From positions 1-58,217 of IMG/VR virus record IMGVR_UViG_3300035181_001345: 58,217 nucleotides of DNA; one strand, given 5' to 3'. Of the stretch, positions 1-58,217 are shown piece by piece (position 1 is the first letter of the stretch; each line of letters starts with the position of its first letter). Source of the stretch: a virus. A model generated the notes under the pieces. That model searched no databases. It had not been told where the DNA came from and saw only the letters and a program-made list of their open reading frames with translations. The position numbers and the translations under genes were made by a program.

Positions 1-93
1 GATATAGCATATGATATATCTAGTTATGCAATGATGAAGCAGGAAAATCTGGGCGTTGGCCTGGAAGCCCCAAATGCTTTAGCATTGGGGTAG
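1..93 (+). CDS. tnpB: TnpB-like (IS200/IS605 OrfB) C-terminal end, partial
   Basis: The reading frame is open from base 1 and stops at TAG 91-93, giving only the last 30 residues. The tail reads MMKQENLGVGLEAPNALALG. A KQE followed by a short tail with LEAP is typical of the variable C-terminus of TnpB, the RNA-guided nuclease of IS200/IS605-type elements. The stop codon lies inside a hairpin ending GGGGTAGTTCAC, the usual right-end signature of such elements. No catalytic RuvC residues fall in the window, so the call rests on the tail and the hairpin. In TnpB systems this 3' end also encodes the guide-RNA scaffold, with the guide starting just after the hairpin. A chance open frame is possible because so little is visible. 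Confidence 0.6.
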   Translation, partial: DIAYDISSYAMMKQENLGVGLEAPNALALG

Positions 94-97
94 TTCA
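62..97 (+). ncRNA. IS200/IS605-type right-end hairpin, probable 3' end of TnpB guide RNA scaffold
   Basis: CCCCAAATGC-TTTA-GCATTGGGG forms a stem with one bulged A, flanked by GGAAG on the left and TAGTTCAC on the right. The reverse complement begins GTGAACTACCCCAATGCT, the sequence found at the ends of many TnpB elements. By analogy with known TnpB systems the RNA guide would begin at about base 98. A closely similar copy lies at 45913-45948 in the opposite orientation. Function here is inferred from family knowledge. Confidence 0.55.
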
Positions 98-103
98 CTT
101 AGG

Positions 104-111
104 TATAAATA
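104..111 (+). promoter_or_regulatory. T4-type late promoter TATAAATA before the RuvC-like gene
   Basis: Exact TATAAATA, the T4 late-promoter core recognised by gp55-type sigma factors. It overlaps the left arm of the hairpin at 109-134. A start about six bases downstream would give a transcript that lacks this arm. Confidence 0.75.
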
Positions 112-134
112 ACCTCACGTTTATAAGAGGTTAT
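109..134 (+). promoter_or_regulatory. Hairpin hiding the ribosome site of the RuvC-like gene
   Basis: ATAACCTC (109-116) pairs perfectly with GAGGTTAT (127-134) around a 10-base loop. The right arm contains the GAGG ribosome site of the ATG at 136. Read-through transcripts from upstream would fold and hide this site, whereas transcripts from the late promoter at 104-111 would start at or after the left arm. T4 uses this arrangement for genes e, soc and 49. Confidence 0.65.
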
Positions 135-135
135 A

Positions 136-609
136 ATGATCTTAGGGTTCGATCAGTCATATACCAATTCAGGATTTTGTGTTCTAGATGGATCTGAAAC
201 GAGAAATATCATAGAATTTGGAACTTTCAAATCTGATGCTGCACTAGACATATATGATCGTGCACGTCAAATATCAACTGTATTTCAAAATTTAATTATA
301 AAACACAATATACACAGTGTGAATTTCGAAGGGCTTGCTTTTGGGATACGAGGTGATGCCACAAGAGACTTAGCTGGTTTGTTGTTTGTTTTGATAACAG
401 GACTTCGAAACAATAACATCAACATTAATTGTAGAATTATTGCTCCTACATCTTTGAAAAAGTTTGCAACTGGATCTGGAAAAGCAGATAAGGCAGCAAT
501 GATATCATCTCTATCTCCAGAAATATTAGAGTTATTTAAGGGACGATACAAAAAAACAACTGGACTAGCAGATGTTTGTGATGCTTTTTGGTTAGCTTGT
601 TATAAATAA
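136..609 (+). CDS. RuvC-like Holliday junction resolvase
   Basis: The 157-residue protein has an RNase H-like fold pattern: an N-terminal strand GFDQSYTNSG with Asp6, a second acidic position in FEG (Glu65), and a C-terminal DVCDAFWLA helix with Asp146 and Asp149. These match the carboxylates of RuvC-family resolvases, which cut four-way DNA junctions. The length is close to that of RuvC (about 170 residues). In a T4-like phage such an enzyme would resolve branched replicative DNA before packaging, the role of T4 endonuclease VII (gene 49), which is an unrelated protein. The ATG at 136 has a GAGG site inside a hairpin and a late promoter at 104, so expression is probably late. Confidence 0.8.
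   Translation: MILGFDQSYTNSGFCVLDGSETRNIIEFGTFKSDAALDIYDRARQISTVFQNLIIKHNIHSVNFEGLAFGIRGDATRDLAGLLFVLITGLRNNNININCRIIAPTSLKKFATGSGKADKAAMISSLSPEILELFKGRYKKTTGLADVCDAFWLACYK
601..608 (+). promoter_or_regulatory. Late promoter TATAAATA overlapping the end of the RuvC-like gene
   Basis: Exact TATAAATA covering the last codons and stop of the upstream gene, 27 bases before the next ATG. Confidence 0.7.
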
Positions 610-634
610 CTGAATACAACAAAGGAATATTATT

Positions 635-1060
635 ATGGCTTTCAAATTATTAAAGAAAATGAATGAGGGTGATTTTGAGTTTGACACTTCCATGTCTCAA
701 CAACAGGTACCATATGATCCAGAAGCTAATCCAGATTCAGATCCAGCAACTGCTGTATTTCGTGATCAACCACAAGATCACCCTGATGTAGTAGCAATGG
801 ATGTTCCAACTTTGATTCGTATAATGGAGTGGTCACACGAAGATGCAAAAGATGATGTAATGTTACACGAATTCGCAAACGCTTTGATAGTGTGTAGTTT
901 TAAACATTCCCCTCTAGATATGGATGATTATATAGAAGTATGTAAGCAAGTCTGTCCTGAATCATTAGATGATGAATCAACTGTTGGAAGTGGAAATTCT
1001 CCAGAAGATCAGGCAGCTATGAATACACCATCAGGAGTGGTAGATATTCAAAGTAATTAA
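635..1060 (+). CDS. Conserved-looking protein of unknown function, 141 aa
   Basis: I do not recognise the family. The protein is acidic, with an N-terminal stretch rich in Asp, Pro and Gln (residues about 15-55), a central helical segment around the words IRIMEWSHEDAKDD and ALIVCSFKHSPLDMDDY, and a low-complexity tail. There is no signal peptide or membrane segment. It has a good ribosome site (AAAGGAAT), its own late promoter at 601 and a strong terminator at 1079, so it forms a one-gene late unit. That suggests a virion or late-stage function, but the sequence shows nothing more specific. Confidence 0.7.
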   Translation: MAFKLLKKMNEGDFEFDTSMSQQQVPYDPEANPDSDPATAVFRDQPQDHPDVVAMDVPTLIRIMEWSHEDAKDDVMLHEFANALIVCSFKHSPLDMDDYIEVCKQVCPESLDDESTVGSGNSPEDQAAMNTPSGVVDIQSN

Positions 1061-1078
1061 ATTCTCAAGGGAAGGGAA

Positions 1079-1106
1079 GAAAAAAGGACGCGACGCGTCC
1101 TTTTTT
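1079..1106 (+). terminator. Rho-independent terminator
   Basis: AAAAAGGACG-CGACG-CGTCCTTTTTT: a 10-base stem with a G+C-rich core followed by a run of T. It separates the 141-residue gene from the next promoter. Confidence 0.85.
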
Positions 1107-1107
1107 G

Positions 1108-1135
1108 TTGACTTAAATAAAAATTAGGGTATTAT
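1108..1135 (+). promoter_or_regulatory. Host sigma70-like (early) promoter
   Basis: TTGACT (1108-1113), a 16-base spacer, then TATTAT (1130-1135), each five of six to the bacterial consensus. It lies directly after a terminator and before the membrane protein gene at 1165, which suits early transcription by the host polymerase. Confidence 0.6.
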
Positions 1136-1164
1136 GGACATACATAAACCACACGGAGAATATC

Positions 1165-1752
1165 ATGAGAACTTTGAGATACAATTCAGTACACTACATT
1201 TCACCTGATGTGGCTGCACTGCTTCAAGTATATAAACCATTCAAAGAAGTTGATGGTCCAGATCGACACTGGCCAGATGTGGTTAAGAGTGGGTTGTACA
1301 TCGGAAACAATTATGTGATACAGGTAGGTACTATTTTTGCTATCAATATTATTAAAGAACAACTAGGAATGTCAAGTCCCACGTCGAGAGCAATTATGAC
1401 TGGAGCAGTTGTTGGTGGAGTGTTGTCCGAATTAACTGATCAACACGAAGATGGACAGCAAGCATCGTTAATTCAAAGTACTCTATTGGGTGTAGAACAT
1501 GGTATGGCGTTACTCGCTTTTATTCTTATGGCTATAATGGTGTTTGGTTTGATACTTGATTTGGTAGTAGGTTTACCACTTATACTATATGCTCGAAGCA
1601 CATTTCAAACTGTAATATACGACGATGAAGCTAACAGAAAAAAGATGACTGGAGTAGAGTATGAAAAATTTGCTCAAGAACGTTGGATGAACACTTCTTA
1701 TGAAGAACTTAAACGAGCAACTATGCGGGTTAAAGAGTTTAACTCACAATGA
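1165..1752 (+). CDS. Predicted inner-membrane protein of unknown function, 195 aa
   Basis: The protein has a hydrophobic segment at about residues 73-90 (AIMTGAVVGGVLSE region) and a stronger one at about 113-143 (MALLAFILMAIMVFGLILDLVVG), followed by a charged cytoplasmic-type tail. I see no known domain. The ATG at 1165 has a GGAG site eight bases upstream. A host-like promoter precedes it, so it is probably early, and a role in changing the host membrane (for example superinfection immunity or lysis control) is possible but unproven. Its end overlaps the end of the convergent nucleotidyltransferase gene by nine bases. Confidence 0.7.
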   Translation: MRTLRYNSVHYISPDVAALLQVYKPFKEVDGPDRHWPDVVKSGLYIGNNYVIQVGTIFAINIIKEQLGMSSPTSRAIMTGAVVGGVLSELTDQHEDGQQASLIQSTLLGVEHGMALLAFILMAIMVFGLILDLVVGLPLILYARSTFQTVIYDDEANRKKMTGVEYEKFAQERWMNTSYEELKRATMRVKEFNSQ

Positions 1753-2478
1753 CAGTGTTTTATCCCTTACTTTGGTACGATATTTCGTGAGTTTTTCTAA
1801 ATAACCGTTGTTTCTGAGAACTTTAAAGGCGAGATTTTCTTCCGACATCTCGCCTCCTTTTTCTAAACCACTTTTTCTCATGGTCTTGATTTTTTCCATG
1901 ATTTTCTTTAAAACGTCACTATCATCAACTTTATCCTCTATTACTTTATCAATAGCATGAGCAAGGTGTTTTGCCTTCACTTCAACGGCGTATTTGTTAT
2001 ATTTTTTTGAAATGTGGGTCGGTTTTGTGATCCACTCATCTTTAGTTAAACTGTATACCCCACTCGCAACGTTACTTTCATCTGCAAGCTGAGCATATAC
2101 TTCTACTGGGAACTTGTGTATAACTATATTATGTGTTTGGTTCCATAAATTTTTCTTTGCCATTAAAAATTCACGTAAGTCGATTACACATTGATCATTA
2201 TCACTTGATTTTGCATCCAATATCAGATGAATATCAACATCTGAATATTTTGTGTAATTAAAATTGGCAAGACTTCCTGTAAAAATAACATCTACAACTT
2301 TAACATCTGGAGATTCGAGAAATTTTTCAAATTCTTTTGCAATCTTTTTCATAGCAGCTTTAACATCAGTTCTCAATACATTTTTATCCCAAATAGACTG
2401 TTCCAATTCCTTGTGTATTGGAAAGTTTGCGGAGAGTTCAACTTCTGAGATGATATACTGTTTAAATGTTAATTTCAT
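1744..2478 (-). CDS. DNA polymerase beta-type nucleotidyltransferase with capsid-targeting-like N-terminus
   Basis: The 244-residue protein carries the nucleotidyltransferase signature: Gly68-Ser69 (FTGSLANFNY) followed by Asp80 and Asp82 (KYSDVDIHLIL), the metal-binding pair of the polymerase-beta fold. The C-terminal half is helical and basic. The first residues, MKLTFKQYIISE, resemble the capsid-targeting peptide of T4 internal proteins (MKTYQEF-type start, then a hydrophobic-x-Glu cut site for the gp21 protease); here ISE/V is the candidate cut. If this holds, the enzyme is packed in the head and injected with the DNA. The N-terminus of the 111-residue protein at 18803 is similar. Its substrate (tRNA, protein or nucleotide) cannot be told from sequence. 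Confidence 0.75.
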   Translation of the reverse strand: MKLTFKQYIISEVELSANFPIHKELEQSIWDKNVLRTDVKAAMKKIAKEFEKFLESPDVKVVDVIFTGSLANFNYTKYSDVDIHLILDAKSSDNDQCVIDLREFLMAKKNLWNQTHNIVIHKFPVEVYAQLADESNVASGVYSLTKDEWITKPTHISKKYNKYAVEVKAKHLAHAIDKVIEDKVDDSDVLKKIMEKIKTMRKSGLEKGGEMSEENLAFKVLRNNGYLEKLTKYRTKVRDKTLSL

Positions 2479-2501
2479 AAAAGTTCAGAGTCAATTGTTT
2501 A

Positions 2502-2509
2502 TATTTATT
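2502..2509 (-). promoter_or_regulatory. Late-promoter-like AATAAATA for the minus-strand nucleotidyltransferase
   Basis: AATAAATA on the minus strand, 23 bases upstream of the ATG at 2478. It is one mismatch from TATAAATA. A late position suits a head-packaged protein. Confidence 0.45.
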
Positions 2510-2517
2510 ACAAAGTA

Positions 2518-2554
2518 GTGTAAAATGAAATTTATTAATAATAAGGTTTTACAC
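2518..2554 (+). promoter_or_regulatory. Inverted repeat in the helicase leader
   Basis: GTGTAAAA (2518-2525) and TTTTACAC (2547-2554) pair perfectly around a 21-base loop holding the AAGG ribosome site of the helicase ATG at 2557. It could be a translational or operator site; no partner is known. Confidence 0.35.
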
Positions 2555-2556
2555 AA

Positions 2557-4158
2557 ATGGGTATATTAGACTTTTTCTCACATAGTACAAGTGAACCTCG
2601 ACTGACACAAGTTGACGCTTTAACATGGTTAGAAAAACAAACTGCGAAATATCTGATTTGTGAAATTCCTGTTGGAGGTGGTAAATCTCATGTAGCAACA
2701 ACATTTGCACAATATTTAAATGAAGGTAAAACCACACCGGGTGGTTCTTTTATTCTCACTCCTCAAAAAATTCTCCAACAACAGTACGAAAGGTCATTCG
2801 TAGATAACCCACAACGTATTATGGCAACATTATATGGAAAGGGTAATTATCACTGCATCAACAAAAACACTACCTGTGATATTGGAGGTTTAATCAAACC
2901 TCCATGTGGTTCCTGTCCTTATGAAAATGCAAAGGCACTAGCCAAAGTAACCCCTCATGTTGTAATGAATTACAAACTTGCATTGTTGATATTGGGCTTC
3001 ACAACAGTTTTTAAAAATAAACGCAAGTTAATGGTATTTGATGAATGTCATAATATAGAACAAGAATTAACTGAATTTGATGCTGTTATTATATCGAAAA
3101 AGCGGTGTGAAAAGTATAACCTACCATACAAAGAACACGATAATGTTCAACAGGCTTTTATGTGGTTAAAATCTGCTTACCTTTCAAAACTTGATATTAT
3201 TTTAAGTGACATGTTGGAAGAAGTAGATACATTTACAAATTCAAAGTCCCATACAGCTGATGAGATTAGAAAGATGCGTGAGACCAATAGTTTATTGGAA
3301 CACTCAACCACAATATCTCACTTAGTTGGAGAAATAAATGAAAAAGAGATATCAGACCAATTAGTTCTCATTAAAGATCCAACATATATGAAAATTAAAA
3401 GATTATCTGCTGCTCATAATTTTAAAAATGTTTTTGAACAACATGCCGATCGGTTTTTGTTTCTTTCATCAACGATATTAGACCATAAACAGTTCTGTAC
3501 TGATTTAGGTATTGATCCAAAAGAAGCTGCTTTCTTATCTTTAGACTCGGAATTCTCAAAAGAACACCGACCAATATTTTTTATGCCTGTAATGAAGATG
3601 AACGCTGCTTGGAAAAATCCTGAAAATAGTAAGGGTAGAACGCAAATGATTGAAACAATTGTTCAATTGTTGAATGAACATCACCACAACGAATCTGGAA
3701 TTATACACACTGCCAATTTTGCTATTGCTAAATGGTTAACTGAACAATTAAAAAACAAAATACCTCATAATATATTCCACCACAACCCTGAAAGTGGTAT
3801 TGACAGGGGGTTAATCATTGAAAGTTTTCAAAAAAGTGATAAGCCAGGGTTGTTAATATCTCCTAGTATCACCGAAGGTTTGGATCTCGTTGATGATTTA
3901 TCACGTTTTGCAATTATTGTTAAAGTTGGATTTCCGTTTTTAGGAGACGCGTGGATTAAGCGAAAGGCTGAGCTATCACAACAATGGTACCTCAGACAGA
4001 CACTCATAGATGTAATTCAAGCTAGCGGTCGGGTTGTTAGAAACAAGGAAGATTGGGGGACAGTATATATACTCGACAGTTCGTTTAGTTATCTTAAACA
4101 ACAAACTAAAAATATAACACCCAAATGGTGGCTTGACGCATACCACCAAGTGTATTAG
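2557..4158 (+). CDS. DinG/XPD-type superfamily 2 DNA helicase with Fe-S cluster cysteines
   Basis: Helicase motifs are clear: Walker A PVGGGKS (residues 38-44), Walker B DECH (162-165) and motif VI QASGRVVR (about 487-494). Between motifs I and II lie four cysteines (100, 107, 117, 120) placed as in the iron-sulfur domain of XPD, DinG and relatives. Members unwind DNA 5' to 3' during repair and replication. At 533 residues it is shorter than DinG (about 700). Some phages use DinG-like or UvsW-type helicases at branched DNA, and the neighbouring RuvC-like gene fits such a role. The ATG at 2557 follows AATAAGG. Its stop shares bases with the convergent stop at 4155. Confidence 0.85.
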   Translation: MGILDFFSHSTSEPRLTQVDALTWLEKQTAKYLICEIPVGGGKSHVATTFAQYLNEGKTTPGGSFILTPQKILQQQYERSFVDNPQRIMATLYGKGNYHCINKNTTCDIGGLIKPPCGSCPYENAKALAKVTPHVVMNYKLALLILGFTTVFKNKRKLMVFDECHNIEQELTEFDAVIISKKRCEKYNLPYKEHDNVQQAFMWLKSAYLSKLDIILSDMLEEVDTFTNSKSHTADEIRKMRETNSLLEHSTTISHLVGEINEKEISDQLVLIKDPTYMKIKRLSAAHNFKNVFEQHADRFLFLSSTILDHKQFCTDLGIDPKEAAFLSLDSEFSKEHRPIFFMPVMKMNAAWKNPENSKGRTQMIETIVQLLNEHHHNESGIIHTANFAIAKWLTEQLKNKIPHNIFHHNPESGIDRGLIIESFQKSDKPGLLISPSITEGLDLVDDLSRFAIIVKVGFPFLGDAWIKRKAELSQQWYLRQTLIDVIQASGRVVRNKEDWGTVYILDSSFSYLKQQTKNITPKWWLDAYHQVY

Positions 4159-4382
4159 TACACCGGGTACATCCTTTTACTTTCGTGTTCAAACCGCTGT
4201 TCAAGGAAGTCGGACATAATTTGTCTTTCTGCATAAGTCATGTACATGGCTTCCGTATATGAAACAGCACCTCTCATGTAATAAATTAGGGAAACCACTC
4301 CTTCAACGATACGAGTGGCTTCTTTCTGTAATCCCTTGATATATTGAACTTTATCGGCGTTTGTCCCCCATCTTAATATCAC
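4155..4382 (-). CDS. Small tail-assembly partner next to gp26-like protein (gp51 position), 75 aa
   Basis: A 75-residue, mostly helical protein with two Trp/Tyr-rich turns and a basic character. Its ATG overlaps the stop of the gp26-like gene as ATGA (4379-4382), so translation is coupled. Two overlapping small genes beside the tape measure gene are the usual layout of tail-assembly chaperones (lambda G/GT; in T4, gp26 and gp51 serve the hub). I recognise no direct T4 homologue by sequence; T4 gp51 is much longer. The role is inferred from position. Confidence 0.55.
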   Translation of the reverse strand: MILRWGTNADKVQYIKGLQKEATRIVEGVVSLIYYMRGAVSYTEAMYMTYAERQIMSDFLEQRFEHESKRMYPVY

Positions 4383-5182
4383 ATAAAAAAAGTTAGCGGG
4401 TTAAGAGAAACTGACAACTCTACCTCCTGCCCGCAATCTAAACAAACATCTTTATATTCGAAAACAGGTCCCCAATCACTAATTCTTTCAATTGTTTTTG
4501 AAATATCATTAAACCATGTAGTTGGAATTTGATTTAACCACTCAGATATCATGACTGGATCAGATATCTCATCAACAGCTGAAATCATATACGATACAGA
4601 TTTAATTAATTGCTCTCCAATCATCTTATCGTCTGAGGCAACACTTTGTACCGATTGCATTATCTCAATCACATTTTTAAATCTCATTGGTTGAAGCTTA
4701 ACAACCTGACCGTTTGGTAAATCTAAAGCAAACACTTGATTTAGTGTTGTTGGATCAATGACTTTTGAAGCTCCAAGTATTCGTGAAAGTGATACACCAT
4801 ATGTGTGTTCTTTTGCATTTTCACACGTGTGTTGATATTTGATTTCAATCACATCTCCATATGTTACCTTCCTGAGTGCAGTTAATATGTAGTCAACATC
4901 TTTTGATAATAGATCCATTGGTTTAAGTACTTGTGGAGCACTTTGCATTAATACTTCGATGAGTGCTTCTCCGTTCAAAAGCTTATCTGGACTTCGTAAC
5001 AAAATTTCACTCATTGTTGTCAAAGGATATAGGTGAATTTCTCCGTCTGTCACATCTTGGCTTATTTCTCCATTAACATAAAAAATTCCATTGGAAGGTA
5101 AACGGATGGTTTCACCTGGAATTTTAACCCTACTCAATAGTGGGTTTGTTGAGTTCGCTGTTGTTTGTACAATTTGTTCCAT
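4379..5182 (-). CDS. gp26: T4 gp26-like baseplate hub / tail assembly protein
   Basis: The 267-residue protein resembles the T4 base plate protein family that includes gp26: an N-terminal beta segment with the words IRLPSNGIFY and GEIHLYPLTTMSEI, a central helical region, and a C-terminal zinc-knuckle-like CLDCG near the end. Such proteins help build the baseplate hub around the tape measure. A longer frame begins with TTG at 5215, but the ATG at 5182 has a GGAGAG site six bases upstream, so I place the start there. It lies on the strand opposite to the tape measure gene, which starts 95 bases away, an arrangement different from T4. Confidence 0.7.
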   Translation of the reverse strand: MEQIVQTTANSTNPLLSRVKIPGETIRLPSNGIFYVNGEISQDVTDGEIHLYPLTTMSEILLRSPDKLLNGEALIEVLMQSAPQVLKPMDLLSKDVDYILTALRKVTYGDVIEIKYQHTCENAKEHTYGVSLSRILGASKVIDPTTLNQVFALDLPNGQVVKLQPMRFKNVIEIMQSVQSVASDDKMIGEQLIKSVSYMISAVDEISDPVMISEWLNQIPTTWFNDISKTIERISDWGPVFEYKDVCLDCGQEVELSVSLNPLTFFM

Positions 5183-5240
5183 ATATCTCTCCATTTGACT
5201 ATTAATATATATCAAGTGAAAAAATACCCTTTCTGAAATA

Positions 5241-5248
5241 CATAAATA
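5241..5248 (+). promoter_or_regulatory. Late promoter CATAAATA before the tape measure gene
   Basis: CATAAATA, one base from TATAAATA, 29 bases upstream of the ATG at 5277. Confidence 0.55.
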
Positions 5249-5276
5249 TCATTACTGTTTACGGATTAAAAATACT

Positions 5277-8200
5277 ATGGCTACTGGAATGTCCCCAGAC
5301 GACATCAACTCAATCGCAAAACAAATTATGCTATCGTTAACAGCTGCAGCCGGTCGAGCAGGGGCTGCTTCTTCGGGTGTTGGGAACACTTTTGGAGGTA
5401 TTGGTCAAGGGTCAGGGAACATTCGAGAAACGTTTGATGATAGACAAGCATTATTACAAAAGCAAACACTTAATATAACCACCAAATTCAACATTGCCTT
5501 TGGTAATCTGGCAAAGGGTGTTGATAGTGTAGCAAAACAATTCAAAGAATTGAACACAGCAACAACGAAAACTTCAAAAAACTTAGAGATTCACAGTAAT
5601 ATGGTTGCAAGTCTAATTAGTGAGGTTGAACGAACTGCAGAGCATATAAGCACAATTTCTAAGGATTTACCGGAGGCATTACAGAAGACTGCAGAAGATA
5701 TAGTTAAAGGAAATAGTTATCTAACTAGTTTAGTTAAATCTCAAGGAGTTAGAACGGCTGGAGAGTTCAGCAATCTTATCGATACCGTGAGGAGTCAAAC
5801 AGCTCAGCTGGAAGGATATAATAAGTCGATTAAGACAGCCAAAGAGTTATTTGACAAGTCAACAGATCCAACAAGCAAAGCAGCAGCAGAAGCCTTATTT
5901 GTGAAGGGTTTGGGAAAATTGTCACAAGAAATGCAAAAGGTTGGGGGGTCACTAGATGGTTTAACTGGGATCAAGGATTATAATGAAATACAAAAAAGAC
6001 TCGCTGGAACGACAGGAGTTCTTAATTCTAAACTAATGCAGTTGTCTGACGGAACAGTTAAAGCAGTTGAGTCTATTCATAACATGGATCACAGTTTTGT
6101 TAAAGAGCTTCACGAACGAGGGAAAGCTAGTATATTAGGAAAGATGGGTGTTGGTTCGAAAGATATAGAAGCAGCTTCCGCCAATGGAATTACCAGTATA
6201 CTTGGTACACTCAGATTTTCTATATTATCCGTTGCATCGGCAGCAGTTACTTATTTTGGAGCAAAAGCATACGGGGAATTTAAAGAAGTAGCTAGGGCTG
6301 CATATACAACTGGTGTTGCACCGATGTTTACAGAAGCAACGAAGCTGTTTTTGTCAGCATCAGAATTCCAGAAAATATTAGGTCAAAATTCGCAAGCTGC
6401 GTTTGGTGGTAAGGGTATTGAAGAAACCACAAAAAATCTAGAAAAATATAATTCTAAGTTTTTTGAATTAACGGGGGATCCTAAATTAGCAGCTGCATTG
6501 AATATGGAAGTAATAAATTTTACCAAGTCATATGAACAAGGTGGAGAAACGATAGATCAAGGTTCAAATAGATGGACTAAACACTTGAGAGAGATGACTG
6601 CAATCACTGGAAAAAGTTCGGAAGAATTGATGAAATTGTATGAAGCTCAAATGGAGTCATCAGAGATCCAGGATAGTTTAAACACGTTGTCTGGCCAAGA
6701 ACAAGTTATGATGAACAAAACTATGTTGGCACGCGCAAAAGAATTGTCAGCAATGGGTCTTTCGGCTGAAAAGGCAATAGCTGTAGCAGGTGCAATGGAA
6801 AAACTCCGTAGTCAAACTCTCGGACAAAGATATCAAACTTCTGCAAAGATAACTGCTGGCGCTATGATGATAGGAGTTGATCCTGGTAAGGCTAAGGAGA
6901 TGGGGGATTTAATCCGTATGAGACAGTTCGATAATCCGAAACTGATGGCCGAGATGCAAGAAACAGCCAAGAAACGGGGAGAATTACAACAACAAATGAC
7001 CAGTGCATACAATAGGGGGGATAGTGGCGCAGCCAGCGCCGCAGAGGCTAGACTAAATGCATTCGATCAATTAACAGTAGGAATGACTGATACCATTGAA
7101 AAAATACAAGAAGCTCAAAGATTGGGTAAAGAGAAGGGGAAATCACAAGCAGAAATCGATAAAGAGATACAAAAGGTAATTAAGAGTAGTGCTGTTGGGG
7201 CAGGAGGCACAGCTATCAAAGCTGAAGCGTTGATGGATTCAGCTGCAAAGAATTTTGGAATATGGGTTGCTGCATTTGGTGTTGCTGTTGGTATGTTTGC
7301 TTTCGCTCAGAAAGCTGGTGTTATGCAGTTGGGAAAAGATGTATTAGATGTGTTTAAAAAAGGAAAAGTTGGACCAAAAGCTGCTATATTGGCTAGGGAT
7401 GTTGGAGAATTTGCACCAAAATTGATGAAATTTTTGGGACCAATTGCTGGAATATTTTCTGGAGTGTCAGCAGGGACTGAAGAATACGCTAGTTCAGGAA
7501 AGGTAGGAAAATCCGTTGGAGCTGGAGTTGGAGCTGGAGTTGGAACTGCAGCTGGGGTAGCTGGAGGTGCCTTAGCTGGTGAATGGATTGGAGCAATTGT
7601 AGGATCATTCTTAGGTCCTGTTGGAACATGGGCTGGTGGGGCTATTGGAGGAGCTATAGGGGGTTGGTTAGGGGGAGAAGGTGGAGGGGCTTTGGGAAAG
7701 ATGATTGGAAAAGGATTTGGTTCAGTATTTGATTTTGTTGCTGGGAGCCTGAAGTCGGGAGTAACTTCAGGTCTTGGTTTGCTTAGTTTACCTTTTAAAG
7801 CTGGTGCGTGGCTTGGACAAAAAATCCGTAGTGGTATTGGTTCAGCATTTGATTTTATTGGAGAATCTGCAAAATCGGCAGTGTCTAGTGGAATTGAAAT
7901 ACTGTCTGGGGCAAGAAAAATTATAAGTGAATATATGGATAAAGCAAAAGCATTCTTTAAAAACATTTGGGGTTCTATTGTAGATTGGTTTGGTGGTAAC
8001 AAAGACAAAAACACAAATCAACCTAGTGATGTCGGTAACAAAACTAATTTAACCGCATATACGAACAATGCATACAATCGAGGAGACATAGGTGCTGCAT
8101 CAATGACAGAAGCAAAACTTAATACACTCGATAGGATGACTGCAATCCCAAATCCAACTAGAAATAAAATAGGACCAGTAGCAAGAGGAGCTACTGGATT

Positions 8201-8501
8201 GAGTAGAGTAGTATCTCCTTATACACCATCTCCTAAAGTTGAGGGTGTAGAAGGTCCAGTTGAAGCACAGGAAACTCAAGCTCAGTTAATGGAAGACTTA
8301 AAGAACTCGATGCAACAATTAGTAAAATTAATGACAACAAATAATAATTTCACTAAAGATACTAGTGACGCAACATCAACACTAGCAGATGCTTATTATG
8401 CTGTTGAGAGTGAAAAAATAAACACCAACTCTATGTTAAGAGCACATGAAGCTAGAGTGACTGCTGTTGCTCCAACAGCAAACGCTCCAAAAAGAACTTA
8501 A
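5277..8501 (+). CDS. Tail tape measure protein
   Basis: A 1074-residue protein with long helical, coiled-coil-prone stretches (residues about 50-300 and 560-640), hydrophobic segments at about 310-330 and 655-680, and a Gly/Ala-rich membrane-active region at about 742-820 with repeated GAGVGAG-like words. This layout is typical of phage tape measure proteins, which fill the tail tube, set its length and help DNA cross the inner membrane. At roughly 1.5 angstroms per residue the tail would be near 160 nm. An AYNRGD..GAAS element occurs twice (DNA at about 7004 and 8070), and a GSxFDF module is tandemly repeated after the Gly-rich part. It is the functional counterpart of T4 gp29. Confidence 0.8.
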   Translation: MATGMSPDDINSIAKQIMLSLTAAAGRAGAASSGVGNTFGGIGQGSGNIRETFDDRQALLQKQTLNITTKFNIAFGNLAKGVDSVAKQFKELNTATTKTSKNLEIHSNMVASLISEVERTAEHISTISKDLPEALQKTAEDIVKGNSYLTSLVKSQGVRTAGEFSNLIDTVRSQTAQLEGYNKSIKTAKELFDKSTDPTSKAAAEALFVKGLGKLSQEMQKVGGSLDGLTGIKDYNEIQKRLAGTTGVLNSKLMQLSDGTVKAVESIHNMDHSFVKELHERGKASILGKMGVGSKDIEAASANGITSILGTLRFSILSVASAAVTYFGAKAYGEFKEVARAAYTTGVAPMFTEATKLFLSASEFQKILGQNSQAAFGGKGIEETTKNLEKYNSKFFELTGDPKLAAALNMEVINFTKSYEQGGETIDQGSNRWTKHLREMTAITGKSSEELMKLYEAQMESSEIQDSLNTLSGQEQVMMNKTMLARAKELSAMGLSAEKAIAVAGAMEKLRSQTLGQRYQTSAKITAGAMMIGVDPGKAKEMGDLIRMRQFDNPKLMAEMQETAKKRGELQQQMTSAYNRGDSGAASAAEARLNAFDQLTVGMTDTIEKIQEAQRLGKEKGKSQAEIDKEIQKVIKSSAVGAGGTAIKAEALMDSAAKNFGIWVAAFGVAVGMFAFAQKAGVMQLGKDVLDVFKKGKVGPKAAILARDVGEFAPKLMKFLGPIAGIFSGVSAGTEEYASSGKVGKSVGAGVGAGVGTAAGVAGGALAGEWIGAIVGSFLGPVGTWAGGAIGGAIGGWLGGEGGGALGKMIGKGFGSVFDFVAGSLKSGVTSGLGLLSLPFKAGAWLGQKIRSGIGSAFDFIGESAKSAVSSGIEILSGARKIISEYMDKAKAFFKNIWGSIVDWFGGNKDKNTNQPSDVGNKTNLTAYTNNAYNRGDIGAASMTEAKLNTLDRMTAIPNPTRNKIGPVARGATGLSRVVSPYTPSPKVEGVEGPVEAQETQAQLMEDLKNSMQQLVKLMTTNNNFTKDTSDATSTLADAYYAVESEKINTNSMLRAHEARVTAVAPTANAPKRT
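7004..8133 (+). repeat. Imperfect dispersed repeat in the tape measure gene (copies about 7004-7067 and 8070-8133)
   Basis: Both copies encode an AYNRGD-x-GAAS segment followed by an EA-(R/K)-LN word, 1066 bases (about 355 codons) apart and in the same frame. The protein is better conserved than the DNA, so this is an old internal duplication rather than a recent one. Confidence 0.6.
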
Positions 8502-10061
8502 TCATGGATACCATTCCCATATATTGTTTCCACAGTCCCATATCCTATTATAACCATTTACAATCATATTTTCCCACTCAGTCAGGGAAGAATCATACAC
8601 ATTAAGAATTGACTGCAATTTATGTTTCTGGAATTTGACTCTTGAGTGTAGTGTTAAATCTCCACTTTTGAAATACCAATAGTTTGGGGATGATGCATGA
8701 GAAAATTTAAAACCTAAATTTGAATAGACAGCACCAGTTCCCCACCGTTTGTCATTATATGAAATCACTGAGTTGGGATTATACTTTTTAACGAAATATT
8801 TAAATATTTTCGAAACTCCTCCAACAATGGAATGATTTTGTAATGAACACAATCTTACCAATTCATATTGATATTTTTTAGAAAATCTAGGTGTTCCAAA
8901 CGTGATAAGTTCTACCATTTTATTTTGATAAAATAATGCTATATTAACAGAACTATATGTATTTCCTTGTATATGATTTTCATCCAAAAACCGTTTTGCT
9001 TGTTGTTTATCGACCTCACGAATGTCACATTTTCTTGCGAAAATGGTATTGGTAGTTTGCTTCAATTTACTTCGTAAAATACTCTTTACAAGTTCTTGTT
9101 TAAGTATCCACTCAGATTCATATATTTGAATTAGTTCAATATTCTGTGCTAATGCTTTATTTGTTTTGTCTAAATGATATCTACGATCTGGATTAACTTG
9201 TTCACTGTGCCAATATATTCCATTAAATTCAATTGCTAAATTGTATTTTTCAATGTAAAAATCAATATGTTTTGGATTGAGTATTGATTTATTATTTCTT
9301 TGTATATCTATAGAATCTAATATTGTACACAAAAAATCATATATTTGATTTTCGTATGAAGACGATGAAGGGTAATGTTGTATTGAAATATCGTGAAATT
9401 TTAAATGTCTTGATACAATCTCATAGTTAATATTCAACTCTTGCGCAATTTCAATTACTGATTTTTTATTGATTGTATGTTGAGTATTCATCCAGTCGTA
9501 ATCACCCAATTTCATAACTACATCATCAGGTAAGTGTTGTTGTGCATGAGATCTCACACCGAACAATGAAAGATTAGTTTGATCTCGTTTTTTCAGTGCA
9601 GGTTTGTATTGAGTAATGTTAAGCACTCCATATTTGGATAATACAGTATTTGATTGTTTTTGCTTATACTCGTCTTGTTGGATAGCGTAATCAGAGCCAT
9701 ATTTTATGTTATTAGTTACTTTAGTCTTGTCTACTACAGTAGGTCGTCCTGCACCATATCGTTGTAGTTCAGTTTGGTATTTCTTATCCTTAATTTCTGG
9801 ATCAGACCATTGACATTTACGTGAGCAGTATGTTCGATACTTCTGATCAGCTGTTTTTGCTGCCGACTCCCACTGAATCGATTTTCCACATATTTTACAT
9901 CCCGGATTTTCTGTGGTATTGAAATATAAGTGCCACAATTTTTGTCTAGGTAAATAATCACTAGGTAAGTGTTGGGTATTATCAGACAGCAGTTTATATA
10001 ATGGAGTCTTATTTCGTATGGTAGTACCAGATTCAAACGCTTCTTTCAACTCGTCGTGCAT
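8502..10061 (-). CDS. Homing endonuclease, zinc finger + Vsr/EDxHD nuclease + acetyltransferase-like C-terminus
   Basis: With the start at ATG 10061 the protein has 519 residues. Order: a Cys4-type finger (CKICGK then YCSRKC, residues about 54-82), a segment of short SKYGV-type repeats, a helix-turn-helix word (SVIEIAQELNINYEIVSRHL), a Vsr-like core with HIDFYI and AIEFNGIYWHSEQ (about 262-285), and a C-terminal domain resembling a GNAT fold (NHIQGN, then YNDKRWGTGAVYSNLGF). The Vsr-like core matches the EDxHD family (I-Bth0305I type). A longer frame starts at 10124, but 10061 has an AGGAAC site and a TATAAATA box that lies inside the longer frame. It ends one base after the convergent tape measure stop. 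Confidence 0.8.
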   Translation of the reverse strand: MHDELKEAFESGTTIRNKTPLYKLLSDNTQHLPSDYLPRQKLWHLYFNTTENPGCKICGKSIQWESAAKTADQKYRTYCSRKCQWSDPEIKDKKYQTELQRYGAGRPTVVDKTKVTNNIKYGSDYAIQQDEYKQKQSNTVLSKYGVLNITQYKPALKKRDQTNLSLFGVRSHAQQHLPDDVVMKLGDYDWMNTQHTINKKSVIEIAQELNINYEIVSRHLKFHDISIQHYPSSSSYENQIYDFLCTILDSIDIQRNNKSILNPKHIDFYIEKYNLAIEFNGIYWHSEQVNPDRRYHLDKTNKALAQNIELIQIYESEWILKQELVKSILRSKLKQTTNTIFARKCDIREVDKQQAKRFLDENHIQGNTYSSVNIALFYQNKMVELITFGTPRFSKKYQYELVRLCSLQNHSIVGGVSKIFKYFVKKYNPNSVISYNDKRWGTGAVYSNLGFKFSHASSPNYWYFKSGDLTLHSRVKFQKHKLQSILNVYDSSLTEWENMIVNGYNRIWDCGNNIWEWYP

Positions 10062-10084
10062 ATACGTTCCTAAATAATATAATG

Positions 10085-10092
10085 TATTTATA
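10085..10092 (-). promoter_or_regulatory. Late promoter TATAAATA for the minus-strand HEG
   Basis: Exact TATAAATA on the minus strand, 23 bases before the ATG at 10061. It supports that start over the upstream ATG at 10124. Confidence 0.7.
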
Positions 10093-10154
10093 CAGCGTTT
10101 AGTACTGGGAAGCAACTTTCTCATACACGCTTAAATTACCTAAAACATTCTTTC

Positions 10155-10162
10155 TCTAAATA
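10155..10162 (+). promoter_or_regulatory. Weak late-promoter-like TCTAAATA
   Basis: TCTAAATA, 21 bases before the ATG at 10184; two mismatches from the consensus, so tentative. Confidence 0.3.
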
Positions 10163-10183
10163 CATAGAACGTGGAGTCATATA

Positions 10184-11086
10184 ATGGGAAAAGGCGCAAG
10201 TCAAGAAGATTTTGTAAAAAAGTCAAACAATGTACATAACTTTAAATATGATTATACCCTGTCAACATATGTAAATGCAAAAACAAAAATTAATATTAAA
10301 TGTCCTGTACATGGGGTATTCAACCAAACTCCTGACGCTCATATAAATTCTAAGCAAGGGTGTCCAAAATGTGCAGGCAAGCATCAATCGATGCAACAAA
10401 TACTAACAAAGCTTAAGCATAAAAATTTATCGTTCGAGGGTGAGTTTGTAAAATATAAACAAAAAGTTCAATGGACTTGTAACACATGTAATTATACATG
10501 GAGTGCTTCTTTTGATAATGTAATTAACAAAAATTCAGGATGTATGTTATGTTCCAAACAAGTTGTATCGATGTTACAAATAAAAAACCATAGTTTGAAT
10601 ATAAAAGAAAAATTCACCAAAATACACGGTAACCGTTATGATTACTCACAAGTTGATTATCTTGGAGCAAGAAAAAAGGTGCGTATTATTTGTAATAAAC
10701 ATGGAGAATTTACACAAACTCCAAACAAACATTTATCTGGAGAAGGGTGTCCTTATTGCTCTATGTCGAGAGGAGAGAAACAAATTCAAATGATACTTGA
10801 TGAATGCATGATATCTTATGAATTTCAATATCGGGTCAGATATAAAGATCAGTTGCTGATTTTTGATTTTTACGTTCCATCAAAACGTATACTAATTGAG
10901 TATAATGGGGAACAACACTACAAAAAACATCATTTTTTTCACAAGTCAAACCAACGTTACACTGAGATGAAGTATCGTGATTCGCTTAAAAAACAATACG
11001 CTAGAGCCCAAGAACACAATTTACATGTTATAAAGTATGATAAGTTTAACGATATCACAGAGATAATAAGAGCATTAGTAATATAA
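10184..11086 (+). CDS. Homing endonuclease, zinc-ribbon repeats + Vsr/PD-(D/E)XK nuclease
   Basis: The 300-residue protein begins with zinc-ribbon repeats: CPVHG...GCPKC, CNTCNYTW...GCMLC and CNKHG...GCPYC, each about 40-60 residues and resembling the probable zinc-ribbon family DUF4379 or its relatives that bind DNA. The C-terminus has a nuclease core with DFYVPSKRILIEYNGEQHY, the Asp and Glu of a Vsr/PD-(D/E)XK fold. The ATG at 10184 follows GTGGAG. It lies between the divergent 519-residue HEG and the portal gene, consistent with intronless homing into the region upstream of gene 20. The exact cleavage target is unknown. Confidence 0.8.
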   Translation: MGKGASQEDFVKKSNNVHNFKYDYTLSTYVNAKTKINIKCPVHGVFNQTPDAHINSKQGCPKCAGKHQSMQQILTKLKHKNLSFEGEFVKYKQKVQWTCNTCNYTWSASFDNVINKNSGCMLCSKQVVSMLQIKNHSLNIKEKFTKIHGNRYDYSQVDYLGARKKVRIICNKHGEFTQTPNKHLSGEGCPYCSMSRGEKQIQMILDECMISYEFQYRVRYKDQLLIFDFYVPSKRILIEYNGEQHYKKHHFFHKSNQRYTEMKYRDSLKKQYARAQEHNLHVIKYDKFNDITEIIRALVI

Positions 11087-11110
11087 TAAATTACACCCCA
11101 TTCACGATAC

Positions 11111-11118
11111 TATAAATA
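11111..11118 (+). promoter_or_regulatory. Late promoter TATAAATA for the portal gene
   Basis: Exact TATAAATA, 24 bases before the ATG at 11142, followed by a TAGGAG ribosome site. Confidence 0.8.
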
Positions 11119-11141
11119 TAAAATATTAGGAGTGTTATAAA

Positions 11142-12809
11142 ATGGGAAAATTTGTAGATTATTTTAAATTTGCATCTTCAAGACCTGAAGTAGTTGCAGT
11201 TCAAGACAGTCAAGGTGTAGATGGTCAATATGCTGCATATGGAAATTATACATGGTATCAACGTTTAGTCCAAGGTTCTGCTACTCGACTCACCAGATAC
11301 AGAGAATATGACATTATGGACAACGATGTGGAAGTCACTCGTGCTCTGGATACAATAGCTGAAGAAATGACAACATCAAACGTCAATACAGGTTTAGCTT
11401 TAGATATAGAAATGCAAATTGAAGAGGGACAACAGGTTGAAGACTCTCTTGTTATGACCATTCGGGCAGCATTACGTCACTGGACTGGTATTCATGCTTG
11501 GGACAATAGAATGTTTAAAATTGCAAGAAACACTATTAAGTATGGTGACTGCTTTTTTAAGAAAAATTCTCCACACAATCAATGGGAGTGGATTCCAGCA
11601 ACAAACGTACTTGCAGCAATCGTAGACCATGAAAACGTGACAAAGGTTATGGGTTTTGTTGTACGGATTGATACCAAAAAACCTCGAACTGCTGGTGGAG
11701 CACCAGGAGGTGGAACATCTGGAATGAATACTGTATCTACAGGAGAACCGTATGAAACATCGTATGTTCCGATACAGGATATAGTTAGATTCACATTAAA
11801 TGATGATATGTCTGAATCAGCTCCATTTGGAGATTCAGTTCTCCGAAGCGTGTACAGGTCTCATAAGCAAAAAGAGTTACTGGAAGATGCTGTGATTATT
11901 TACCGTATTGTTCGTGCTCCTGAAAGAAGAGTGTTTTACGTAGATGTGGGTAAGATGCCTCCTCACCGGGTCAAACAATATCTGGAAACAGTGAAGAATG
12001 AAATTAGACAAAAGAAGATTCCATCTTCGGTAGGTGGAAAAGAATCTATTGATTCTGTTTACAATCCACAAAGTATGACGGAAGACTTTTTCTTTGCATC
12101 CACAGCTGATGGTCGAGGGTCCAAAATTGAAACTCTTCCAGGTGGAGGTAATCTTGGTGAGATTAACGACTTGGAATATTGGGTTGAGAAAGTACTGAGA
12201 GGTCTACGTGTTCCCCGTTCCTGGATGAAGCCAGGCGGAGAAGGTGGTGGTATGTTTAACGATGGTAAGGTTGGAGCAGCATATATTGAGGAATTACAGT
12301 TTGCTCGTTTTGTGTCAAGATTACAATCTCCATTGGAACAAACTCTTGACAGAGAGTTCAAGATGTATCTCCGTGATTGCAACATCAACATTGATGAATC
12401 ATTATATAAAATTAAATTACCAGCTCCAAATAATTATGAGCATTACAGACGTGCTGATCTTGACACAAGTTTGATTAACAACGCTAACTCAGTCGAAACA
12501 ATTCCTTATCTATCCAAACGATTTATACTAGCCAGATATCTGCAGTTATCTGATGATGAAATTGCACAAAATGAAATGTTGATTCGCCAAGAAAAGGGGA
12601 TAAAACAAACACCTAATAGTTCAGATTTACAGAACATATATGGTGGAGAACAAGAAGTTGGATTTGGTGGAGTAGGTGGTGGAGTAGGTGGTGGAGTAGG
12701 GGGAGACTTTGGACTTTCCGAACCTGGCACTGAAGGTGAAGGTCCTAGTGGTTCTGGTGGACCTAACATTGCAGAAGTACCTGCTCCTGGTGGTGAAAAA
12801 CCAATTTAA
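11142..12809 (+). CDS. gp20: Portal vertex protein (T4 gp20-like)
   Basis: At 555 residues it is close to T4 gp20 (524). The portal ring sits at one vertex, nucleates head assembly and carries DNA in and out. Portal-family words include the N-terminal YNTW-type helix region (YTWYQRLVQG), DNDVEVTRALDTIAEEM, RIVRAPERRVFYVDVGKMP and the highly typical LPGGGNLGEINDLEYW with VPRSWM. The C-terminal 60 residues are Gly/Pro-rich (repeats of GGVGG), a tail that T4 gp20 lacks. It leads the head gene cluster 20-67-21-22-23 in T4 order, with a late promoter and good ribosome site. Confidence 0.95.
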   Translation: MGKFVDYFKFASSRPEVVAVQDSQGVDGQYAAYGNYTWYQRLVQGSATRLTRYREYDIMDNDVEVTRALDTIAEEMTTSNVNTGLALDIEMQIEEGQQVEDSLVMTIRAALRHWTGIHAWDNRMFKIARNTIKYGDCFFKKNSPHNQWEWIPATNVLAAIVDHENVTKVMGFVVRIDTKKPRTAGGAPGGGTSGMNTVSTGEPYETSYVPIQDIVRFTLNDDMSESAPFGDSVLRSVYRSHKQKELLEDAVIIYRIVRAPERRVFYVDVGKMPPHRVKQYLETVKNEIRQKKIPSSVGGKESIDSVYNPQSMTEDFFFASTADGRGSKIETLPGGGNLGEINDLEYWVEKVLRGLRVPRSWMKPGGEGGGMFNDGKVGAAYIEELQFARFVSRLQSPLEQTLDREFKMYLRDCNINIDESLYKIKLPAPNNYEHYRRADLDTSLINNANSVETIPYLSKRFILARYLQLSDDEIAQNEMLIRQEKGIKQTPNSSDLQNIYGGEQEVGFGGVGGGVGGGVGGDFGLSEPGTEGEGPSGSGGPNIAEVPAPGGEKPI

Positions 12810-12840
12810 ATCAAATTATTTTTTATTTTTTCTTATATAT

Positions 12841-12868
12841 ATCAAAGGGTTAGGTGTAACCCTTTGAT
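12841..12868 (+). terminator. Perfect 12-base hairpin after the portal gene
   Basis: ATCAAAGGGTTA-GGTG-TAACCCTTTGAT. There is no clean T run after it, so it may be a terminator, or a processing or attenuation site, between genes 20 and 67. Confidence 0.55.
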
Positions 12869-12883
12869 TATACATTCTTCTTA

Positions 12884-12891
12884 ACTAAATA
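12884..12891 (+). promoter_or_regulatory. Weak late-promoter-like ACTAAATA before gp67
   Basis: ACTAAATA in the leader of the core protein gene, two mismatches from consensus; tentative. Confidence 0.3.
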
Positions 12892-12956
12892 TTAATCGTC
12901 GGACTGTATGTATTTACAGAACAACAAAACCCATAACAACCAAAGGAGATTTAATT

Positions 12957-13259
12957 ATGAAAGAGGAACTTAAAGCCCTTGTTGATGCAATGATCAATGA
13001 AGATGAGGAAAAGGCTCGAGACATTTTCCGTACTTACGTCGTCGAAAAAATGAAATCCGTTGTAGAAGCTGAAGACAAGGATGAAGAGAAAGACAAAGAC
13101 GACGAAAACAAGAAGGACGATGGGGAAATCGAAGACGAAGACAAGAAGGACGATGACTCAGACGAAGATGATGAAGATGACGATGAGGATGACGATGACG
13201 ATGAGTCAGAGGATAAGCCCAGCAAGTCAAAAGAGTCAAAAAAAGATGAGGATGAATAA
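12957..13259 (+). CDS. gp67: Prohead core protein (T4 gp67-like)
   Basis: A 100-residue protein with a helical N-terminus (MKEELKALVDAMINEDEE) and a C-terminal half made almost wholly of Asp, Glu and Lys. T4 gp67 is 80 residues with the same helix plus acidic-tail design and lies at the same place between genes 20 and 21. It is a core component needed for prohead shape and is destroyed by the gp21 protease during maturation. The ATG has a strong AAAGGAG site. The low-complexity acidic run produces long spurious antisense frames, which I did not annotate. Confidence 0.85.
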   Translation: MKEELKALVDAMINEDEEKARDIFRTYVVEKMKSVVEAEDKDEEKDKDDENKKDDGEIEDEDKKDDDSDEDDEDDDEDDDDDESEDKPSKSKESKKDEDE

Positions 13260-13280
13260 TCTCACTAAAGGGAGAAAGAT

Positions 13281-13916
13281 ATGAGTACTCAATTATTAAT
13301 AGAGGAACTGTCCCCAGCTCAAAGTGGGATTATTCAAGAATCTTCTTCTGATGGGAAAAACGTTTGGTTGTCTGGTGTCTTTATGCAAGCTGACATTAAA
13401 AACAGAAACAATAGAGTTTATCCTTTAGGTGAAATATCTCGTGCAGTACTGGAAGCATCAACGAAGATACAAGAAATGAATGGTATTTTTGGTGAACTTG
13501 ACCACCCACAAACTCTTTCCATCAATTTGGATCGCATATCTCATGCAATCACAGATTTAAGAATGGAAGGAACGAATGCGTGTGGTCGAGCAAAACTTTT
13601 ACCTACCCCTATGGGGAATATTGCTAAGACGTTAGTCGAAAGTGGTGTTCGCCTTGGAGTGAGTTCTAGAGGTGCTGGTGAAGTTGGTGATCATGGTCAA
13701 GTGAAAAACTTTTCTTTTGTTACCGTAGACATAGTTGCAACACCATCAGCTCCAGGAGCTATGCCAGCTTCAATATATGAATCACTAGAGATGGTGAAGA
13801 GTGGAAGAAGTGTTTTAACTTTGGCAGAACAACTTCAGCACGATCCAGCAGCACAAAAATATTTTAAACAAGAGATTCTTAAATTTTTAAGCGAAAATTT
13901 GTTCATAAAAAAATAA
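13281..13916 (+). CDS. gp21: Prohead core protease (T4 gp21-like)
   Basis: The 211-residue protein matches T4 prohead protease gp21 (212 residues), a serine protease with a herpes-protease-like fold. Expected catalytic positions are visible: His75 in GELDHP and Ser128-Ser129 in LGVSSRG. The word NRNNRVYPL near residue 42 is also typical. The enzyme cleaves scaffold, core and capsid proteins after a hydrophobic-x-Glu motif when the prohead matures. It starts at ATG 13281 after GGGAGAA and follows gp67 closely, so the two are probably co-translated. Confidence 0.92.
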   Translation: MSTQLLIEELSPAQSGIIQESSSDGKNVWLSGVFMQADIKNRNNRVYPLGEISRAVLEASTKIQEMNGIFGELDHPQTLSINLDRISHAITDLRMEGTNACGRAKLLPTPMGNIAKTLVESGVRLGVSSRGAGEVGDHGQVKNFSFVTVDIVATPSAPGAMPASIYESLEMVKSGRSVLTLAEQLQHDPAAQKYFKQEILKFLSENLFIKK

Positions 13917-14015
13917 TTTTTCAAATTTTACTAGAAAAAAAGATTTTGTAACTTGTTGTTTTTACGGGGATTTATAAAACAGTAAAACTGATTACCCCTT
14001 GAAAAATAAGCGATT

Positions 14016-14023
14016 TATAAATA
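14016..14023 (+). promoter_or_regulatory. Late promoter TATAAATA for scaffold and capsid genes
   Basis: Exact TATAAATA, 24 bases before the gp22 ATG. The 130-base gap from 13917 also holds an A+T-rich stretch with GGGG/CCCC arms but no gene. Confidence 0.75.
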
Positions 14024-14046
14024 ATTAACATACAAAGGAGAGTAAC

Positions 14047-14997
14047 ATGGATGAACTTCTGAAAAAATTACTTGAAGCAGAGGTTCTTTCTGAAGAAACA
14101 AAGACTGAATTGGAAGAAGCAATGAAGTCTCACCTTCAGGAAGCCGTAGAAGCTGCAAAACGTGACGCAACTGAACAAGTTCGTATTGAATTAACTGAAC
14201 AGTGGATCAACGAACGTGACGTTTTGATTGAAGCTATTGATTTTAAAGTTGAAGACTACCTTAAGAATGAAATTGCTGAATTAAGAGAAGACATCTCTGC
14301 ATTCCGTAATCTTGAGGCAGAGTATGCAAGTCGTTTGGTAGAAGCTAAGCATGAGATGGCTACAGAACTACAAGAAGATCTTGCTGAACTTATTGAAAAG
14401 TTAGATGCATTCTTAGAAATTCGCTTACAGGCTGAATTTGAAGAATTAACTGAAGATATTCAAGAAGCTAAGAAACTTCAATTTGGTAAGAAAGTTTTTG
14501 AATCTTTCGTACAAGAATATCGTAAGAGTTTCATCGATGAAGATTCAACAGAAGCTGAGCTTCGTGATGTTCGTGAAAGTTATGAGCAAGCTACTGAGGG
14601 TCGTAAGCAAGCAGAAAAGAAACTTGCAGGATTGGAACGCAAGATTCGTATGGAAAAAGTTTTAAAACCACTTTCCGGAAAACAATATGAGATTATGGAA
14701 ACAATTCTCAAGAGTGTTCCTACAGAGGGTTTGGAAGAAGCATACAAGACCTTTATCGGTCGTGTATTGAAAGAGTCTGTGGACAAAGAATCAGAGAAGG
14801 AAGATGAAGTACTTGCTGAAAGTAAGTCCGTGATTGAAGAGCGCGCTAAGAAGGCGGTCAAAGATAAAAAAGACGATGACAAGAAGTTTAAAGTAAAAAC
14901 AGGTGACACCGAAGAAGAGGAAGAAGATGTCGACGACAAGAAAGCTATGTCTGAAGCAGTTACTGAATCTTGGAAACGCCTTGCAGGTCTTAACTAA
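14047..14997 (+). CDS. gp22: Prohead core scaffold protein (T4 gp22-like)
   Basis: A 316-residue, very charged, almost wholly helical protein (long coiled-coil-prone run from about residue 15 to 215), followed by an acidic C-terminal part. Size, composition and position between gp21 and gp23 match the T4 main scaffold gp22 (269 residues). It fills the prohead and is cut to peptides by gp21. Possible cut sites of the form Leu-x-Glu/Ala occur, for example LLEA at residues 8-11. It has an AAAGGAG site and a late promoter upstream. Confidence 0.88.
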   Translation: MDELLKKLLEAEVLSEETKTELEEAMKSHLQEAVEAAKRDATEQVRIELTEQWINERDVLIEAIDFKVEDYLKNEIAELREDISAFRNLEAEYASRLVEAKHEMATELQEDLAELIEKLDAFLEIRLQAEFEELTEDIQEAKKLQFGKKVFESFVQEYRKSFIDEDSTEAELRDVRESYEQATEGRKQAEKKLAGLERKIRMEKVLKPLSGKQYEIMETILKSVPTEGLEEAYKTFIGRVLKESVDKESEKEDEVLAESKSVIEERAKKAVKDKKDDDKKFKVKTGDTEEEEEDVDDKKAMSEAVTESWKRLAGLN

Positions 14998-15027
14998 TCA
15001 TTTAACTTACTACAGGAGTATTAAAAA

Positions 15028-16416
15028 ATGTTAAACGAACTACATGAAAATTGGGGCGAAATTAAAGAAGCCCTGTTAGAAGGTCTTGATGGAACAAGAC
15101 GTGAAGTCACAGGTACCCTTTTAGAGAATCAAAGAAAACAAGTATTGGCAGAAACAGCTGCTTCAGGATCTACAGACACTAGCGCAATTGCTGGTTTCCG
15201 TAAGATCATCATCCCAATGATTCGTCGTATTATTCCTAGCACAATTGCTACAGAAATCGTCGGTGTACAACCAATGCAAGGTCCAGTTGGACTAGTTTAT
15301 ACATTGCGTTACAAGTACAACGAAAGTATTGCTGGTGCTGCTGCTACTGGTGCAATCGACAATGGTATTGGTAATATTCCAGGTACCGTTGATCCAACAG
15401 ACTTTGAAGCTTTTGGTAACTTAAACGCAGTTCGCCGTTTCTATGCTGGTGCTACTGACGTTGCACAGGCTGCTGGTGCTGGTGGTATGGGTGCTCCTGC
15501 TCCAGGCGCAATCGCTGGAGTAACAGAAACTGGTCATGCATGGCCTTCAGCTCTTGATGCTGCTGCCACTGGTCCTTATGGCGCCGCTGGTTCACTTCAT
15601 GGTGGTGGTGGTTCATATATTGAAGGTTCAGGTGGTCGTAAGATGGGCGTTGAAGTTGTGTCCCAAGCTGTTGAAGCTGGTTCACGTAAGTTACAAGCTG
15701 GTTGGACAATTGAGGCTATGCAAGATATGCAATCTCAACATGGTCTTGATCTAGAAAACGAAATGACTAAGGCTCTCTCCGCAGAAATCGTTCAAGAAAT
15801 TGATAACGAAATTATTAACGACCTTCTAGGTCTTGCTGGAACAGTTGCATCTTTCGACGGTTCACTACCTGCTGCTCCTGGTTACTATCGCCCAACTTTC
15901 GTTGGCGATCGTTTAGCTAACCTTGGCGTGATGATCAATTACGTTGCGAACGAAATTGCTCGTAAGACTCGTCGTGGTGCTGGTAACTTCATCGTTGTAT
16001 CCCCAATGGTTGTTTCCGTTCTTCAATCTGCTGCTAAGAGCGTTTTTGCTCCTGCCGTTCAGGGTTCTTTCAAGGGACCTAACAACACAATGCTTGCAGG
16101 TACATTGAATGGTACTATCAAGGTTTACAGCTACTTGTGGAACCAAGTTGATACTACAGATATCGGTGGAACAGGTAACGACAGTATTCTTGTTGGTTAC
16201 AAAGGCGGAAACGGAGAAATAGACACAGGTTACTTCTACTGTCCTTACATTCCATTAATGTCTTCTGGTGTTGTTATCAACCCAGTGACTTTCCAACCTG
16301 TTGTCAGTTTGATGACTCGTTATGGTAAAGCAACATTTGTTAACAAGGCAACATCTCTTGGTAACAGTGCTGATTATTATGGTAAAATTAATGTCTCAGG
16401 CATGTCCTTAGCTTAA
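15028..16416 (+). CDS. gp23: Major capsid protein (T4 gp23-like)
   Basis: The 462-residue protein has gp23 hallmarks: an N-terminal helical prodomain, the words MIRRIIPSTIATEIVGVQPM and GPVGLVYTLRYKY after it, and a C-terminal region with FYCPYIPLM and a TRYGK word. It forms the hexamers of the head. The prodomain is probably removed by gp21 after LAE at residues 40-42 (next residue Thr43), matching the position type of T4 (cut after Glu65). A Gly/Ala-rich stretch (about residues 140-205) may be an insertion loop. Good AGGAG site; a strong terminator follows. Confidence 0.96.
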   Translation: MLNELHENWGEIKEALLEGLDGTRREVTGTLLENQRKQVLAETAASGSTDTSAIAGFRKIIIPMIRRIIPSTIATEIVGVQPMQGPVGLVYTLRYKYNESIAGAAATGAIDNGIGNIPGTVDPTDFEAFGNLNAVRRFYAGATDVAQAAGAGGMGAPAPGAIAGVTETGHAWPSALDAAATGPYGAAGSLHGGGGSYIEGSGGRKMGVEVVSQAVEAGSRKLQAGWTIEAMQDMQSQHGLDLENEMTKALSAEIVQEIDNEIINDLLGLAGTVASFDGSLPAAPGYYRPTFVGDRLANLGVMINYVANEIARKTRRGAGNFIVVSPMVVSVLQSAAKSVFAPAVQGSFKGPNNTMLAGTLNGTIKVYSYLWNQVDTTDIGGTGNDSILVGYKGGNGEIDTGYFYCPYIPLMSSGVVINPVTFQPVVSLMTRYGKATFVNKATSLGNSADYYGKINVSGMSLA

Positions 16417-16428
16417 TTTAATAAGCAC

Positions 16429-16459
16429 AAAAAATCCCCCATTTAATGGGGGATTTTTT
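16429..16459 (+). terminator. Rho-independent terminator after the major capsid gene
   Basis: AAAAAATCCCCCAT-TTA-ATGGGGGATTTTTT: a 14-base stem and T run, ideally placed 13 bases after the gp23 stop. Confidence 0.92.
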
Positions 16460-16508
16460 TATCTGTTGTTGGATATAAAGGAGGAAATATAAAGGTTGTT
16501 ACTTTAGA

Positions 16509-16516
16509 TATAAATA
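16509..16516 (+). promoter_or_regulatory. Late promoter TATAAATA for the 731-residue HEG
   Basis: Exact TATAAATA, 40 bases before the TTG start at 16556. Confidence 0.65.
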
Positions 16517-16555
16517 GATATAATTTATAGTACTTTATTATCAAGGATACTAGAT

Positions 16556-18751
16556 TTGTCAATCAAAAAAACACAAGCTGAATTTGACGTAGAAGTTAAA
16601 GAGGTTGAGAAACATGGTTTGTATTTGGATCCCTCAGCTCAACAATATCAAGGAACTCATTACAAATATACATGGAAATGTGCAAATAATCATAGTTGGA
16701 ACGCACCCTTTATTAGAATAAAACAAGGTCACGGTTGTCCTATTTGTAGTATTAAACATACATCTACCAAGAACACAATATCAGTTGAACAATTTTTACT
16801 CAGATTGGATAAACGAAATCTTGTATATCCCAAAGTTGAGTATGTTAGTGGATTTAATGGAATGACCAAGAAATCTATTTTTAGGTGTGTTGAGTGCAAT
16901 CATGAATGGAAAACTTTACCAAAAACAATAATACAAGGTTCTGGATGTCCCGAATGCAAGCGAATTAATAACATCCATTTACATTTGTATACTCACGATG
17001 AATTTATTGAGAAACTGAACATTCGCAATTCGGGATGTTTGGATAGTATGATTTACTTAGATTCAGGACAAACGTACGAAGGTAGTGGGTCAAAGCTGGT
17101 TTTTGTGTGTGAAAATAATCATAGATGGAAAGCAAGACCTGGAGACATACTTAACAAAAATATAGGTTGTCCACACTGTGCTGGAATTGTACGTCGAGGG
17201 TTTAGACAAGCACTATTAGATATAAAAGAAAAATGGCCACAACTGACAGTGTGTAGTCAACATGGGGATCAACTCGGTAGACGAGAGTCTGTTGAAGTTC
17301 AGTGTGAAAATAATCACATATGGGATACTACGTATGAACGGTTAATGAATGGACATTATTGTCCACATTGTTATGGAAATGCAAGATATAATCAACAAAC
17401 GTTTATACAAAAATTATTAACAGTAGCACCAACAATTCAAGTATTAGGACAATATCAACAAACACACATACCTATAGATGTTAAGTGTAATGTGTGTCAA
17501 CATAGATGGAAACCCAGGCCATATAATTTAATCCAAGGATATGGATGTCCCCAGTGCTCTAGGAACAACAAATTTTCAAAAAAATCGCTTGTATGGTTGA
17601 AGTATATAGAATTGCGTGACAATTGCAAGCTTAACCATGCAACACAGTACGGAGAATTTAGAGTTCCAGGAACACGATACCGCGTGGACGGTTTTAATCC
17701 AAAGACCAACACGATATATGAATTTTATGGAGATTATTGGCATGGAAATCCAAAAGTATACGATCCAACTCAATACAATCAGCATCTCAATAAATCATAT
17801 AACGACTTGTATCAACATACAATATTAAGAGAACAAAAACTAATTAATTTGGGATATAATGTAGTTTCTGTATGGGAAAGTGATTTTGATCAGTTAATAA
17901 CTAACAATTTTACAGCTGAAGTGCTCCAATATATTAATGTATCTGATTATACGTTAGTACAACAAACCTCTAATATTATAGAATTAGAAAGTGAAAAAAT
18001 TGTTTTAATTATAATTAATATTAATGTTCCACCGGCAATAGACGAAAGGAAGAGTACAATTAAACAATCACAGAGACATCACAAACCAGTATTTGTGTTG
18101 TTTTCTGATGAATTAAAACAACGACCGGATCTTATTCGTCGAAAACTATCACATTACACACAAAACAATAATGTAATACCAAGAATACACGCAAGAGATT
18201 GTAAGATTGTACCTATAACTAACAAAGAAAAATCTCCACTACTGGATAAAAATCACGTTCAAGGAAACGACAATTCTCAGATTGCCTATGGTGCATATTA
18301 TAATGATGAGTTGGTGGCGGTGATGACATTTTCTGTTCCACGAACTGGGATTGGTGTTCACAAGAACAAACAAACAAACACATTCGAATTGGTTCGATTT
18401 TGCACTGAAGTTAGTTACCGAATCCCCGGAATTGCATCTAGATTACTGGAGCATTTTAAACGAAATCATGAGTGGACAGAGATTTATAGTTATGCTGATA
18501 AGCGATGGAGTAAAGGGAATATGTACTATCAACTTGGATTTAACTTAGTTGTTGATAATCCACCTGATTATTTTTATATCGTTAATGGGGTTCGTAAACA
18601 CAGATGGAATTACAGAAAAGATATGTTAAAAAATTCTCTTATTAACTATGACCCAAGTTTAACCGAATACCAAAACATGACAAATCATGGTTTTTATAGG
18701 GTATGGGATTGTGGTACGTTAAAATTCTCAATTAAAAACCCCAAATTATAA
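16556..18751 (+). CDS. Chimeric homing endonuclease: five zinc ribbons + Vsr nuclease + acetyltransferase-like domain
   Basis: The largest HEG here (731 residues). Residues about 35-340 hold five zinc ribbons of the form C-x2-4-NH-x-W ... GCPxC (first at Cys42 to Cys64). At about 370-400 a Vsr-type core reads RVDGFNPKTNTIYEFYGDYW followed by HGNP, the acidic and His residues of the nuclease. From about 545 to 700 comes the same GNAT-like domain as in the finger-type HEGs (KNHVQGND, then YADKRWSKGNMYYQLGF, PDYFYI). It thus joins the two HEG architectures of this genome in one chain. The start is TTG with AAGGAT eight bases upstream. It lies between gp23 and the 111-residue protein. Confidence 0.8.
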   Translation: MSIKKTQAEFDVEVKEVEKHGLYLDPSAQQYQGTHYKYTWKCANNHSWNAPFIRIKQGHGCPICSIKHTSTKNTISVEQFLLRLDKRNLVYPKVEYVSGFNGMTKKSIFRCVECNHEWKTLPKTIIQGSGCPECKRINNIHLHLYTHDEFIEKLNIRNSGCLDSMIYLDSGQTYEGSGSKLVFVCENNHRWKARPGDILNKNIGCPHCAGIVRRGFRQALLDIKEKWPQLTVCSQHGDQLGRRESVEVQCENNHIWDTTYERLMNGHYCPHCYGNARYNQQTFIQKLLTVAPTIQVLGQYQQTHIPIDVKCNVCQHRWKPRPYNLIQGYGCPQCSRNNKFSKKSLVWLKYIELRDNCKLNHATQYGEFRVPGTRYRVDGFNPKTNTIYEFYGDYWHGNPKVYDPTQYNQHLNKSYNDLYQHTILREQKLINLGYNVVSVWESDFDQLITNNFTAEVLQYINVSDYTLVQQTSNIIELESEKIVLIIININVPPAIDERKSTIKQSQRHHKPVFVLFSDELKQRPDLIRRKLSHYTQNNNVIPRIHARDCKIVPITNKEKSPLLDKNHVQGNDNSQIAYGAYYNDELVAVMTFSVPRTGIGVHKNKQTNTFELVRFCTEVSYRIPGIASRLLEHFKRNHEWTEIYSYADKRWSKGNMYYQLGFNLVVDNPPDYFYIVNGVRKHRWNYRKDMLKNSLINYDPSLTEYQNMTNHGFYRVWDCGTLKFSIKNPKL

Positions 18752-18768
18752 TATATTTGGAAATCTCC

Positions 18769-18776
18769 AATAAATA
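18769..18776 (+). promoter_or_regulatory. Late-promoter-like AATAAATA
   Basis: AATAAATA 26 bases before the ATG at 18803, one mismatch from consensus. Confidence 0.5.
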
Positions 18777-18802
18777 TAATTTAACTACAAAAAGAGTTTT
18801 TG

Positions 18803-19138
18803 ATGAGATTAACCTTTAAAGAATATCTTGAATCCAAAGAGAAGCTTCTTGAAGCTATAAAGAGCTCCCCTGTTCAAAAATCTAGTTACAACGTTTCGAA
18901 GTATTGTAAACTTGTCGTCTTTAATGAAGATCAAAAACAAACAATTTTATTAAAACCTGGGCATCAAGTTATAGTTGAGTGGATATACGACAACCTCGCA
19001 GACCCTCAGCCTGTAAATCTACAGATTGAGGATATTAAAAACCCAATGATTGATGAAATTTCATATACAACCATTTGGAAGGGTATGAAATTAAAAGAGT
19101 GGCTTAAGAAAAATACATCCGAAACTATCAAACAATAA
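18803..19138 (+). CDS. Unknown protein with capsid-targeting-like N-terminus, 111 aa
   Basis: I do not recognise the main domain. The first residues, MRLTFKEYLESKEKLLEA, resemble T4 capsid-targeting peptides: a short amphipathic start with K/R, aromatic, acidic residues and a Leu-Leu-Glu/Ala bond that fits the gp21 protease rule. The nucleotidyltransferase at 1744-2478 has a closely similar start (MKLTFKQYI). The remaining 90 residues look beta-rich with a helical end. It may be an internal head protein delivered with the DNA. The frame can also open at TTG 18800, but ATG 18803 is the natural start after AAAGAG. Confidence 0.7.
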   Translation: MRLTFKEYLESKEKLLEAIKSSPVQKSSYNVSKYCKLVVFNEDQKQTILLKPGHQVIVEWIYDNLADPQPVNLQIEDIKNPMIDEISYTTIWKGMKLKEWLKKNTSETIKQ

Positions 19139-19146
19139 TTAAAATA

Positions 19147-19154
19147 AATAAATA
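19147..19154 (+). promoter_or_regulatory. Late-promoter-like AATAAATA before gp13
   Basis: AATAAATA followed by C, 25 bases before the ATG at 19179; a second overlapping copy starts at 19143. Confidence 0.5.
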
Positions 19155-19178
19155 CACATTGATAGTTAGGAGTACTAG

Positions 19179-22100
19179 ATGTCTTCTCTAGGGTTGTATA
19201 CAGACGCGCCAGATAAAATTGTTAACGAAGGTCGTGAAATTACGATCACGCTTGATAGAACAACACCAACAACAGCGACAATAAAATGGACCCTTCCTAA
19301 GGGTGCTCCTGGATGTTCTATTAATGATTTAAATTATAACGGAATTGTTATAGTTGCAGACACGTGTGAAATAAATCAAAACCAAACCCCTGAAAATAAA
19401 CGTTTTTATACTGGCGATCCAACGGTAGATGTTAATTTATTTGCTGGCGATAAGATTGGTACAGGTTTAGTGGTGGGTGCTTTTTATGATGATAAAACTA
19501 CCACTTCAATGAAGATCACCGGTTTACAGCCAAACGTGCCTTATTATGTTGCTGGATTTGCTGTAGATAATGTCTTAACGTATCACTACGAAGGATCTCA
19601 CTCATATTCACAGGACTATCAAAGTAAAAAAGAACCTGATACTCCAGGGTATCAGGTTGTTCAACTAGGAGTACAATCTACAGACAGAACTGGTTTAGAT
19701 GTCAACAAAACATACAAATTATCCATTATGATTGATGGTTATCAGTATGGTGATCCATATGGACCTGGAGTTTTATATCCAAATGAAGAGTTTCTTGACG
19801 AGACTTATCTAACAGGAAACAGTACTCTCCAGCAACAACTTGTTTTTAAACATATTATTCCAGTGGAAGGATCGAATAATCAAACGTATCAACAACTGGT
19901 TAATAGTTTAAATTTTGCATTTGCAACTTTAAATTCTCCTCTACAAGGACCTACTCCTCCAGGAACAGGAACATTGTTTATCAATCCGTCAACAAACACG
20001 TTATATTTGTGGGATGGAGCATCAAACCAACCGTTGGATGCAATTACGGGGTCTGTTGTACCAACCTCTCCCGGTATTGGTGGTTTGTGGCTTAACACTC
20101 AAACAAACAAATTGAGTATGTGGGATGGTATAACTTGGATATCACAAGCCAATATTACATATCCTTCAGATCCAACACAACCTGGGTGTGATACAATTTG
20201 GTATGACGGGAATAAATCATTTGCTTGGGACGGTTCGGTTTGGATTCCTGTCAACACAATAACACAATCAACTGACCCTTCATTATCTCCTGTTATGCCA
20301 TGTGGTTCATATTGGTTAAACTCAACAACAAATGTTTTGAGTAGTTGGGGTATAACCAATGGAGACTGCTCTTCTCAACGGTGTCCACTCGTTCCGGGTC
20401 AAACATCAACAGGTGTATGGAATCCAACAAATGCTTTTGTGTGGTTAGATGATCCTAGACTCATTCCAGATGGATATTACTGGTTTAATACTACCAATAA
20501 TAAATTGACATATCGGATGTCTGGTCAATGGACGTCTATATTCACAAGTGTTATTGTTTCAACTGCTACAACATCTCCAATAGCACAGGGAGTTAATAGC
20601 TTCTGGTATAATCCAGACTTAGAAACCCTTCATCAGTGGAGTGGTGCTGTTTGGGTTGATATTTCAAGTTATTTAATAATATGGTTTACAGATCCTACCA
20701 CCCCCGCTGCTGATAGTCTCTATTTTGATGAAACCAAACTGCATGTTTGGGATACAGTAAATCAGATGTGGACAATCGTGAACAACTTTGTTGACAGTCC
20801 AACTAATCCTGCTAAAGCTCCCTCACTAGTAAAACCAACAATATGGGTTAACGGAAATTCGATTCTTTTGTGGGATGGAATGCAGTGGATTAATCCATGT
20901 TTAATATCCAACGCTTCAGATCCTACTCACGTATCTACTGGTACATTTTGGTTTAACTCAACATCACATAAGTGGAGTATAAAAACTGGTTCGGGGTGGA
21001 GTCCTATTAATTACATTAGTTCTGATGTAATCCCAACTTCATTGGTGGTTGGTCAGTACTGGTACAACACAGACGCAAAAACGTTATTCGTGTGGAATGG
21101 AGTATCATGGGTTCCGTTAATGTTTCAAACTCAACCATTTTCTATGGCTTCAGGAACACAATGGTATAATACCAATGATCAAACACTATATGAGTGGAAA
21201 AATTTAAAGTGGGAAAAGAAGCGAGTTCCAAATGTTAGGTTAAATGAGTATGGTCATTTTATATTCACGAGTGGAACTTCAGGTTCTCAATCCAGAATGG
21301 CTATTATTCCCAATGATCCTATAGCTGATGATCTTTTATTCTGTTTAACTCCAAAGGGGTTAGCTCAATCTCCTACTACGGGGACAGATGGTTTGTTACC
21401 AGGACCATCATATAGAGAGATTGGAATTGGAACTGATGGTTCATCAGCCCGACGCAGGGACATGGTTGAGAATATTCTAACACAACTTGGTTATCCTATC
21501 GTTCAAGTTGAATTAACAAAAGAACAATTAGAATTTTGTGTGGATCAAGCATTCCAGACACTGAGACGTAGGGGATCTGCTGGTTATCAACGAGTGATGT
21601 TCTTCTTTAATTTAGAGCCTGGGCAACAAAAATATAAATTGACCAATAGATCAGTTGGGTTCCATAAGATAGTTAGTGTTATGGGAATGATGAGAATGTC
21701 ATCAGCTTTCCTTGGGACTGCAGAAGGTCAAGGAGTGTATGGACAAATAGTGTTGCAACACTTATACCAAATGGGAACGTTTGATCTTGTGAGTTATCAT
21801 GTCATTAATGAGTACTTGGAATTAATGGAAAAGTTGTTTGCCTCAAATATTATGTATTTTTGGGAAGAAACCACGAGAACGTTAACAGTTCACCAAAATC
21901 TCTGGAGACCTGAGCGAGTGCTTATGGATGCTGTTATAGAACGAACCGAACAAGATATATTAGCTGATAGATATCTAAATAACTGGATACAGACTTGGGC
22001 CACCGGAGAAGCATGTCAATTGCTAGCTGAAATTCGAGGCAAATATGCTACTTTACCAGGAGCTGGAGGAGGAGTGTCATTAAATGCTGTTGATTTAAGG

Positions 22101-22205
22101 GCACGTGCTCAAGCTAGTTTTCAACAATGTTTGGATGATCTTGATAACAGTATTGCCTCTAACCCTGAAGAAATCGGGTTAGGTTGTTCGATTATTATGG
22201 GATAA
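19179..22205 (+). CDS. gp13: Neck protein (T4 gp13-like) fused to N-terminal Fn3-like and W-D-G repeat region
   Basis: Only the C-terminal 265 residues (about 745-1008) correspond to T4 gp13 (309 residues), with SARRRDMVENILTQLGYP, LEFCVDQAFQTLRRRG and LWRPERVLMDAVIERTEQD words. Gp13 seals the packaged head and joins the tail. The first 230 residues contain an Fn3-like beta domain (ATIKWTLP, then MKITGLQPNVPYYV). Residues about 263-683 are eleven imperfect repeats of about 40 residues of the form W-(Y/F/L)-N-x5-L-x2-W-(D/N)-G-x2-W. Similar modules occur in the fibre proteins downstream. The fusion would put a whisker- or fibre-like arm on the neck. The ATG at 19179 has a TAGGAG site. Confidence 0.82.
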   Translation: MSSLGLYTDAPDKIVNEGREITITLDRTTPTTATIKWTLPKGAPGCSINDLNYNGIVIVADTCEINQNQTPENKRFYTGDPTVDVNLFAGDKIGTGLVVGAFYDDKTTTSMKITGLQPNVPYYVAGFAVDNVLTYHYEGSHSYSQDYQSKKEPDTPGYQVVQLGVQSTDRTGLDVNKTYKLSIMIDGYQYGDPYGPGVLYPNEEFLDETYLTGNSTLQQQLVFKHIIPVEGSNNQTYQQLVNSLNFAFATLNSPLQGPTPPGTGTLFINPSTNTLYLWDGASNQPLDAITGSVVPTSPGIGGLWLNTQTNKLSMWDGITWISQANITYPSDPTQPGCDTIWYDGNKSFAWDGSVWIPVNTITQSTDPSLSPVMPCGSYWLNSTTNVLSSWGITNGDCSSQRCPLVPGQTSTGVWNPTNAFVWLDDPRLIPDGYYWFNTTNNKLTYRMSGQWTSIFTSVIVSTATTSPIAQGVNSFWYNPDLETLHQWSGAVWVDISSYLIIWFTDPTTPAADSLYFDETKLHVWDTVNQMWTIVNNFVDSPTNPAKAPSLVKPTIWVNGNSILLWDGMQWINPCLISNASDPTHVSTGTFWFNSTSHKWSIKTGSGWSPINYISSDVIPTSLVVGQYWYNTDAKTLFVWNGVSWVPLMFQTQPFSMASGTQWYNTNDQTLYEWKNLKWEKKRVPNVRLNEYGHFIFTSGTSGSQSRMAIIPNDPIADDLLFCLTPKGLAQSPTTGTDGLLPGPSYREIGIGTDGSSARRRDMVENILTQLGYPIVQVELTKEQLEFCVDQAFQTLRRRGSAGYQRVMFFFNLEPGQQKYKLTNRSVGFHKIVSVMGMMRMSSAFLGTAEGQGVYGQIVLQHLYQMGTFDLVSYHVINEYLELMEKLFASNIMYFWEETTRTLTVHQNLWRPERVLMDAVIERTEQDILADRYLNNWIQTWATGEACQLLAEIRGKYATLPGAGGGVSLNAVDLRARAQASFQQCLDDLDNSIASNPEEIGLGCSIIMG
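19969..21228 (+). repeat. Eleven imperfect protein-coding repeats in gp13
   Basis: Eleven units of roughly 100-130 bases encode a W-x-N ... L-x2-W-D-G-x2-W pattern. They are recognisable at protein level; DNA identity between units is low, so they are old. Confidence 0.75.
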
Positions 22206-22211
22206 TATATG

Positions 22212-22219
22212 TATAAATA
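22212..22219 (+). promoter_or_regulatory. Late promoter TATAAATA before the 366-residue HEG
   Basis: Exact TATAAATA, 30 bases before ATG 22250. Confidence 0.65.
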
Positions 22220-22249
22220 TGCTAAACCCAGAAGTTGTACAATAACTAT

Positions 22250-23350
22250 ATGAAAAAAATAACTCACGACCAGTATGTAGCATGGATTTTACTCAATAGA
22301 CCAGATTATGAGGTTCTAGAGTATTATATTGATTCCAATACAAAAATTCTACACAGACACAAGGAATCTGGGGGTGAATGGTTGTGTTCTCCAGAAAAGT
22401 TTAAAATGGGTACATCTTATCCACCATTATCCAGAAACAACAAATCACCAGTAAAAATATCCCATCAGCAATATGTTGAGTGGGTTAACCACAACAGACC
22501 AGATTTTTGTATAATCGGAGAGTATAAAAATACTAATACAAAAATTCTACACAGACACAAAGAATCTGGGGTTGAATGGTTGTGTTCTCCAGAGAAATTT
22601 AAAAAAGGTCATGGTCCAACTGAATTGTCTAGGTGTCCTCGTATGACTAATTTAGAATATGTCCAATATATTAAACAAAACAATATTCAAATTGAACCAT
22701 TAGAACGTTTTAGGACAAAAACAAAACCCATAAAGCATAAATGTTTGATAAGTAATGATGTTTTTTACATATCACCAATCCGAGTATTAACCAATAATAA
22801 ATTTAAATATGTTAGAAAAATTAATGATACAAGTTCTTACAAGCAGTGGTTATCTGTAAACTATCCGTCGTTGTTGATTACAGAACCGTACGTTACGTCC
22901 AGAACAAAGATAAATCATATTGATGTAAAGTCTGGGAGTTGTTGGTATGTTAAACCGAATAATGTTATTTCTGGTCAAAGACATCCAATAGAACAATTAT
23001 CAGGTGTATCACGAGTTTCTGTGATGTGGCTTGATAAGATGGAGCAAGATAATCAAATTCATATTCAACATAAGCTCAAGGGAGGAGAGTATGTGGTTAC
23101 TGGAGTAGGGCGAGTTGATGGGTATTGTGCGGAAACAAACACAGTTTTTGAGTTTCACGGAGATTTTTGGCATGGAAATCCAGACATTTTTGATCCAAAT
23201 GAAATTAACCCTGTTACCAAACAGAAGTTTGGGTATCTATACAACACCACGTTATTACGAGAACAAAAAATATTAGATAGAGGGTATAATCTAATTACAA
23301 TATGGGAACGTGAATTCTTAGATACGTTGAAGGAAAATTATAATGAGTAA
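22250..23350 (+). CDS. Homing endonuclease, non-zinc repeat modules + Vsr nuclease
   Basis: A 366-residue protein with two near-identical 66-codon modules (each has a QYVxW helix and a TNTKILHRHKESG beta hairpin ending in EWLCSPEKF), two weaker related modules, then a C-terminal Vsr-type core RVDGYCAETNTVFEFHGDFW followed by HGNP and LLREQKILDRGYNLITIW. It lacks the Cys pairs of the other HEG repeats, so the modules look like zinc-free relatives. A frame from TTG 22235 exists, but ATG 22250 is more likely. Its last eight bases overlap the gp14 start, so the HEG now carries the gp14 ribosome site. Confidence 0.75.
   Translation: MKKITHDQYVAWILLNRPDYEVLEYYIDSNTKILHRHKESGGEWLCSPEKFKMGTSYPPLSRNNKSPVKISHQQYVEWVNHNRPDFCIIGEYKNTNTKILHRHKESGVEWLCSPEKFKKGHGPTELSRCPRMTNLEYVQYIKQNNIQIEPLERFRTKTKPIKHKCLISNDVFYISPIRVLTNNKFKYVRKINDTSSYKQWLSVNYPSLLITEPYVTSRTKINHIDVKSGSCWYVKPNNVISGQRHPIEQLSGVSRVSVMWLDKMEQDNQIHIQHKLKGGEYVVTGVGRVDGYCAETNTVFEFHGDFWHGNPDIFDPNEINPVTKQKFGYLYNTTLLREQKILDRGYNLITIWEREFLDTLKENYNE
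22337..22600 (+). repeat. Near-identical 66-base direct repeats in an HEG (22337-22402 and 22535-22600)
   Basis: The copies are 198 bases apart (66 codons) and differ at only a few positions, far more alike than the flanking parts of the modules. This suggests a recent duplication or gene conversion inside the DNA-recognition region. Confidence 0.8.
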
Positions 23351-24914
23351 TTGTGGACAAGTTGGAAACCTAACAGATTGTAACAATACAGCTTCAAGTG
23401 AAACTGTGTGTTCTCCATATAACTTAAGTACTGATCCAGCTAATTGTTATATTCAAAGTTTAATGGCAGAAGCTATCAATATTGCATCTGCTCCTCTCAA
23501 TATATTTAAATTAATGGGTGTACATGAGCAGGGAAGTTTAATAGATTTGACAGGATCTGGTGTCCCTATTTCCAGTGGTGAGTATTCAGATTATTCAGCA
23601 AATAATGTGTTCAACAAAAATAACAATGAATGGAGATCAACTCAAAGAGGAGATTTGGTAACTTTATCCAGTTATATAGGGTATGATTTTGGTCCAATCC
23701 GGTTAGATAACGGTCGACTTCGGTATTCAATCGAAACCGCTGTTAGACATCACATCACAACAATTCGCATTCAGCAGGGGTGTGAAAGTAAAAATCGTAT
23801 TACCCGTGCTCGAATAGAAAGATCTGATAATAATCAAACATGGTTTGGGGTTGCAATAATAAATTTACCTGATTCACCAGATGTTGAATTAGTGTCATTT
23901 AAGCAATCAACTGCATCAAGATATTGGAGACTTCGACCTATAAACTTCAATGGTGGGTCATTGGATTTTTGGATAGTTAAACGTTTAGAGTTGATTGATT
24001 ATACTGCTACAGATATAAGCAATGTTCAAGATGAGATGGGATTTCTTGAAAATAGAGATCGGGCCTACTCAACAACGAGTGTTCAAATTAAAGGATTTTA
24101 TGATATACAAGATCATTTGACCAACTTGTCTCGTTTTGGTATTGACATGAGTTTGAGTCAGAACATAACATTCCAAATTGCGATTAGTACTGCTGTTGCA
24201 GCACTTGGAAGACCTGTTGTGGTTGGAGACATCATAGAGGTTCCTAGTGAGGCTCAATTTAATACCAAAATGCAATTGATTAAAAAATATTTGGAAGTAA
24301 CAGATGTTGGCTGGTCTTCAAATGGGTATACACCTGGATGGCAACCATCAATCCAGCGAGTAGGAACTTTACCAATGTTAGCAAGTCAAGAAACGATGGA
24401 TATCATTGGAGATCTTAATCCTTCTTCTAATCTAAATGGTTTCACTAATGTTGAAGGTCTACCTTTCCAAGCTGATGCGTTTGTGGCAAATATAAGAGCT
24501 TCAGCCACTGCTGAAACAGCAGTCCCTGAGTTAGGAGAAGATACTGCTAATGTTCGTCAGTTTAATCAAGCTGAAATTGACAATGCAAAAGCTAATGGTG
24601 TAGATTTATCAAGATTTAACCAAGATGGTGGAGATCAACCAAAAATTTATATTGATGATGGTATGCCACCAAATGGACTACCTTATACTGAGGGGATGTC
24701 ATTTCCTACGAATCCTAAGGATGGGGATTATCACCGACTCACGTATGATCCAGCTTATAATATTTTGATAAGGTTATATCAGTATAGTGCTGTTAAAGTT
24801 CGTTGGATTTTCTTAGAGGAAGATACTCGTTCCTATTACAACCGTCAAAAACCTCTATTACAAGATTTGTTACATAGTCCAAATAGAATCCCTGGTGAAG
24901 ATATTACTAAGTAA
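23343..24914 (+). CDS. gp14: Neck protein (T4 gp14-like) with inserted discoidin-like domain
   Basis: A 523-residue protein in the gp14 position between gp13 and gp15; T4 gp14 has 256. The N-terminus (residues about 28-60, YIQSLMAEAINIASAPLNIF) and the C-terminal half (FYDIQDHLTNLSRFGIDMS, VVVGDIIEVPSEAQF) fit a gp14-like neck protein. Residues about 78-222 have the pattern of an F5/8 type C (discoidin) jelly roll: RGDLVTLSSYIGYDFG, ITTIRIQQG, ARIERSDNNQTW and SRYWRLRPI. Such domains bind sugars or surfaces. The insertion suggests neck decoration. The start overlaps the upstream HEG, with AAGGAAAAT as ribosome site. Confidence 0.72.
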   Translation: MSNCGQVGNLTDCNNTASSETVCSPYNLSTDPANCYIQSLMAEAINIASAPLNIFKLMGVHEQGSLIDLTGSGVPISSGEYSDYSANNVFNKNNNEWRSTQRGDLVTLSSYIGYDFGPIRLDNGRLRYSIETAVRHHITTIRIQQGCESKNRITRARIERSDNNQTWFGVAIINLPDSPDVELVSFKQSTASRYWRLRPINFNGGSLDFWIVKRLELIDYTATDISNVQDEMGFLENRDRAYSTTSVQIKGFYDIQDHLTNLSRFGIDMSLSQNITFQIAISTAVAALGRPVVVGDIIEVPSEAQFNTKMQLIKKYLEVTDVGWSSNGYTPGWQPSIQRVGTLPMLASQETMDIIGDLNPSSNLNGFTNVEGLPFQADAFVANIRASATAETAVPELGEDTANVRQFNQAEIDNAKANGVDLSRFNQDGGDQPKIYIDDGMPPNGLPYTEGMSFPTNPKDGDYHRLTYDPAYNILIRLYQYSAVKVRWIFLEEDTRSYYNRQKPLLQDLLHSPNRIPGEDITK

Positions 24915-24938
24915 CCACCATTCAATGAATGGTGGTTA
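24912..24938 (+). terminator. Hairpin after gp14
   Basis: TAACCACCATTCA (24912-24924) pairs with TGAATGGTGGTTA (24926-24938); a long perfect stem, with a few bases opened to form the loop. There is no T run, so it may be a processing or attenuation site. Confidence 0.55.
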
Positions 24939-24946
24939 AATGAACA

Positions 24947-24954
24947 TATAAATA
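24947..24954 (+). promoter_or_regulatory. Late promoter TATAAATA for gp15
   Basis: Exact TATAAATA, 22 bases before the ATG at 24977. Confidence 0.75.
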
Positions 24955-24976
24955 TCAAAAACAGTAAGGTTAACAT

Positions 24977-25738
24977 ATGACAATTGATACATATTATTTT
25001 GATCACCAGATTGCAAATTACATAGTTCAATTTATGAACGTTTTTAGTGGTATGGTGGTTAAGACTGGCAAGAGGGCAGATGGGACAGAAAAGGATATAA
25101 TCGTTCCTATTCAATACGGTAGTCGTGATAGAGTAGTATCAGCCATTCTAAGTGACAATACACAAAACAAGCCATTGAGATTACCAGTGATGAGTTGTCA
25201 TATTGATGAAATAGGTTATGCAATGCATAGACATAAGGGTGTAGGTGTTACTAGAGTCGTAAAATACGTCCCAAGAGGTGGATTATTGCACGAAGATGCA
25301 AAAACAATCCACCAATTAATGCCGAACCCATATGACATCATGATGTCGTTATCAATTTACACAAGTAATGTGAACACTCAACATCAGATATTAGAACAAC
25401 TATTTTTACTATTCGATCCAATTTTACAATTACAAACATCAGATTCTACATTTGATTGGACTAAAATAACTAAAATAGTGTTACGGAATATTCAATATGA
25501 AGAAAATTATCCAATTGGGACTGATCGTAGAATGATTGTAACTACTATAAATTTTGAGATGCCTATTTGGATTTCTGGACCTTCAGAACTCAAAAATGAA
25601 CTCATTAAGAAGATATACGCTCGTATTGGTGCAGTTAGTAGCTTGGATGTATCTTCTGCAGATATTGTACAACAGATGAATGATCAGAATATAAATTACG
25701 ACTTATTATCATCTGCCGATGTTGTTGATGTGAATTAA
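24977..25738 (+). CDS. gp15: Tail sheath stabiliser and completion protein (T4 gp15-like)
   Basis: At 253 residues it is close to T4 gp15 (272). Matching words include the opening YYFDHQIANYIVQFMNVFSG, VPIQYGSRDRVVSAI, LPVMSCHIDEIGY, NPYDIMMSLSIYT and QILEQLFLLFDPILQLQ. Gp15 forms the terminal hexamer on the finished tail and joins it to the neck. The neighbours (gp14 upstream, gp18 downstream) support the call. It has a late promoter and an AAGGTTA ribosome site. Confidence 0.9.
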   Translation: MTIDTYYFDHQIANYIVQFMNVFSGMVVKTGKRADGTEKDIIVPIQYGSRDRVVSAILSDNTQNKPLRLPVMSCHIDEIGYAMHRHKGVGVTRVVKYVPRGGLLHEDAKTIHQLMPNPYDIMMSLSIYTSNVNTQHQILEQLFLLFDPILQLQTSDSTFDWTKITKIVLRNIQYEENYPIGTDRRMIVTTINFEMPIWISGPSELKNELIKKIYARIGAVSSLDVSSADIVQQMNDQNINYDLLSSADVVDVN

Positions 25739-25817
25739 AATATCTAATTAATACACATGGTTATCTCCACAGTTAATGAGAAATATTTGTATAAAAACCA
25801 AAATATGTGGGTGTTTT

Positions 25818-25825
25818 CATAAATA
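25818..25825 (+). promoter_or_regulatory. Late promoter CATAAATA upstream of the tail sheath gene
   Basis: CATAAATA 87 bases before the sheath ATG; a short CAATT/AATTG hairpin follows. The rest of the 173-base gap shows nothing else. Confidence 0.5.
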
Positions 25826-25911
25826 CAATTTGAAATAATTGTAGTCCCGTATTGCACACAAACTATACAAAAAATTACAGTTAACAAATGCTTTAATTAA
25901 GGAGATCCATT

Positions 25912-28197
25912 ATGGCTATTTTAGTTTCCCCAGGAGTTTCAGTAAGTATTACTGATCAATCGTTTTTCATTCCAAATACGGCTCCTACTGTTCCATTAAT
26001 ATTTCTTGCAACTGCGGATCAGAAGACACAACCTGATGGTGTAACGCCTGCAGCCGGAACATATGAAAACAACGTTGTTCGGGCAGTCACATCTTTATCA
26101 CAAAGTAGTTCACTTTATGGTATTCCAAAATTTTTAACAGATTCTCAAGGAAATGCACTACATGGAGACACTCGTAATGAGTACGGTGTATTTGCTCTTA
26201 ACCAATTCTTGGGAGTTGCTAATCTTGCATATACAGTCAGAGCAGATGTGAATCTAAATGACAATCAAGCTGATATTATCAATATGTGGGATAAGGCTAT
26301 TCAAGCTGCAGGTGTTACTCTTGAGCAGTTAACAGCAACAAGAATTCAAGAATATAATACAGCAAATCAATTGGTACCAACAAGTGTTGGAGTAGTTAGT
26401 GCATTATCAGCAACTACACCTGGAACCGGTTATGCAAGTAGCCATTATTCTAATGTTCCTCTAGTTGGTGGAACTGGTGTTGGGGCAGTTGCAAATATTA
26501 CAACAGCAGGAGGTGGTGTAACTCAAATAGCTTTGGTTACTGGTGGAACTGGTTATACAACTGGTGACGTATTAACAGCACCATCTATTCCGACAGGAAC
26601 TGGGTTTACTACTACCGTTGCAAATGTTCTAAACTACAAGACTGCTGTTACATCCAGTGAATATCTTTCTGACGCAGCTGCTGCACTAGCTCCTGTGTAT
26701 AAGATGTATTCTTTCAGAAATTTAGAAAGTAAATTTCAAAATGATCAATCTAACTTTACATGTTCAAGTGCTGGTGGATTTACTGGTAGTGGTTTATGTG
26801 TTTACACAAATGGTTATTCTTTGCCAGCTACTGATGGGTATGTTGGATTAAATACTTTTGTACAGAATTGGATATATAGCGGTAATTTAATAGATCTAAC
26901 AAACGGCGGGGCTGGCTTCGTCGATGGTTATTATCCTAATGTTCCTTTAACAACACTGACAGGAACAGGTCATGGCGCTGTCGCAGATTTAACGGTTATT
27001 AATGGAACTGTGATATCTGTTGAGTTTACATCTGCAGATTATGGAACAGGATATACTACTGGTGATACATTGTCAGTTTCTACAGTTAATGTTCCATTAA
27101 GACCTGGCTTCACTACTAACACATTTGTTGTTACATACACTACAAACACAAATAATATGGTTATTCAACCTTCTGAAGTTGCAACTATTCTTCAGTCAGC
27201 AGGAGATATGTTTAAGTTTACAGCTGAGTTTTTAAATGCTACTGCTCTTGGATCGAATGATGCTGCACGTAGAGTTGCAATTGTACAGGCATTAGCAGCT
27301 GCAATTAATAACCCAAATGCTGACTTCCTATCAGATGTGTATGAATACAATTTGATCTTGTGTCCTGGCTATCATGAAGTCGTGGATGAAATGATTTCTC
27401 TGTCGCTTGCTATACATGAAGAAGCATTCGTTATTGGAGACACTCCAATGAACATGAGTCCTGAAGATGTTGTATCATTATGGGCAGATTCTACAACAAG
27501 TACCAGACAACACAGCAATGACACTTCGTATTACTACCCACACTGTTTAGGTACCAATTTAGATGGTGCTAAGGTTTACTGTGCTATGTCTGGAACAGCT
27601 CTTAAAACTTATGCTTATAGTGATAGTGTATCTGAAGTTTGGTTTGCTCCAGCAGGAATAACACGTGGTGTTGTGACTGGTATCGAACAGGTTGGGTATG
27701 TTACAGGCACCCTTGGAACTGCCACAACGTTTGTTCCAACAAACCTAAACCAAGGTCAACGTGACAATCTGTACAAAAACTTCACAAACATAAATCCAGT
27801 TCCAAATTTACCTGGAAGAGGAATTATTATCTTTGGTCAGAAAACTTCACAAAGCGCTGCTAGTGCGTTAGACCGTGTTAACGTGGCTCGTTTAATGAAG
27901 TATATCAGGAGACAGTTACGCAAGAGTACTGTTCCGTTCTTATTTGAACCAAATGATTCAATTACACGAGGCAACGTGAAAGCTATGGTTGATGGTTTCT
28001 TACACAAAATCATGGTCAAGCGTGGTTTATACGACTTCGCGACAATTTGTGACACATCTAATAACACACCTGATGTGATTGATAACAATGAATTGTATAT
28101 TGATATTGCTGTTCAACCTGAGAAATCGATTGAATTCATTTATATTCCAATCGTGATTCGTCCGTCGGGAGCTTCATTGTTTACTAATGTGAGTTAA
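25912..28197 (+). CDS. gp18: Tail sheath protein (T4 gp18-like)
   Basis: The 761-residue protein opens with ILVSPGVSVSITDQSFF, typical of phage sheath proteins, and ends with the conserved handshake region (residues about 620-760: RGIIIFGQKT, RVNVARLMKYIRRQLRK, FLFEPND, VDGFLHKIMVKRGL). T4 gp18 has 659 residues. The extra length lies in the middle (about 165-440), with two Gly-rich modules that share a TGTG-x-GA-V pattern (residues about 185-215 and 330-380) and may be surface domains. The sheath contracts to drive the tube through the host envelope. It has a strong AAGGAG site and a terminator downstream. Confidence 0.93.
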   Translation: MAILVSPGVSVSITDQSFFIPNTAPTVPLIFLATADQKTQPDGVTPAAGTYENNVVRAVTSLSQSSSLYGIPKFLTDSQGNALHGDTRNEYGVFALNQFLGVANLAYTVRADVNLNDNQADIINMWDKAIQAAGVTLEQLTATRIQEYNTANQLVPTSVGVVSALSATTPGTGYASSHYSNVPLVGGTGVGAVANITTAGGGVTQIALVTGGTGYTTGDVLTAPSIPTGTGFTTTVANVLNYKTAVTSSEYLSDAAAALAPVYKMYSFRNLESKFQNDQSNFTCSSAGGFTGSGLCVYTNGYSLPATDGYVGLNTFVQNWIYSGNLIDLTNGGAGFVDGYYPNVPLTTLTGTGHGAVADLTVINGTVISVEFTSADYGTGYTTGDTLSVSTVNVPLRPGFTTNTFVVTYTTNTNNMVIQPSEVATILQSAGDMFKFTAEFLNATALGSNDAARRVAIVQALAAAINNPNADFLSDVYEYNLILCPGYHEVVDEMISLSLAIHEEAFVIGDTPMNMSPEDVVSLWADSTTSTRQHSNDTSYYYPHCLGTNLDGAKVYCAMSGTALKTYAYSDSVSEVWFAPAGITRGVVTGIEQVGYVTGTLGTATTFVPTNLNQGQRDNLYKNFTNINPVPNLPGRGIIIFGQKTSQSAASALDRVNVARLMKYIRRQLRKSTVPFLFEPNDSITRGNVKAMVDGFLHKIMVKRGLYDFATICDTSNNTPDVIDNNELYIDIAVQPEKSIEFIYIPIVIRPSGASLFTNVS

Positions 28198-28220
28198 TGT
28201 TACAGTTCGTGATATTATCA

Positions 28221-28246
28221 AAAGGGGTCTTCGGACCCCTTTTTAT
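28221..28246 (+). terminator. Rho-independent terminator after the sheath gene
   Basis: AAAGGGGTC-TTCG-GACCCCTTT followed by TT: a 9-base stem with a stable TTCG loop. Confidence 0.92.
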
Positions 28247-28265
28247 TTTCAATTAATACGATCAT

Positions 28266-28273
28266 CATAAATA
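28266..28273 (+). promoter_or_regulatory. Late promoter CATAAATA before an HEG
   Basis: CATAAATA 24 bases before the ATG at 28298. Confidence 0.5.
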
Positions 28274-28297
28274 CCTCTGTTAAAATACGGAGAACTT

Positions 28298-29737
28298 ATG
28301 TATGTAAAATTATTACAAGAATTAACACGAATTAATGTAATCACTCAGGTAGGTAAAATTAACCCAAAATATAAAATCTTATTAAATCAAAATCCTCAAA
28401 TTAAACAAGTATTAACCGAACTTACATGTAATATAGTAAATGATTTAACTAACATACGAGAACAGTTATATTGTGTTATTAACAATATCACTTCCAAGAC
28501 AATGTGTAAACAATGTAAGACACAAACAGTTAGATTTATAAATGATGGGAAAAAACGAAATTCATATCATGATTATTGTTCCTTAAAATGTTCAAACAAT
28601 TCTGATGAGGTAAAATTCAAAAAAGAACAAACAAGTTTTGTTAATTGGGGAGTTTCTAACCCATCTAAAACAAAAATAATAAAACAAAAAAAATGTAAAA
28701 CGTCCACACTCCGATATGGAGTTAACTATCCATGGCAACAAGGAAAACAAATTGACTTACTTAATGATGCTTCATGGTTGTATCTAACACATCACACTCA
28801 ACAAAGGACACTAACAGAGATCGCCGCGATAGTTGGAGTAGATGTCAGTATTGTGTCAACATATATGAAAAGGCACAATATTGAAATTAAGAATTTTTCA
28901 AGAAGTAGTGGAGAAAAAGAAATTGCTGAATTTTTAATTGAACACAATATACAGTTTAAAACAAATACAAGATCTATTATTTCTCCATTAGAATTGGATA
29001 TATACATCCCCTCATTTAATTTAGCTATAGAATATTGTGGAGTGTATTGGCATTCTGATGTTTACAAAGATAAACAGTATCATTCAAATAAACACAATTT
29101 ATGTAAAAATCTAAATATACAACTTCTTACCATTTTTGAGGATGAGTGGTTATTTAGAAAAGACCAAGTTAAAAGAAAAATATTACACTTACTTAATTTG
29201 AGTGAAAAAACTACATATGCTAGAAAATGTTCCATCAAAACGATAACAACACATGAAAAGAGAGAATTTTTTGAAAAAAATCACATCCAGGGCAATGGTC
29301 CAGGTTCTATAAATTTAGCACTACATTATGATAATGTCATTGTTGCAGTAATGTCCTTTATTTCCAGGGATGAATGTTACTATCTTAACAGGTATGCAAC
29401 CACTCATACCATAATTGGAGGTTTTGACAAATTATTTAAACACTTTGTTAAAAACATCAAAAATTCTAACATTCCAGTAATCAGCTTCGCTGATGCTCGT
29501 TGGAGTGTTGGAAAGATGTATGAACGTTGTGGGTGGAAGTTTGTTGAAGTCATTCCACCGGATTACACATATTCACTAGATGGACTTAACAGAATACATA
29601 AATTCAATTTCAGAAGGAAGTTTTTAGAAAAACGACTCAACCATTTTGATACTAATCTAAGCGAGAAACAAAACTGTAACAATAATGGAGTTATTAGGGT
29701 GTGGGATTGTGGGAAGTATAAATTCGTGTATGAATAA
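28298..29737 (+). CDS. Homing endonuclease, zinc finger + Vsr/EDxHD nuclease + acetyltransferase-like C-terminus
   Basis: The 479-residue protein has a Cys finger (CKQCKT, then YCSLKC; residues about 68-101), short SxTLRYGV-type repeats, a helix-turn-helix word (TEIAAIVGVDVSIVSTYM), the nuclease core LELDIYIPSFNLAIEYCGVY with WHSD (about 228-252), and a C-terminal GNAT-like domain (NHIQGNGPGSI, GGFDKLFKHF, FADARWSVGKMYERCGW, PDYTYS). It lies between sheath and tube genes, with its own terminator-promoter boundary. It is closely related to the HEGs at 33732 and 53739. The ATG has a CGGAG site. Confidence 0.82.
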   Translation: MYVKLLQELTRINVITQVGKINPKYKILLNQNPQIKQVLTELTCNIVNDLTNIREQLYCVINNITSKTMCKQCKTQTVRFINDGKKRNSYHDYCSLKCSNNSDEVKFKKEQTSFVNWGVSNPSKTKIIKQKKCKTSTLRYGVNYPWQQGKQIDLLNDASWLYLTHHTQQRTLTEIAAIVGVDVSIVSTYMKRHNIEIKNFSRSSGEKEIAEFLIEHNIQFKTNTRSIISPLELDIYIPSFNLAIEYCGVYWHSDVYKDKQYHSNKHNLCKNLNIQLLTIFEDEWLFRKDQVKRKILHLLNLSEKTTYARKCSIKTITTHEKREFFEKNHIQGNGPGSINLALHYDNVIVAVMSFISRDECYYLNRYATTHTIIGGFDKLFKHFVKNIKNSNIPVISFADARWSVGKMYERCGWKFVEVIPPDYTYSLDGLNRIHKFNFRRKFLEKRLNHFDTNLSEKQNCNNNGVIRVWDCGKYKFVYE

Positions 29738-29741
29738 ACTC

Positions 29742-29762
29742 AAGAAAAGCGTACTTTTCTTT
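29742..29762 (+). terminator. Terminator-like hairpin after an HEG
   Basis: AAGAAAAG-CGTA-CTTTTCTT, an 8-base A/T-rich stem with T-rich right arm. Confidence 0.55.
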
Positions 29763-29770
29763 GTTGTGCA

Positions 29771-29778
29771 CATAAATA
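29771..29778 (+). promoter_or_regulatory. Late promoter CATAAATA for the tail tube gene
   Basis: CATAAATA 40 bases before the gp19 ATG; ACAGGAG is the ribosome site. Confidence 0.5.
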
Positions 29779-29817
29779 CTTTAAACACATTTTATTGATT
29801 TTTAACAGGAGCAAATT

Positions 29818-30426
29818 ATGGCTACAATTAATGATTTTGGTATTCCTATTGGTGGTGCTGGACCAGCAGGTATTCTTCATCCAAAACACAAGGACCGCTG
29901 GCGTATCACCTTTAAGGACATGTATGGAACAACATCATCTCCTTTATCTTATCAAGTTGTTAAGTTTAATAGACCAACGTTAACATTTGATGAAATTGAA
30001 TTGCATCGTTACAACTCAGTAGCATGGGTAGCTGGAAAGCATAAATGGAATGAATGCACAGTTACATTTGAAGATGACATAACTGGAACCGCTTCTCAGG
30101 TAGTGCAAAATCAATTAACTGGTCAAAAACGCATTATTGCAAATGATGATGGTGCCGATGGACAATTTTTACCAGCAACAGCAACTGGAAGTATGTATAA
30201 ATTCACTGCTACTATTGAAATGTTGGATGGTAACCAAGGTGTTGTCGAAACATGGACATTACAAGGAGCTTGGATTAAAGAAGTAAACTACGGTGAACTT
30301 GATTATAATGCAAATGAAAAGGTAGAAATTACTACTACGTTAAGATACGATCATGCTGTCCAAGAAATTAATGGAACAACCAGCAACATTGAGAGTACTA
30401 ACGCTACAGGCAGTTCGAGTTTATAA
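29818..30426 (+). CDS. gp19: Tail tube protein (T4 gp19-like)
   Basis: A 202-residue protein of tail-tube fold, compared with 163 in T4 gp19. Features include the N-terminal HKDRWRITFKDM strand, VVKFNRPTLTFDEIELHRYN, the WNECTVTFEDD strand, and the C-terminal WTLQGAWIKEVNYGELDYN with EITTTLRYDHA. Hexamers stack to form the inner tube through which DNA passes. It follows the sheath gene as in T4 (18, then 19), apart from the HEG between them. Clear terminator downstream. Confidence 0.9.
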   Translation: MATINDFGIPIGGAGPAGILHPKHKDRWRITFKDMYGTTSSPLSYQVVKFNRPTLTFDEIELHRYNSVAWVAGKHKWNECTVTFEDDITGTASQVVQNQLTGQKRIIANDDGADGQFLPATATGSMYKFTATIEMLDGNQGVVETWTLQGAWIKEVNYGELDYNANEKVEITTTLRYDHAVQEINGTTSNIESTNATGSSSL

Positions 30427-30441
30427 TCAGCATAACTCAAC

Positions 30442-30471
30442 AAAAAGACCACTCATTGAGTGGTCTTTTTT
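30442..30471 (+). terminator. Rho-independent terminator after the tube gene
   Basis: AAAAAGACCACT-CATTG-AGTGGTCTTTTT: a 12-base stem with a T run. Confidence 0.9.
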
Positions 30472-30486
30472 CTTTTGTACAGTATT

Positions 30487-30494
30487 GATAAATA
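30487..30494 (+). promoter_or_regulatory. Late promoter GATAAATA
   Basis: GATAAATA 28 bases before ATG 30522. Confidence 0.5.
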
Positions 30495-30521
30495 ATCAAT
30501 ACTTATAAGATAAACCTTATT

Positions 30522-31916
30522 ATGGCAACAACAGATCAAACATCTAAAACTCAACTTTTTATGACCCCATATGCTACAGACATATCGGATTCGTTTACTC
30601 CCAAATCGAAATTTCTTTTTGCGGTAGCATTCTATATAAACGAACCATTTCAACAGTATTTTGGAGGTGTTAAGTCCATTGGATCATTGGTTTACAAATT
30701 CGAACGCCCTAAAATAGAAATAGAGCATGAGGATGTAAATTTGTATAACTTTAAAACTCAAGTTCCAAAACAAGTTAAATACAATCCTGTAAGCATGTCT
30801 GTTCATGATGATAAGGGATCCAATTCTATGGGAACATTGGTTCATTATGTTAGAAGTTTAAGTCCGATATTTAATATTAGTGGTTCAGCTGGAACCACTC
30901 CCAATTATGAAAATGTTTCTTCAGGCCTCGATTTTTCAATTGGATCAGCACCAAGTGACTCAAATTTCTCTTCTGCTAGTTTTGGTACTCTACAACAGAG
31001 TCCATTTAGTGGTTTTTTTCTGAATGAGAATGGAAGCCCTATTGAAAACATGACATCAATATTCAGCAAAATTCAAGTATTCCACTTATTTGATGCTAAT
31101 CAGTATATGGATGTATATAGTTTTTTCAATCCTAAAATTACGAATATTGCCTTTGATGAACTTAATATGACTGAAAGTGCTACAAACTCAATCACATTTG
31201 AGTTTGTATATGATGGAATGTACATTGAACCACACAAATCAACTACAGATTCGAGTGAGCTTACAGCTCTTAGTGAGATATGTCCAGGGATGGTATATAA
31301 TCTCGGATTTCCAGTACAAGATTTAAGTACTAATAACTCAGCTGGTAATAATACAAGTAGTACTCAACAAGCAGTAACCTCTTCAACACTATTAAATAAC
31401 TCTACTAGTTTAAATACGTTTGTATCTAATAACGTGGCCGAAACAAAAAAGATGTCTGATGCTGTCATATCATCTACTCAAGCTGGTGTTGGGTTATCAG
31501 GTATTGGATCCTCCACAAACAATACAACAATTATGGCTGCTGCTGTTAGTAAAACCATGAATTCACAAACATTACCTGTTCAAGCTGGTGTTGGGTTATC
31601 AGGTATTGGATCCTCCACAAACAATACAACAAGTATGGCTGCTGTTGTTAGTAAAACCATGAATTCACAAACATCATCTGCTAATTTAAGCAAAATTGCT
31701 AGTACTATGTCGATTACGTCTATAGTAAAAACTGCAACCTCAAACAATAAATCTTATTCACCAATACACAACATAAATGTTAATTCACTACTACAACCCA
31801 CCAATATCGAAAACGTTATTAAAAACACGGCAGTGAAGATAGTTAATTCAGAAATTAAATCAGTTGTTAACAGTGTGGTTAAAAGTACGTCAGGAATGTT
31901 TAAAACTAAATTATGA
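30522..31916 (+). CDS. Tail-tube-fold protein, gp19/gp54 paralogue with Ser/Thr/Asn-rich tail
   Basis: The first 270 residues resemble a tail tube fold: KSKFLFAVAFYI, VYKFERPKIEIEHEDVNLYN, VKYNPVSMSVHDD and, near residue 227, ITFEFVYDGMYIE. Compared with the gp19 next door it has a longer loop. T4 uses gp54 as a tube-fold cap on the baseplate, so a baseplate-tube junction role is likely. The remaining 190 residues are rich in Ser, Thr and Asn and contain a 34-residue tandem repeat (QAGVGLSGIGSSTNN). Its stop overlaps the gp4 start as ATGA. It could instead be a second tube or a terminator protein. Confidence 0.65.
   Translation: MATTDQTSKTQLFMTPYATDISDSFTPKSKFLFAVAFYINEPFQQYFGGVKSIGSLVYKFERPKIEIEHEDVNLYNFKTQVPKQVKYNPVSMSVHDDKGSNSMGTLVHYVRSLSPIFNISGSAGTTPNYENVSSGLDFSIGSAPSDSNFSSASFGTLQQSPFSGFFLNENGSPIENMTSIFSKIQVFHLFDANQYMDVYSFFNPKITNIAFDELNMTESATNSITFEFVYDGMYIEPHKSTTDSSELTALSEICPGMVYNLGFPVQDLSTNNSAGNNTSSTQQAVTSSTLLNNSTSLNTFVSNNVAETKKMSDAVISSTQAGVGLSGIGSSTNNTTIMAAAVSKTMNSQTLPVQAGVGLSGIGSSTNNTTSMAAVVSKTMNSQTSSANLSKIASTMSITSIVKTATSNNKSYSPIHNINVNSLLQPTNIENVIKNTAVKIVNSEIKSVVNSVVKSTSGMFKTKL
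31479..31673 (+). repeat. Tandem direct repeat, copies 31479-31571 and 31581-31673
   Basis: Two 93-base copies with only a few differences, at a 102-base period (34 codons), each starting CAAGCTGGTGTTGGGTTATC. The near identity indicates a recent duplication. Confidence 0.88.
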
Positions 31917-32362
31917 AAGATCCAGCTCCTAAAAAGCAACGAACATATCTACAGGGGTTATATAAACCACAACATCCTGAAAAATATATTGGAGATGTTA
32001 ATAAGATTACGTACAGATCTTCTTGGGAATTAAAATTCAATAAATTCTTAGATAATAATCCAAATATTACTTATTGGGGTTCTGAAGTTATAGCGATTCC
32101 TTATATTAAATGTACTGATCAGAAGGTTCATAATTACTTTCCTGATTATTTTATTGTATTTAAAGATAAAAATGGTCAAGAGCATAAAGAGTTAATTGAA
32201 ATTAAGCCGGCAAGTCAAACTAAACTTACAAAACGATCAAACCTTTACGAACAAATAACATATGCTATTAATGTGGCAAAATGGGAAAGTGCAAAACGAT
32301 GGTGTGATCATAATGGAGTAGTGTTTCGTATCCTCACTGAGAAAGAACTCTTCACAAATTAA
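31913..32362 (+). CDS. gp4: Head completion protein (T4 gp4-like, TnsA-type endonuclease fold)
   Basis: At 149 residues it equals T4 gp4 (150). Typical words are YKPQHPEKYIGDVNKITYRS, SWELKFNKFLDNNP, the acidic FPDYFIV (Asp of a PD-(D/E)XK core) and LIEIKP (Glu-x-Lys). The fold is that of TnsA/restriction-type nucleases. In T4 gp4 is needed to finish heads after packaging, perhaps by trimming DNA. It starts at the ATGA overlap with the preceding gene and lies just before the terminase genes. Confidence 0.88.
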   Translation: MKDPAPKKQRTYLQGLYKPQHPEKYIGDVNKITYRSSWELKFNKFLDNNPNITYWGSEVIAIPYIKCTDQKVHNYFPDYFIVFKDKNGQEHKELIEIKPASQTKLTKRSNLYEQITYAINVAKWESAKRWCDHNGVVFRILTEKELFTN

Positions 32363-32364
32363 GG

Positions 32365-32372
32365 TATAAATA
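32365..32372 (+). promoter_or_regulatory. Late promoter TATAAATA for gp16
   Basis: Exact TATAAATA, 28 bases before ATG 32400. A CGAAACA/TGTTTTG stem leaves the AAGAGG ribosome site in an open loop. Confidence 0.7.
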
Positions 32373-32399
32373 CGAAACATTTGCAAGAGGTGTTTTGTA

Positions 32400-32822
32400 A
32401 TGAAAACAATCATTGAAACGAAAACAGTTGAACATCCCCTAGAAGCTATATTTGGAATTGAACGAGGTACTACTGAAATTACAGTAGAGCAAGTTCAAAC
32501 AGATATGGTTGTTATCGATTCTTACGATGAGAAGGATAGGGAAATTGAAGGTCAGTTTCAAGAAGTATATGATGCTGCTATGACGTCTTTTGCAGACCAA
32601 GCTGGATTGTTAACACAGTCAGACCCAAAGTATAGTGCACGTAATATGGAAGTAGCTAACGCTTTTTTGAATACAGCTTTGTCAGCGGCAAAGGAGAAGG
32701 CTGCACTAAAAATTGCAAAAGAGAAAAATTCAAAAGAGTCAGGACCTAAAACAGTCAATAATAATTTAATAATGGACAGAAATGAGTTATTAAAAATGTT
32801 GAAAGACTCAACTGTCAAATGA
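32400..32822 (+). CDS. gp16: Terminase small subunit (T4 gp16-like)
   Basis: A 140-residue helical protein just upstream of the large terminase, as in T4 (gp16, 164 residues). The central part, QEVYDAAMTSFADQAG followed by PKYSARNMEVANAFLNTAL, matches the oligomerisation helices of the gp16 family. It forms a ring that recognises DNA and stimulates the gp17 ATPase. A good late promoter precedes it. Confidence 0.85.
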   Translation: MKTIIETKTVEHPLEAIFGIERGTTEITVEQVQTDMVVIDSYDEKDREIEGQFQEVYDAAMTSFADQAGLLTQSDPKYSARNMEVANAFLNTALSAAKEKAALKIAKEKNSKESGPKTVNNNLIMDRNELLKMLKDSTVK

Positions 32823-32874
32823 TACCCCTTTATTTTACACAATAAATAGAACAAAATGATGGGGTTTGGGGTAT
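32822..32874 (+). promoter_or_regulatory. Hairpin pairing across the terL ribosome site, late promoter in its loop
   Basis: ATACCCC (32822-32828) pairs perfectly with GGGGTAT (32868-32874), which covers the ribosome site and the first two bases of the terL ATG. The loop contains AATAAATA at 32841-32848. A transcript beginning about six bases after this box lacks the left arm and leaves the start open. Confidence 0.6.
32841..32848 (+). promoter_or_regulatory. Late promoter AATAAATA for terL
   Basis: One base from consensus, 25 bases before ATG 32873, in the loop of the hairpin above. Confidence 0.55.
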
Positions 32875-33772
32875 GGCTAGAAAAAATCCGTATATAAAAA
32901 GAGCTCATGAACTTGTTGAATATTCTAACGATCAAGTTCATGAATTATTGAGATGTTCTGTTGACCCTGTATATTTCATTAAACATTATGTAAAAATTCA
33001 ACATCCTGTGAAGGGTATCGTTCCATTCAATCTATATCCATATCAAGAACAGTTAATCAATAGTTATAATGGAAATCGACTCAATATAGTATTATCAGCA
33101 AGACAGACAGGTAAATCTGTAACTTCAGCAGCATATCTTTTGTGGTTTGCTATTTTTCATGAAGATAAAACTATATTGATAGTGTCAAATAAAAACAGTA
33201 ATGCCATGGAAATGATATCAAGAGCTAGAACAGCTTACGAAAATCTACCCCAGTGGTTAAAGCCGGGAGTTGCTGATGATGAATGGAATAAACACAGTAT
33301 AGGTTTTGATAATGGGAGCCGTATTATATCTCAAGCAACCACAGAAGATTCTGGTCGTGGTATGTCAATCTCATTATTGTATTGCGATGAGTTTGCTTTC
33401 GTACCTCCAAACATTCAAGAATTGTTCTGGACTTCTATTTCACCAACACTGTCAACAGGTGGTGCATGTATCATAACATCAACCCCAAATGGGGACTCAA
33501 ACCTCTTTGCACAACTATGGAGAGGTGCAGAGTTGGACATAAATGGATTTGTTTCAACTTGGATTAAGTGGAATGAACCACCTGGACGAGACGAGGAATT
33601 CAAAAGAACAGAAACAGCGAAAATTGGTGAGCTCAAATGGTTGCAAGAATACGAGTGTTGCAGTATAAATACGATTATAGAAATACAGGATGTGCAAGGA
33701 AATACAAAAACTTGTACTATTGGAGAATTATATGAATTGTTGTCAACATCAACCCACACTGGAACTAGCTAA
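32873..33772 (+). CDS. gp17: Terminase large subunit, N-terminal half fused to split intein N (T4 gp17-like)
   Basis: Residues 1-261 are the ATPase half of a T4-like terminase: Walker A SARQTGKS (75-82), Walker B LLYCDEF with Asp172-Glu173, and the coupling motif ITSTPNG (about 201-207). At residue 262 the terminase sequence breaks after QEYE and an intein starts with Cys-Cys-Ser-Ile-Asn-Thr (C1, then Thr6 of block A). The intein part is only 38 residues and ends at TGA/TAG in 33770-33772. The protein must be joined to the product of 35260-36432 by protein trans-splicing to make a full terminase of about 536 residues (T4 gp17 has 610). The packaging motor translocates DNA into the head. Confidence 0.92.
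   Translation: MARKNPYIKRAHELVEYSNDQVHELLRCSVDPVYFIKHYVKIQHPVKGIVPFNLYPYQEQLINSYNGNRLNIVLSARQTGKSVTSAAYLLWFAIFHEDKTILIVSNKNSNAMEMISRARTAYENLPQWLKPGVADDEWNKHSIGFDNGSRIISQATTEDSGRGMSISLLYCDEFAFVPPNIQELFWTSISPTLSTGGACIITSTPNGDSNLFAQLWRGAELDINGFVSTWIKWNEPPGRDEEFKRTETAKIGELKWLQEYECCSINTIIEIQDVQGNTKTCTIGELYELLSTSTHTGTS
33656..33769 (+). other. Split intein, N fragment (38 aa), AceL-TerL type
   Basis: It starts at the Cys codon 33656-33658. CCSINTIIEIQD fits intein block A (Cys1, Asn/Asp5, Thr6), and KTCTIGELYELL resembles the end of the short N fragment of the AceL-TerL intein (known length 25 residues). No block B is present, so the break falls between blocks A and B, an atypical place. Confidence 0.88.
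33664..33671 (+). promoter_or_regulatory. Late promoter TATAAATA inside the intein N coding region
   Basis: Exact TATAAATA within the intein codons, 61 bases before the likely HEG start at 33732. It could drive the HEG and the terL C half. Confidence 0.5.
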
Positions 33773-35282
33773 CACAAATGTTAAACCTGAAGATTTAGTC
33801 GGAAAGTATGTAGTTTCCCCTATAGACAATAACACATATTGTCGTAAGAATGGTCAATTTTTACGACACCTCCAGTCACATAACGTTACATCATATCAAG
33901 AACTATTTGATAGATTATTCCCATCTATGATAAAAATTTGTTCATGTGGAACACTTTGTTCATTTGATCCACATGAAATGAGGTATGGACGCACATGTAA
34001 ATCCCGTAAATGTATAGGAAACACTATATCCAGTTCTAAAGAACTTAGAACCAAATCTGATTTAGATAATTTTAGAGCCAAATTTAAAAAGACGATGAGT
34101 TCTAAAAGTAAAGAAGAACTTGACCTAATCACAACAAAGAGAAAATTAACAAATATCACAAAATATGGTGTTGAACATCCGTGGAGTTCACCAATAATAA
34201 GAAACAAAATAAAGGTAACGGTAGATAAGAAATATCACTGCAACAATTTCAGTACTTCGTTAATTTCACCACAGTCAAAAATGTTATTGGATGACAAAGA
34301 GTGGTTATACGATCAACATTACAATTTACAAAAACCTTTATATGTAATTGCTCAAGAATTGGACGTAGGAGATCGAACAGTTGGAGTTCATCTTAAAAAA
34401 CATGGATTTTCAACTAAATTGTTCCAACATTCAAATTGGGAGATGGAGCTTTCAGATTTTCTAAATGAACACAATATCGTTTTTACAAAAAATAATAGAG
34501 ATGTTATCAAGCCAAGAGAACTTGATTTCTTTTTGCCCGACGCTAATGTAGCAATCGAACTGTGTGGGTTGTATTGGCATAGTGATAAACATGAACGGAT
34601 AGACAATAATTACCATTACCAAAAATATATAAGATGTAAGGAATTAGGAATTCAATTACTTACTATTTTTGAGGATGAATGGAAAAACAAAGAGCTAATT
34701 TTTAACAAAATTCTACATTTAACAAACAAGTCAACTCAACAAGTCGTGTATGCAAGAAATACCACTATAGACAACAATATTTTGATGGCCGACAGAAAAC
34801 GTTTTTTTGAATTAAACCACGTTCAGGGAGATGGTAAGGGAAGCATTGTAATCGGATTACGAAATAACACAAATGAACTGGTTGCCGCCAGCATATTTTC
34901 AAAGCATGAAAACCATGAGTATAAACTTGTTCGATTTGCCACAAGTCAACGAGTTATCGGTGGATTCTCCAAGATAATAAACAATTTTGAAACCAATTAT
35001 TCAGATTATCGCATAATAACAACATTTTCAGATAATAGATGGAGCACAGGTCAGGTTTACAAGAGTAATGGGTTCGATGTAATAACAGTACTCAAACCAG
35101 ATTACCAATATGTCCAACAAGGTAAACGTGTTCACAAATTTAACTTTAGACATAAAAGTTTGAAAAAACGTTTAAAACACTACGATCCATTGGTGTCAGA
35201 AAGTCAAAATTGTGTAAATAATGGAATATATAGAGTGTGGGATTGTGGGAAAATTGGTTATGGAAAATTTAGAGTTCATTAA
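33732..35282 (+). CDS. Homing endonuclease inside the split terL gene (zinc finger + Vsr/EDxHD + acetyltransferase-like)
   Basis: The 516-residue protein has Cys pairs near the N-terminus (CSCGTLC, then CKSRKC), the NITKYGVEHPW-type short repeat, a helix-turn-helix word (YVIAQELDVGDRTVGVHL), the nuclease core ELDFFLPDANVAIELCGLYW followed by HSD, and a GNAT-like C-terminus (NHVQGDGKGSI, FSDNRWSTGQVYKSNGF, PDYQYV). The frame opens at 33690, but ATG 33732 has a GGAGA site six bases upstream. It overlaps the terL N half by 41 bases and the C half by 23. It presumably cleaves terL alleles lacking the insertion, spreading the split gene arrangement. Confidence 0.85.
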   Translation: MNCCQHQPTLELANTNVKPEDLVGKYVVSPIDNNTYCRKNGQFLRHLQSHNVTSYQELFDRLFPSMIKICSCGTLCSFDPHEMRYGRTCKSRKCIGNTISSSKELRTKSDLDNFRAKFKKTMSSKSKEELDLITTKRKLTNITKYGVEHPWSSPIIRNKIKVTVDKKYHCNNFSTSLISPQSKMLLDDKEWLYDQHYNLQKPLYVIAQELDVGDRTVGVHLKKHGFSTKLFQHSNWEMELSDFLNEHNIVFTKNNRDVIKPRELDFFLPDANVAIELCGLYWHSDKHERIDNNYHYQKYIRCKELGIQLLTIFEDEWKNKELIFNKILHLTNKSTQQVVYARNTTIDNNILMADRKRFFELNHVQGDGKGSIVIGLRNNTNELVAASIFSKHENHEYKLVRFATSQRVIGGFSKIINNFETNYSDYRIITTFSDNRWSTGQVYKSNGFDVITVLKPDYQYVQQGKRVHKFNFRHKSLKKRLKHYDPLVSESQNCVNNGIYRVWDCGKIGYGKFRVH

Positions 35283-35604
35283 AAATAATATAGGGATAAA
35301 AATTAAATCCGAACATGGTTTTGTTGAATTTGATGGAATTCGAAAACAACAAAATAAGAAAACCTATCGGGTTAAGTTTACAAATGAAACCTACATTGAT
35401 GTTACTCATAATCATCGTTTTTTTGAATATAACACATCAAAAGAAGTATTCACACAAGATCTTTATCCAGGAATAGAGCTTGTTGGTGACAATCACAGTC
35501 GGGTGGAAGTTGAAAGTGTGAATTTCAATAAGGTTGAAGATGTTTATGATATAATTAATTCCCAAACTCACACATATATGACAAACGGGGTATTATCACA
35601 TAAT
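35260..35604 (+). other. Split intein, C fragment (115 aa)
   Basis: Block B appears as VTHNHRFF (Thr-x2-His), block F as VEDVYDII, and block G as the end NGVLSHN before the +1 Cys of the terminase. The AceL-TerL C fragment has 104 residues with the same layout. All catalytic residues (block B Thr and His, penultimate His, last Asn, +1 Cys) are present. Confidence 0.88.
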
Positions 35605-36432
35605 TGTCATTTCCTATCGTCAGATGCTTTGTTGATTAGTTCTCACGTATTAAACAATATTGTCACCAAAAACTTACCAGAACCAGATCAATATGGAATT
35701 CATTGGTTTGACACGCCAACTAAAGGTCAAAACTTTTTAATTGGCGTTGATCCATCTACAGGGACTGGTAGTGATATGAGTTCAATAGAAATATTTGAGT
35801 TTCCATCGTTAATTCAATATGGTGAATTTAGATCAAATACCACTTCTTCATCTGATTTATACAAAACTCTGAAATATGCTATAAGGTCAATTGAACGATT
35901 AGGAGCATTAGCTTACTTCTCTGTTGAGAATAATGGTGTTGGGGAAGGAATTATTGCTCTTTATCAGAATGACGATAATCCACCCGAAGCACATTTCGTA
36001 TCAGAGGTCGGTAAGGGGCGTTTGGGAATGACTACAACCGGGAAATCGAAGGCTAAAGCATGTAATAATCTAAAGGAGTTGATCACTAAAGGAAAAATGG
36101 GAGTGAAATCAAAACCTTTACTTGCAGAACTAAAGACATATGTGCGAAAGATGGGAACTTATGCAGCACAATATGGTTCAACTGATGATTCCATCTCAGC
36201 AACATTAATCATTGTTCGTATAATTGAGGAGATTTCAATGTTTGAAGATAAAGCATTCGAATTGTTATATCAAATGGAAGAGATTGAAGATGGATATGAC
36301 CAAGAGCAGTATGATGAAACTGAGCAGGGTACACCAATGGTTTATACTCAGGGGTATGGACATGTGAAGCCTAGAGGAACTTTTACTGACCCAAATGATC
36401 CGAACAGCTTTGATCCGTTTGGGGGCATGTAA
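35260..36432 (+). CDS. gp17: Terminase large subunit, C-terminal half preceded by split intein C (T4 gp17-like)
   Basis: Residues 1-115 are the intein C fragment, and residues 116-390 are the nuclease half of terminase, beginning at Cys codon 35605 (CHFLSSDALLIS). The RNase H-like nuclease acids appear in LIGVDPSTGTGSD, SVENNGVGEG and DDSISATLI. This half cuts the concatemer and holds DNA during packaging. The frame is open from 35221, but ATG 35260 follows GGGAAAATT and gives an intein C start (MENLEFIKNNIGI) like that of AceL-TerL. Without trans-splicing neither half would be functional, so the intein should be active. Confidence 0.9.
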   Translation: MENLEFIKNNIGIKIKSEHGFVEFDGIRKQQNKKTYRVKFTNETYIDVTHNHRFFEYNTSKEVFTQDLYPGIELVGDNHSRVEVESVNFNKVEDVYDIINSQTHTYMTNGVLSHNCHFLSSDALLISSHVLNNIVTKNLPEPDQYGIHWFDTPTKGQNFLIGVDPSTGTGSDMSSIEIFEFPSLIQYGEFRSNTTSSSDLYKTLKYAIRSIERLGALAYFSVENNGVGEGIIALYQNDDNPPEAHFVSEVGKGRLGMTTTGKSKAKACNNLKELITKGKMGVKSKPLLAELKTYVRKMGTYAAQYGSTDDSISATLIIVRIIEEISMFEDKAFELLYQMEEIEDGYDQEQYDETEQGTPMVYTQGYGHVKPRGTFTDPNDPNSFDPFGGM

Positions 36433-36577
36433 TGAATTAGGGTAAAGAGAACTGTTAAATACTAAAAAATAGTTTTAAACGGTTTTAAAATAGTTTAAAT
36501 ATTATATAGTTATTACATGCGGGTGGGACAATGTAATTATACAACATAAAAACAAATCAGTCAACAGTTATTTTTGA

Positions 36578-36585
36578 TATAAATA
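36578..36585 (+). promoter_or_regulatory. Late promoter TATAAATA
   Basis: Exact TATAAATA, 26 bases before ATG 36604. The 171-base gap from 36433 otherwise holds three short GTTTTAAA-type repeats (about 36472-36499) and no gene. Confidence 0.7.
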
Positions 36586-36603
36586 CAATAAAGAGGTTTT
36601 CAT

Positions 36604-37116
36604 ATGACAACGTTACTAGAACTTACGCTTAAAAATTTACAGAAGTCGTCGGAAGATGCATTTCCCGATACATCCAAAAGGCAAAAGGTAGTAAGCTCTA
36701 TAAACATTTCAAACGTGAAACTGCTGCCATATACTAAGTCTAATGTGCTTAAAGTTGATGCTGTTGCTAATAGTGGAGGACATAGATATAACTGTTCTAT
36801 TGAGTTTGAAAATGTTTTTTATGAGACACAACCATCGAACAGATTAGTTTCATTTGATGGTTCCGATGGAACCAGTTACAACATTCACCCCATCAATTCA
36901 GGTGTAAATGACGTTAAAGTGAAGTGTAATTGTATGGATTTTTATTACAGATTTGCTCAAACCAATTATCAAAAAGATTCATTGGATGGAAATCCACCTC
37001 CTCCGTACGTAAAGAAAACAAACAGACCCGATGTTAATCCTTCTCACAAACCTGGAATGTGTAAACATTTGTTCAAGTTGATAGATCAACTTGAAGTCAT
37101 GAGAATCGTGATTTAA
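36604..37116 (+). CDS. SWIM-type zinc finger protein, 170 aa
   Basis: The protein has Cys108-x-Cys110 (VKCNCMDF) and Cys153-x-His155 (GMCKHLFKL), separated by 42 residues. This CxC...CxH pattern, with the fixed HxP-C-K-H context, is that of a SWIM zinc finger, a DNA- or protein-binding module. The upstream 100 residues look beta-rich. The family is familiar from T4-like genomes as an uncharacterised protein near structural genes. It has its own late promoter, so a virion or packaging-related role is possible. Its stop shares bases with the convergent gene. Confidence 0.65.
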   Translation: MTTLLELTLKNLQKSSEDAFPDTSKRQKVVSSINISNVKLLPYTKSNVLKVDAVANSGGHRYNCSIEFENVFYETQPSNRLVSFDGSDGTSYNIHPINSGVNDVKVKCNCMDFYYRFAQTNYQKDSLDGNPPPPYVKKTNRPDVNPSHKPGMCKHLFKLIDQLEVMRIVI

Positions 37117-37709
37117 TTTTTTGTTGAAGTGAGAGTTTTTAGAGAAATGGATCTTGTTTTCTTCTTTACGGGGTGATCCATAGACTCTAAAATTTGTCGT
37201 ACTTTAACTTCCTTCTCATTAACTACACTTTTCTTCTTCTTTTCAATCTTTCTTGGTGTTTTTATTATTGGGGTAATATGTTCAGTTACTGTTTCTTCTT
37301 CCTCAACAGCATCATGGTTTTGCATATAATTTAAAATTGATTTAGGAGAAGCTTTCTCTTCTTCATATTCTTCACCTTCCTCATTATTTTCATCTTTTGA
37401 GTTTGATTTGGGTGACACAGAAACTGATACGTCATCAACAGCAATAACAGTACCTTTCAGAGGAGTAAACAATTGACCGTTTATTATAACTTCAACGCTA
37501 CAATCATGAGTTCCTCTATCGAGAAAAGAAACAGGGGGAATAGTAGTTATGAAAGTAGATTGAGAATCTCGCTTACAATCAAACATTAAATTAAACCCTT
37601 CACAATGAATTATAAGCCTGGAACGGGCATCTTCTGTAGAAGCTCCTTCAACTCTTAAATCAAATTCCACTGTTGTTTGTTTTGTACGATTGACGGTAAT
37701 AGTGTCCAT
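37113..37709 (-). CDS. Probable Ig-like / beta-sandwich structural protein with charged tail, 198 aa
   Basis: Residues 1-100 look like an immunoglobulin-type beta domain (TTVEFDLRVEG, RLIIHCEGFNLMFDC, STFITTIPPVSF, GTHDCSVEVIING). Residues 100-198 are very acidic, then basic, and probably disordered. The composition is like decoration or core-related proteins of T4-like heads, but I cannot assign a named family. A GATAAATA box lies upstream on the minus strand, so it is late. It belongs to a three-gene minus-strand group (38833 to 37113). Confidence 0.6.
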   Translation of the reverse strand: MDTITVNRTKQTTVEFDLRVEGASTEDARSRLIIHCEGFNLMFDCKRDSQSTFITTIPPVSFLDRGTHDCSVEVIINGQLFTPLKGTVIAVDDVSVSVSPKSNSKDENNEEGEEYEEEKASPKSILNYMQNHDAVEEEETVTEHITPIIKTPRKIEKKKKSVVNEKEVKVRQILESMDHPVKKKTRSISLKTLTSTKN

Positions 37710-37727
37710 GTTTAAACCTTTTTTGTT

Positions 37728-37735
37728 TATTTATC
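37728..37735 (-). promoter_or_regulatory. Late promoter GATAAATA, minus strand
   Basis: GATAAATA on the minus strand, 18 bases before the ATG at 37709 and overlapping the upstream gene's stop. Confidence 0.5.
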
Positions 37736-38198
37736 GTTTGGTGAATTTATCAATGAATACTTGTATTTTTTTCTTAAACTCATTTTTTAAATTTGTAACT
37801 GATACCGATATAATACCTGCAGTTCCCGCTGTAAATCTGGTTACTTGTAAAATAACTTTAGAGTGATATTGAGGAACGTAATATTCCTTAACGATTGGGT
37901 CTTTGTCCTTAACCTTTAACTCGACGACAATTTTATCAACCGGCCTTGGGGGATTGTATGGTGTTAAATATTCTAATGGTTTAATTCCAGGTGTTACTCT
38001 TCCTGTTGGACTCACTGGAGTGTAAAACTGATGTATTTCTCCAGGAGCCAATGGTCGAGATCCTCCATCATATTGTATTGGTGATGTTACAGTGACTGTA
38101 TATTGACAACACTTAGCAAGATTAAATTGTGCTAATATTAATCCACAGCATGCTGGAGCACCAAGACCTTTTAGAAGAATGCCACCCATAGAATCCAC
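37731..38198 (-). CDS. Unknown probable structural protein, 155 aa
   Basis: The N-terminus has a Gly/Cys-rich hydrophobic stretch (GGILLKGLGAPACCGLILAQ), then a beta-rich middle (YYVPQYHSKVILQVTRFTAGTAGIISVSVTN) and a basic end. I recognise no family. It starts 12 bases after the end of the 207-residue gene and is probably co-transcribed with it. The middle looks like an Ig-like or fibre-type fold. A virion role is inferred only from its neighbours. Confidence 0.55.
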   Translation of the reverse strand: MDSMGGILLKGLGAPACCGLILAQFNLAKCCQYTVTVTSPIQYDGGSRPLAPGEIHQFYTPVSPTGRVTPGIKPLEYLTPYNPPRPVDKIVVELKVKDKDPIVKEYYVPQYHSKVILQVTRFTAGTAGIISVSVTNLKNEFKKKIQVFIDKFTKR

Positions 38199-38209
38199 AA
38201 TATTTTCCT

Positions 38210-38833
38210 TTATACTGGAAGTCGTTCACATACTTCAGTGACTGATGGACTGCCCGTAGAATCCCTAAGATTAAATACTTCAATAGGTGTAATTCCATCA
38301 TCATCGTAAACAGTTAACGTCATGGCTGATTTATCTATTCTTGTTCTATTTCTTTCATATTTTAATAATGTTGTCATTAGGTTAATAGCTGTAGTCACAT
38401 TGATATAAGTTTGTTGTGCATCCGCGTGAGTTTCATTCTGAAATGACCCCATTGTTCCAGGTACCATATGGTTTGTTGCTGTTGCATCCCATACACCATT
38501 AACAATAGTACTGATATCTGTTGGTGTGATAGTGGCATTACCTGCAGTAGTGAGGTCGATATTAACAGCCTGGAACCGTTCTCCAGTACTATCCAATGCA
38601 ACTCCTCCATCAATTCTAGCAACATAAGTGTTTAATGAATTAAACCCCAATGTATCAGTAAAATCAAATTTATAAAAACCATCCCCAACCTCAGTCATTG
38701 TTAGTTCTGGTCCACTACCAGGAACTACAAGTGTTTGGGATGTTTCAGTTATTTTCCAAATACGTATTGTAGGTAACAGACCCAACGCAGGTTCGTTGTT
38801 TTGGGTTAAGAATGAACTAATGATGACATTCAT
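38210..38833 (-). CDS. Phage virion-associated protein of a widespread unnamed family, 207 aa
   Basis: The C-terminal part (YERNRTRIDKSAMTLTVYDDD, then VFNLRDSTGSPSVTEVCERL) has the look of a family often seen beside phage tail and terminase genes, where an N-R-x-x-I-D ... T-L-T-V-Y-D-D-D string is typical. The N-terminal half is beta-rich (IRIWKITETS, GDGFYKFDFTD, YVARIDG). The exact function is unknown; a baseplate or fibre link is plausible given that the fibre cluster begins just past the divergent promoter region. AAGGAAG is the ribosome site. Confidence 0.6.
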   Translation of the reverse strand: MNVIISSFLTQNNEPALGLLPTIRIWKITETSQTLVVPGSGPELTMTEVGDGFYKFDFTDTLGFNSLNTYVARIDGGVALDSTGERFQAVNIDLTTAGNATITPTDISTIVNGVWDATATNHMVPGTMGSFQNETHADAQQTYINVTTAINLMTTLLKYERNRTRIDKSAMTLTVYDDDGITPIEVFNLRDSTGSPSVTEVCERLPV

Positions 38834-38864
38834 TTGACTTCCTTGTTTTTAAAATGTTTCTTAT

Positions 38865-38872
38865 TATTTATT
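38865..38872 (-). promoter_or_regulatory. Late-promoter-like AATAAATA, minus strand, in divergent region
   Basis: AATAAATA on the minus strand, 31 bases before ATG 38833. The divergent gap 38834-38999 also has AGTAAATA on the plus strand at 38956-38963 but no gene that I can support. Confidence 0.45.
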
Positions 38873-38999
38873 GTTTACAAACACAAAGAAGAATCGAAGT
38901 ATGTTTTTAACCTATTAAATTTGTTAAACAAATCTAATAATTATTTTAAAAGTGAAGTAAATACACTAACAACGAATAACATCCTTACAAAGGAAAGAC

Positions 39000-39350
39000 A
39001 TGCCATTAGTTTTATCCAAACCAGTCCAAGGTGGCTTGGGTAGTGTTTTGGGATACCCAAGCACATACACAGTCCCTCCTAATACACAAACGATACTGGT
39101 CCAAAGTAGTGGAATATCTGCTAAATGGATTGTAACGATCACAGATCAACCAAATACTAAAGCTCAAGCATTTGAAATTTTAGCAGTTAAGGTGGGAACT
39201 ACCGTTTCATACAATTCATATGGTATTGTGGGAGATAGTTTGAATTTTACTCTTGAAGTGAGTATTCAATCCGGACTGATTACAATTAGTGTAATTAACC
39301 ATGAGAGTTTTGATTTTGTAATAAATATAGCAAATATAAAGACAACGTAA
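39000..39350 (+). CDS. Small fibre-associated protein, 116 aa
   Basis: A beta-rich protein whose core (AKWIVTITD, FEILAVKVG, VSYNSYGIVGDSL) reappears as the C-terminal 95 residues of the next protein (AKWIVYATQ, FEVLGATNG, VDYNEYGILRLG). The two therefore share a domain that probably sits at a fibre tip or joint. It starts at ATG 39000 after AAAGGAAAG. A stand-alone copy of a fibre domain may act as a chaperone or an alternative tip; this is inference. Confidence 0.6.
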   Translation: MPLVLSKPVQGGLGSVLGYPSTYTVPPNTQTILVQSSGISAKWIVTITDQPNTKAQAFEILAVKVGTTVSYNSYGIVGDSLNFTLEVSIQSGLITISVINHESFDFVINIANIKTT

Positions 39351-39395
39351 TTGAATTTATTAACCAAATAACAAATTTTTAGGAGTGAGTTTATC

Positions 39396-40595
39396 ATGGC
39401 TTTATCAATGTTTCGTATTACAAAAGGTTTAGAATTAGACAATATTCAAATTCTTGAAGGTGCTGGTGTACCAGGAGCAGCGGGTGACCCAAGTTTGGCT
39501 CCCGTAGGTTCGTTGTATCTTGATCATAGTTCTGGCGATTTATATACAAAAATTACTGCTGGAGTAGGTACCAATAAGTGGTCCAAACAAGCTGCATCCA
39601 GTTATGTAGATTCTCAGATTACTAATCTTCAAACAGAAATCACAAACTTAGGAAATGCGTTTAATTATGTTGGAGTGTTAACAGCTGGTGTTGCACAAGT
39701 AACTCCTTTTGATTTAGCAACTCTCCCAACAAATGGAAAAGACGCTGGAGATTATTATAAGGCATCAACATCAGGTTGGTTCGTTGTTGGAGCAGGTACA
39801 GCTTTCTATGCAAATGCAGGTGACGGTTTAGTCTGGAATACATCTGGTGGTGTTGATATAATTGATAATACAAACTCGAACGTGCAGGGTACAGCAAATT
39901 TGATCGCAGTGTCAGGTTCTTCTGATGTGGGTTATGTAATAACAATTGATCCAGCATTTGTTGGTCGTATGACTACAGTAGAAGGTGATATTACCACAAT
40001 AAATGGAAGTATTACAACGATTAATGGTCAGATTTCTACATTACAGGGTCAATCTAATAACGTACAAACAGAAGTTGATGCCATTGAAACATCCGTTGGT
40101 GGTTTAGTTAATGCTAATGGTACATTTAATGCAGCAGGAGCAACATTTAACAATGTTACCTCTCCAACAAGTATCACAAACGTATTGACACAATTGGATT
40201 CCGCGATTGGTGCTGGTGTAACTACAAATACAATCATCACTGCTGGTAGTTCTGTTGATTCTAATATTCAAGCACTTGCAGATTATGTTGAACAGTCTGG
40301 TAAGAAAGTTGTTGGAACTGGTACACAAAGTATTACAGATACAGTTACTGCGGTTGTTGCTAAATGGATCGTTTACGCAACACAAACAGGAACACCTGCT
40401 AATATGTCCTCTTTTGAAGTATTAGGTGCAACTAATGGTGCAGATGTTGATTATAACGAATATGGAATTTTAAGGCTTGGCGTTGGTGTTGCTGGAATTG
40501 CAGCAGCTGTTACAGTATCAGGTGGTGATTTAGTGCTAACAGTAACATCTACAACAAACATGGAAGTTAAGATCAAGCGCGTTTCTGCAGTTTAA
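39396..40595 (+). CDS. Tail fibre protein, 399 aa
   Basis: The protein begins with FRITKGLELDNIQILEGAGV and a GSLYLDHSSGDLY module (also seen in the next gene). A trimeric-coiled-coil-type region of TTINGSITTINGQISTLQGQ follows (residues about 190-235), and the C-terminal domain is shared with the 116-residue protein. A long helical middle with beta ends fits a trimeric fibre segment. It has a TAGGAG site. It forms part of the fibre cluster 39000-50619. Confidence 0.75.
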   Translation: MALSMFRITKGLELDNIQILEGAGVPGAAGDPSLAPVGSLYLDHSSGDLYTKITAGVGTNKWSKQAASSYVDSQITNLQTEITNLGNAFNYVGVLTAGVAQVTPFDLATLPTNGKDAGDYYKASTSGWFVVGAGTAFYANAGDGLVWNTSGGVDIIDNTNSNVQGTANLIAVSGSSDVGYVITIDPAFVGRMTTVEGDITTINGSITTINGQISTLQGQSNNVQTEVDAIETSVGGLVNANGTFNAAGATFNNVTSPTSITNVLTQLDSAIGAGVTTNTIITAGSSVDSNIQALADYVEQSGKKVVGTGTQSITDTVTAVVAKWIVYATQTGTPANMSSFEVLGATNGADVDYNEYGILRLGVGVAGIAAAVTVSGGDLVLTVTSTTNMEVKIKRVSAV

Positions 40596-40617
40596 TCTTT
40601 TTTAAAAGGAAACAACC

Positions 40618-40950
40618 TTGGCTCACATAGACAGTGCATTTAGAATTGAAACATTATCATTAAGTGATGATGTTTTAATAACGCAAGGCACAATTGATCC
40701 TTCAGTAACCGGTTACGAGGCCCCTGAAGGATCTCTATTCCTTCGTTCTTTTGGAACAGATAGTGGGTTGTACCTTAAAACAGGACAAACTAACACAGAT
40801 TGGGTTTTATTATCAACAGCAACAGCAAGTGGGATATTGGCAGGTACATATGGAACTGCTAGTTCTGTTGGACAGTTTACGGTAGATCAAACTGGGAAAT
40901 TAATATCAGCACAAAATATAGAAATATCACTAGATGCAGGAACATTTTAA
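40618..40950 (+). CDS. Small fibre module protein, 110 aa, TTG start
   Basis: It resembles the N-terminus of the preceding fibre (LSLSDDVLITQGTIDP, then EAPEGSLFLRSFGTDSGLYL). The last part (YGTASSVGQFTVDQTGKLIS) resembles the repeat units of the 1028-residue fibre, and the end DAGTF is like the DGGTF end of that fibre. The start is TTG at 40618 after AAAAGGAAA. It may be a short attachment or tip protein, or a remnant of a larger fibre. Confidence 0.6.
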   Translation: MAHIDSAFRIETLSLSDDVLITQGTIDPSVTGYEAPEGSLFLRSFGTDSGLYLKTGQTNTDWVLLSTATASGILAGTYGTASSVGQFTVDQTGKLISAQNIEISLDAGTF

Positions 40951-40969
40951 CCAAAAATAGGAGTAGTAA

Positions 40970-43900
40970 ATGTCAAATCAGATTCTTTTAAAACGAACGT
41001 CAACCCCAGGAAAAATTCCTGCGATCACAGATATTGCTATCGGTGAAGTAGGGTTAAACACATATGATGGTAAGATGTATATGCACATCAATAATGGCAC
41101 AGACAGTGTCATTCAGGTTGGTTTGTACACATACTCTGGTGATGTTTCTGGTTCAGTTAGTGGAGCCGCTGTTTCTCTTACCTTAGCAACAGTTAACTCA
41201 AACGTAGGAACATTTGGAGATAGTACACACGTAGGATCGTTTACAGTAAATGGTAAAGGTTTAGTAACAGCAGCATCAGCTACAGCGATTGCTTTTCCAG
41301 TAACGTCTGTATTTGGTAGAACAGGAGCTGTTACATTAACATCTTCAGATGTCAGCACAGCTCTTGGATATACTCCATTGTCTGGAAACCAAACAATTAC
41401 TCTTTCTGGAGACGTGTCTGGGTCAGGTACTACAGCAATAACAGCAACTCTTGCAACAATTACCGACAGTGGTTCAGGTTCTTTCTTAAAAATTACTAGA
41501 AACGGCAAAGGTCTTGTTACTGGAACAACTGCAGTAACCGCTAGTGATATTACAACAGCGTTAGCATATACACCAGTTAACAAAGCCGGCGATACGATGA
41601 CTGGATTGTTAGTTCTTTCAGGAGATCCATCAGCAGCTTTAGGTGCTGCCACAAAACAATATGTGGATAATGCCATTGCAGGTCTTTCTTGGAAAGAAGC
41701 TGTTATGTGTGCAACTACTGCAAACATAACTCTTTCAGGATTACAGTCGATTGATGGGTATACTACTATTGCTGGTGATCGTGTTTTAGTTAAAAATCAA
41801 ACAACAGCATCTCAAAATGGTATTTACATTGCAGGTTCTGGTGCATGGACAAGATCTACAGATGCTGATTTAGGAACAGAGATTCAAGGTTTGACGGTTT
41901 ATGTTGATCAAGGTTCCACATTAGCAAATACAGGGTGGACACAAACAACAACTGGTGCAATTACAGTTGGGACAACAAGTTTAGCATTTGCTCAATTTAC
42001 CGGTTCTGGCACATATTCTGCAGGAACAGGCTTAACATTATCTGGAAACACTTTCAGTATTACAAATACCGCAGTTACCGCCGGTTCTGGTTATAATACA
42101 TTTACAGTTAACAGTCAAGGTCAAGTCACAGCAGCTTCTACAACCGCTTATTTGACTGGAAACCAGAATATCACATTGTCTGGTGATGCTACTGGTTCAG
42201 GAACAACAGCAATTACATTAACACTTGCAAATAGTGGAGTCACTGCAGGAACATACAACAATAGTGTAACAGCAATTACACCATATACTGTAGATGCTAA
42301 AGGACGTGTAACAGCAACTGGTTCAGCAGTAACAATCACACCAGCATGGAGTTCAATTACAAGTAAACCCACAACAGTTGCAGGTTATGGTATTACTGAT
42401 ATTAACTCAGTTTACGCTCCAACATTGACAGGTACTGGTGCTTCTGGAACGTGGAGTATTAATATTTCTGGGACAGCTTCAAATTCAACCAATCTAGGTG
42501 GTACACCTGCAGCCTCGTATGCATTATTAGCATCTCCAACATTTACAGGAACTCCATCTGCTCCAACAGCAGCTGTTAGTACTAACTCAACACAAATTGC
42601 AACTACTGCGTTTGTTCTTGGTCAAGCCGGTACAGCTAATCCAATTATGGATGGAACAGTTGCAGTCGGTACTTCATATTTGTATGCAAGACAAGATCAT
42701 ATTCACCCAACTGATACCTCTCGTGCACCTGCTGCAGGTAGTAGTTCTATAGTTACATTGGGAACTGTTACATCTGGTGTCTGGAATGGAACAACAGTTG
42801 CAACAGGTTATGGTGGAACTGGACTTTCTTCAATTGGAGCAGCCAATCAGATTCTTGGAGTCAATTCAGGTGCAACTGGACTTGAATATAAAACAGTAAC
42901 AGCTGGAACAGCAATTAACGTTTCTAATGGAACAGGAACAGTTACAATCAACAATACTGGTGTTACGTCAAATGTAGCGGGTTCTGGTATTAGCGTTTCC
43001 GGGGCAACAGGGGCAGTTACGATTGCTAACACTGGTGTATTATCAGCAATTGCAGGTTCTGGTATTAGCGTTTCAGGAGCAACAGGCAACATTACGTTTG
43101 GAAATACTGGTGTATTGTCCTTTAATACACGTACTGGTGCAGTAACACTCACATCTAGTGATGTTACAACAGCGTTAGCATATACACCAGTTAATAAAGC
43201 CGGTGACACTATGACCGGATTGTTGGTTCTTTCAGGAGATCCAGTAAATGTTCTTGGTGCAGCTACTAAACAGTATGTTGATAATGCTGTCGCTGGATTG
43301 TCGTGGAAAGAAGCAGTTCGTGTTGCAACAACTGCAAATATAACACTTTCTGGTACACAAACAATTGATGGCGTTGCTGTTGTTGCTGGGGACCGTGTGT
43401 TGGTTAAGAATCAAACAACAGGTTCACAGAATGGCATATATATTGTTGCCACAGGTGCTTGGGGTCGTGCAACAGATGCAACAACTTCAACACAAGTCGC
43501 TGGTATGGCTGTGTATGTTGATCAAGGTACTACCTTAGCAAGTACAGGTTGGACAGAAAACGTATCAGGCGTAATCACTGTTGGAACCACAAACATTACG
43601 TTCTCCCAGTTTACCGGAGCTAATACGTATACAGCTGGAACAGGTTTAACATTATCTGGAAATGCGTTTAGTATTACTAACACCGCAGTTACCGCTGGTT
43701 CTGGTTACAACACATTCACAGTAAATGCTCAAGGTCAGGTAACTGCTGCATCTACGACTGCTTATTTGACTGGAAACCAAAATATCACATTCACTGGTGA
43801 TGCAACTGGTTCTGGTACCACTTCAGTTGTTCTGACACTTGCGAATAGTGGAGTAGTTGCAGGAACGTATAACACAGGTGGTGCAAATCATTACCCAATC

Positions 43901-44056
43901 ACAGTTAACTCGAAAGGATTAGTAACTGCAATTGGTACAGCCGTAGCGTTAACTGTTCCGTTCTCACAAGTAACTGCAACACCAACAACCACGACTGGTT
44001 ATGGTATTACAAATGCAATGATTGTGGGTCAGGTTATTGATGGTGGCACGTTCTAG
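40970..44056 (+). CDS. Long tail fibre protein, 1028 aa, with internal duplication
   Basis: The first 50 residues (ILLKRTSTPGKIPAITDIAI, then GEVGLNTYDGKMY) resemble the N-terminal attachment domain of phage tropism and fibre proteins (Mtd-N-like). The body consists of Gly/Ser/Thr-rich beta repeats: TLSGDVSGSGTTAIT units, and AGDTMTGLLVLSGDP...AATKQYVD units. A block of about 235 residues occurs twice (about 195-430 and 733-968), with 538 codons between the copies. Each block holds a KNQTTxSQNGIYI-type domain common in phage fibres. It is probably the main receptor-binding fibre. A hairpin terminator follows. Confidence 0.82.
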   Translation: MSNQILLKRTSTPGKIPAITDIAIGEVGLNTYDGKMYMHINNGTDSVIQVGLYTYSGDVSGSVSGAAVSLTLATVNSNVGTFGDSTHVGSFTVNGKGLVTAASATAIAFPVTSVFGRTGAVTLTSSDVSTALGYTPLSGNQTITLSGDVSGSGTTAITATLATITDSGSGSFLKITRNGKGLVTGTTAVTASDITTALAYTPVNKAGDTMTGLLVLSGDPSAALGAATKQYVDNAIAGLSWKEAVMCATTANITLSGLQSIDGYTTIAGDRVLVKNQTTASQNGIYIAGSGAWTRSTDADLGTEIQGLTVYVDQGSTLANTGWTQTTTGAITVGTTSLAFAQFTGSGTYSAGTGLTLSGNTFSITNTAVTAGSGYNTFTVNSQGQVTAASTTAYLTGNQNITLSGDATGSGTTAITLTLANSGVTAGTYNNSVTAITPYTVDAKGRVTATGSAVTITPAWSSITSKPTTVAGYGITDINSVYAPTLTGTGASGTWSINISGTASNSTNLGGTPAASYALLASPTFTGTPSAPTAAVSTNSTQIATTAFVLGQAGTANPIMDGTVAVGTSYLYARQDHIHPTDTSRAPAAGSSSIVTLGTVTSGVWNGTTVATGYGGTGLSSIGAANQILGVNSGATGLEYKTVTAGTAINVSNGTGTVTINNTGVTSNVAGSGISVSGATGAVTIANTGVLSAIAGSGISVSGATGNITFGNTGVLSFNTRTGAVTLTSSDVTTALAYTPVNKAGDTMTGLLVLSGDPVNVLGAATKQYVDNAVAGLSWKEAVRVATTANITLSGTQTIDGVAVVAGDRVLVKNQTTGSQNGIYIVATGAWGRATDATTSTQVAGMAVYVDQGTTLASTGWTENVSGVITVGTTNITFSQFTGANTYTAGTGLTLSGNAFSITNTAVTAGSGYNTFTVNAQGQVTAASTTAYLTGNQNITFTGDATGSGTTSVVLTLANSGVVAGTYNTGGANHYPITVNSKGLVTAIGTAVALTVPFSQVTATPTTTTGYGITNAMIVGQVIDGGTF
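41552..43871 (+). repeat. Direct repeat of about 706 bases (41552-42257 and 43166-43871)
   Basis: Copies are offset by 1614 bases (538 codons) in the same frame and open with ACAACAGCGTTAGCATATAC. DNA similarity is high in patches and lower elsewhere. Recombination between them could delete or add a fibre segment. Confidence 0.75.
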
Positions 44057-44068
44057 TAAATAAGTGGT

Positions 44069-44090
44069 AACCTCCCGTATATACGGGAGG
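44069..44090 (+). terminator. Palindromic hairpin after the long fibre gene
   Basis: ACCTCCCGTATATACGGGAGGT is a perfect 22-base palindrome, followed by GTTTCC. It is a probable terminator. Confidence 0.7.
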
Positions 44091-44113
44091 TGTTTCCTAT
44101 ATAGGAGAATATA

Positions 44114-45196
44114 ATGGCTACAAATACGATTTTAATTAAGAGATCGTCTGTGGCGGCAAAGGTGCCAGCTACAACCGATCTTCAGTTAGGTGAGATTGCT
44201 ATCAACACCTACGATGGTAAGATGTATATTAAAAAGAATAATGGATCTGATTCTATTGTTCAAATTGGACCCCAAGAAGCATTAGCGGGGTTATCTGATG
44301 TTACTTTAACCTCACCCATATCTGGACAAGTTCTAACTTACAATGGGAGTGTTTGGGTTAATAATGCAACGACTCCAAGCTCTTATTCTACGACAATTAC
44401 CTCTTGGACACTCGTATCGGGTAATTTATATTCAGCCGTTGTAAGTCATAATCTTGGAACACAAAATGTGGTTATATCATTGTTCGATACTACCACAAAT
44501 ACTTTAATACAAGCAGATAAGGTAGTTCTCACCTCATCGAATTCAGCGACGATTACAGTAACAGGAAACACACACAGTATTAGAGTTGTAGTGATTGCAA
44601 ACGGACTTACTGTGGTTGGATCTGGAGCAAGTTCTGTTACATCTGTAGCAGGAAGGATTGGAGATGTAACACTAACAGCAGCAGATATATCTGGGTTACC
44701 ACCATTACGATCTCTCTCATACTTTGCAACTAGTCTTGATTCACCAAATACAGCTGACTGGACTGTAAATGCATTAGCGCCAACAACAGTAGATCCTGCC
44801 TTTTCTGCTATGAATATTAGACAATTTTCAAACACAGTAGAACAAGGTGTTGGGTGCTTTGTTCCTGTACCGGCAGGAGCTACTAATGTTACGTTTTCCT
44901 ACAAAGGAAGATCGCAAACAGCACCAGCATCAGCTGCTAACTTACAACTTAAAGTTTATACTAGAAATATCCCCAATAACGCTGTGATCGGAGCATGGAC
45001 AGCTGCAACAAACCTGACAACTGTCACAGTCCCAACAAATGCATATTATCAATATTATTCACAAACACTTTCCATTGCATCACTCTCACTGACAGCAGGA
45101 AATTTATGTCAAATGGAAATTACACGAAATGTGAGTGTGAGTGGTAATTTAGCTTATAACTGGTTATTGTCAGAAATAACTATTCAGTTTACTTAA
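44114..45196 (+). CDS. Tail fibre protein, 360 aa
   Basis: The first 50 residues (TILIKRSSVAAKVPATTDLQ, then LGEIAINTYDGKMYI) repeat the attachment module of the 1028-residue fibre. Residues about 85-170 form a beta domain with HNLGTQNVVISLFD, an element that is common at fibre ends. The C-terminal part is beta-rich and has no clear match. Two fibres with the same N-terminus may compete for, or share, one attachment site. Confidence 0.75.
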   Translation: MATNTILIKRSSVAAKVPATTDLQLGEIAINTYDGKMYIKKNNGSDSIVQIGPQEALAGLSDVTLTSPISGQVLTYNGSVWVNNATTPSSYSTTITSWTLVSGNLYSAVVSHNLGTQNVVISLFDTTTNTLIQADKVVLTSSNSATITVTGNTHSIRVVVIANGLTVVGSGASSVTSVAGRIGDVTLTAADISGLPPLRSLSYFATSLDSPNTADWTVNALAPTTVDPAFSAMNIRQFSNTVEQGVGCFVPVPAGATNVTFSYKGRSQTAPASAANLQLKVYTRNIPNNAVIGAWTAATNLTTVTVPTNAYYQYYSQTLSIASLSLTAGNLCQMEITRNVSVSGNLAYNWLLSEITIQFT

Positions 45197-45205
45197 GGAC
45201 CTGAT

Positions 45206-45913
45206 ATGGCTATTACAACTCCAGGAGCAGTTGATTATCATTTGGCTAGTCAAACAGGAGCACTAGCTATTAATGCTCTAACACCAGTTACGTTAATGAC
45301 TTGGATTAATGCAAATTTTAGTTCTGGTAGTAAAATAAGTATGGTTGGTACATATAATACAGCAACTAGTGGTGGAACTGCAATTCAAATTGGAACAAGT
45401 TCTGGAAATGGTAATGTTGATGTGTGGACATGGGGTGGAACTATACTTGTTTCATCTAATAATATAATATTACCAACATCAAATGCATGGAATCACATTG
45501 CATATACCTTCAATGGAACAACACACAGTATTTATATTAATGGAAAATTCGTAAATTCTGCAACTGTAGCACAACAAGCTGGTACAATTACAGCTGTGTA
45601 TATAAACGGTTATCCAGGTGGTGGAGTTAGTGAAACAGGTACATTTTCAGTTGACGACATCTCATACTTTAATAGAGTACTTTCAGCGGATGAAATATTG
45701 ACGGCATATTCAACTGCTGGAGATAAAGATGGGTTGGTATATGGTTTAATAACAAGTTTGTTATTCGATGAGGGTGCCCCAGGAACAACCGTTACTAAAA
45801 TAATAGATTATTCAGGACAGGGAAATAACCTAACACCAATCGGTACTGCCACTGGAGTTAATTTCACTTATTCAGCTAGCTATATATCTGGAGACAGTAG
45901 ACCTCCAATGTAG
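45206..45913 (+). CDS. LamG/concanavalin-like lectin domain protein, 235 aa
   Basis: The sequence has the jelly-roll signature of a LamG_3 domain: LMTWINANF, ISMVGTYNT, WNHIAYTFNGTTHSIYINGK (residues about 93-112), FSVDDISYFNRVLSADEI and a C-terminal IDYSGQGNNLTPIG. Such domains bind glycans. It lies among fibre genes and probably forms a separate adhesin subunit. AAGGACC is the ribosome site. Its TAG stop abuts the IS-like hairpin at 45913. Confidence 0.82.
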   Translation: MAITTPGAVDYHLASQTGALAINALTPVTLMTWINANFSSGSKISMVGTYNTATSGGTAIQIGTSSGNGNVDVWTWGGTILVSSNNIILPTSNAWNHIAYTFNGTTHSIYINGKFVNSATVAQQAGTITAVYINGYPGGGVSETGTFSVDDISYFNRVLSADEILTAYSTAGDKDGLVYGLITSLLFDEGAPGTTVTKIIDYSGQGNNLTPIGTATGVNFTYSASYISGDSRPPM

Positions 45914-45950
45914 TGAACTACCCCAATGCTGAAGCATCTGGGGTTTTCTT
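45913..45950 (-). ncRNA. Second TnpB-type end hairpin (solo), also acting as a terminator on the plus strand
   Basis: The plus strand reads GTGAACTACCCCAATGCT followed by GAAGCATCTGGGG. This matches the reverse complement of the hairpin at 62-97 almost base for base over 36 bases. It therefore faces the other way, with no tnpB next to it. On the plus strand the stem CCCCA...TGGGG is followed by TTTTCTT, so it could also end transcription of the lectin gene. On the minus strand a guide, if any, would start at 45912 and run into the end of the lectin gene. Confidence 0.6.
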
Positions 45951-45962
45951 AGTCGAGAGATT

Positions 45963-45970
45963 GATAAATA
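45963..45970 (+). promoter_or_regulatory. Late promoter GATAAATA
   Basis: GATAAATA 23 bases before ATG 45993. Confidence 0.5.
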
Positions 45971-45992
45971 ATAATAAAATAGGAAAAAACAA

Positions 45993-46676
45993 ATGTCAAC
46001 ACCAGTCTTCGGCTCATATAGTTTTGCTAATACTCCAGATGTTAATGGAACACCTGTTTTATTAAATGGTGGAAATACTCCCCAAATTACTTCCGGTATA
46101 TTTTCTGCGTTGCCAGCAGCAGGAAACGTTGGAAACGTGTATATTACAACAGACACTAACCTAATTTATAGAGATAATGGAGCATCGTGGATCTTATTGA
46201 GTGCAGGTGTTCCTGTAGTTGGGTCCGGACAACCGATACAACAAACTTTCTCTAATATAGCTGCAACCACAGGAACATCAACAATAACATTAGCTAATAC
46301 CACACCAACTACAGCTATGGGAACGCAAATATGGTCCCACACAATTACCCCCACCTATACCACTAGTAATGTTAATATCTCTGGGGCATTTTGTTACTCA
46401 TTGAGTACAACATCAAGACAATTAACAGCTGCATTTTTTAGAGGATCTACTTGTATTGGTGTTGTCGGAGCAAGCATTAGTACAACTACTCTAATTTATA
46501 CTCTACCATTTAATTTTATCGATACACCTGGATCTACATCAACTCAAACCTACTCTATTAGAGTCGGTATAAGCAATGGTACTGGAACTTGGTATATTGG
46601 CCAAACAGGCACAACAGGGAATAATTTCAACGGTATGTTAGCTAAGAGTGGTGTTACTGTTTCAGAATTAGCATAA
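45993..46676 (+). CDS. Fibre/adhesin protein, 227 aa
   Basis: The N-terminus (VFGSYSFANTPDVNGTPVLL) is followed by a GNVGNVYITTDTNLIYRDNG module that resembles the W-D-G repeats of gp13, and by a C-terminal beta-sandwich (residues about 85-225) of a type seen at fibre tips. I cannot name the family. It has its own promoter just after the IS-like hairpin. Confidence 0.65.
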   Translation: MSTPVFGSYSFANTPDVNGTPVLLNGGNTPQITSGIFSALPAAGNVGNVYITTDTNLIYRDNGASWILLSAGVPVVGSGQPIQQTFSNIAATTGTSTITLANTTPTTAMGTQIWSHTITPTYTTSNVNISGAFCYSLSTTSRQLTAAFFRGSTCIGVVGASISTTTLIYTLPFNFIDTPGSTSTQTYSIRVGISNGTGTWYIGQTGTTGNNFNGMLAKSGVTVSELA

Positions 46677-46691
46677 ATTACAAACACATAT

Positions 46692-46699
46692 CATAAATA
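46692..46699 (+). promoter_or_regulatory. Late promoter CATAAATA
   Basis: CATAAATA 39 bases before ATG 46739. Confidence 0.5.
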
Positions 46700-46738
46700 C
46701 ACTGGTATATACATATTACAATTATTGGAGAAAAACTT

Positions 46739-47167
46739 ATGACAATGACATACATTCAGGCAATTAGTGTTGGATTTCCAGCCGTTCAATGCCACGCAAA
46801 TGGAGATGGTTCAGTTTATGCAGATCTTATATGGGATGCAGGTGCTCCAATCCCTGATCAAACTACACTAGATACATGGATTGCAGCAAATCCAGAAATA
46901 GCTGCTGGAGTTGTTATTACTAAGTTTCAATTTAGACAGTTGTTTACTTTAGCGGAACGTGTTGGAATCGATAATGTTCAGTCAAATCCAAATATTCCAG
47001 CCAATTATAAGGCAATTTTATTGACGATGGCAAAAGATATGGAGCTGTCTGCAGAAGTTCAATTAACAAACCCTAATACAATCGCAGGTGTACAAATGTT
47101 AGAACAACTTGGACTTATCGGTGTCGGTAGAGCAGCTCAAGTTCTTGCAAATCGCGTACCTGTGTAA
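46739..47167 (+). CDS. Small tail-fibre-associated protein, 142 aa
   Basis: The middle (DLIWDAGAPIPDQTTLDTWI, then FQFRQLFTLAERVGIDN) resembles a family of small proteins that sit beside phage fibres, with a beta N-terminus and an alpha-helical C-terminus (KAILLTMAKDMELSAEV). Related proteins act as fibre assembly chaperones or bind the fibre end. ATG 46739 has TTGGAG upstream. The function is inferred from neighbours and the family look. Confidence 0.55.
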   Translation: MTMTYIQAISVGFPAVQCHANGDGSVYADLIWDAGAPIPDQTTLDTWIAANPEIAAGVVITKFQFRQLFTLAERVGIDNVQSNPNIPANYKAILLTMAKDMELSAEVQLTNPNTIAGVQMLEQLGLIGVGRAAQVLANRVPV

Positions 47168-47190
47168 TCATACAAAGGAGTACATCCACT

Positions 47191-47850
47191 ATGTTTAATA
47201 AAATTAAAATGTCCTTTTCGAGAACTTACGTTGTAGTTGTGAGTGTAATCATTATGTTGATTGGAAAAGTTAACTGGAACTCAAAACGAGTTTTAACTCA
47301 ATCAGAACGAGACACTCTCAATGAAAAGTTATCAAAAGATTATTATGTGATATTATCAATGCATCGTGGACACCTTTCGGTTTATTTTATTCAATTAGCT
47401 CACTGGATCCTTTCAAAATTTAAGAAACCTGGATATTATGGACATTCATTTATGAACCTTGAAGACACTGTTGATACAACTGATGACTTCAGGTTTATAG
47501 AATCTACAGATACTGGTGTTCATTATTCTGGATTCAATGACGTATTTGATCAACAATGTAGCTCTGTTGCTTTATTGAAACCAAAAAATATGACTCTTGA
47601 AGATTGGACAGCAGCGTTAGATAAAGCTAAAACAGAACTTGGTAAGCCGTACGATACTCTTTTTGATCTTAGTCAAGATCAAAATCTCTCGTGCGTAGAA
47701 TTGGTTAGAGCTGCATTGATGGGTGATAATGACTATGATAAAAACTTTGCACAGTTTGAAGCTATGATTGCTCAATATGGTATGAGGTTAGATCCACAAA
47801 CATTTTATGAATGTCCAGATTTTGAAGTAGTCTGGGAAGTACGACACTAA
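47191..47850 (+). CDS. Permuted NlpC/P60 (YiiX/YaeF)-like papain-fold protein with N-terminal membrane segment
   Basis: Residues 11-26 form a membrane segment (RTYVVVVSVIIMLIG). Then His85 in YYGHSFMNL, Glu104 in FIES, and Cys168 in LSCVELVRA appear in the order of the permuted NlpC/P60 family (His first, Cys late), where they form the catalytic triad of thiol amidases. Members cut peptides or acyl groups at the envelope. Inside a fibre cluster it could be a host-wall active enzyme, a lysis-related enzyme or a fibre processing enzyme. CAAAGGAG is the ribosome site. Confidence 0.65.
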   Translation: MFNKIKMSFSRTYVVVVSVIIMLIGKVNWNSKRVLTQSERDTLNEKLSKDYYVILSMHRGHLSVYFIQLAHWILSKFKKPGYYGHSFMNLEDTVDTTDDFRFIESTDTGVHYSGFNDVFDQQCSSVALLKPKNMTLEDWTAALDKAKTELGKPYDTLFDLSQDQNLSCVELVRAALMGDNDYDKNFAQFEAMIAQYGMRLDPQTFYECPDFEVVWEVRH

Positions 47851-47881
47851 AACACTAACACCACCATTGTGTTGCACAATT

Positions 47882-47889
47882 TATAAATA
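47882..47889 (+). promoter_or_regulatory. Late promoter TATAAATA for the 899-residue fibre
   Basis: Exact TATAAATA, 31 bases before ATG 47920. A CACCAT (47862-47867)/ATGGTG (47901-47906) pairing could partly cover the GGTGAG ribosome site. Confidence 0.6.
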
Positions 47890-47919
47890 TATAAAATATT
47901 ATGGTGAGTACAACACATT

Positions 47920-50619
47920 ATGTTACTATCTTTTAGACAAGGTATAGTTCAAAGTCAGTCAGACTTTCTTACTAAAACAGGAACAACAGTTAATCTTAAC
48001 GTGGGAAGTAGTCCTGCAGTGTTCACAGCCTCTTTTGGCACTGCAGAATATATGTTCACAGAACCCTCAAGTCAAGTAACAATAGCAGCTTGGACAAATT
48101 TATCCTCAACAGATTCAAGTTGGTTGTATTGGGATATTAATAAAAACACAGCAGTGAGAACATTTGGTTTCACTAGTGTTCAACCAATTGTTAGCGCTAC
48201 AAACCCTCCCTCCCCCCAATTGAATCAACACTGGTTTGATACGACTGCAAACAAGATGCGTTTTTGGGATAGTATTCGTTGGGTCGAGTGTATCCGAGTA
48301 TTCGCTGGCGCCCTTCTTAATGGAACGACTCTTGTATTAAATCAACCTGGAACTCAAGTAGGATCAAATGTGAGTTATAAATCAGGAAGAATATTGTTTG
48401 ATGGATTGGGTTCAGCTCTCAAAAAATCTGATAACACATTCTTTTCATCTGAAGACCAATGGTTTGTTGATGGAACATTTGAGATGTCAAATAGACTTGA
48501 AACAGATATTACGTTTGCTCAGGCAAATGAAAACATCTCATCGTTCTCCGTAGTCACATACTCAGATTTCAACCGCATTAGATTGGCAAATTATGAAGAT
48601 ACATCATCATCTGTATTAATGATGTGTATTAAATCTGCTACCTACGATCAAGTAACCCCAGTCATATTTCAGGGAATTATAACGAATCCTGGGTGGAACT
48701 GGACAACAATAAATGCTCCACTTTGGGTAGATACAAACGGATCATTAACAGATATCGATCCTGCTATTATCAATTCTTTTAGACCAACACAAGTCCCCAT
48801 CGCTCGAGTAACATCCAAAACAACAATAATGTTTATGCAGGGTTTAGGTGCGGTTGGCCCAGCTGGTTTAACTGGACCTAAAGGTGATCCTGGTCTTGGA
48901 ACTCAAAAAGCATCATCTACCATTACTGGAGTTGTTAAATTATCCGTTGAAGCAACAGATCCATTAAACCCTGTGGCTGTTGGTGATAACGACCCACGAA
49001 ATTCAAATGCAAGAACACCCTTAGCTCATACACATACAGCTTCTACTGTTTCGACAGTTGCATATACCGATTTAAGTGCCACTACTGTTCAACAGAATTT
49101 GCAAGAATTGGATGATATCAAATTAAACATTTCCGGTGGAACTTTAACAGGTCCTTTAACGTTAAACTCAGACCCATCATCAGCAATGCAACCTGCTACA
49201 AAACAGTATGTTGATAATATACCAAATAAACTAATTACAATGGTTGGTGATGTTACAGGTTCAGGAACTTCTATTTTTTCGACAACGTTAGCTAATTCTG
49301 GTGTAACACCAGGAGTTTATTCAAAAATCACAGTGAACTCCAAGGGATTGGTAACAGTAGGAAACTCTCTCAGTAACTCAGACGTTACTACTGCCCTAAA
49401 CTTTACTCCAATTAACAAAGCTGGAGATGTAATGACTGGGTTGCTGGTTCTATCGGGAGATCCAGTTGTAAACAACGGTGCAGCGACAAAACATTATGTT
49501 GATAGTTCAATCAGTTCATCCCCAAATCAACCAATTACATTATCAGGTGCAGTATCCGGTTCAGGAACTGGGTCAATTGTAACGACTCTATCAAGCTCAG
49601 GTATTATTCCAGGAACTTATAACTCAGTAACTGTTAATGTTAATGGTTTAGTTACGTCTGGGACTAACCAAACATCAGTTGATTTAATTAATACGCTTGG
49701 TTTTACTCCAGTAAACATTTCTGGAGACACAATGAACGGGTTGTTGATTTTATCCGGAAATCCAACCACTAGTTATGGAGCAGCAACAAAACAATATGTT
49801 GATAATGCTATAACAACTTCTGAAACTACTGCCACAAGTTTATATCTCACACAAACACAAACCGACGGTTTGTATGTTAAAAAAACGGGGGATACCGTTT
49901 CTGGGGATCTTACTGTAAATGGTCATTTGATGTTGCAAGGTGATCCACAATATGGTTTAGAAGCAGCATCGAAATTATACGTTGACACACAGGTTAGTAA
50001 CGTAACACTAGGTGGAGGTTTGAGTCAAGTTATTGCTGATCAGTTATATCTAAGCCTAACAGGTGGAACGTTGACAGGGATATTACAACTAGCCTCAGAT
50101 CCTCACACTGCTCTCGAAGCTGCAACAAAACAGTATGTTGACACTCAAGTAAGTCAAAACATTGGCTCCTATGTGAACAGGGGTGGAGATGTTATGACTG
50201 GTGATTTAATTTTATATCGAGACCCAATAAATAGTCTGGGTGCAGCAACAAGACAATATGTTGATGTCACTACTGCAACGCGATTGTCTACCTCGGGTGG
50301 TAGTATGACTGGTGATCTATCTTTGGTTGGAGACCCAACATCCAACTTAAATGCAGCAACAAAGCAGTATGTTGATAACTCAGTATCGAGTTTGGGTATT
50401 AGTAAATCATATAAAGAGATAATTACAATCAACTCTAACATATGGATCATTACCCACAATTTAAACTCAGCTGATATTATGTATAATATATATGTTGATG
50501 TTAATGGAGTACAAACTCCCATTATACCAATCCAAGTATTGTTTGTAGATAACAATACCATGCAAATTACGTTCTCAGTAGGGTTTACGGGGAAAATTTT
50601 GTTATTATCATTATCTTGA
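47920..50619 (+). CDS. Long tail fibre protein, 899 aa, collagen-like and seven TKQYVD repeats
   Basis: The N-terminal 300 residues include a W-rich module (QLNQHWFDTTANKMRFWD) like those in gp13. A short collagen-like run GPAGLTGPKGDPG lies at about 311-323. From about 390 to 830 seven repeats of G-(D/G)-x-(M/L)-x-G-x-L-x-L ... DP ... AA(T/S)-(K/R)-x-Y-V-D occur, each probably a trimeric fibre segment. The end is beta-rich (WIITHNLNSADIMYNIYVD). The same repeat family is in the 1028-residue fibre, so the genes can exchange parts by recombination. No chaperone domain is seen. Confidence 0.8.
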   Translation: MLLSFRQGIVQSQSDFLTKTGTTVNLNVGSSPAVFTASFGTAEYMFTEPSSQVTIAAWTNLSSTDSSWLYWDINKNTAVRTFGFTSVQPIVSATNPPSPQLNQHWFDTTANKMRFWDSIRWVECIRVFAGALLNGTTLVLNQPGTQVGSNVSYKSGRILFDGLGSALKKSDNTFFSSEDQWFVDGTFEMSNRLETDITFAQANENISSFSVVTYSDFNRIRLANYEDTSSSVLMMCIKSATYDQVTPVIFQGIITNPGWNWTTINAPLWVDTNGSLTDIDPAIINSFRPTQVPIARVTSKTTIMFMQGLGAVGPAGLTGPKGDPGLGTQKASSTITGVVKLSVEATDPLNPVAVGDNDPRNSNARTPLAHTHTASTVSTVAYTDLSATTVQQNLQELDDIKLNISGGTLTGPLTLNSDPSSAMQPATKQYVDNIPNKLITMVGDVTGSGTSIFSTTLANSGVTPGVYSKITVNSKGLVTVGNSLSNSDVTTALNFTPINKAGDVMTGLLVLSGDPVVNNGAATKHYVDSSISSSPNQPITLSGAVSGSGTGSIVTTLSSSGIIPGTYNSVTVNVNGLVTSGTNQTSVDLINTLGFTPVNISGDTMNGLLILSGNPTTSYGAATKQYVDNAITTSETTATSLYLTQTQTDGLYVKKTGDTVSGDLTVNGHLMLQGDPQYGLEAASKLYVDTQVSNVTLGGGLSQVIADQLYLSLTGGTLTGILQLASDPHTALEAATKQYVDTQVSQNIGSYVNRGGDVMTGDLILYRDPINSLGAATRQYVDVTTATRLSTSGGSMTGDLSLVGDPTSNLNAATKQYVDNSVSSLGISKSYKEIITINSNIWIITHNLNSADIMYNIYVDVNGVQTPIIPIQVLFVDNNTMQITFSVGFTGKILLLSLS

Positions 50620-50654
50620 CCCTATTACTTTGTTGTAACGTTTTTCATAACTAA

Positions 50655-50662
50655 CATAAATA
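50655..50662 (+). promoter_or_regulatory. Late promoter CATAAATA upstream of gp32
   Basis: CATAAATA, 120 bases before the gp32 start, upstream of a hairpin and of the early promoter. Confidence 0.4.
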
Positions 50663-50666
50663 CATG

Positions 50667-50686
50667 TGTAGAAATCATTTTCTACA
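50667..50686 (+). terminator. Hairpin between fibre cluster and gp32
   Basis: TGTAGAAA-TCAT-TTTCTACA, a perfect 8-base stem without a T run. It may be an attenuator or an operator in the gp32 leader. Confidence 0.45.
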
Positions 50687-50702
50687 ACCGTGATCATAAC
50701 CC

Positions 50703-50731
50703 TTGATCTCTAAGCGAAAAAAATGTATTAT
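50703..50731 (+). promoter_or_regulatory. Host sigma70-like promoter for gp32
   Basis: TTGATC (50703-50708), a 17-base spacer, TATTAT (50726-50731). It is a good fit in spacing and -10 box, and lies 51 bases before the gp32 ATG. Confidence 0.55.
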
Positions 50732-50781
50732 TTAAAAGTGAATTCAATCACAACACGAGAAAAGTGAAAAGGAGAATAATA

Positions 50782-51726
50782 ATGGCTAAACTCTCATTAA
50801 ATGACCTCAAGAGTCAATTCAAGAAATCCGAAACCGCAACCGAAGGTGGACAAAATAATTATTACCCATTTTGGAATATGGAAGTAGGAGAACAATCAAC
50901 TGTACGTTTTTTACCTGACGCAAATGAAGAAAACCCAATGGGGTTCTTAGTTGAAAAATTAATGCATACTTTAAGTATTAATGGGGAAAATAAATCAGTA
51001 CCATGTCTTAAGATGTATGGTGAAGATTGTCCAATTTGTAAGGTATCAGCTGCCTTTTACAAGAAAGATGATAAAACAAACGGTAAGAAATATTGGCGTA
51101 AGAAGCAATACATTGCTCAAGCATTGATAATCGAAGATCCTCTACCTGCGGATAAAGAAACAGGTGAAACTCACCAAGGTAAAATTCGTTATCTAGCGTT
51201 AGGTAGTAAGATTTATGATGCAATTAAGGACGCTTTTGAAAGTGGTGATTTGGAAGAAATCCCATATTTGTATGAAGGTGGAACAAACTTCATGATTAAA
51301 AAGCGTCAAAGTGGCGACTATGCGGATTATTCACGCAGTTCATTCGCTAAACGTGCAAGTGATCTTGACGATGAAACTGTATCTCATGTTGAAGCGTCTC
51401 TTATCAACTTATCTACGTTACTTCCCAAGAACCCAGGCTTAGACAAAGTTGAAGCAATGCTTAAAGCTGCAATGACTGGGGAAGAATATAACTCTGATAA
51501 TTCGGGATCTGATAACACCGAAAATGTTGATGATACACCTGTCACTAAAGTGTCATCTATCAAGGATGTCGTTGAAAAATCTACTAAGAAACCAACCACA
51601 ACTAAAGTAGATAAAGTAGAATCTACTCCTGCTGACTCATCTTCTGATGGTGATGATGACGATCCGGAAGCAATTTTAGCAAGACTTCGTGCTCGTCGTA
51701 AGGCAAATAAGGTAGATAGTGAATAA
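50782..51726 (+). CDS. gp32: Single-stranded DNA-binding protein (T4 gp32-like)
   Basis: The 314-residue protein (T4 gp32 has 301) has the gp32 zinc site: His62 and Cys75, Cys83, Cys86 (SVPCLKMYGEDCPICK). The N-terminal basic segment is followed by an OB-type core (YYPFWNMEVGEQSTVRFLPD) and an acidic, Ser/Asp-rich C-terminal tail that recruits partners. It coats ssDNA during replication and recombination with UvsX and UvsY, encoded nearby. A GTG at 50764 extends the frame, but ATG 50782 has AAAAGGAG at the right distance, so the GTG is not used. Confidence 0.92.
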   Translation: MAKLSLNDLKSQFKKSETATEGGQNNYYPFWNMEVGEQSTVRFLPDANEENPMGFLVEKLMHTLSINGENKSVPCLKMYGEDCPICKVSAAFYKKDDKTNGKKYWRKKQYIAQALIIEDPLPADKETGETHQGKIRYLALGSKIYDAIKDAFESGDLEEIPYLYEGGTNFMIKKRQSGDYADYSRSSFAKRASDLDDETVSHVEASLINLSTLLPKNPGLDKVEAMLKAAMTGEEYNSDNSGSDNTENVDDTPVTKVSSIKDVVEKSTKKPTTTKVDKVESTPADSSSDGDDDDPEAILARLRARRKANKVDSE

Positions 51727-51740
51727 TACTTTATAAACAC

Positions 51741-52661
51741 GTGCAACAAAAAACGGAAAAGGTGTTTATCGAACAAGCCCACATAATTCATGGTGGGTTG
51801 TTCGATTATTCGTTAGTTAACTATAAAAATTCTCATATACCAGTTACTATTATTTGTAGAAAACATGGACCTTTTTTACAAAAGCCATATCAACATTTAG
51901 CTGGATATGGTTGCAAATACTGTAAGGCTGATAATCAACGGTTATCTACACAAACATTTATTGATAGATGCAATTTATTATATGATAACAAATATGATTA
52001 TTCTTTAGTTGAGTATATTCACAATAAACAAAAAGTTCAGATAATATGTCCACAACATGGGCACTTTCTAAGAAAACCCAATGACCATTTATATGGTGTA
52101 GGGTGTCCTAATTGTAAAACTTATAACAAAAGTGGAAAGGACATATTTATTCAAAAAGCGATTAACACACATGGTGATATGTATGATTATTCTTTAGTAG
52201 AGTATATCAATAGTAAAACTCCTGTTAATATAATATGTAAAAAACATGGAGTATTCAGTCAAGTTCCTGATACTCATATAAATGCTAGGTGTGGATGCAG
52301 AAAATGCAGCAGAGTAGCATCCAAAAGTGAACAAGAGTGGTTAGACTATGTTGGAGTCCCTGACAAACCAGAGACAAGACAAGTACATAAGCAATTGGGA
52401 AAGAAACATGTGTTTTTTGATGGGTTTATTCCAGAAACTAACACAGTGTATGAATTTTATGGGGATATGTGGCATGGAAACTTAGATGTGTTAAATCCAG
52501 CAGATGTTCCGTTTTCGTTTTTATCAAAAACTGCTGAACAACTATGGAATGAGACTCAGCTGAGAGAACAACTTATTAAACAGTATGGATACAATTTAGT
52601 CACCATTTGGGGTAGTGAATGGTCTAAAATAAAACAGGAGATGAAAAATGGTAAAGTTTAA
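51741..52661 (+). CDS. Homing endonuclease, zinc-ribbon repeats + Vsr nuclease, GTG start
   Basis: The 306-residue protein has three zinc ribbons of about 60 residues (CRKHG...GCKYC, CPQHG...GCPNC, CKKHG...CGCRKC), each preceded by a YDYSLVEY-type segment, then a Vsr core (FFDGFIPETNTVYEFYGDMW followed by HGN, about 228-250). It starts with GTG at 51741, just 15 bases after gp32, with no strong ribosome site, so coupling to gp32 is likely. Its last 14 bases overlap the uvsX start, and its 3' end supplies the AGGAG site of uvsX. It is placed between two essential recombination genes. Confidence 0.8.
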   Translation: MQQKTEKVFIEQAHIIHGGLFDYSLVNYKNSHIPVTIICRKHGPFLQKPYQHLAGYGCKYCKADNQRLSTQTFIDRCNLLYDNKYDYSLVEYIHNKQKVQIICPQHGHFLRKPNDHLYGVGCPNCKTYNKSGKDIFIQKAINTHGDMYDYSLVEYINSKTPVNIICKKHGVFSQVPDTHINARCGCRKCSRVASKSEQEWLDYVGVPDKPETRQVHKQLGKKHVFFDGFIPETNTVYEFYGDMWHGNLDVLNPADVPFSFLSKTAEQLWNETQLREQLIKQYGYNLVTIWGSEWSKIKQEMKNGKV

Positions 52662-53739
52662 AACAGAGTTTGTTAAAGGTTTTGTTAAAGATATGGATAA
52701 AGTAGGAATTGATATAGGTGCTGCTGAGCCACCTCGATACTGGTTCTCCACTGGAAATTACGCTTTAAATAAAACTATTTCGGGTAGTTTTTTGAAGGGA
52801 ATTCCCCAAGGTCGTATAGTTTGTTTCGCTGGCCCATCAGGCTCAGGAAAAACGTTTATTACCTGTAATTGTATAAGAGAAGCACAAAAAGAGGGAATAT
52901 TTGCAGTCGTTGGAGACAGTGAACACGCACTCGATGCAGTGTTTGCTTCCAAGATTGGTGTAGACGTTAGTGAAGATATGTTTATTCATGCAGATTTGGA
53001 TACTATTCCACAAGCTCAAAAATATGTGTCGTCGTTTCTTAAATCATATGAGAAAGAGTATGGAATCGGAGATCCTAATGCACCAAAAGTAGTGATTGTT
53101 ATAGATAGTTTAGATATGCTCATGACCGAAACTGAAGAAGAAAACTTTGATAAAGGTGTTCTCAAGGGCGACCAAGGACAACGAAGCAAACAGATGAAGT
53201 CTGTCTTGAGACAATTCGTGCATGCCATTAAACATCAAAATATTAGTATGATTGTAACACACCAAGTATATAAGAATCAAGATGTGATGAACGGTGAGGG
53301 AGTATGGATTGTAAATGATGCAGTAAAATATTCTCTGTCCCAAATTACACTACTGACAAAGTTAAAGTTACGAGGAGACACTCCTAGTGATGTCCAAGGC
53401 ATACGTATGAAATGTGAAGGGTATAAAACAAGATTTTGTAGACCATTTATGAGTGTTACTATTGAGGTCCCATATGAAACTGGTATGGATTCATATAATG
53501 GCTTGTTAGAGGCTGCTGTTGGGTTGGGAGTAGTAGAACAGAACGGGTCTTGGTATAAATTCGGAGAAGAAAAATTTCAATCCAAAAATTTCAATCAATT
53601 TGCACCTGATATTTTGGCACAATGTGAAACATTAACAGATGCATTTCTGCAAGTGAAACTTGGAGACAATGAAGTTGTGGATATGTCATCTGGAGAATCT
53701 TCTAAGAAAAAACGCCTTAAAAAGGCTGAAGAAGAGTAA
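52648..53739 (+). CDS. uvsX: UvsX RecA-like recombinase
   Basis: The 363-residue protein has the RecA core: Walker A GPSGSGKT (62-69), the Walker B region VVIVIDSLDML (about 148-158), and the DNA-binding L1/L2 region with VTHQVYKN. T4 UvsX has 391 residues. It drives strand exchange and recombination-dependent replication. Gp32 upstream and UvsY downstream are its usual partners. The AGGAG site and ATG are inside the end of the HEG; its TAA overlaps the next HEG start as TAATG. Confidence 0.95.
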   Translation: MVKFKTEFVKGFVKDMDKVGIDIGAAEPPRYWFSTGNYALNKTISGSFLKGIPQGRIVCFAGPSGSGKTFITCNCIREAQKEGIFAVVGDSEHALDAVFASKIGVDVSEDMFIHADLDTIPQAQKYVSSFLKSYEKEYGIGDPNAPKVVIVIDSLDMLMTETEEENFDKGVLKGDQGQRSKQMKSVLRQFVHAIKHQNISMIVTHQVYKNQDVMNGEGVWIVNDAVKYSLSQITLLTKLKLRGDTPSDVQGIRMKCEGYKTRFCRPFMSVTIEVPYETGMDSYNGLLEAAVGLGVVEQNGSWYKFGEEKFQSKNFNQFAPDILAQCETLTDAFLQVKLGDNEVVDMSSGESSKKKRLKKAEEE

Positions 53740-55436
53740 TGTCACGAGAAGAGTTGATCGCCCAATTAAAACTCTTCAACATTATATTGAAGTCTGGTAG
53801 AGTAAATTCATCTGGACGTAAAATACTTGAAAACCTCCCAGATTTACGACAGGCGATATACTCATTTACACAAGGTTCACTTGCGACCTCTTTATCAGAA
53901 CGACTGTATTGCATAATGCATAATATCACCAAACACCCAGTGTGTTTGGTGTGTGGTAATAATATAGTTAAATTCAATAATACAACTGGATACAGACAAT
54001 ACTGTAGTACGTATTGTAGTAACAACTCACCTGATAAAAAACAACAAATATCAGACACAAATAACACGAGGTATGGGGGTCACCCAAGAACAACTGATAC
54101 AGTTAAGGCCAAGTATAAGAAAACGTGTTTAATTAAGTATGGAGTAGAGTATCCAACCCAAAATGAAATAGTAAAAGCCAAAGCCCGTGAAACAAACATG
54201 AACTTATACGGAACAGAATATCATCAACAGTCAGATAGTGGCAAATATCAACGCCAATCAACTAATCAAAGATTATACGGAGTTGATTTTCCCCTTCAAA
54301 GTAAAGCTGTACAACAAGTAGCACATGATACAATTATGTATAAGTATGGTGTTACATCTACGTCAAAGCTGGATTATGTAAAACATAAACAACAGGAACA
54401 TAGATATGACAATTTTTCTAGTGATGTATTGGAAAAATTAACAAATAAAGAATGGTTGATAAATCAACATCACACACTTAGAAAACCACTTCAACAAATT
54501 GCTACAGAATTAGGTTTAAAGGATGAAAAATTAATATCAACAAGAATGTTAAAATTTTCTATTGATGTGCGCTATTATGCTCATAGTTATCAAGAGAGTC
54601 AAATAACAGATTTTTTAGCTGAACATAATATCAAATTTGTGACTGGTAATAGGCAAATTATTGCACCACACGAACTTGATATATTTCTTCCGGACTATAA
54701 TGTCGCAATTGAATATAACGGGTTATATTGGCACAGTGACAAATTTAAAACACCAAACTTTCATAAAGAAAAATTGGATCGGTGTACCGAACACAAGATT
54801 AGGTTATTGACAATATTTTCAGATGAGTGGATTTATCAAACAGATATAATAAAACAAAAAATTCTTCATATTATTCAAGAAGATCATCAGAACTCAATAT
54901 TTGCTAGAAAAACCATTATTGTGCCACTTGAATATTACCAAAAACGTGAGTTTTTTGAAAAATATCACATTCAGGGAGATGGTCCTGGTTCGATTAGTTA
55001 TGGATTAAAATATAAAGAGAGCATCGTAGCAGCAATAACATTCATCAAACAGTCCAATGGCACATTCGTGTTAAATCGATATGCAACATCAACAATCGTT
55101 CCTGGTGGGTTTTCTAAATTAATTTCTCATTTTTGTAACAATCATACATGGAAACAAATAATTACATTTGCAGATTGTCGATGGAGTGTTGGAGAGTTAT
55201 ACGTTAATAACGGGTTTGTATTTAATAAATTATTAAAACCAGATTATTATTATATTGAAAACAATAAACGAGTTCATAAATTTAATTACAGAAGGAAGTT
55301 TTTATCTAAAAAACTTCAGAATTTTGATCCACTACTGAGTGAAAGAGTTAATTGTGATATTAATGGTTGTATTCGGATATGGGATTGTGGTAAAATACGA
55401 TTCATAAAATCAAATTTAATGGAGACCATAACATGA
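53739..55436 (+). CDS. Homing endonuclease, zinc finger + Vsr/EDxHD nuclease + acetyltransferase-like C-terminus
   Basis: The longest finger-type HEG here (565 residues). It has CLVCGN then YCSTYC (residues about 67-91), five short KYG(V/T)-type repeats (about 108-207), a helix-turn-helix-like word (QQIATELGLKDEKLISTRML), the nuclease core LDIFLPDYNVAIEYNGLYW followed by HSD, and the GNAT-like domain (YHIQGDGPGSI, GGFSKLISHF, FADCRWSVGELYVNNGF, PDYYYI). It starts at ATG 53739, one base overlapping the uvsX stop, and ends with an ATGA overlap on the MazG-like gene. It is flanked by uvsX, another HEG lying on that gene's other side. Confidence 0.83.
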   Translation: MSREELIAQLKLFNIILKSGRVNSSGRKILENLPDLRQAIYSFTQGSLATSLSERLYCIMHNITKHPVCLVCGNNIVKFNNTTGYRQYCSTYCSNNSPDKKQQISDTNNTRYGGHPRTTDTVKAKYKKTCLIKYGVEYPTQNEIVKAKARETNMNLYGTEYHQQSDSGKYQRQSTNQRLYGVDFPLQSKAVQQVAHDTIMYKYGVTSTSKLDYVKHKQQEHRYDNFSSDVLEKLTNKEWLINQHHTLRKPLQQIATELGLKDEKLISTRMLKFSIDVRYYAHSYQESQITDFLAEHNIKFVTGNRQIIAPHELDIFLPDYNVAIEYNGLYWHSDKFKTPNFHKEKLDRCTEHKIRLLTIFSDEWIYQTDIIKQKILHIIQEDHQNSIFARKTIIVPLEYYQKREFFEKYHIQGDGPGSISYGLKYKESIVAAITFIKQSNGTFVLNRYATSTIVPGGFSKLISHFCNNHTWKQIITFADCRWSVGELYVNNGFVFNKLLKPDYYYIENNKRVHKFNYRRKFLSKKLQNFDPLLSERVNCDINGCIRIWDCGKIRFIKSNLMETIT

Positions 55437-55693
55437 ACAATGTGCCTAGAACAGATGTGATAAACGCTATTATAGCAGAACGCACATATCAAGATTTGAA
55501 GTGGGGGACTATTGAACAAAAAATTCACACAATTCCAAACTGGTTATTGATTATGAAAAAGGAGTTGATTGAAGCTGAAGATGCTTGGATGAAAAATGGT
55601 GATAGTGATGCTCTACTTGAAATTCTTCAGGTCGTTGCAACAGGGTTTGCGTGTTTAGAACAGCATGGTGTAGTAAATCGTAGACATAGTTGA
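55433..55693 (+). CDS. MazG-like NTP pyrophosphatase-type protein, 86 aa
   Basis: A short, helical protein with the phage MazG/DUF550-like pattern: ERTYQDLKWG near residue 17, then LLIMKKELIEAEDAWMKNGD and ALLEILQVVATGFACLEQHG. The E-x2-E-A-x2-A and LxEILQ lines resemble the metal-binding helices of all-alpha NTP pyrophosphatases. It is shorter than typical members (about 100-120). Such enzymes hydrolyse nucleotide triphosphates or alter ppGpp. It overlaps the HEG as ATGA, and translation should be coupled. Confidence 0.6.
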   Translation: MNNVPRTDVINAIIAERTYQDLKWGTIEQKIHTIPNWLLIMKKELIEAEDAWMKNGDSDALLEILQVVATGFACLEQHGVVNRRHS

Positions 55694-55742
55694 GTAAATG
55701 ATTTACTTTATTTCTTCAACTTAATTAATTTGGAAACTAAAA

Positions 55743-56804
55743 ATGGATATGAAAAAAGTTTTAGATCGGAACAAAGTTGTAGAGATGTATGCAGGCTCAA
55801 GAGCATATGGAACGAATCTTCCAACATCAGATGTAGACATCCGTGGAATATTTGTTGCTGATCAAATTAGCATCCGTACTCCGTTTTTTGACGTTGAAGA
55901 AATAGAGCTTCCTGATGGGGATATTAAATTTTTTGAATTGAATAAATTCATGAAGTTGGCTGTTGAACAAAATCCAAATGTGGTAGAATTGTTATGGACA
56001 GCTGGACAAGATTTGATTTTTTCTTCCCCAGGATATGAAATTCTTCGTCAAGCTCGGGGAAACTTGTTAACGAAAAAAATTGCGTTCTCTACAACCGGAT
56101 ATGGATTTTCTCAGTTAAAACGTATTAAAGGTCACAACAAATGGGTCAATAATCCACAACCAGTTCAAGCTCCACAACAGCTTGATCATGTTAGTATTGT
56201 TTATAACTTCACCAGTAATTTGGAATGGAATAAAACCGTTCCATTTAATGGATATTCTGCATTGAGTTTAGGTGATAATTTATATGCTTTGTTTAGCGAA
56301 AAAGGTTCGTGTTGGAAGGATAAGAACGGTAACCCAATTGTCCATGAAAAGGTTTATTTTGATAATATGTCAAGTTTTGTGTTAAAAACTGTAACAAGAA
56401 AAGGAAAAACTCCAGAATTGATTGTTAAAATTAATTCTAAACAATTTGAAGAAGCACACACAAATTGGAAAAATTATTGGACATGGAAACAGAACCGAAA
56501 TGTTGCTCGTTCTTCCCTTGAAGAACAATTTGGTTATGATACAAAACATGCAATGCACTTGGTTCGGCTACTGCGAATGGGATATGAAGCTTTAACAGAA
56601 GGTGTTATTAAAGTTAAGAGACCAGATGCTCAAGAGTTATTGTCGATTCGTAATGGAGCTTGGTCATATGAACAAATCATCGAATATGCAGATCATATGA
56701 ATAATGAAGTTAACGAAGCAGTTAAAAAAACACATCTTCCAAGTCAAGTAAATGTGACGTATGTTGCTAACACAATAATGCAGATACAAGACACGGTTTG
56801 GTAA
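55743..56804 (+). CDS. RlaP/YcgL-type nucleotidyltransferase
   Basis: The 353-residue protein opens with the polymerase-beta motif: Gly18-Ser19 (YAGSRAYGTNLPTSDVDIRG) and Asp30/Asp32. It then shows the long C-terminal domain of the RlaP (RNA repair pathway) / YcgL family, with words FFELNKFMKLAVEQNPNVVE and LWTAGQDLIF. In bacteria and phages such proteins are linked to RNA repair or tRNA/nucleotide modification. The neighbours here are uvsX, uvsY and a MazG-like gene, not a ligase. It is the second polymerase-beta-fold protein in the window (the other is at 1744). Confidence 0.75.
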   Translation: MDMKKVLDRNKVVEMYAGSRAYGTNLPTSDVDIRGIFVADQISIRTPFFDVEEIELPDGDIKFFELNKFMKLAVEQNPNVVELLWTAGQDLIFSSPGYEILRQARGNLLTKKIAFSTTGYGFSQLKRIKGHNKWVNNPQPVQAPQQLDHVSIVYNFTSNLEWNKTVPFNGYSALSLGDNLYALFSEKGSCWKDKNGNPIVHEKVYFDNMSSFVLKTVTRKGKTPELIVKINSKQFEEAHTNWKNYWTWKQNRNVARSSLEEQFGYDTKHAMHLVRLLRMGYEALTEGVIKVKRPDAQELLSIRNGAWSYEQIIEYADHMNNEVNEAVKKTHLPSQVNVTYVANTIMQIQDTVW

Positions 56805-56828
56805 TAAAATGCACCTGTATTTGGACAC

Positions 56829-56864
56829 ACTCCTATTTTGGAATAAATATCCAAAAATAGGAGT
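56829..56864 (+). promoter_or_regulatory. Hairpin with late promoter in the loop, hiding the ribosome site of the next gene
   Basis: ACTCCTATTTT plus GGA (56829-56842) pairs with TCC, a bulged A and AAAATAGGAGT (56850-56864), a 14-base stem. The 7-base loop plus one stem base form AATAAATA (56842-56849). The right arm contains AGGAG, the ribosome site of ATG 56870. Late transcripts would start inside the right arm and so expose it. Confidence 0.75.
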
Positions 56865-56869
56865 TTCTG

Positions 56870-57352
56870 ATGTCGGCATTAACAGATGAATTTGTTACAG
56901 AGATTGTAGATGCTATAAACAAACGTAATTTTGTACACCAACGAGCAACCAGTGGAATTGCAAAGAAAATTGACTTTGTGTTTGAGGCGATTATTGAATA
57001 CCTCGAACAGAATGCGCATGAAATGGAGTGGGAAAGTATTGATTTATCTAACGAACTGCTCGTAATTGTAGCAAAGATGCCATCATTACAACAAGATAAA
57101 AAACACCGCGTCTTGACTGTAGGGATTCCAATCGAAGTTATAAAACAACAATCTAAAGAGAAGATACTTGAATTTTTTAAACAACGAGATTCAAGTCGAG
57201 TGGCTAGGGAAGTTGAATTGTTTGAAAGGGTAAGTGGTTTGTTGCAACGATATAATATCACAGATATTGAAGATGACGACGGTGATGTTGATCCAGATGA
57301 TGATATCAAGGATAATCGTGCAACAATAAAAATAAAACGAACTCTACACTAA
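56870..57352 (+). CDS. Unknown protein preceding uvsY, 160 aa
   Basis: A helical protein with a highly acidic segment (DIEDDDGDVDPDDDIKD) and a basic end. I do not recognise it. The first 60 residues (FVTEIVDAINKRNFVHQRAT) look like a small folded domain. Translation appears late-restricted by the hairpin at 56829. It ends one base before uvsY starts, so the two may be translated together, implying a late recombination or packaging role. Confidence 0.65.
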   Translation: MSALTDEFVTEIVDAINKRNFVHQRATSGIAKKIDFVFEAIIEYLEQNAHEMEWESIDLSNELLVIVAKMPSLQQDKKHRVLTVGIPIEVIKQQSKEKILEFFKQRDSSRVAREVELFERVSGLLQRYNITDIEDDDGDVDPDDDIKDNRATIKIKRTLH

Positions 57353-57353
57353 A

Positions 57354-57818
57354 ATGAATAGACCTCTAGAATTACTACATGAAAACATCACAAATGTTGT
57401 TAAAGTATTAGAAGTTTACGAGAACGATCTAGCTGGATTTGAGGATCATCTTCGCCTCAAAGGAAAGCAACTTGTTGTAGCTAACAACGAACAACCTGGG
57501 TGGTTGGTGTTTTATGATTCTCGTAGGGCAGAATTAAAATCTGCTCTTGACTATGTGGAAGCTCAGGTTCACCGAACAAGAGGTAAATTGTGGAAAGATT
57601 ATACAGAAAATTATTCAAGAGAACTTCAATCTAAAGACAAAGAACAATACATCAACCACGAGCCATCATATTTAAGTGTGTACGAATTGTACTTGGAATT
57701 GAAAGATATGTATGATCAATATGTCTCAGTTGTTGACGCTTTTAAAGCAAGAGGATATTCGCTAAATAATATAACGAGATTAGTAACTTCAGAGGCATCT
57801 GATTATTTTATTAATTAA
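57354..57818 (+). CDS. uvsY: UvsY-like recombination mediator
   Basis: A 154-residue protein (T4 UvsY has 137) with a helical N-terminal part and the UvsY-like end: YVSVVDAFKARGYSLNNITR resembles T4's DAIKSRGFAIKHI region. UvsY helps UvsX load on ssDNA coated with gp32. The presence of gp32 and uvsX within 7 kb supports the call, though the overall similarity is low, so this is a moderate-confidence assignment. It starts one base after the previous stop. Confidence 0.65.
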   Translation: MNRPLELLHENITNVVKVLEVYENDLAGFEDHLRLKGKQLVVANNEQPGWLVFYDSRRAELKSALDYVEAQVHRTRGKLWKDYTENYSRELQSKDKEQYINHEPSYLSVYELYLELKDMYDQYVSVVDAFKARGYSLNNITRLVTSEASDYFIN

Positions 57819-58217
57819 ATGAAAAAAATAACAACTGAAGAATTTATTACAAAAGCCGAAATTCGCTATAATCATACGTATAACTATGATTATAGTGTTG
57901 TTGATAATGGTGTGTTATCAAGAGTACGAATTTTGTGTCCAAAGCATGGATTTTTCGAAAAGCGAGTGTTTTCTCACTTAAACGGAGAAGGGTGTCCTAA
58001 GTGTTCTTTTTATAATAGAAAACGAAATGTATTAGATTTAATTGCGCAAGCTGAATCAATACACGGCGTTGGTACTTATGACTATTCTATGATAAACGAT
58101 GATGTTCGTTATACTAAAGATAACGTAGATATTATATGTCCCACTCATGGAACGTTTAACACTTCCCTAAAAAATCATATAATGTGTAAATCGGGTTGTC
58201 CTTCATGTTATGTTGAA
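57819..58217 (+). CDS. Homing endonuclease, zinc-ribbon repeats, partial (runs off the window)
   Basis: The ATG 57819 follows the uvsY stop directly. The 133 visible residues contain two zinc ribbons (CPKHG...GCPKC; CPTHG...GCPSC), each after a YDYS-type segment (YNYDYSVVDNG; TYDYSMINDD). The same N-terminal layout is seen in the HEGs at 10184 and 51741, which end in a Vsr nuclease, so a nuclease should follow beyond the edge. It is the ninth HEG-like gene of the window. Confidence 0.8.
   Translation, partial: MKKITTEEFITKAEIRYNHTYNYDYSVVDNGVLSRVRILCPKHGFFEKRVFSHLNGEGCPKCSFYNRKRNVLDLIAQAESIHGVGTYDYSMINDDVRYTKDNVDIICPTHGTFNTSLKNHIMCKSGCPSCYVE

What the first reader, a model, noticed from the sequence alone, without database searches (positions are those of the whole stretch)
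32873..36432. Terminase large subunit split by an AceL-TerL-type atypically split intein with an HEG between the halves
TerL stops at residue 261 and continues in an intein N fragment of only 38 residues (block A). The intein C fragment has 115 residues with block B, F and G motifs, ending SHN followed by Cys. The break falls between blocks A and B, not at the usual site between B and F. The known AceL-TerL intein (Antarctic Ace Lake metagenome) has the same gene, position type and fragment sizes (25 and 104). A Vsr-type HEG sits between the halves, the 'fractured gene' arrangement. All catalytic residues are present, so trans-splicing should be needed for packaging.
Basis: partly seen in the sequence, partly recalled or inferred. 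Interest (0 to 1): 0.95.

Follow-up and report, generated by a model that had tools for sequence, protein, structure and literature searches.

The report
Split-intein terminase with nested homing gene
A phage's DNA-packaging motor gene is broken in two by a mobile nuclease gene, and the two protein halves should be stitched together by a split intein; this is a new example of a known rare arrangement, and its relatives show the nuclease being swapped and lost while the break stays.

Summary
TerL is encoded in two ORFs: 261 TerL residues plus a 38-residue intein N-half, and a 115-residue intein C-half plus 275 TerL residues. A 516-residue homing endonuclease gene (HEG) overlaps both (41 and 23 nt). 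In 74 of 80 related TerL loci the two parts meet with no extra or missing codon. Profiles of both intein halves hit the two chains of Cat, the consensus of AceL/GOS-TerL, best of all PDB sequences; the predicted C-half has the Hint fold. It is a new member of the atypically split TerL inteins in a 'fractured gene', not a new kind; Aeromonas phage PX29 already carries such an annotation. The 'Vsr-type' HEG is EDxHD-type plus an unannotated GNAT-fold C-terminal domain. Added: of 31 distinct same-site loci, 28 are split and 3 contiguous; the HEG differs in nuclease type and is free, fused, overprinted, a remnant or lost; closely related TerLs carry different HEGs, and one HEG at 99% identity sits in diverged TerLs. 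Splicing and cleavage are inferred, not shown.

The parts
32873..33655 (+). TerL N-part (ATPase domain, 261 aa)
   Evidence: T4 gp17 E 1.2e-39; PHROG terminase large subunit 1.1e-57 for the whole ORF
33656..33772 (+). Intein N-half, 38 aa, block A, Cys1 at 33656-33658; stop 33770-33772
   Evidence: family profile hits CatN E 3.5e-5
33722..33725 (+). GGAG, likely Shine-Dalgarno of the HEG, inside the IntN codons for the GELYE motif
   Evidence: candidate HEG ATG at the same IntN codon in window, L091 and L093, one codon later in L092
33732..35282 (+). Homing endonuclease gene, 516 aa
   Evidence: PHROG 3339 homing endonuclease 4.6e-97; orthologues at 49-52% identity in L091-L093
33795..34040 (+). 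HEG N-terminal Cys-containing module (about residues 22-103); its confirmed relatives all lie at this TerL site
   Evidence: absent from two PHROG-3339 HEGs of the same window
34434..34721 (+). HEG EDxHD/Vsr-like nuclease domain (about residues 235-330)
   Evidence: profile to 3r3p E 2.9e-10; D265, E276, H283, H295, K298, E316 invariant in 19 HEGs
34755..35279 (+). HEG C-terminal GNAT-fold domain (residues 342-516)
   Evidence: AF2 model pLDDT 87.8, pTM 0.56; Foldseek best phage Mu Mom 5.1e-7; VIA Z up to 14.3, 131 aligned, rmsd 2.6
35260..35604 (+). Intein C-half, 115 aa, blocks B, F, G, ending SHN
   Evidence: family profile hits CatC E 9.4e-26; AF2 pLDDT 95.0, Hint fold
35605..36432 (+). 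TerL C-part (RNase H-like nuclease domain, 275 aa), first residue Cys+1
   Evidence: 3c6a E 8.2e-13; joins the N-part without extra or missing codon in 74 of 80 relatives

Best explanation
A mobile element in a T4-like phage terminase gene. Three overlapping cistrons make (1) TerL ATPase domain + IntN, (2) a homing endonuclease, (3) IntC + TerL nuclease domain. The intein halves find each other; Cys262 (intein Cys1) and Cys+1 act as nucleophiles and the last Asn of IntC cyclises, so the halves are trans-spliced into a 536-residue TerL that packages DNA. The HEG cuts TerL alleles and spreads the cassette by repair copying. In relatives the HEG is replaced or lost while the split persists. Shown here: gene structure, conserved splicing residues, clean junction, homology, predicted Hint fold of IntC, and transfer footprints in relatives. 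Inferred: splicing, cutting, need for splicing in packaging.
For: Clean junction in 74 of 80 TerL relatives, 2 interrupted, 4 not readable. CatN and CatC are the best PDB sequence hits of the two intein-half profiles. H52 and N115 invariant in 25 of 25 IntC; C-terminal Asn and Cys+1 in 31 of 31 same-site loci, residue 1 Cys in 29 and Ser in 2. Hint fold. The closest TerL relative, L136, is split with no HEG, a stop codon and a 132-bp gap, so frameshifting cannot give a single chain there. Transfer footprint L185/L187: HEG 99.1%, IntC 91.4%, against the last 600 bases of TerL-N 76.7% and TerL-C after its first 60 bases 64.2% nucleotide identity. HEG swap L152/L153: TerL-N 92.4% and TerL-C 89.6% identical, but a GIY-YIG HEG against a DUF559/MTES_1575-type one, with the BLAST match ending at the first intein base.
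Against: No splicing product seen. The window's own IntC alone matches CatC only at E 0.014, and its ORF matches Pfam Intein_splicing at 18.7 bits, below the cut-off of 35.8. 7 of 31 same-site loci, not the window, lack the penultimate His, so some may splice poorly. No transfer footprint was found for the window's own cassette: its nearest HEGs are 49-52% identical.
Confidence: 0.9

Rival explanations
1. The halves act as a two-subunit terminase without splicing; the intein is a dead remnant.
For: The break lies near gp17 residue 353 by the alignment, close to the boundary of the ATPase and nuclease domains (about residue 360, recalled), which could fold on their own.
Against: Splicing residues kept in the window and its orthologues; both halves conserved across 31 loci.
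Confidence: 0.05
2. A self-splicing RNA intron, as in the TerL gene of phage ICP1 (PMC10448857, passages read).
For: Introns with neighbouring HEGs do occur in phage terL.
Against: No intron family in 31500-37500 at E<=1 (three matches, all miRNA or snoRNA below threshold); the inserted sequence codes for intein motifs on both sides; sister locus L136 has only 132 bp between the ORFs.
Confidence: 0.02
3. Pseudogene or assembly frameshift in a normal contiguous intein.
For: One open frame runs through the intein in 3 of 31 same-site loci.
Against: Second record identical over 13.2 kb, perhaps of the same sample; three orthologues with IntN, HEG and IntC in separate ORFs; candidate HEG start inside IntN in all four.
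Confidence: 0.02

Closest known systems
AceL-TerL / GOS-TerL inteins and their consensus Cat (PDB 6dsl)
   Same: Gene, A|B split, small IntN and large IntC; family-profile matches to CatN and CatC; sizes 38/115 against 37/115 for GOS-TerL
   Different: Cys1/Cys+1 as AceL, unlike GOS-TerL (Ser1); the AceL and GOS loci themselves were not at hand, so their insertion site and neighbouring HEG were not compared
Fractured genes (Dassa et al. 2009; paper not held, recalled)
   Same: Host gene broken by a split intein with a HEG between the halves
   Different: Break between blocks A and B rather than B and F (the latter recalled)
Aeromonas phage PX29 genes 17A/17B
   Same: Split TerL, annotated by the depositors as holding N-intein and C-intein
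   Different: GIY-YIG endonuclease fused to IntC instead of a free EDxHD gene
I-Bth0305I (EDxHD homing endonuclease, 3r3p)
   Same: Catalytic domain by sequence profile; family name from PMC3943268 (passages)
   Different: Here with a TerL-site N-terminal module and a GNAT-fold C-terminal domain

Membership tests
Atypically split TerL intein (AceL/GOS/Cat) | Two intein halves on separate ORFs flanking TerL halves | tested here: met
Atypically split TerL intein (AceL/GOS/Cat) | Split between blocks A and B, small IntN (25-37 residues in the known ones) | tested here: met
   38/115 against the review table; relatives' IntN frames are 29-45 codons to the stop where no HEG is fused
Atypically split TerL intein (AceL/GOS/Cat) | Sequence kinship of both halves with Cat | tested here: met
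   family profiles E 9.4e-26 and 3.5e-5, best of all PDB sequences; the window IntC alone only E 0.014
Atypically split TerL intein (AceL/GOS/Cat) | Same TerL insertion site as AceL/GOS | not tested
   those loci were not in the data used
Atypically split TerL intein (AceL/GOS/Cat) | Trans-splicing activity | not testable with these tools
   needs protein
Fractured gene | HEG gene between the intein halves | tested here: met
   definition recalled
EDxHD/Vsr-like homing endonuclease | EDxHD catalytic domain | tested here: met
   3r3p E 2.9e-10 with the profile A6; phmmer with the single sequence found nothing at E<=1
EDxHD/Vsr-like homing endonuclease | Cuts the intein-free target | not testable with these tools
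   needs an assay
GNAT superfamily (C-terminal domain of the HEG) | GNAT fold | tested here: met
   predicted model; Foldseek and VIA
GNAT superfamily (C-terminal domain of the HEG) | Acyl-CoA use or DNA-modifying activity | not testable with these tools
   fold only
Group I/II intron | Ribozyme core in the insert | tested here: not met
   no intron match at E<=1

The most novel reading that the evidence does not exclude
The TerL fracture is a fixed docking site for interchangeable endonucleases. A TerL-site-specific N-terminal module of the HEG recognises this one target and is recombined with different nuclease domains: in 13 distinct loci it precedes EDxHD-type (5), HNH/endonuclease VII-like (2) or DUF7487-type (5) domains, or stands alone as a remnant (1), always at this TerL site in the data held. 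The break is a scar of HEG invasion that outlives the HEG. In the EDxHD form the HEG also carries a Mom-like GNAT-fold domain that might modify DNA and so protect the element's own copy.
Probability: 0.45. Interest if true: 0.7.

Novelty: new member of a known kind. Interest (0 to 1): 0.5.

Why it matters
It adds a well-anchored member to the short list of atypically split TerL inteins, which are used as protein-labelling tools (PMC11766414), and its relatives lay out possible steps of one process: contiguous intein, HEG in another frame, free or fused HEG, HEG swap, HEG loss with the split retained. That makes the origin of split inteins testable on natural intermediates. The unannotated GNAT-fold domain in this phage HEG family is a lead of its own.

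Tried and rejected
Alignment A1 of nine IntC sequences was too diverse for a collection scan. A group I/II intron was sought and not found. phmmer with the single HEG sequence found no PDB relative; only the profile did. No nuclease fold is among the listed structural matches of the HEG model, which the GNAT domain fills, so the nuclease call rests on sequence; VIA lists only the top 50 entries and Mom, first by Foldseek, is not among them.

The N-terminal module gave no match in the phage collection, and none of 36 pattern matches in the GTDB genomes was confirmed. Its specificity to TerL is open to bias: the query was built from TerL-site members, 28 of 44 pattern matches in viral contigs were not confirmed, and a weaker relative (E 4.8e-4) lies next to a HEG outside TerL (L124); PHROG 3339 also matches the window HEG from residue 66 on, so only the part before that is clearly distinctive. 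The Pfam label DUF7487 is not clean either: in the EDxHD HEGs its middle part matches a helical stretch, while in L171 and L185-L189 the match runs to the profile's end. L170 and L183 have no Pfam match and are called HNH/endonuclease VII-like from PHROG 1035 (1.1e-4 and 1.8e-5). L087 scores below Pfam's GIY-YIG cut-off, L151 has only a weak DUF559 match (0.073), and the HEG of L171 is broken into two ORFs.

A frameshift joining IntN, HEG and IntC was rejected because L136 has no HEG and a stop. The census drops L141 and L147, whose upstream side is not held, and collapses duplicate loci. The tree is a quick one on the C-part alone, with long branches. Dassa 2009 and Bachmann 2015 are not held. 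Searches touching TerL split inteins with HEGs or a GNAT domain in such HEGs: in the listings and in the passages I opened of seven papers I saw no account of HEG exchange at this TerL site or of a GNAT domain in these HEGs; most listed papers were not opened, and the library lacks most subscription papers.

Full report
What is there. The window is a virus record of 58,217 bases. ORF 32873-33772 holds 261 TerL residues and a 38-residue intein N-half; the ORF ending at 36432 holds, from the ATG at 35260, a 115-residue intein C-half and 275 TerL residues; a 516-residue HEG runs from 33732 to 35282. A second, 122-kb record is identical over the surrounding 13.2 kb and matches both window ends at 100%, one base short over the first 3000; it may stem from the same sample.

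TerL is intact across the break. The N-part matches T4 gp17 (E 1.2e-39), the C-part the nuclease domain of a gp17-type terminase (8.2e-13). In the best 80 of at least 599 confirmed TerL-N loci, 74 have the two parts joined with no extra or missing codon, 2 are interrupted (L005, L076, both with an HNH-type HEG) and 4 end before the C-part.

The intein. Block A starts at residue 262 (Cys1), IntC ends SHN before Cys+1. A profile of 25 same-site IntC sequences finds CatC first in the PDB (E 9.4e-26, next gp41-1 at 1.7e-17); a profile of 11 IntN sequences finds CatN first (3.5e-5, next 0.047). With the window sequence alone CatC scores only E 0.014. The AF2 model of IntC (pLDDT 95.0) matches inteins and other Hint domains in all 46 Foldseek rows at E<=0.001.

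The HEG. Its candidate start codon lies in the IntN codons for the GELYE motif, at the same place in the window, L091 and L093 and one codon later in L092. A profile of 19 such HEGs has one PDB match at E<=0.1, the I-Bth0305I catalytic domain (2.9e-10). Residues 342-516 are predicted as a GNAT fold: Foldseek best hit phage Mu Mom (5.1e-7), VIA Z up to 14.3 over 131 residues. Activity is unknown.

Relatives. Three loci carry the whole cassette (L091-L093, HEG 49-52% identical) with IntN, HEG and IntC in separate ORFs. The nearest TerL relatives, L136 to L138 (near-identical to each other), are split with no HEG; on a quick tree of the C-part L136 is the window's sister (SH-aLRT 96). Of 31 distinct same-site loci with both sides held, 28 are split: 20 with a free HEG, 4 fused to IntN (L084, L086, L146, L148), 2 fused to IntC (L082, L083), 1 remnant (L142), 1 none (L136). 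In three the intein lies in one open frame: L145 and L154 without HEG, L152 with a GIY-YIG HEG in another frame of the same stretch (L141 and L147 dropped as cut off). By Pfam, GIY-YIG passes its cut-off in L082 and L085 (SegE type) and in L084, L086, L146, L148 and L152, HNH in L005, L076 and L150, DUF559 in L083 and L153; the other types are weaker calls, listed under Tried and rejected.

Mobility. L185 and L187 share a HEG at 99.1% and IntC at 91.4%, but the last 600 bases of TerL-N at 76.7%, the first 69 bases of IntN at 40.6% and TerL-C after its first 60 bases at 64.2%. The left edge lies inside IntN, so the recipient probably already had an intein. L152 and L153 are the mirror case: TerL-N 92.4% and TerL-C 89.6% identical, different HEGs, the match breaking at the first intein base and resuming inside IntC. 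These show transfer and exchange in the family, not in the window's own copy.

The module. A scan for the HEG N-terminal module confirmed 16 of 44 pattern matches; 16 of 16 are flanked on at least one side by a TerL intein half, 13 distinct: EDxHD-type 5 (window, L091, L092, L093, L155), HNH/endonuclease VII-like 2 (L170, L183), DUF7487-type 5 (L171, L185, L186, L187, L189), remnant 1 (L142). Two further PHROG-3339 HEGs in the window (28298-29737, 53739-55436) share the rest of the protein at 41-43% identity but not the module. This fits a targeting module with exchangeable nucleases, but the search was seeded from TerL members.

What is known. The review PMC11766414 (passages) describes AceL-, GOS- and Cat-TerL; PX29 has been annotated with N- and C-intein by its depositors. 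PMC10448857 (passages) reports terL intron splicing in ICP1 and HEGs near terminases; PMC6892783 (passages) a split PolB intein with a HEG in phage MIJ3. Hence a new member of a known kind; the added interest lies in the comparative picture.

Noticed in passing
L134 3828-7013, 6998-8155, 8097-9056 (122-kb record identical to the window where compared; outside the window): DNA polymerase B of the same phage carries, by eye, one contiguous intein and a second one split after block B, with another HEG between the halves: a second fractured gene.
   Followed up: partly
window 28298-29737, 53739-55436, 51741-52661: Three more free-standing HEGs: two of PHROG 3339 like the TerL one (between tail sheath and tail tube; after UvsX) and one other between the SSB and UvsX genes.
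   Followed up: partly
L091 1047-6764: TerL in three pieces: a second split intein at the Walker A site with a HEG on the opposite strand, plus the same-site cassette.
   Followed up: partly
L142 1741-6146, L183 2065-7044, L186 2700-7071, L185 691-2595: Further TerL inteins at the Walker A and/or Walker B sites besides this site; L183 shows signs of three intein sites (sites named by eye).
   Followed up: partly
L152 2069-4717 with 2904-3530: One open TerL-intein frame runs through a GIY-YIG HEG encoded in another frame: a possible intermediate between contiguous and split.
   Followed up: partly
window 31478-31674: Pair of 95-bp repeats, 97.9% identical, in a tail-tube-like ORF; also window 41541-42260 resembles 43155-43874 at 76%.
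   Followed up: no
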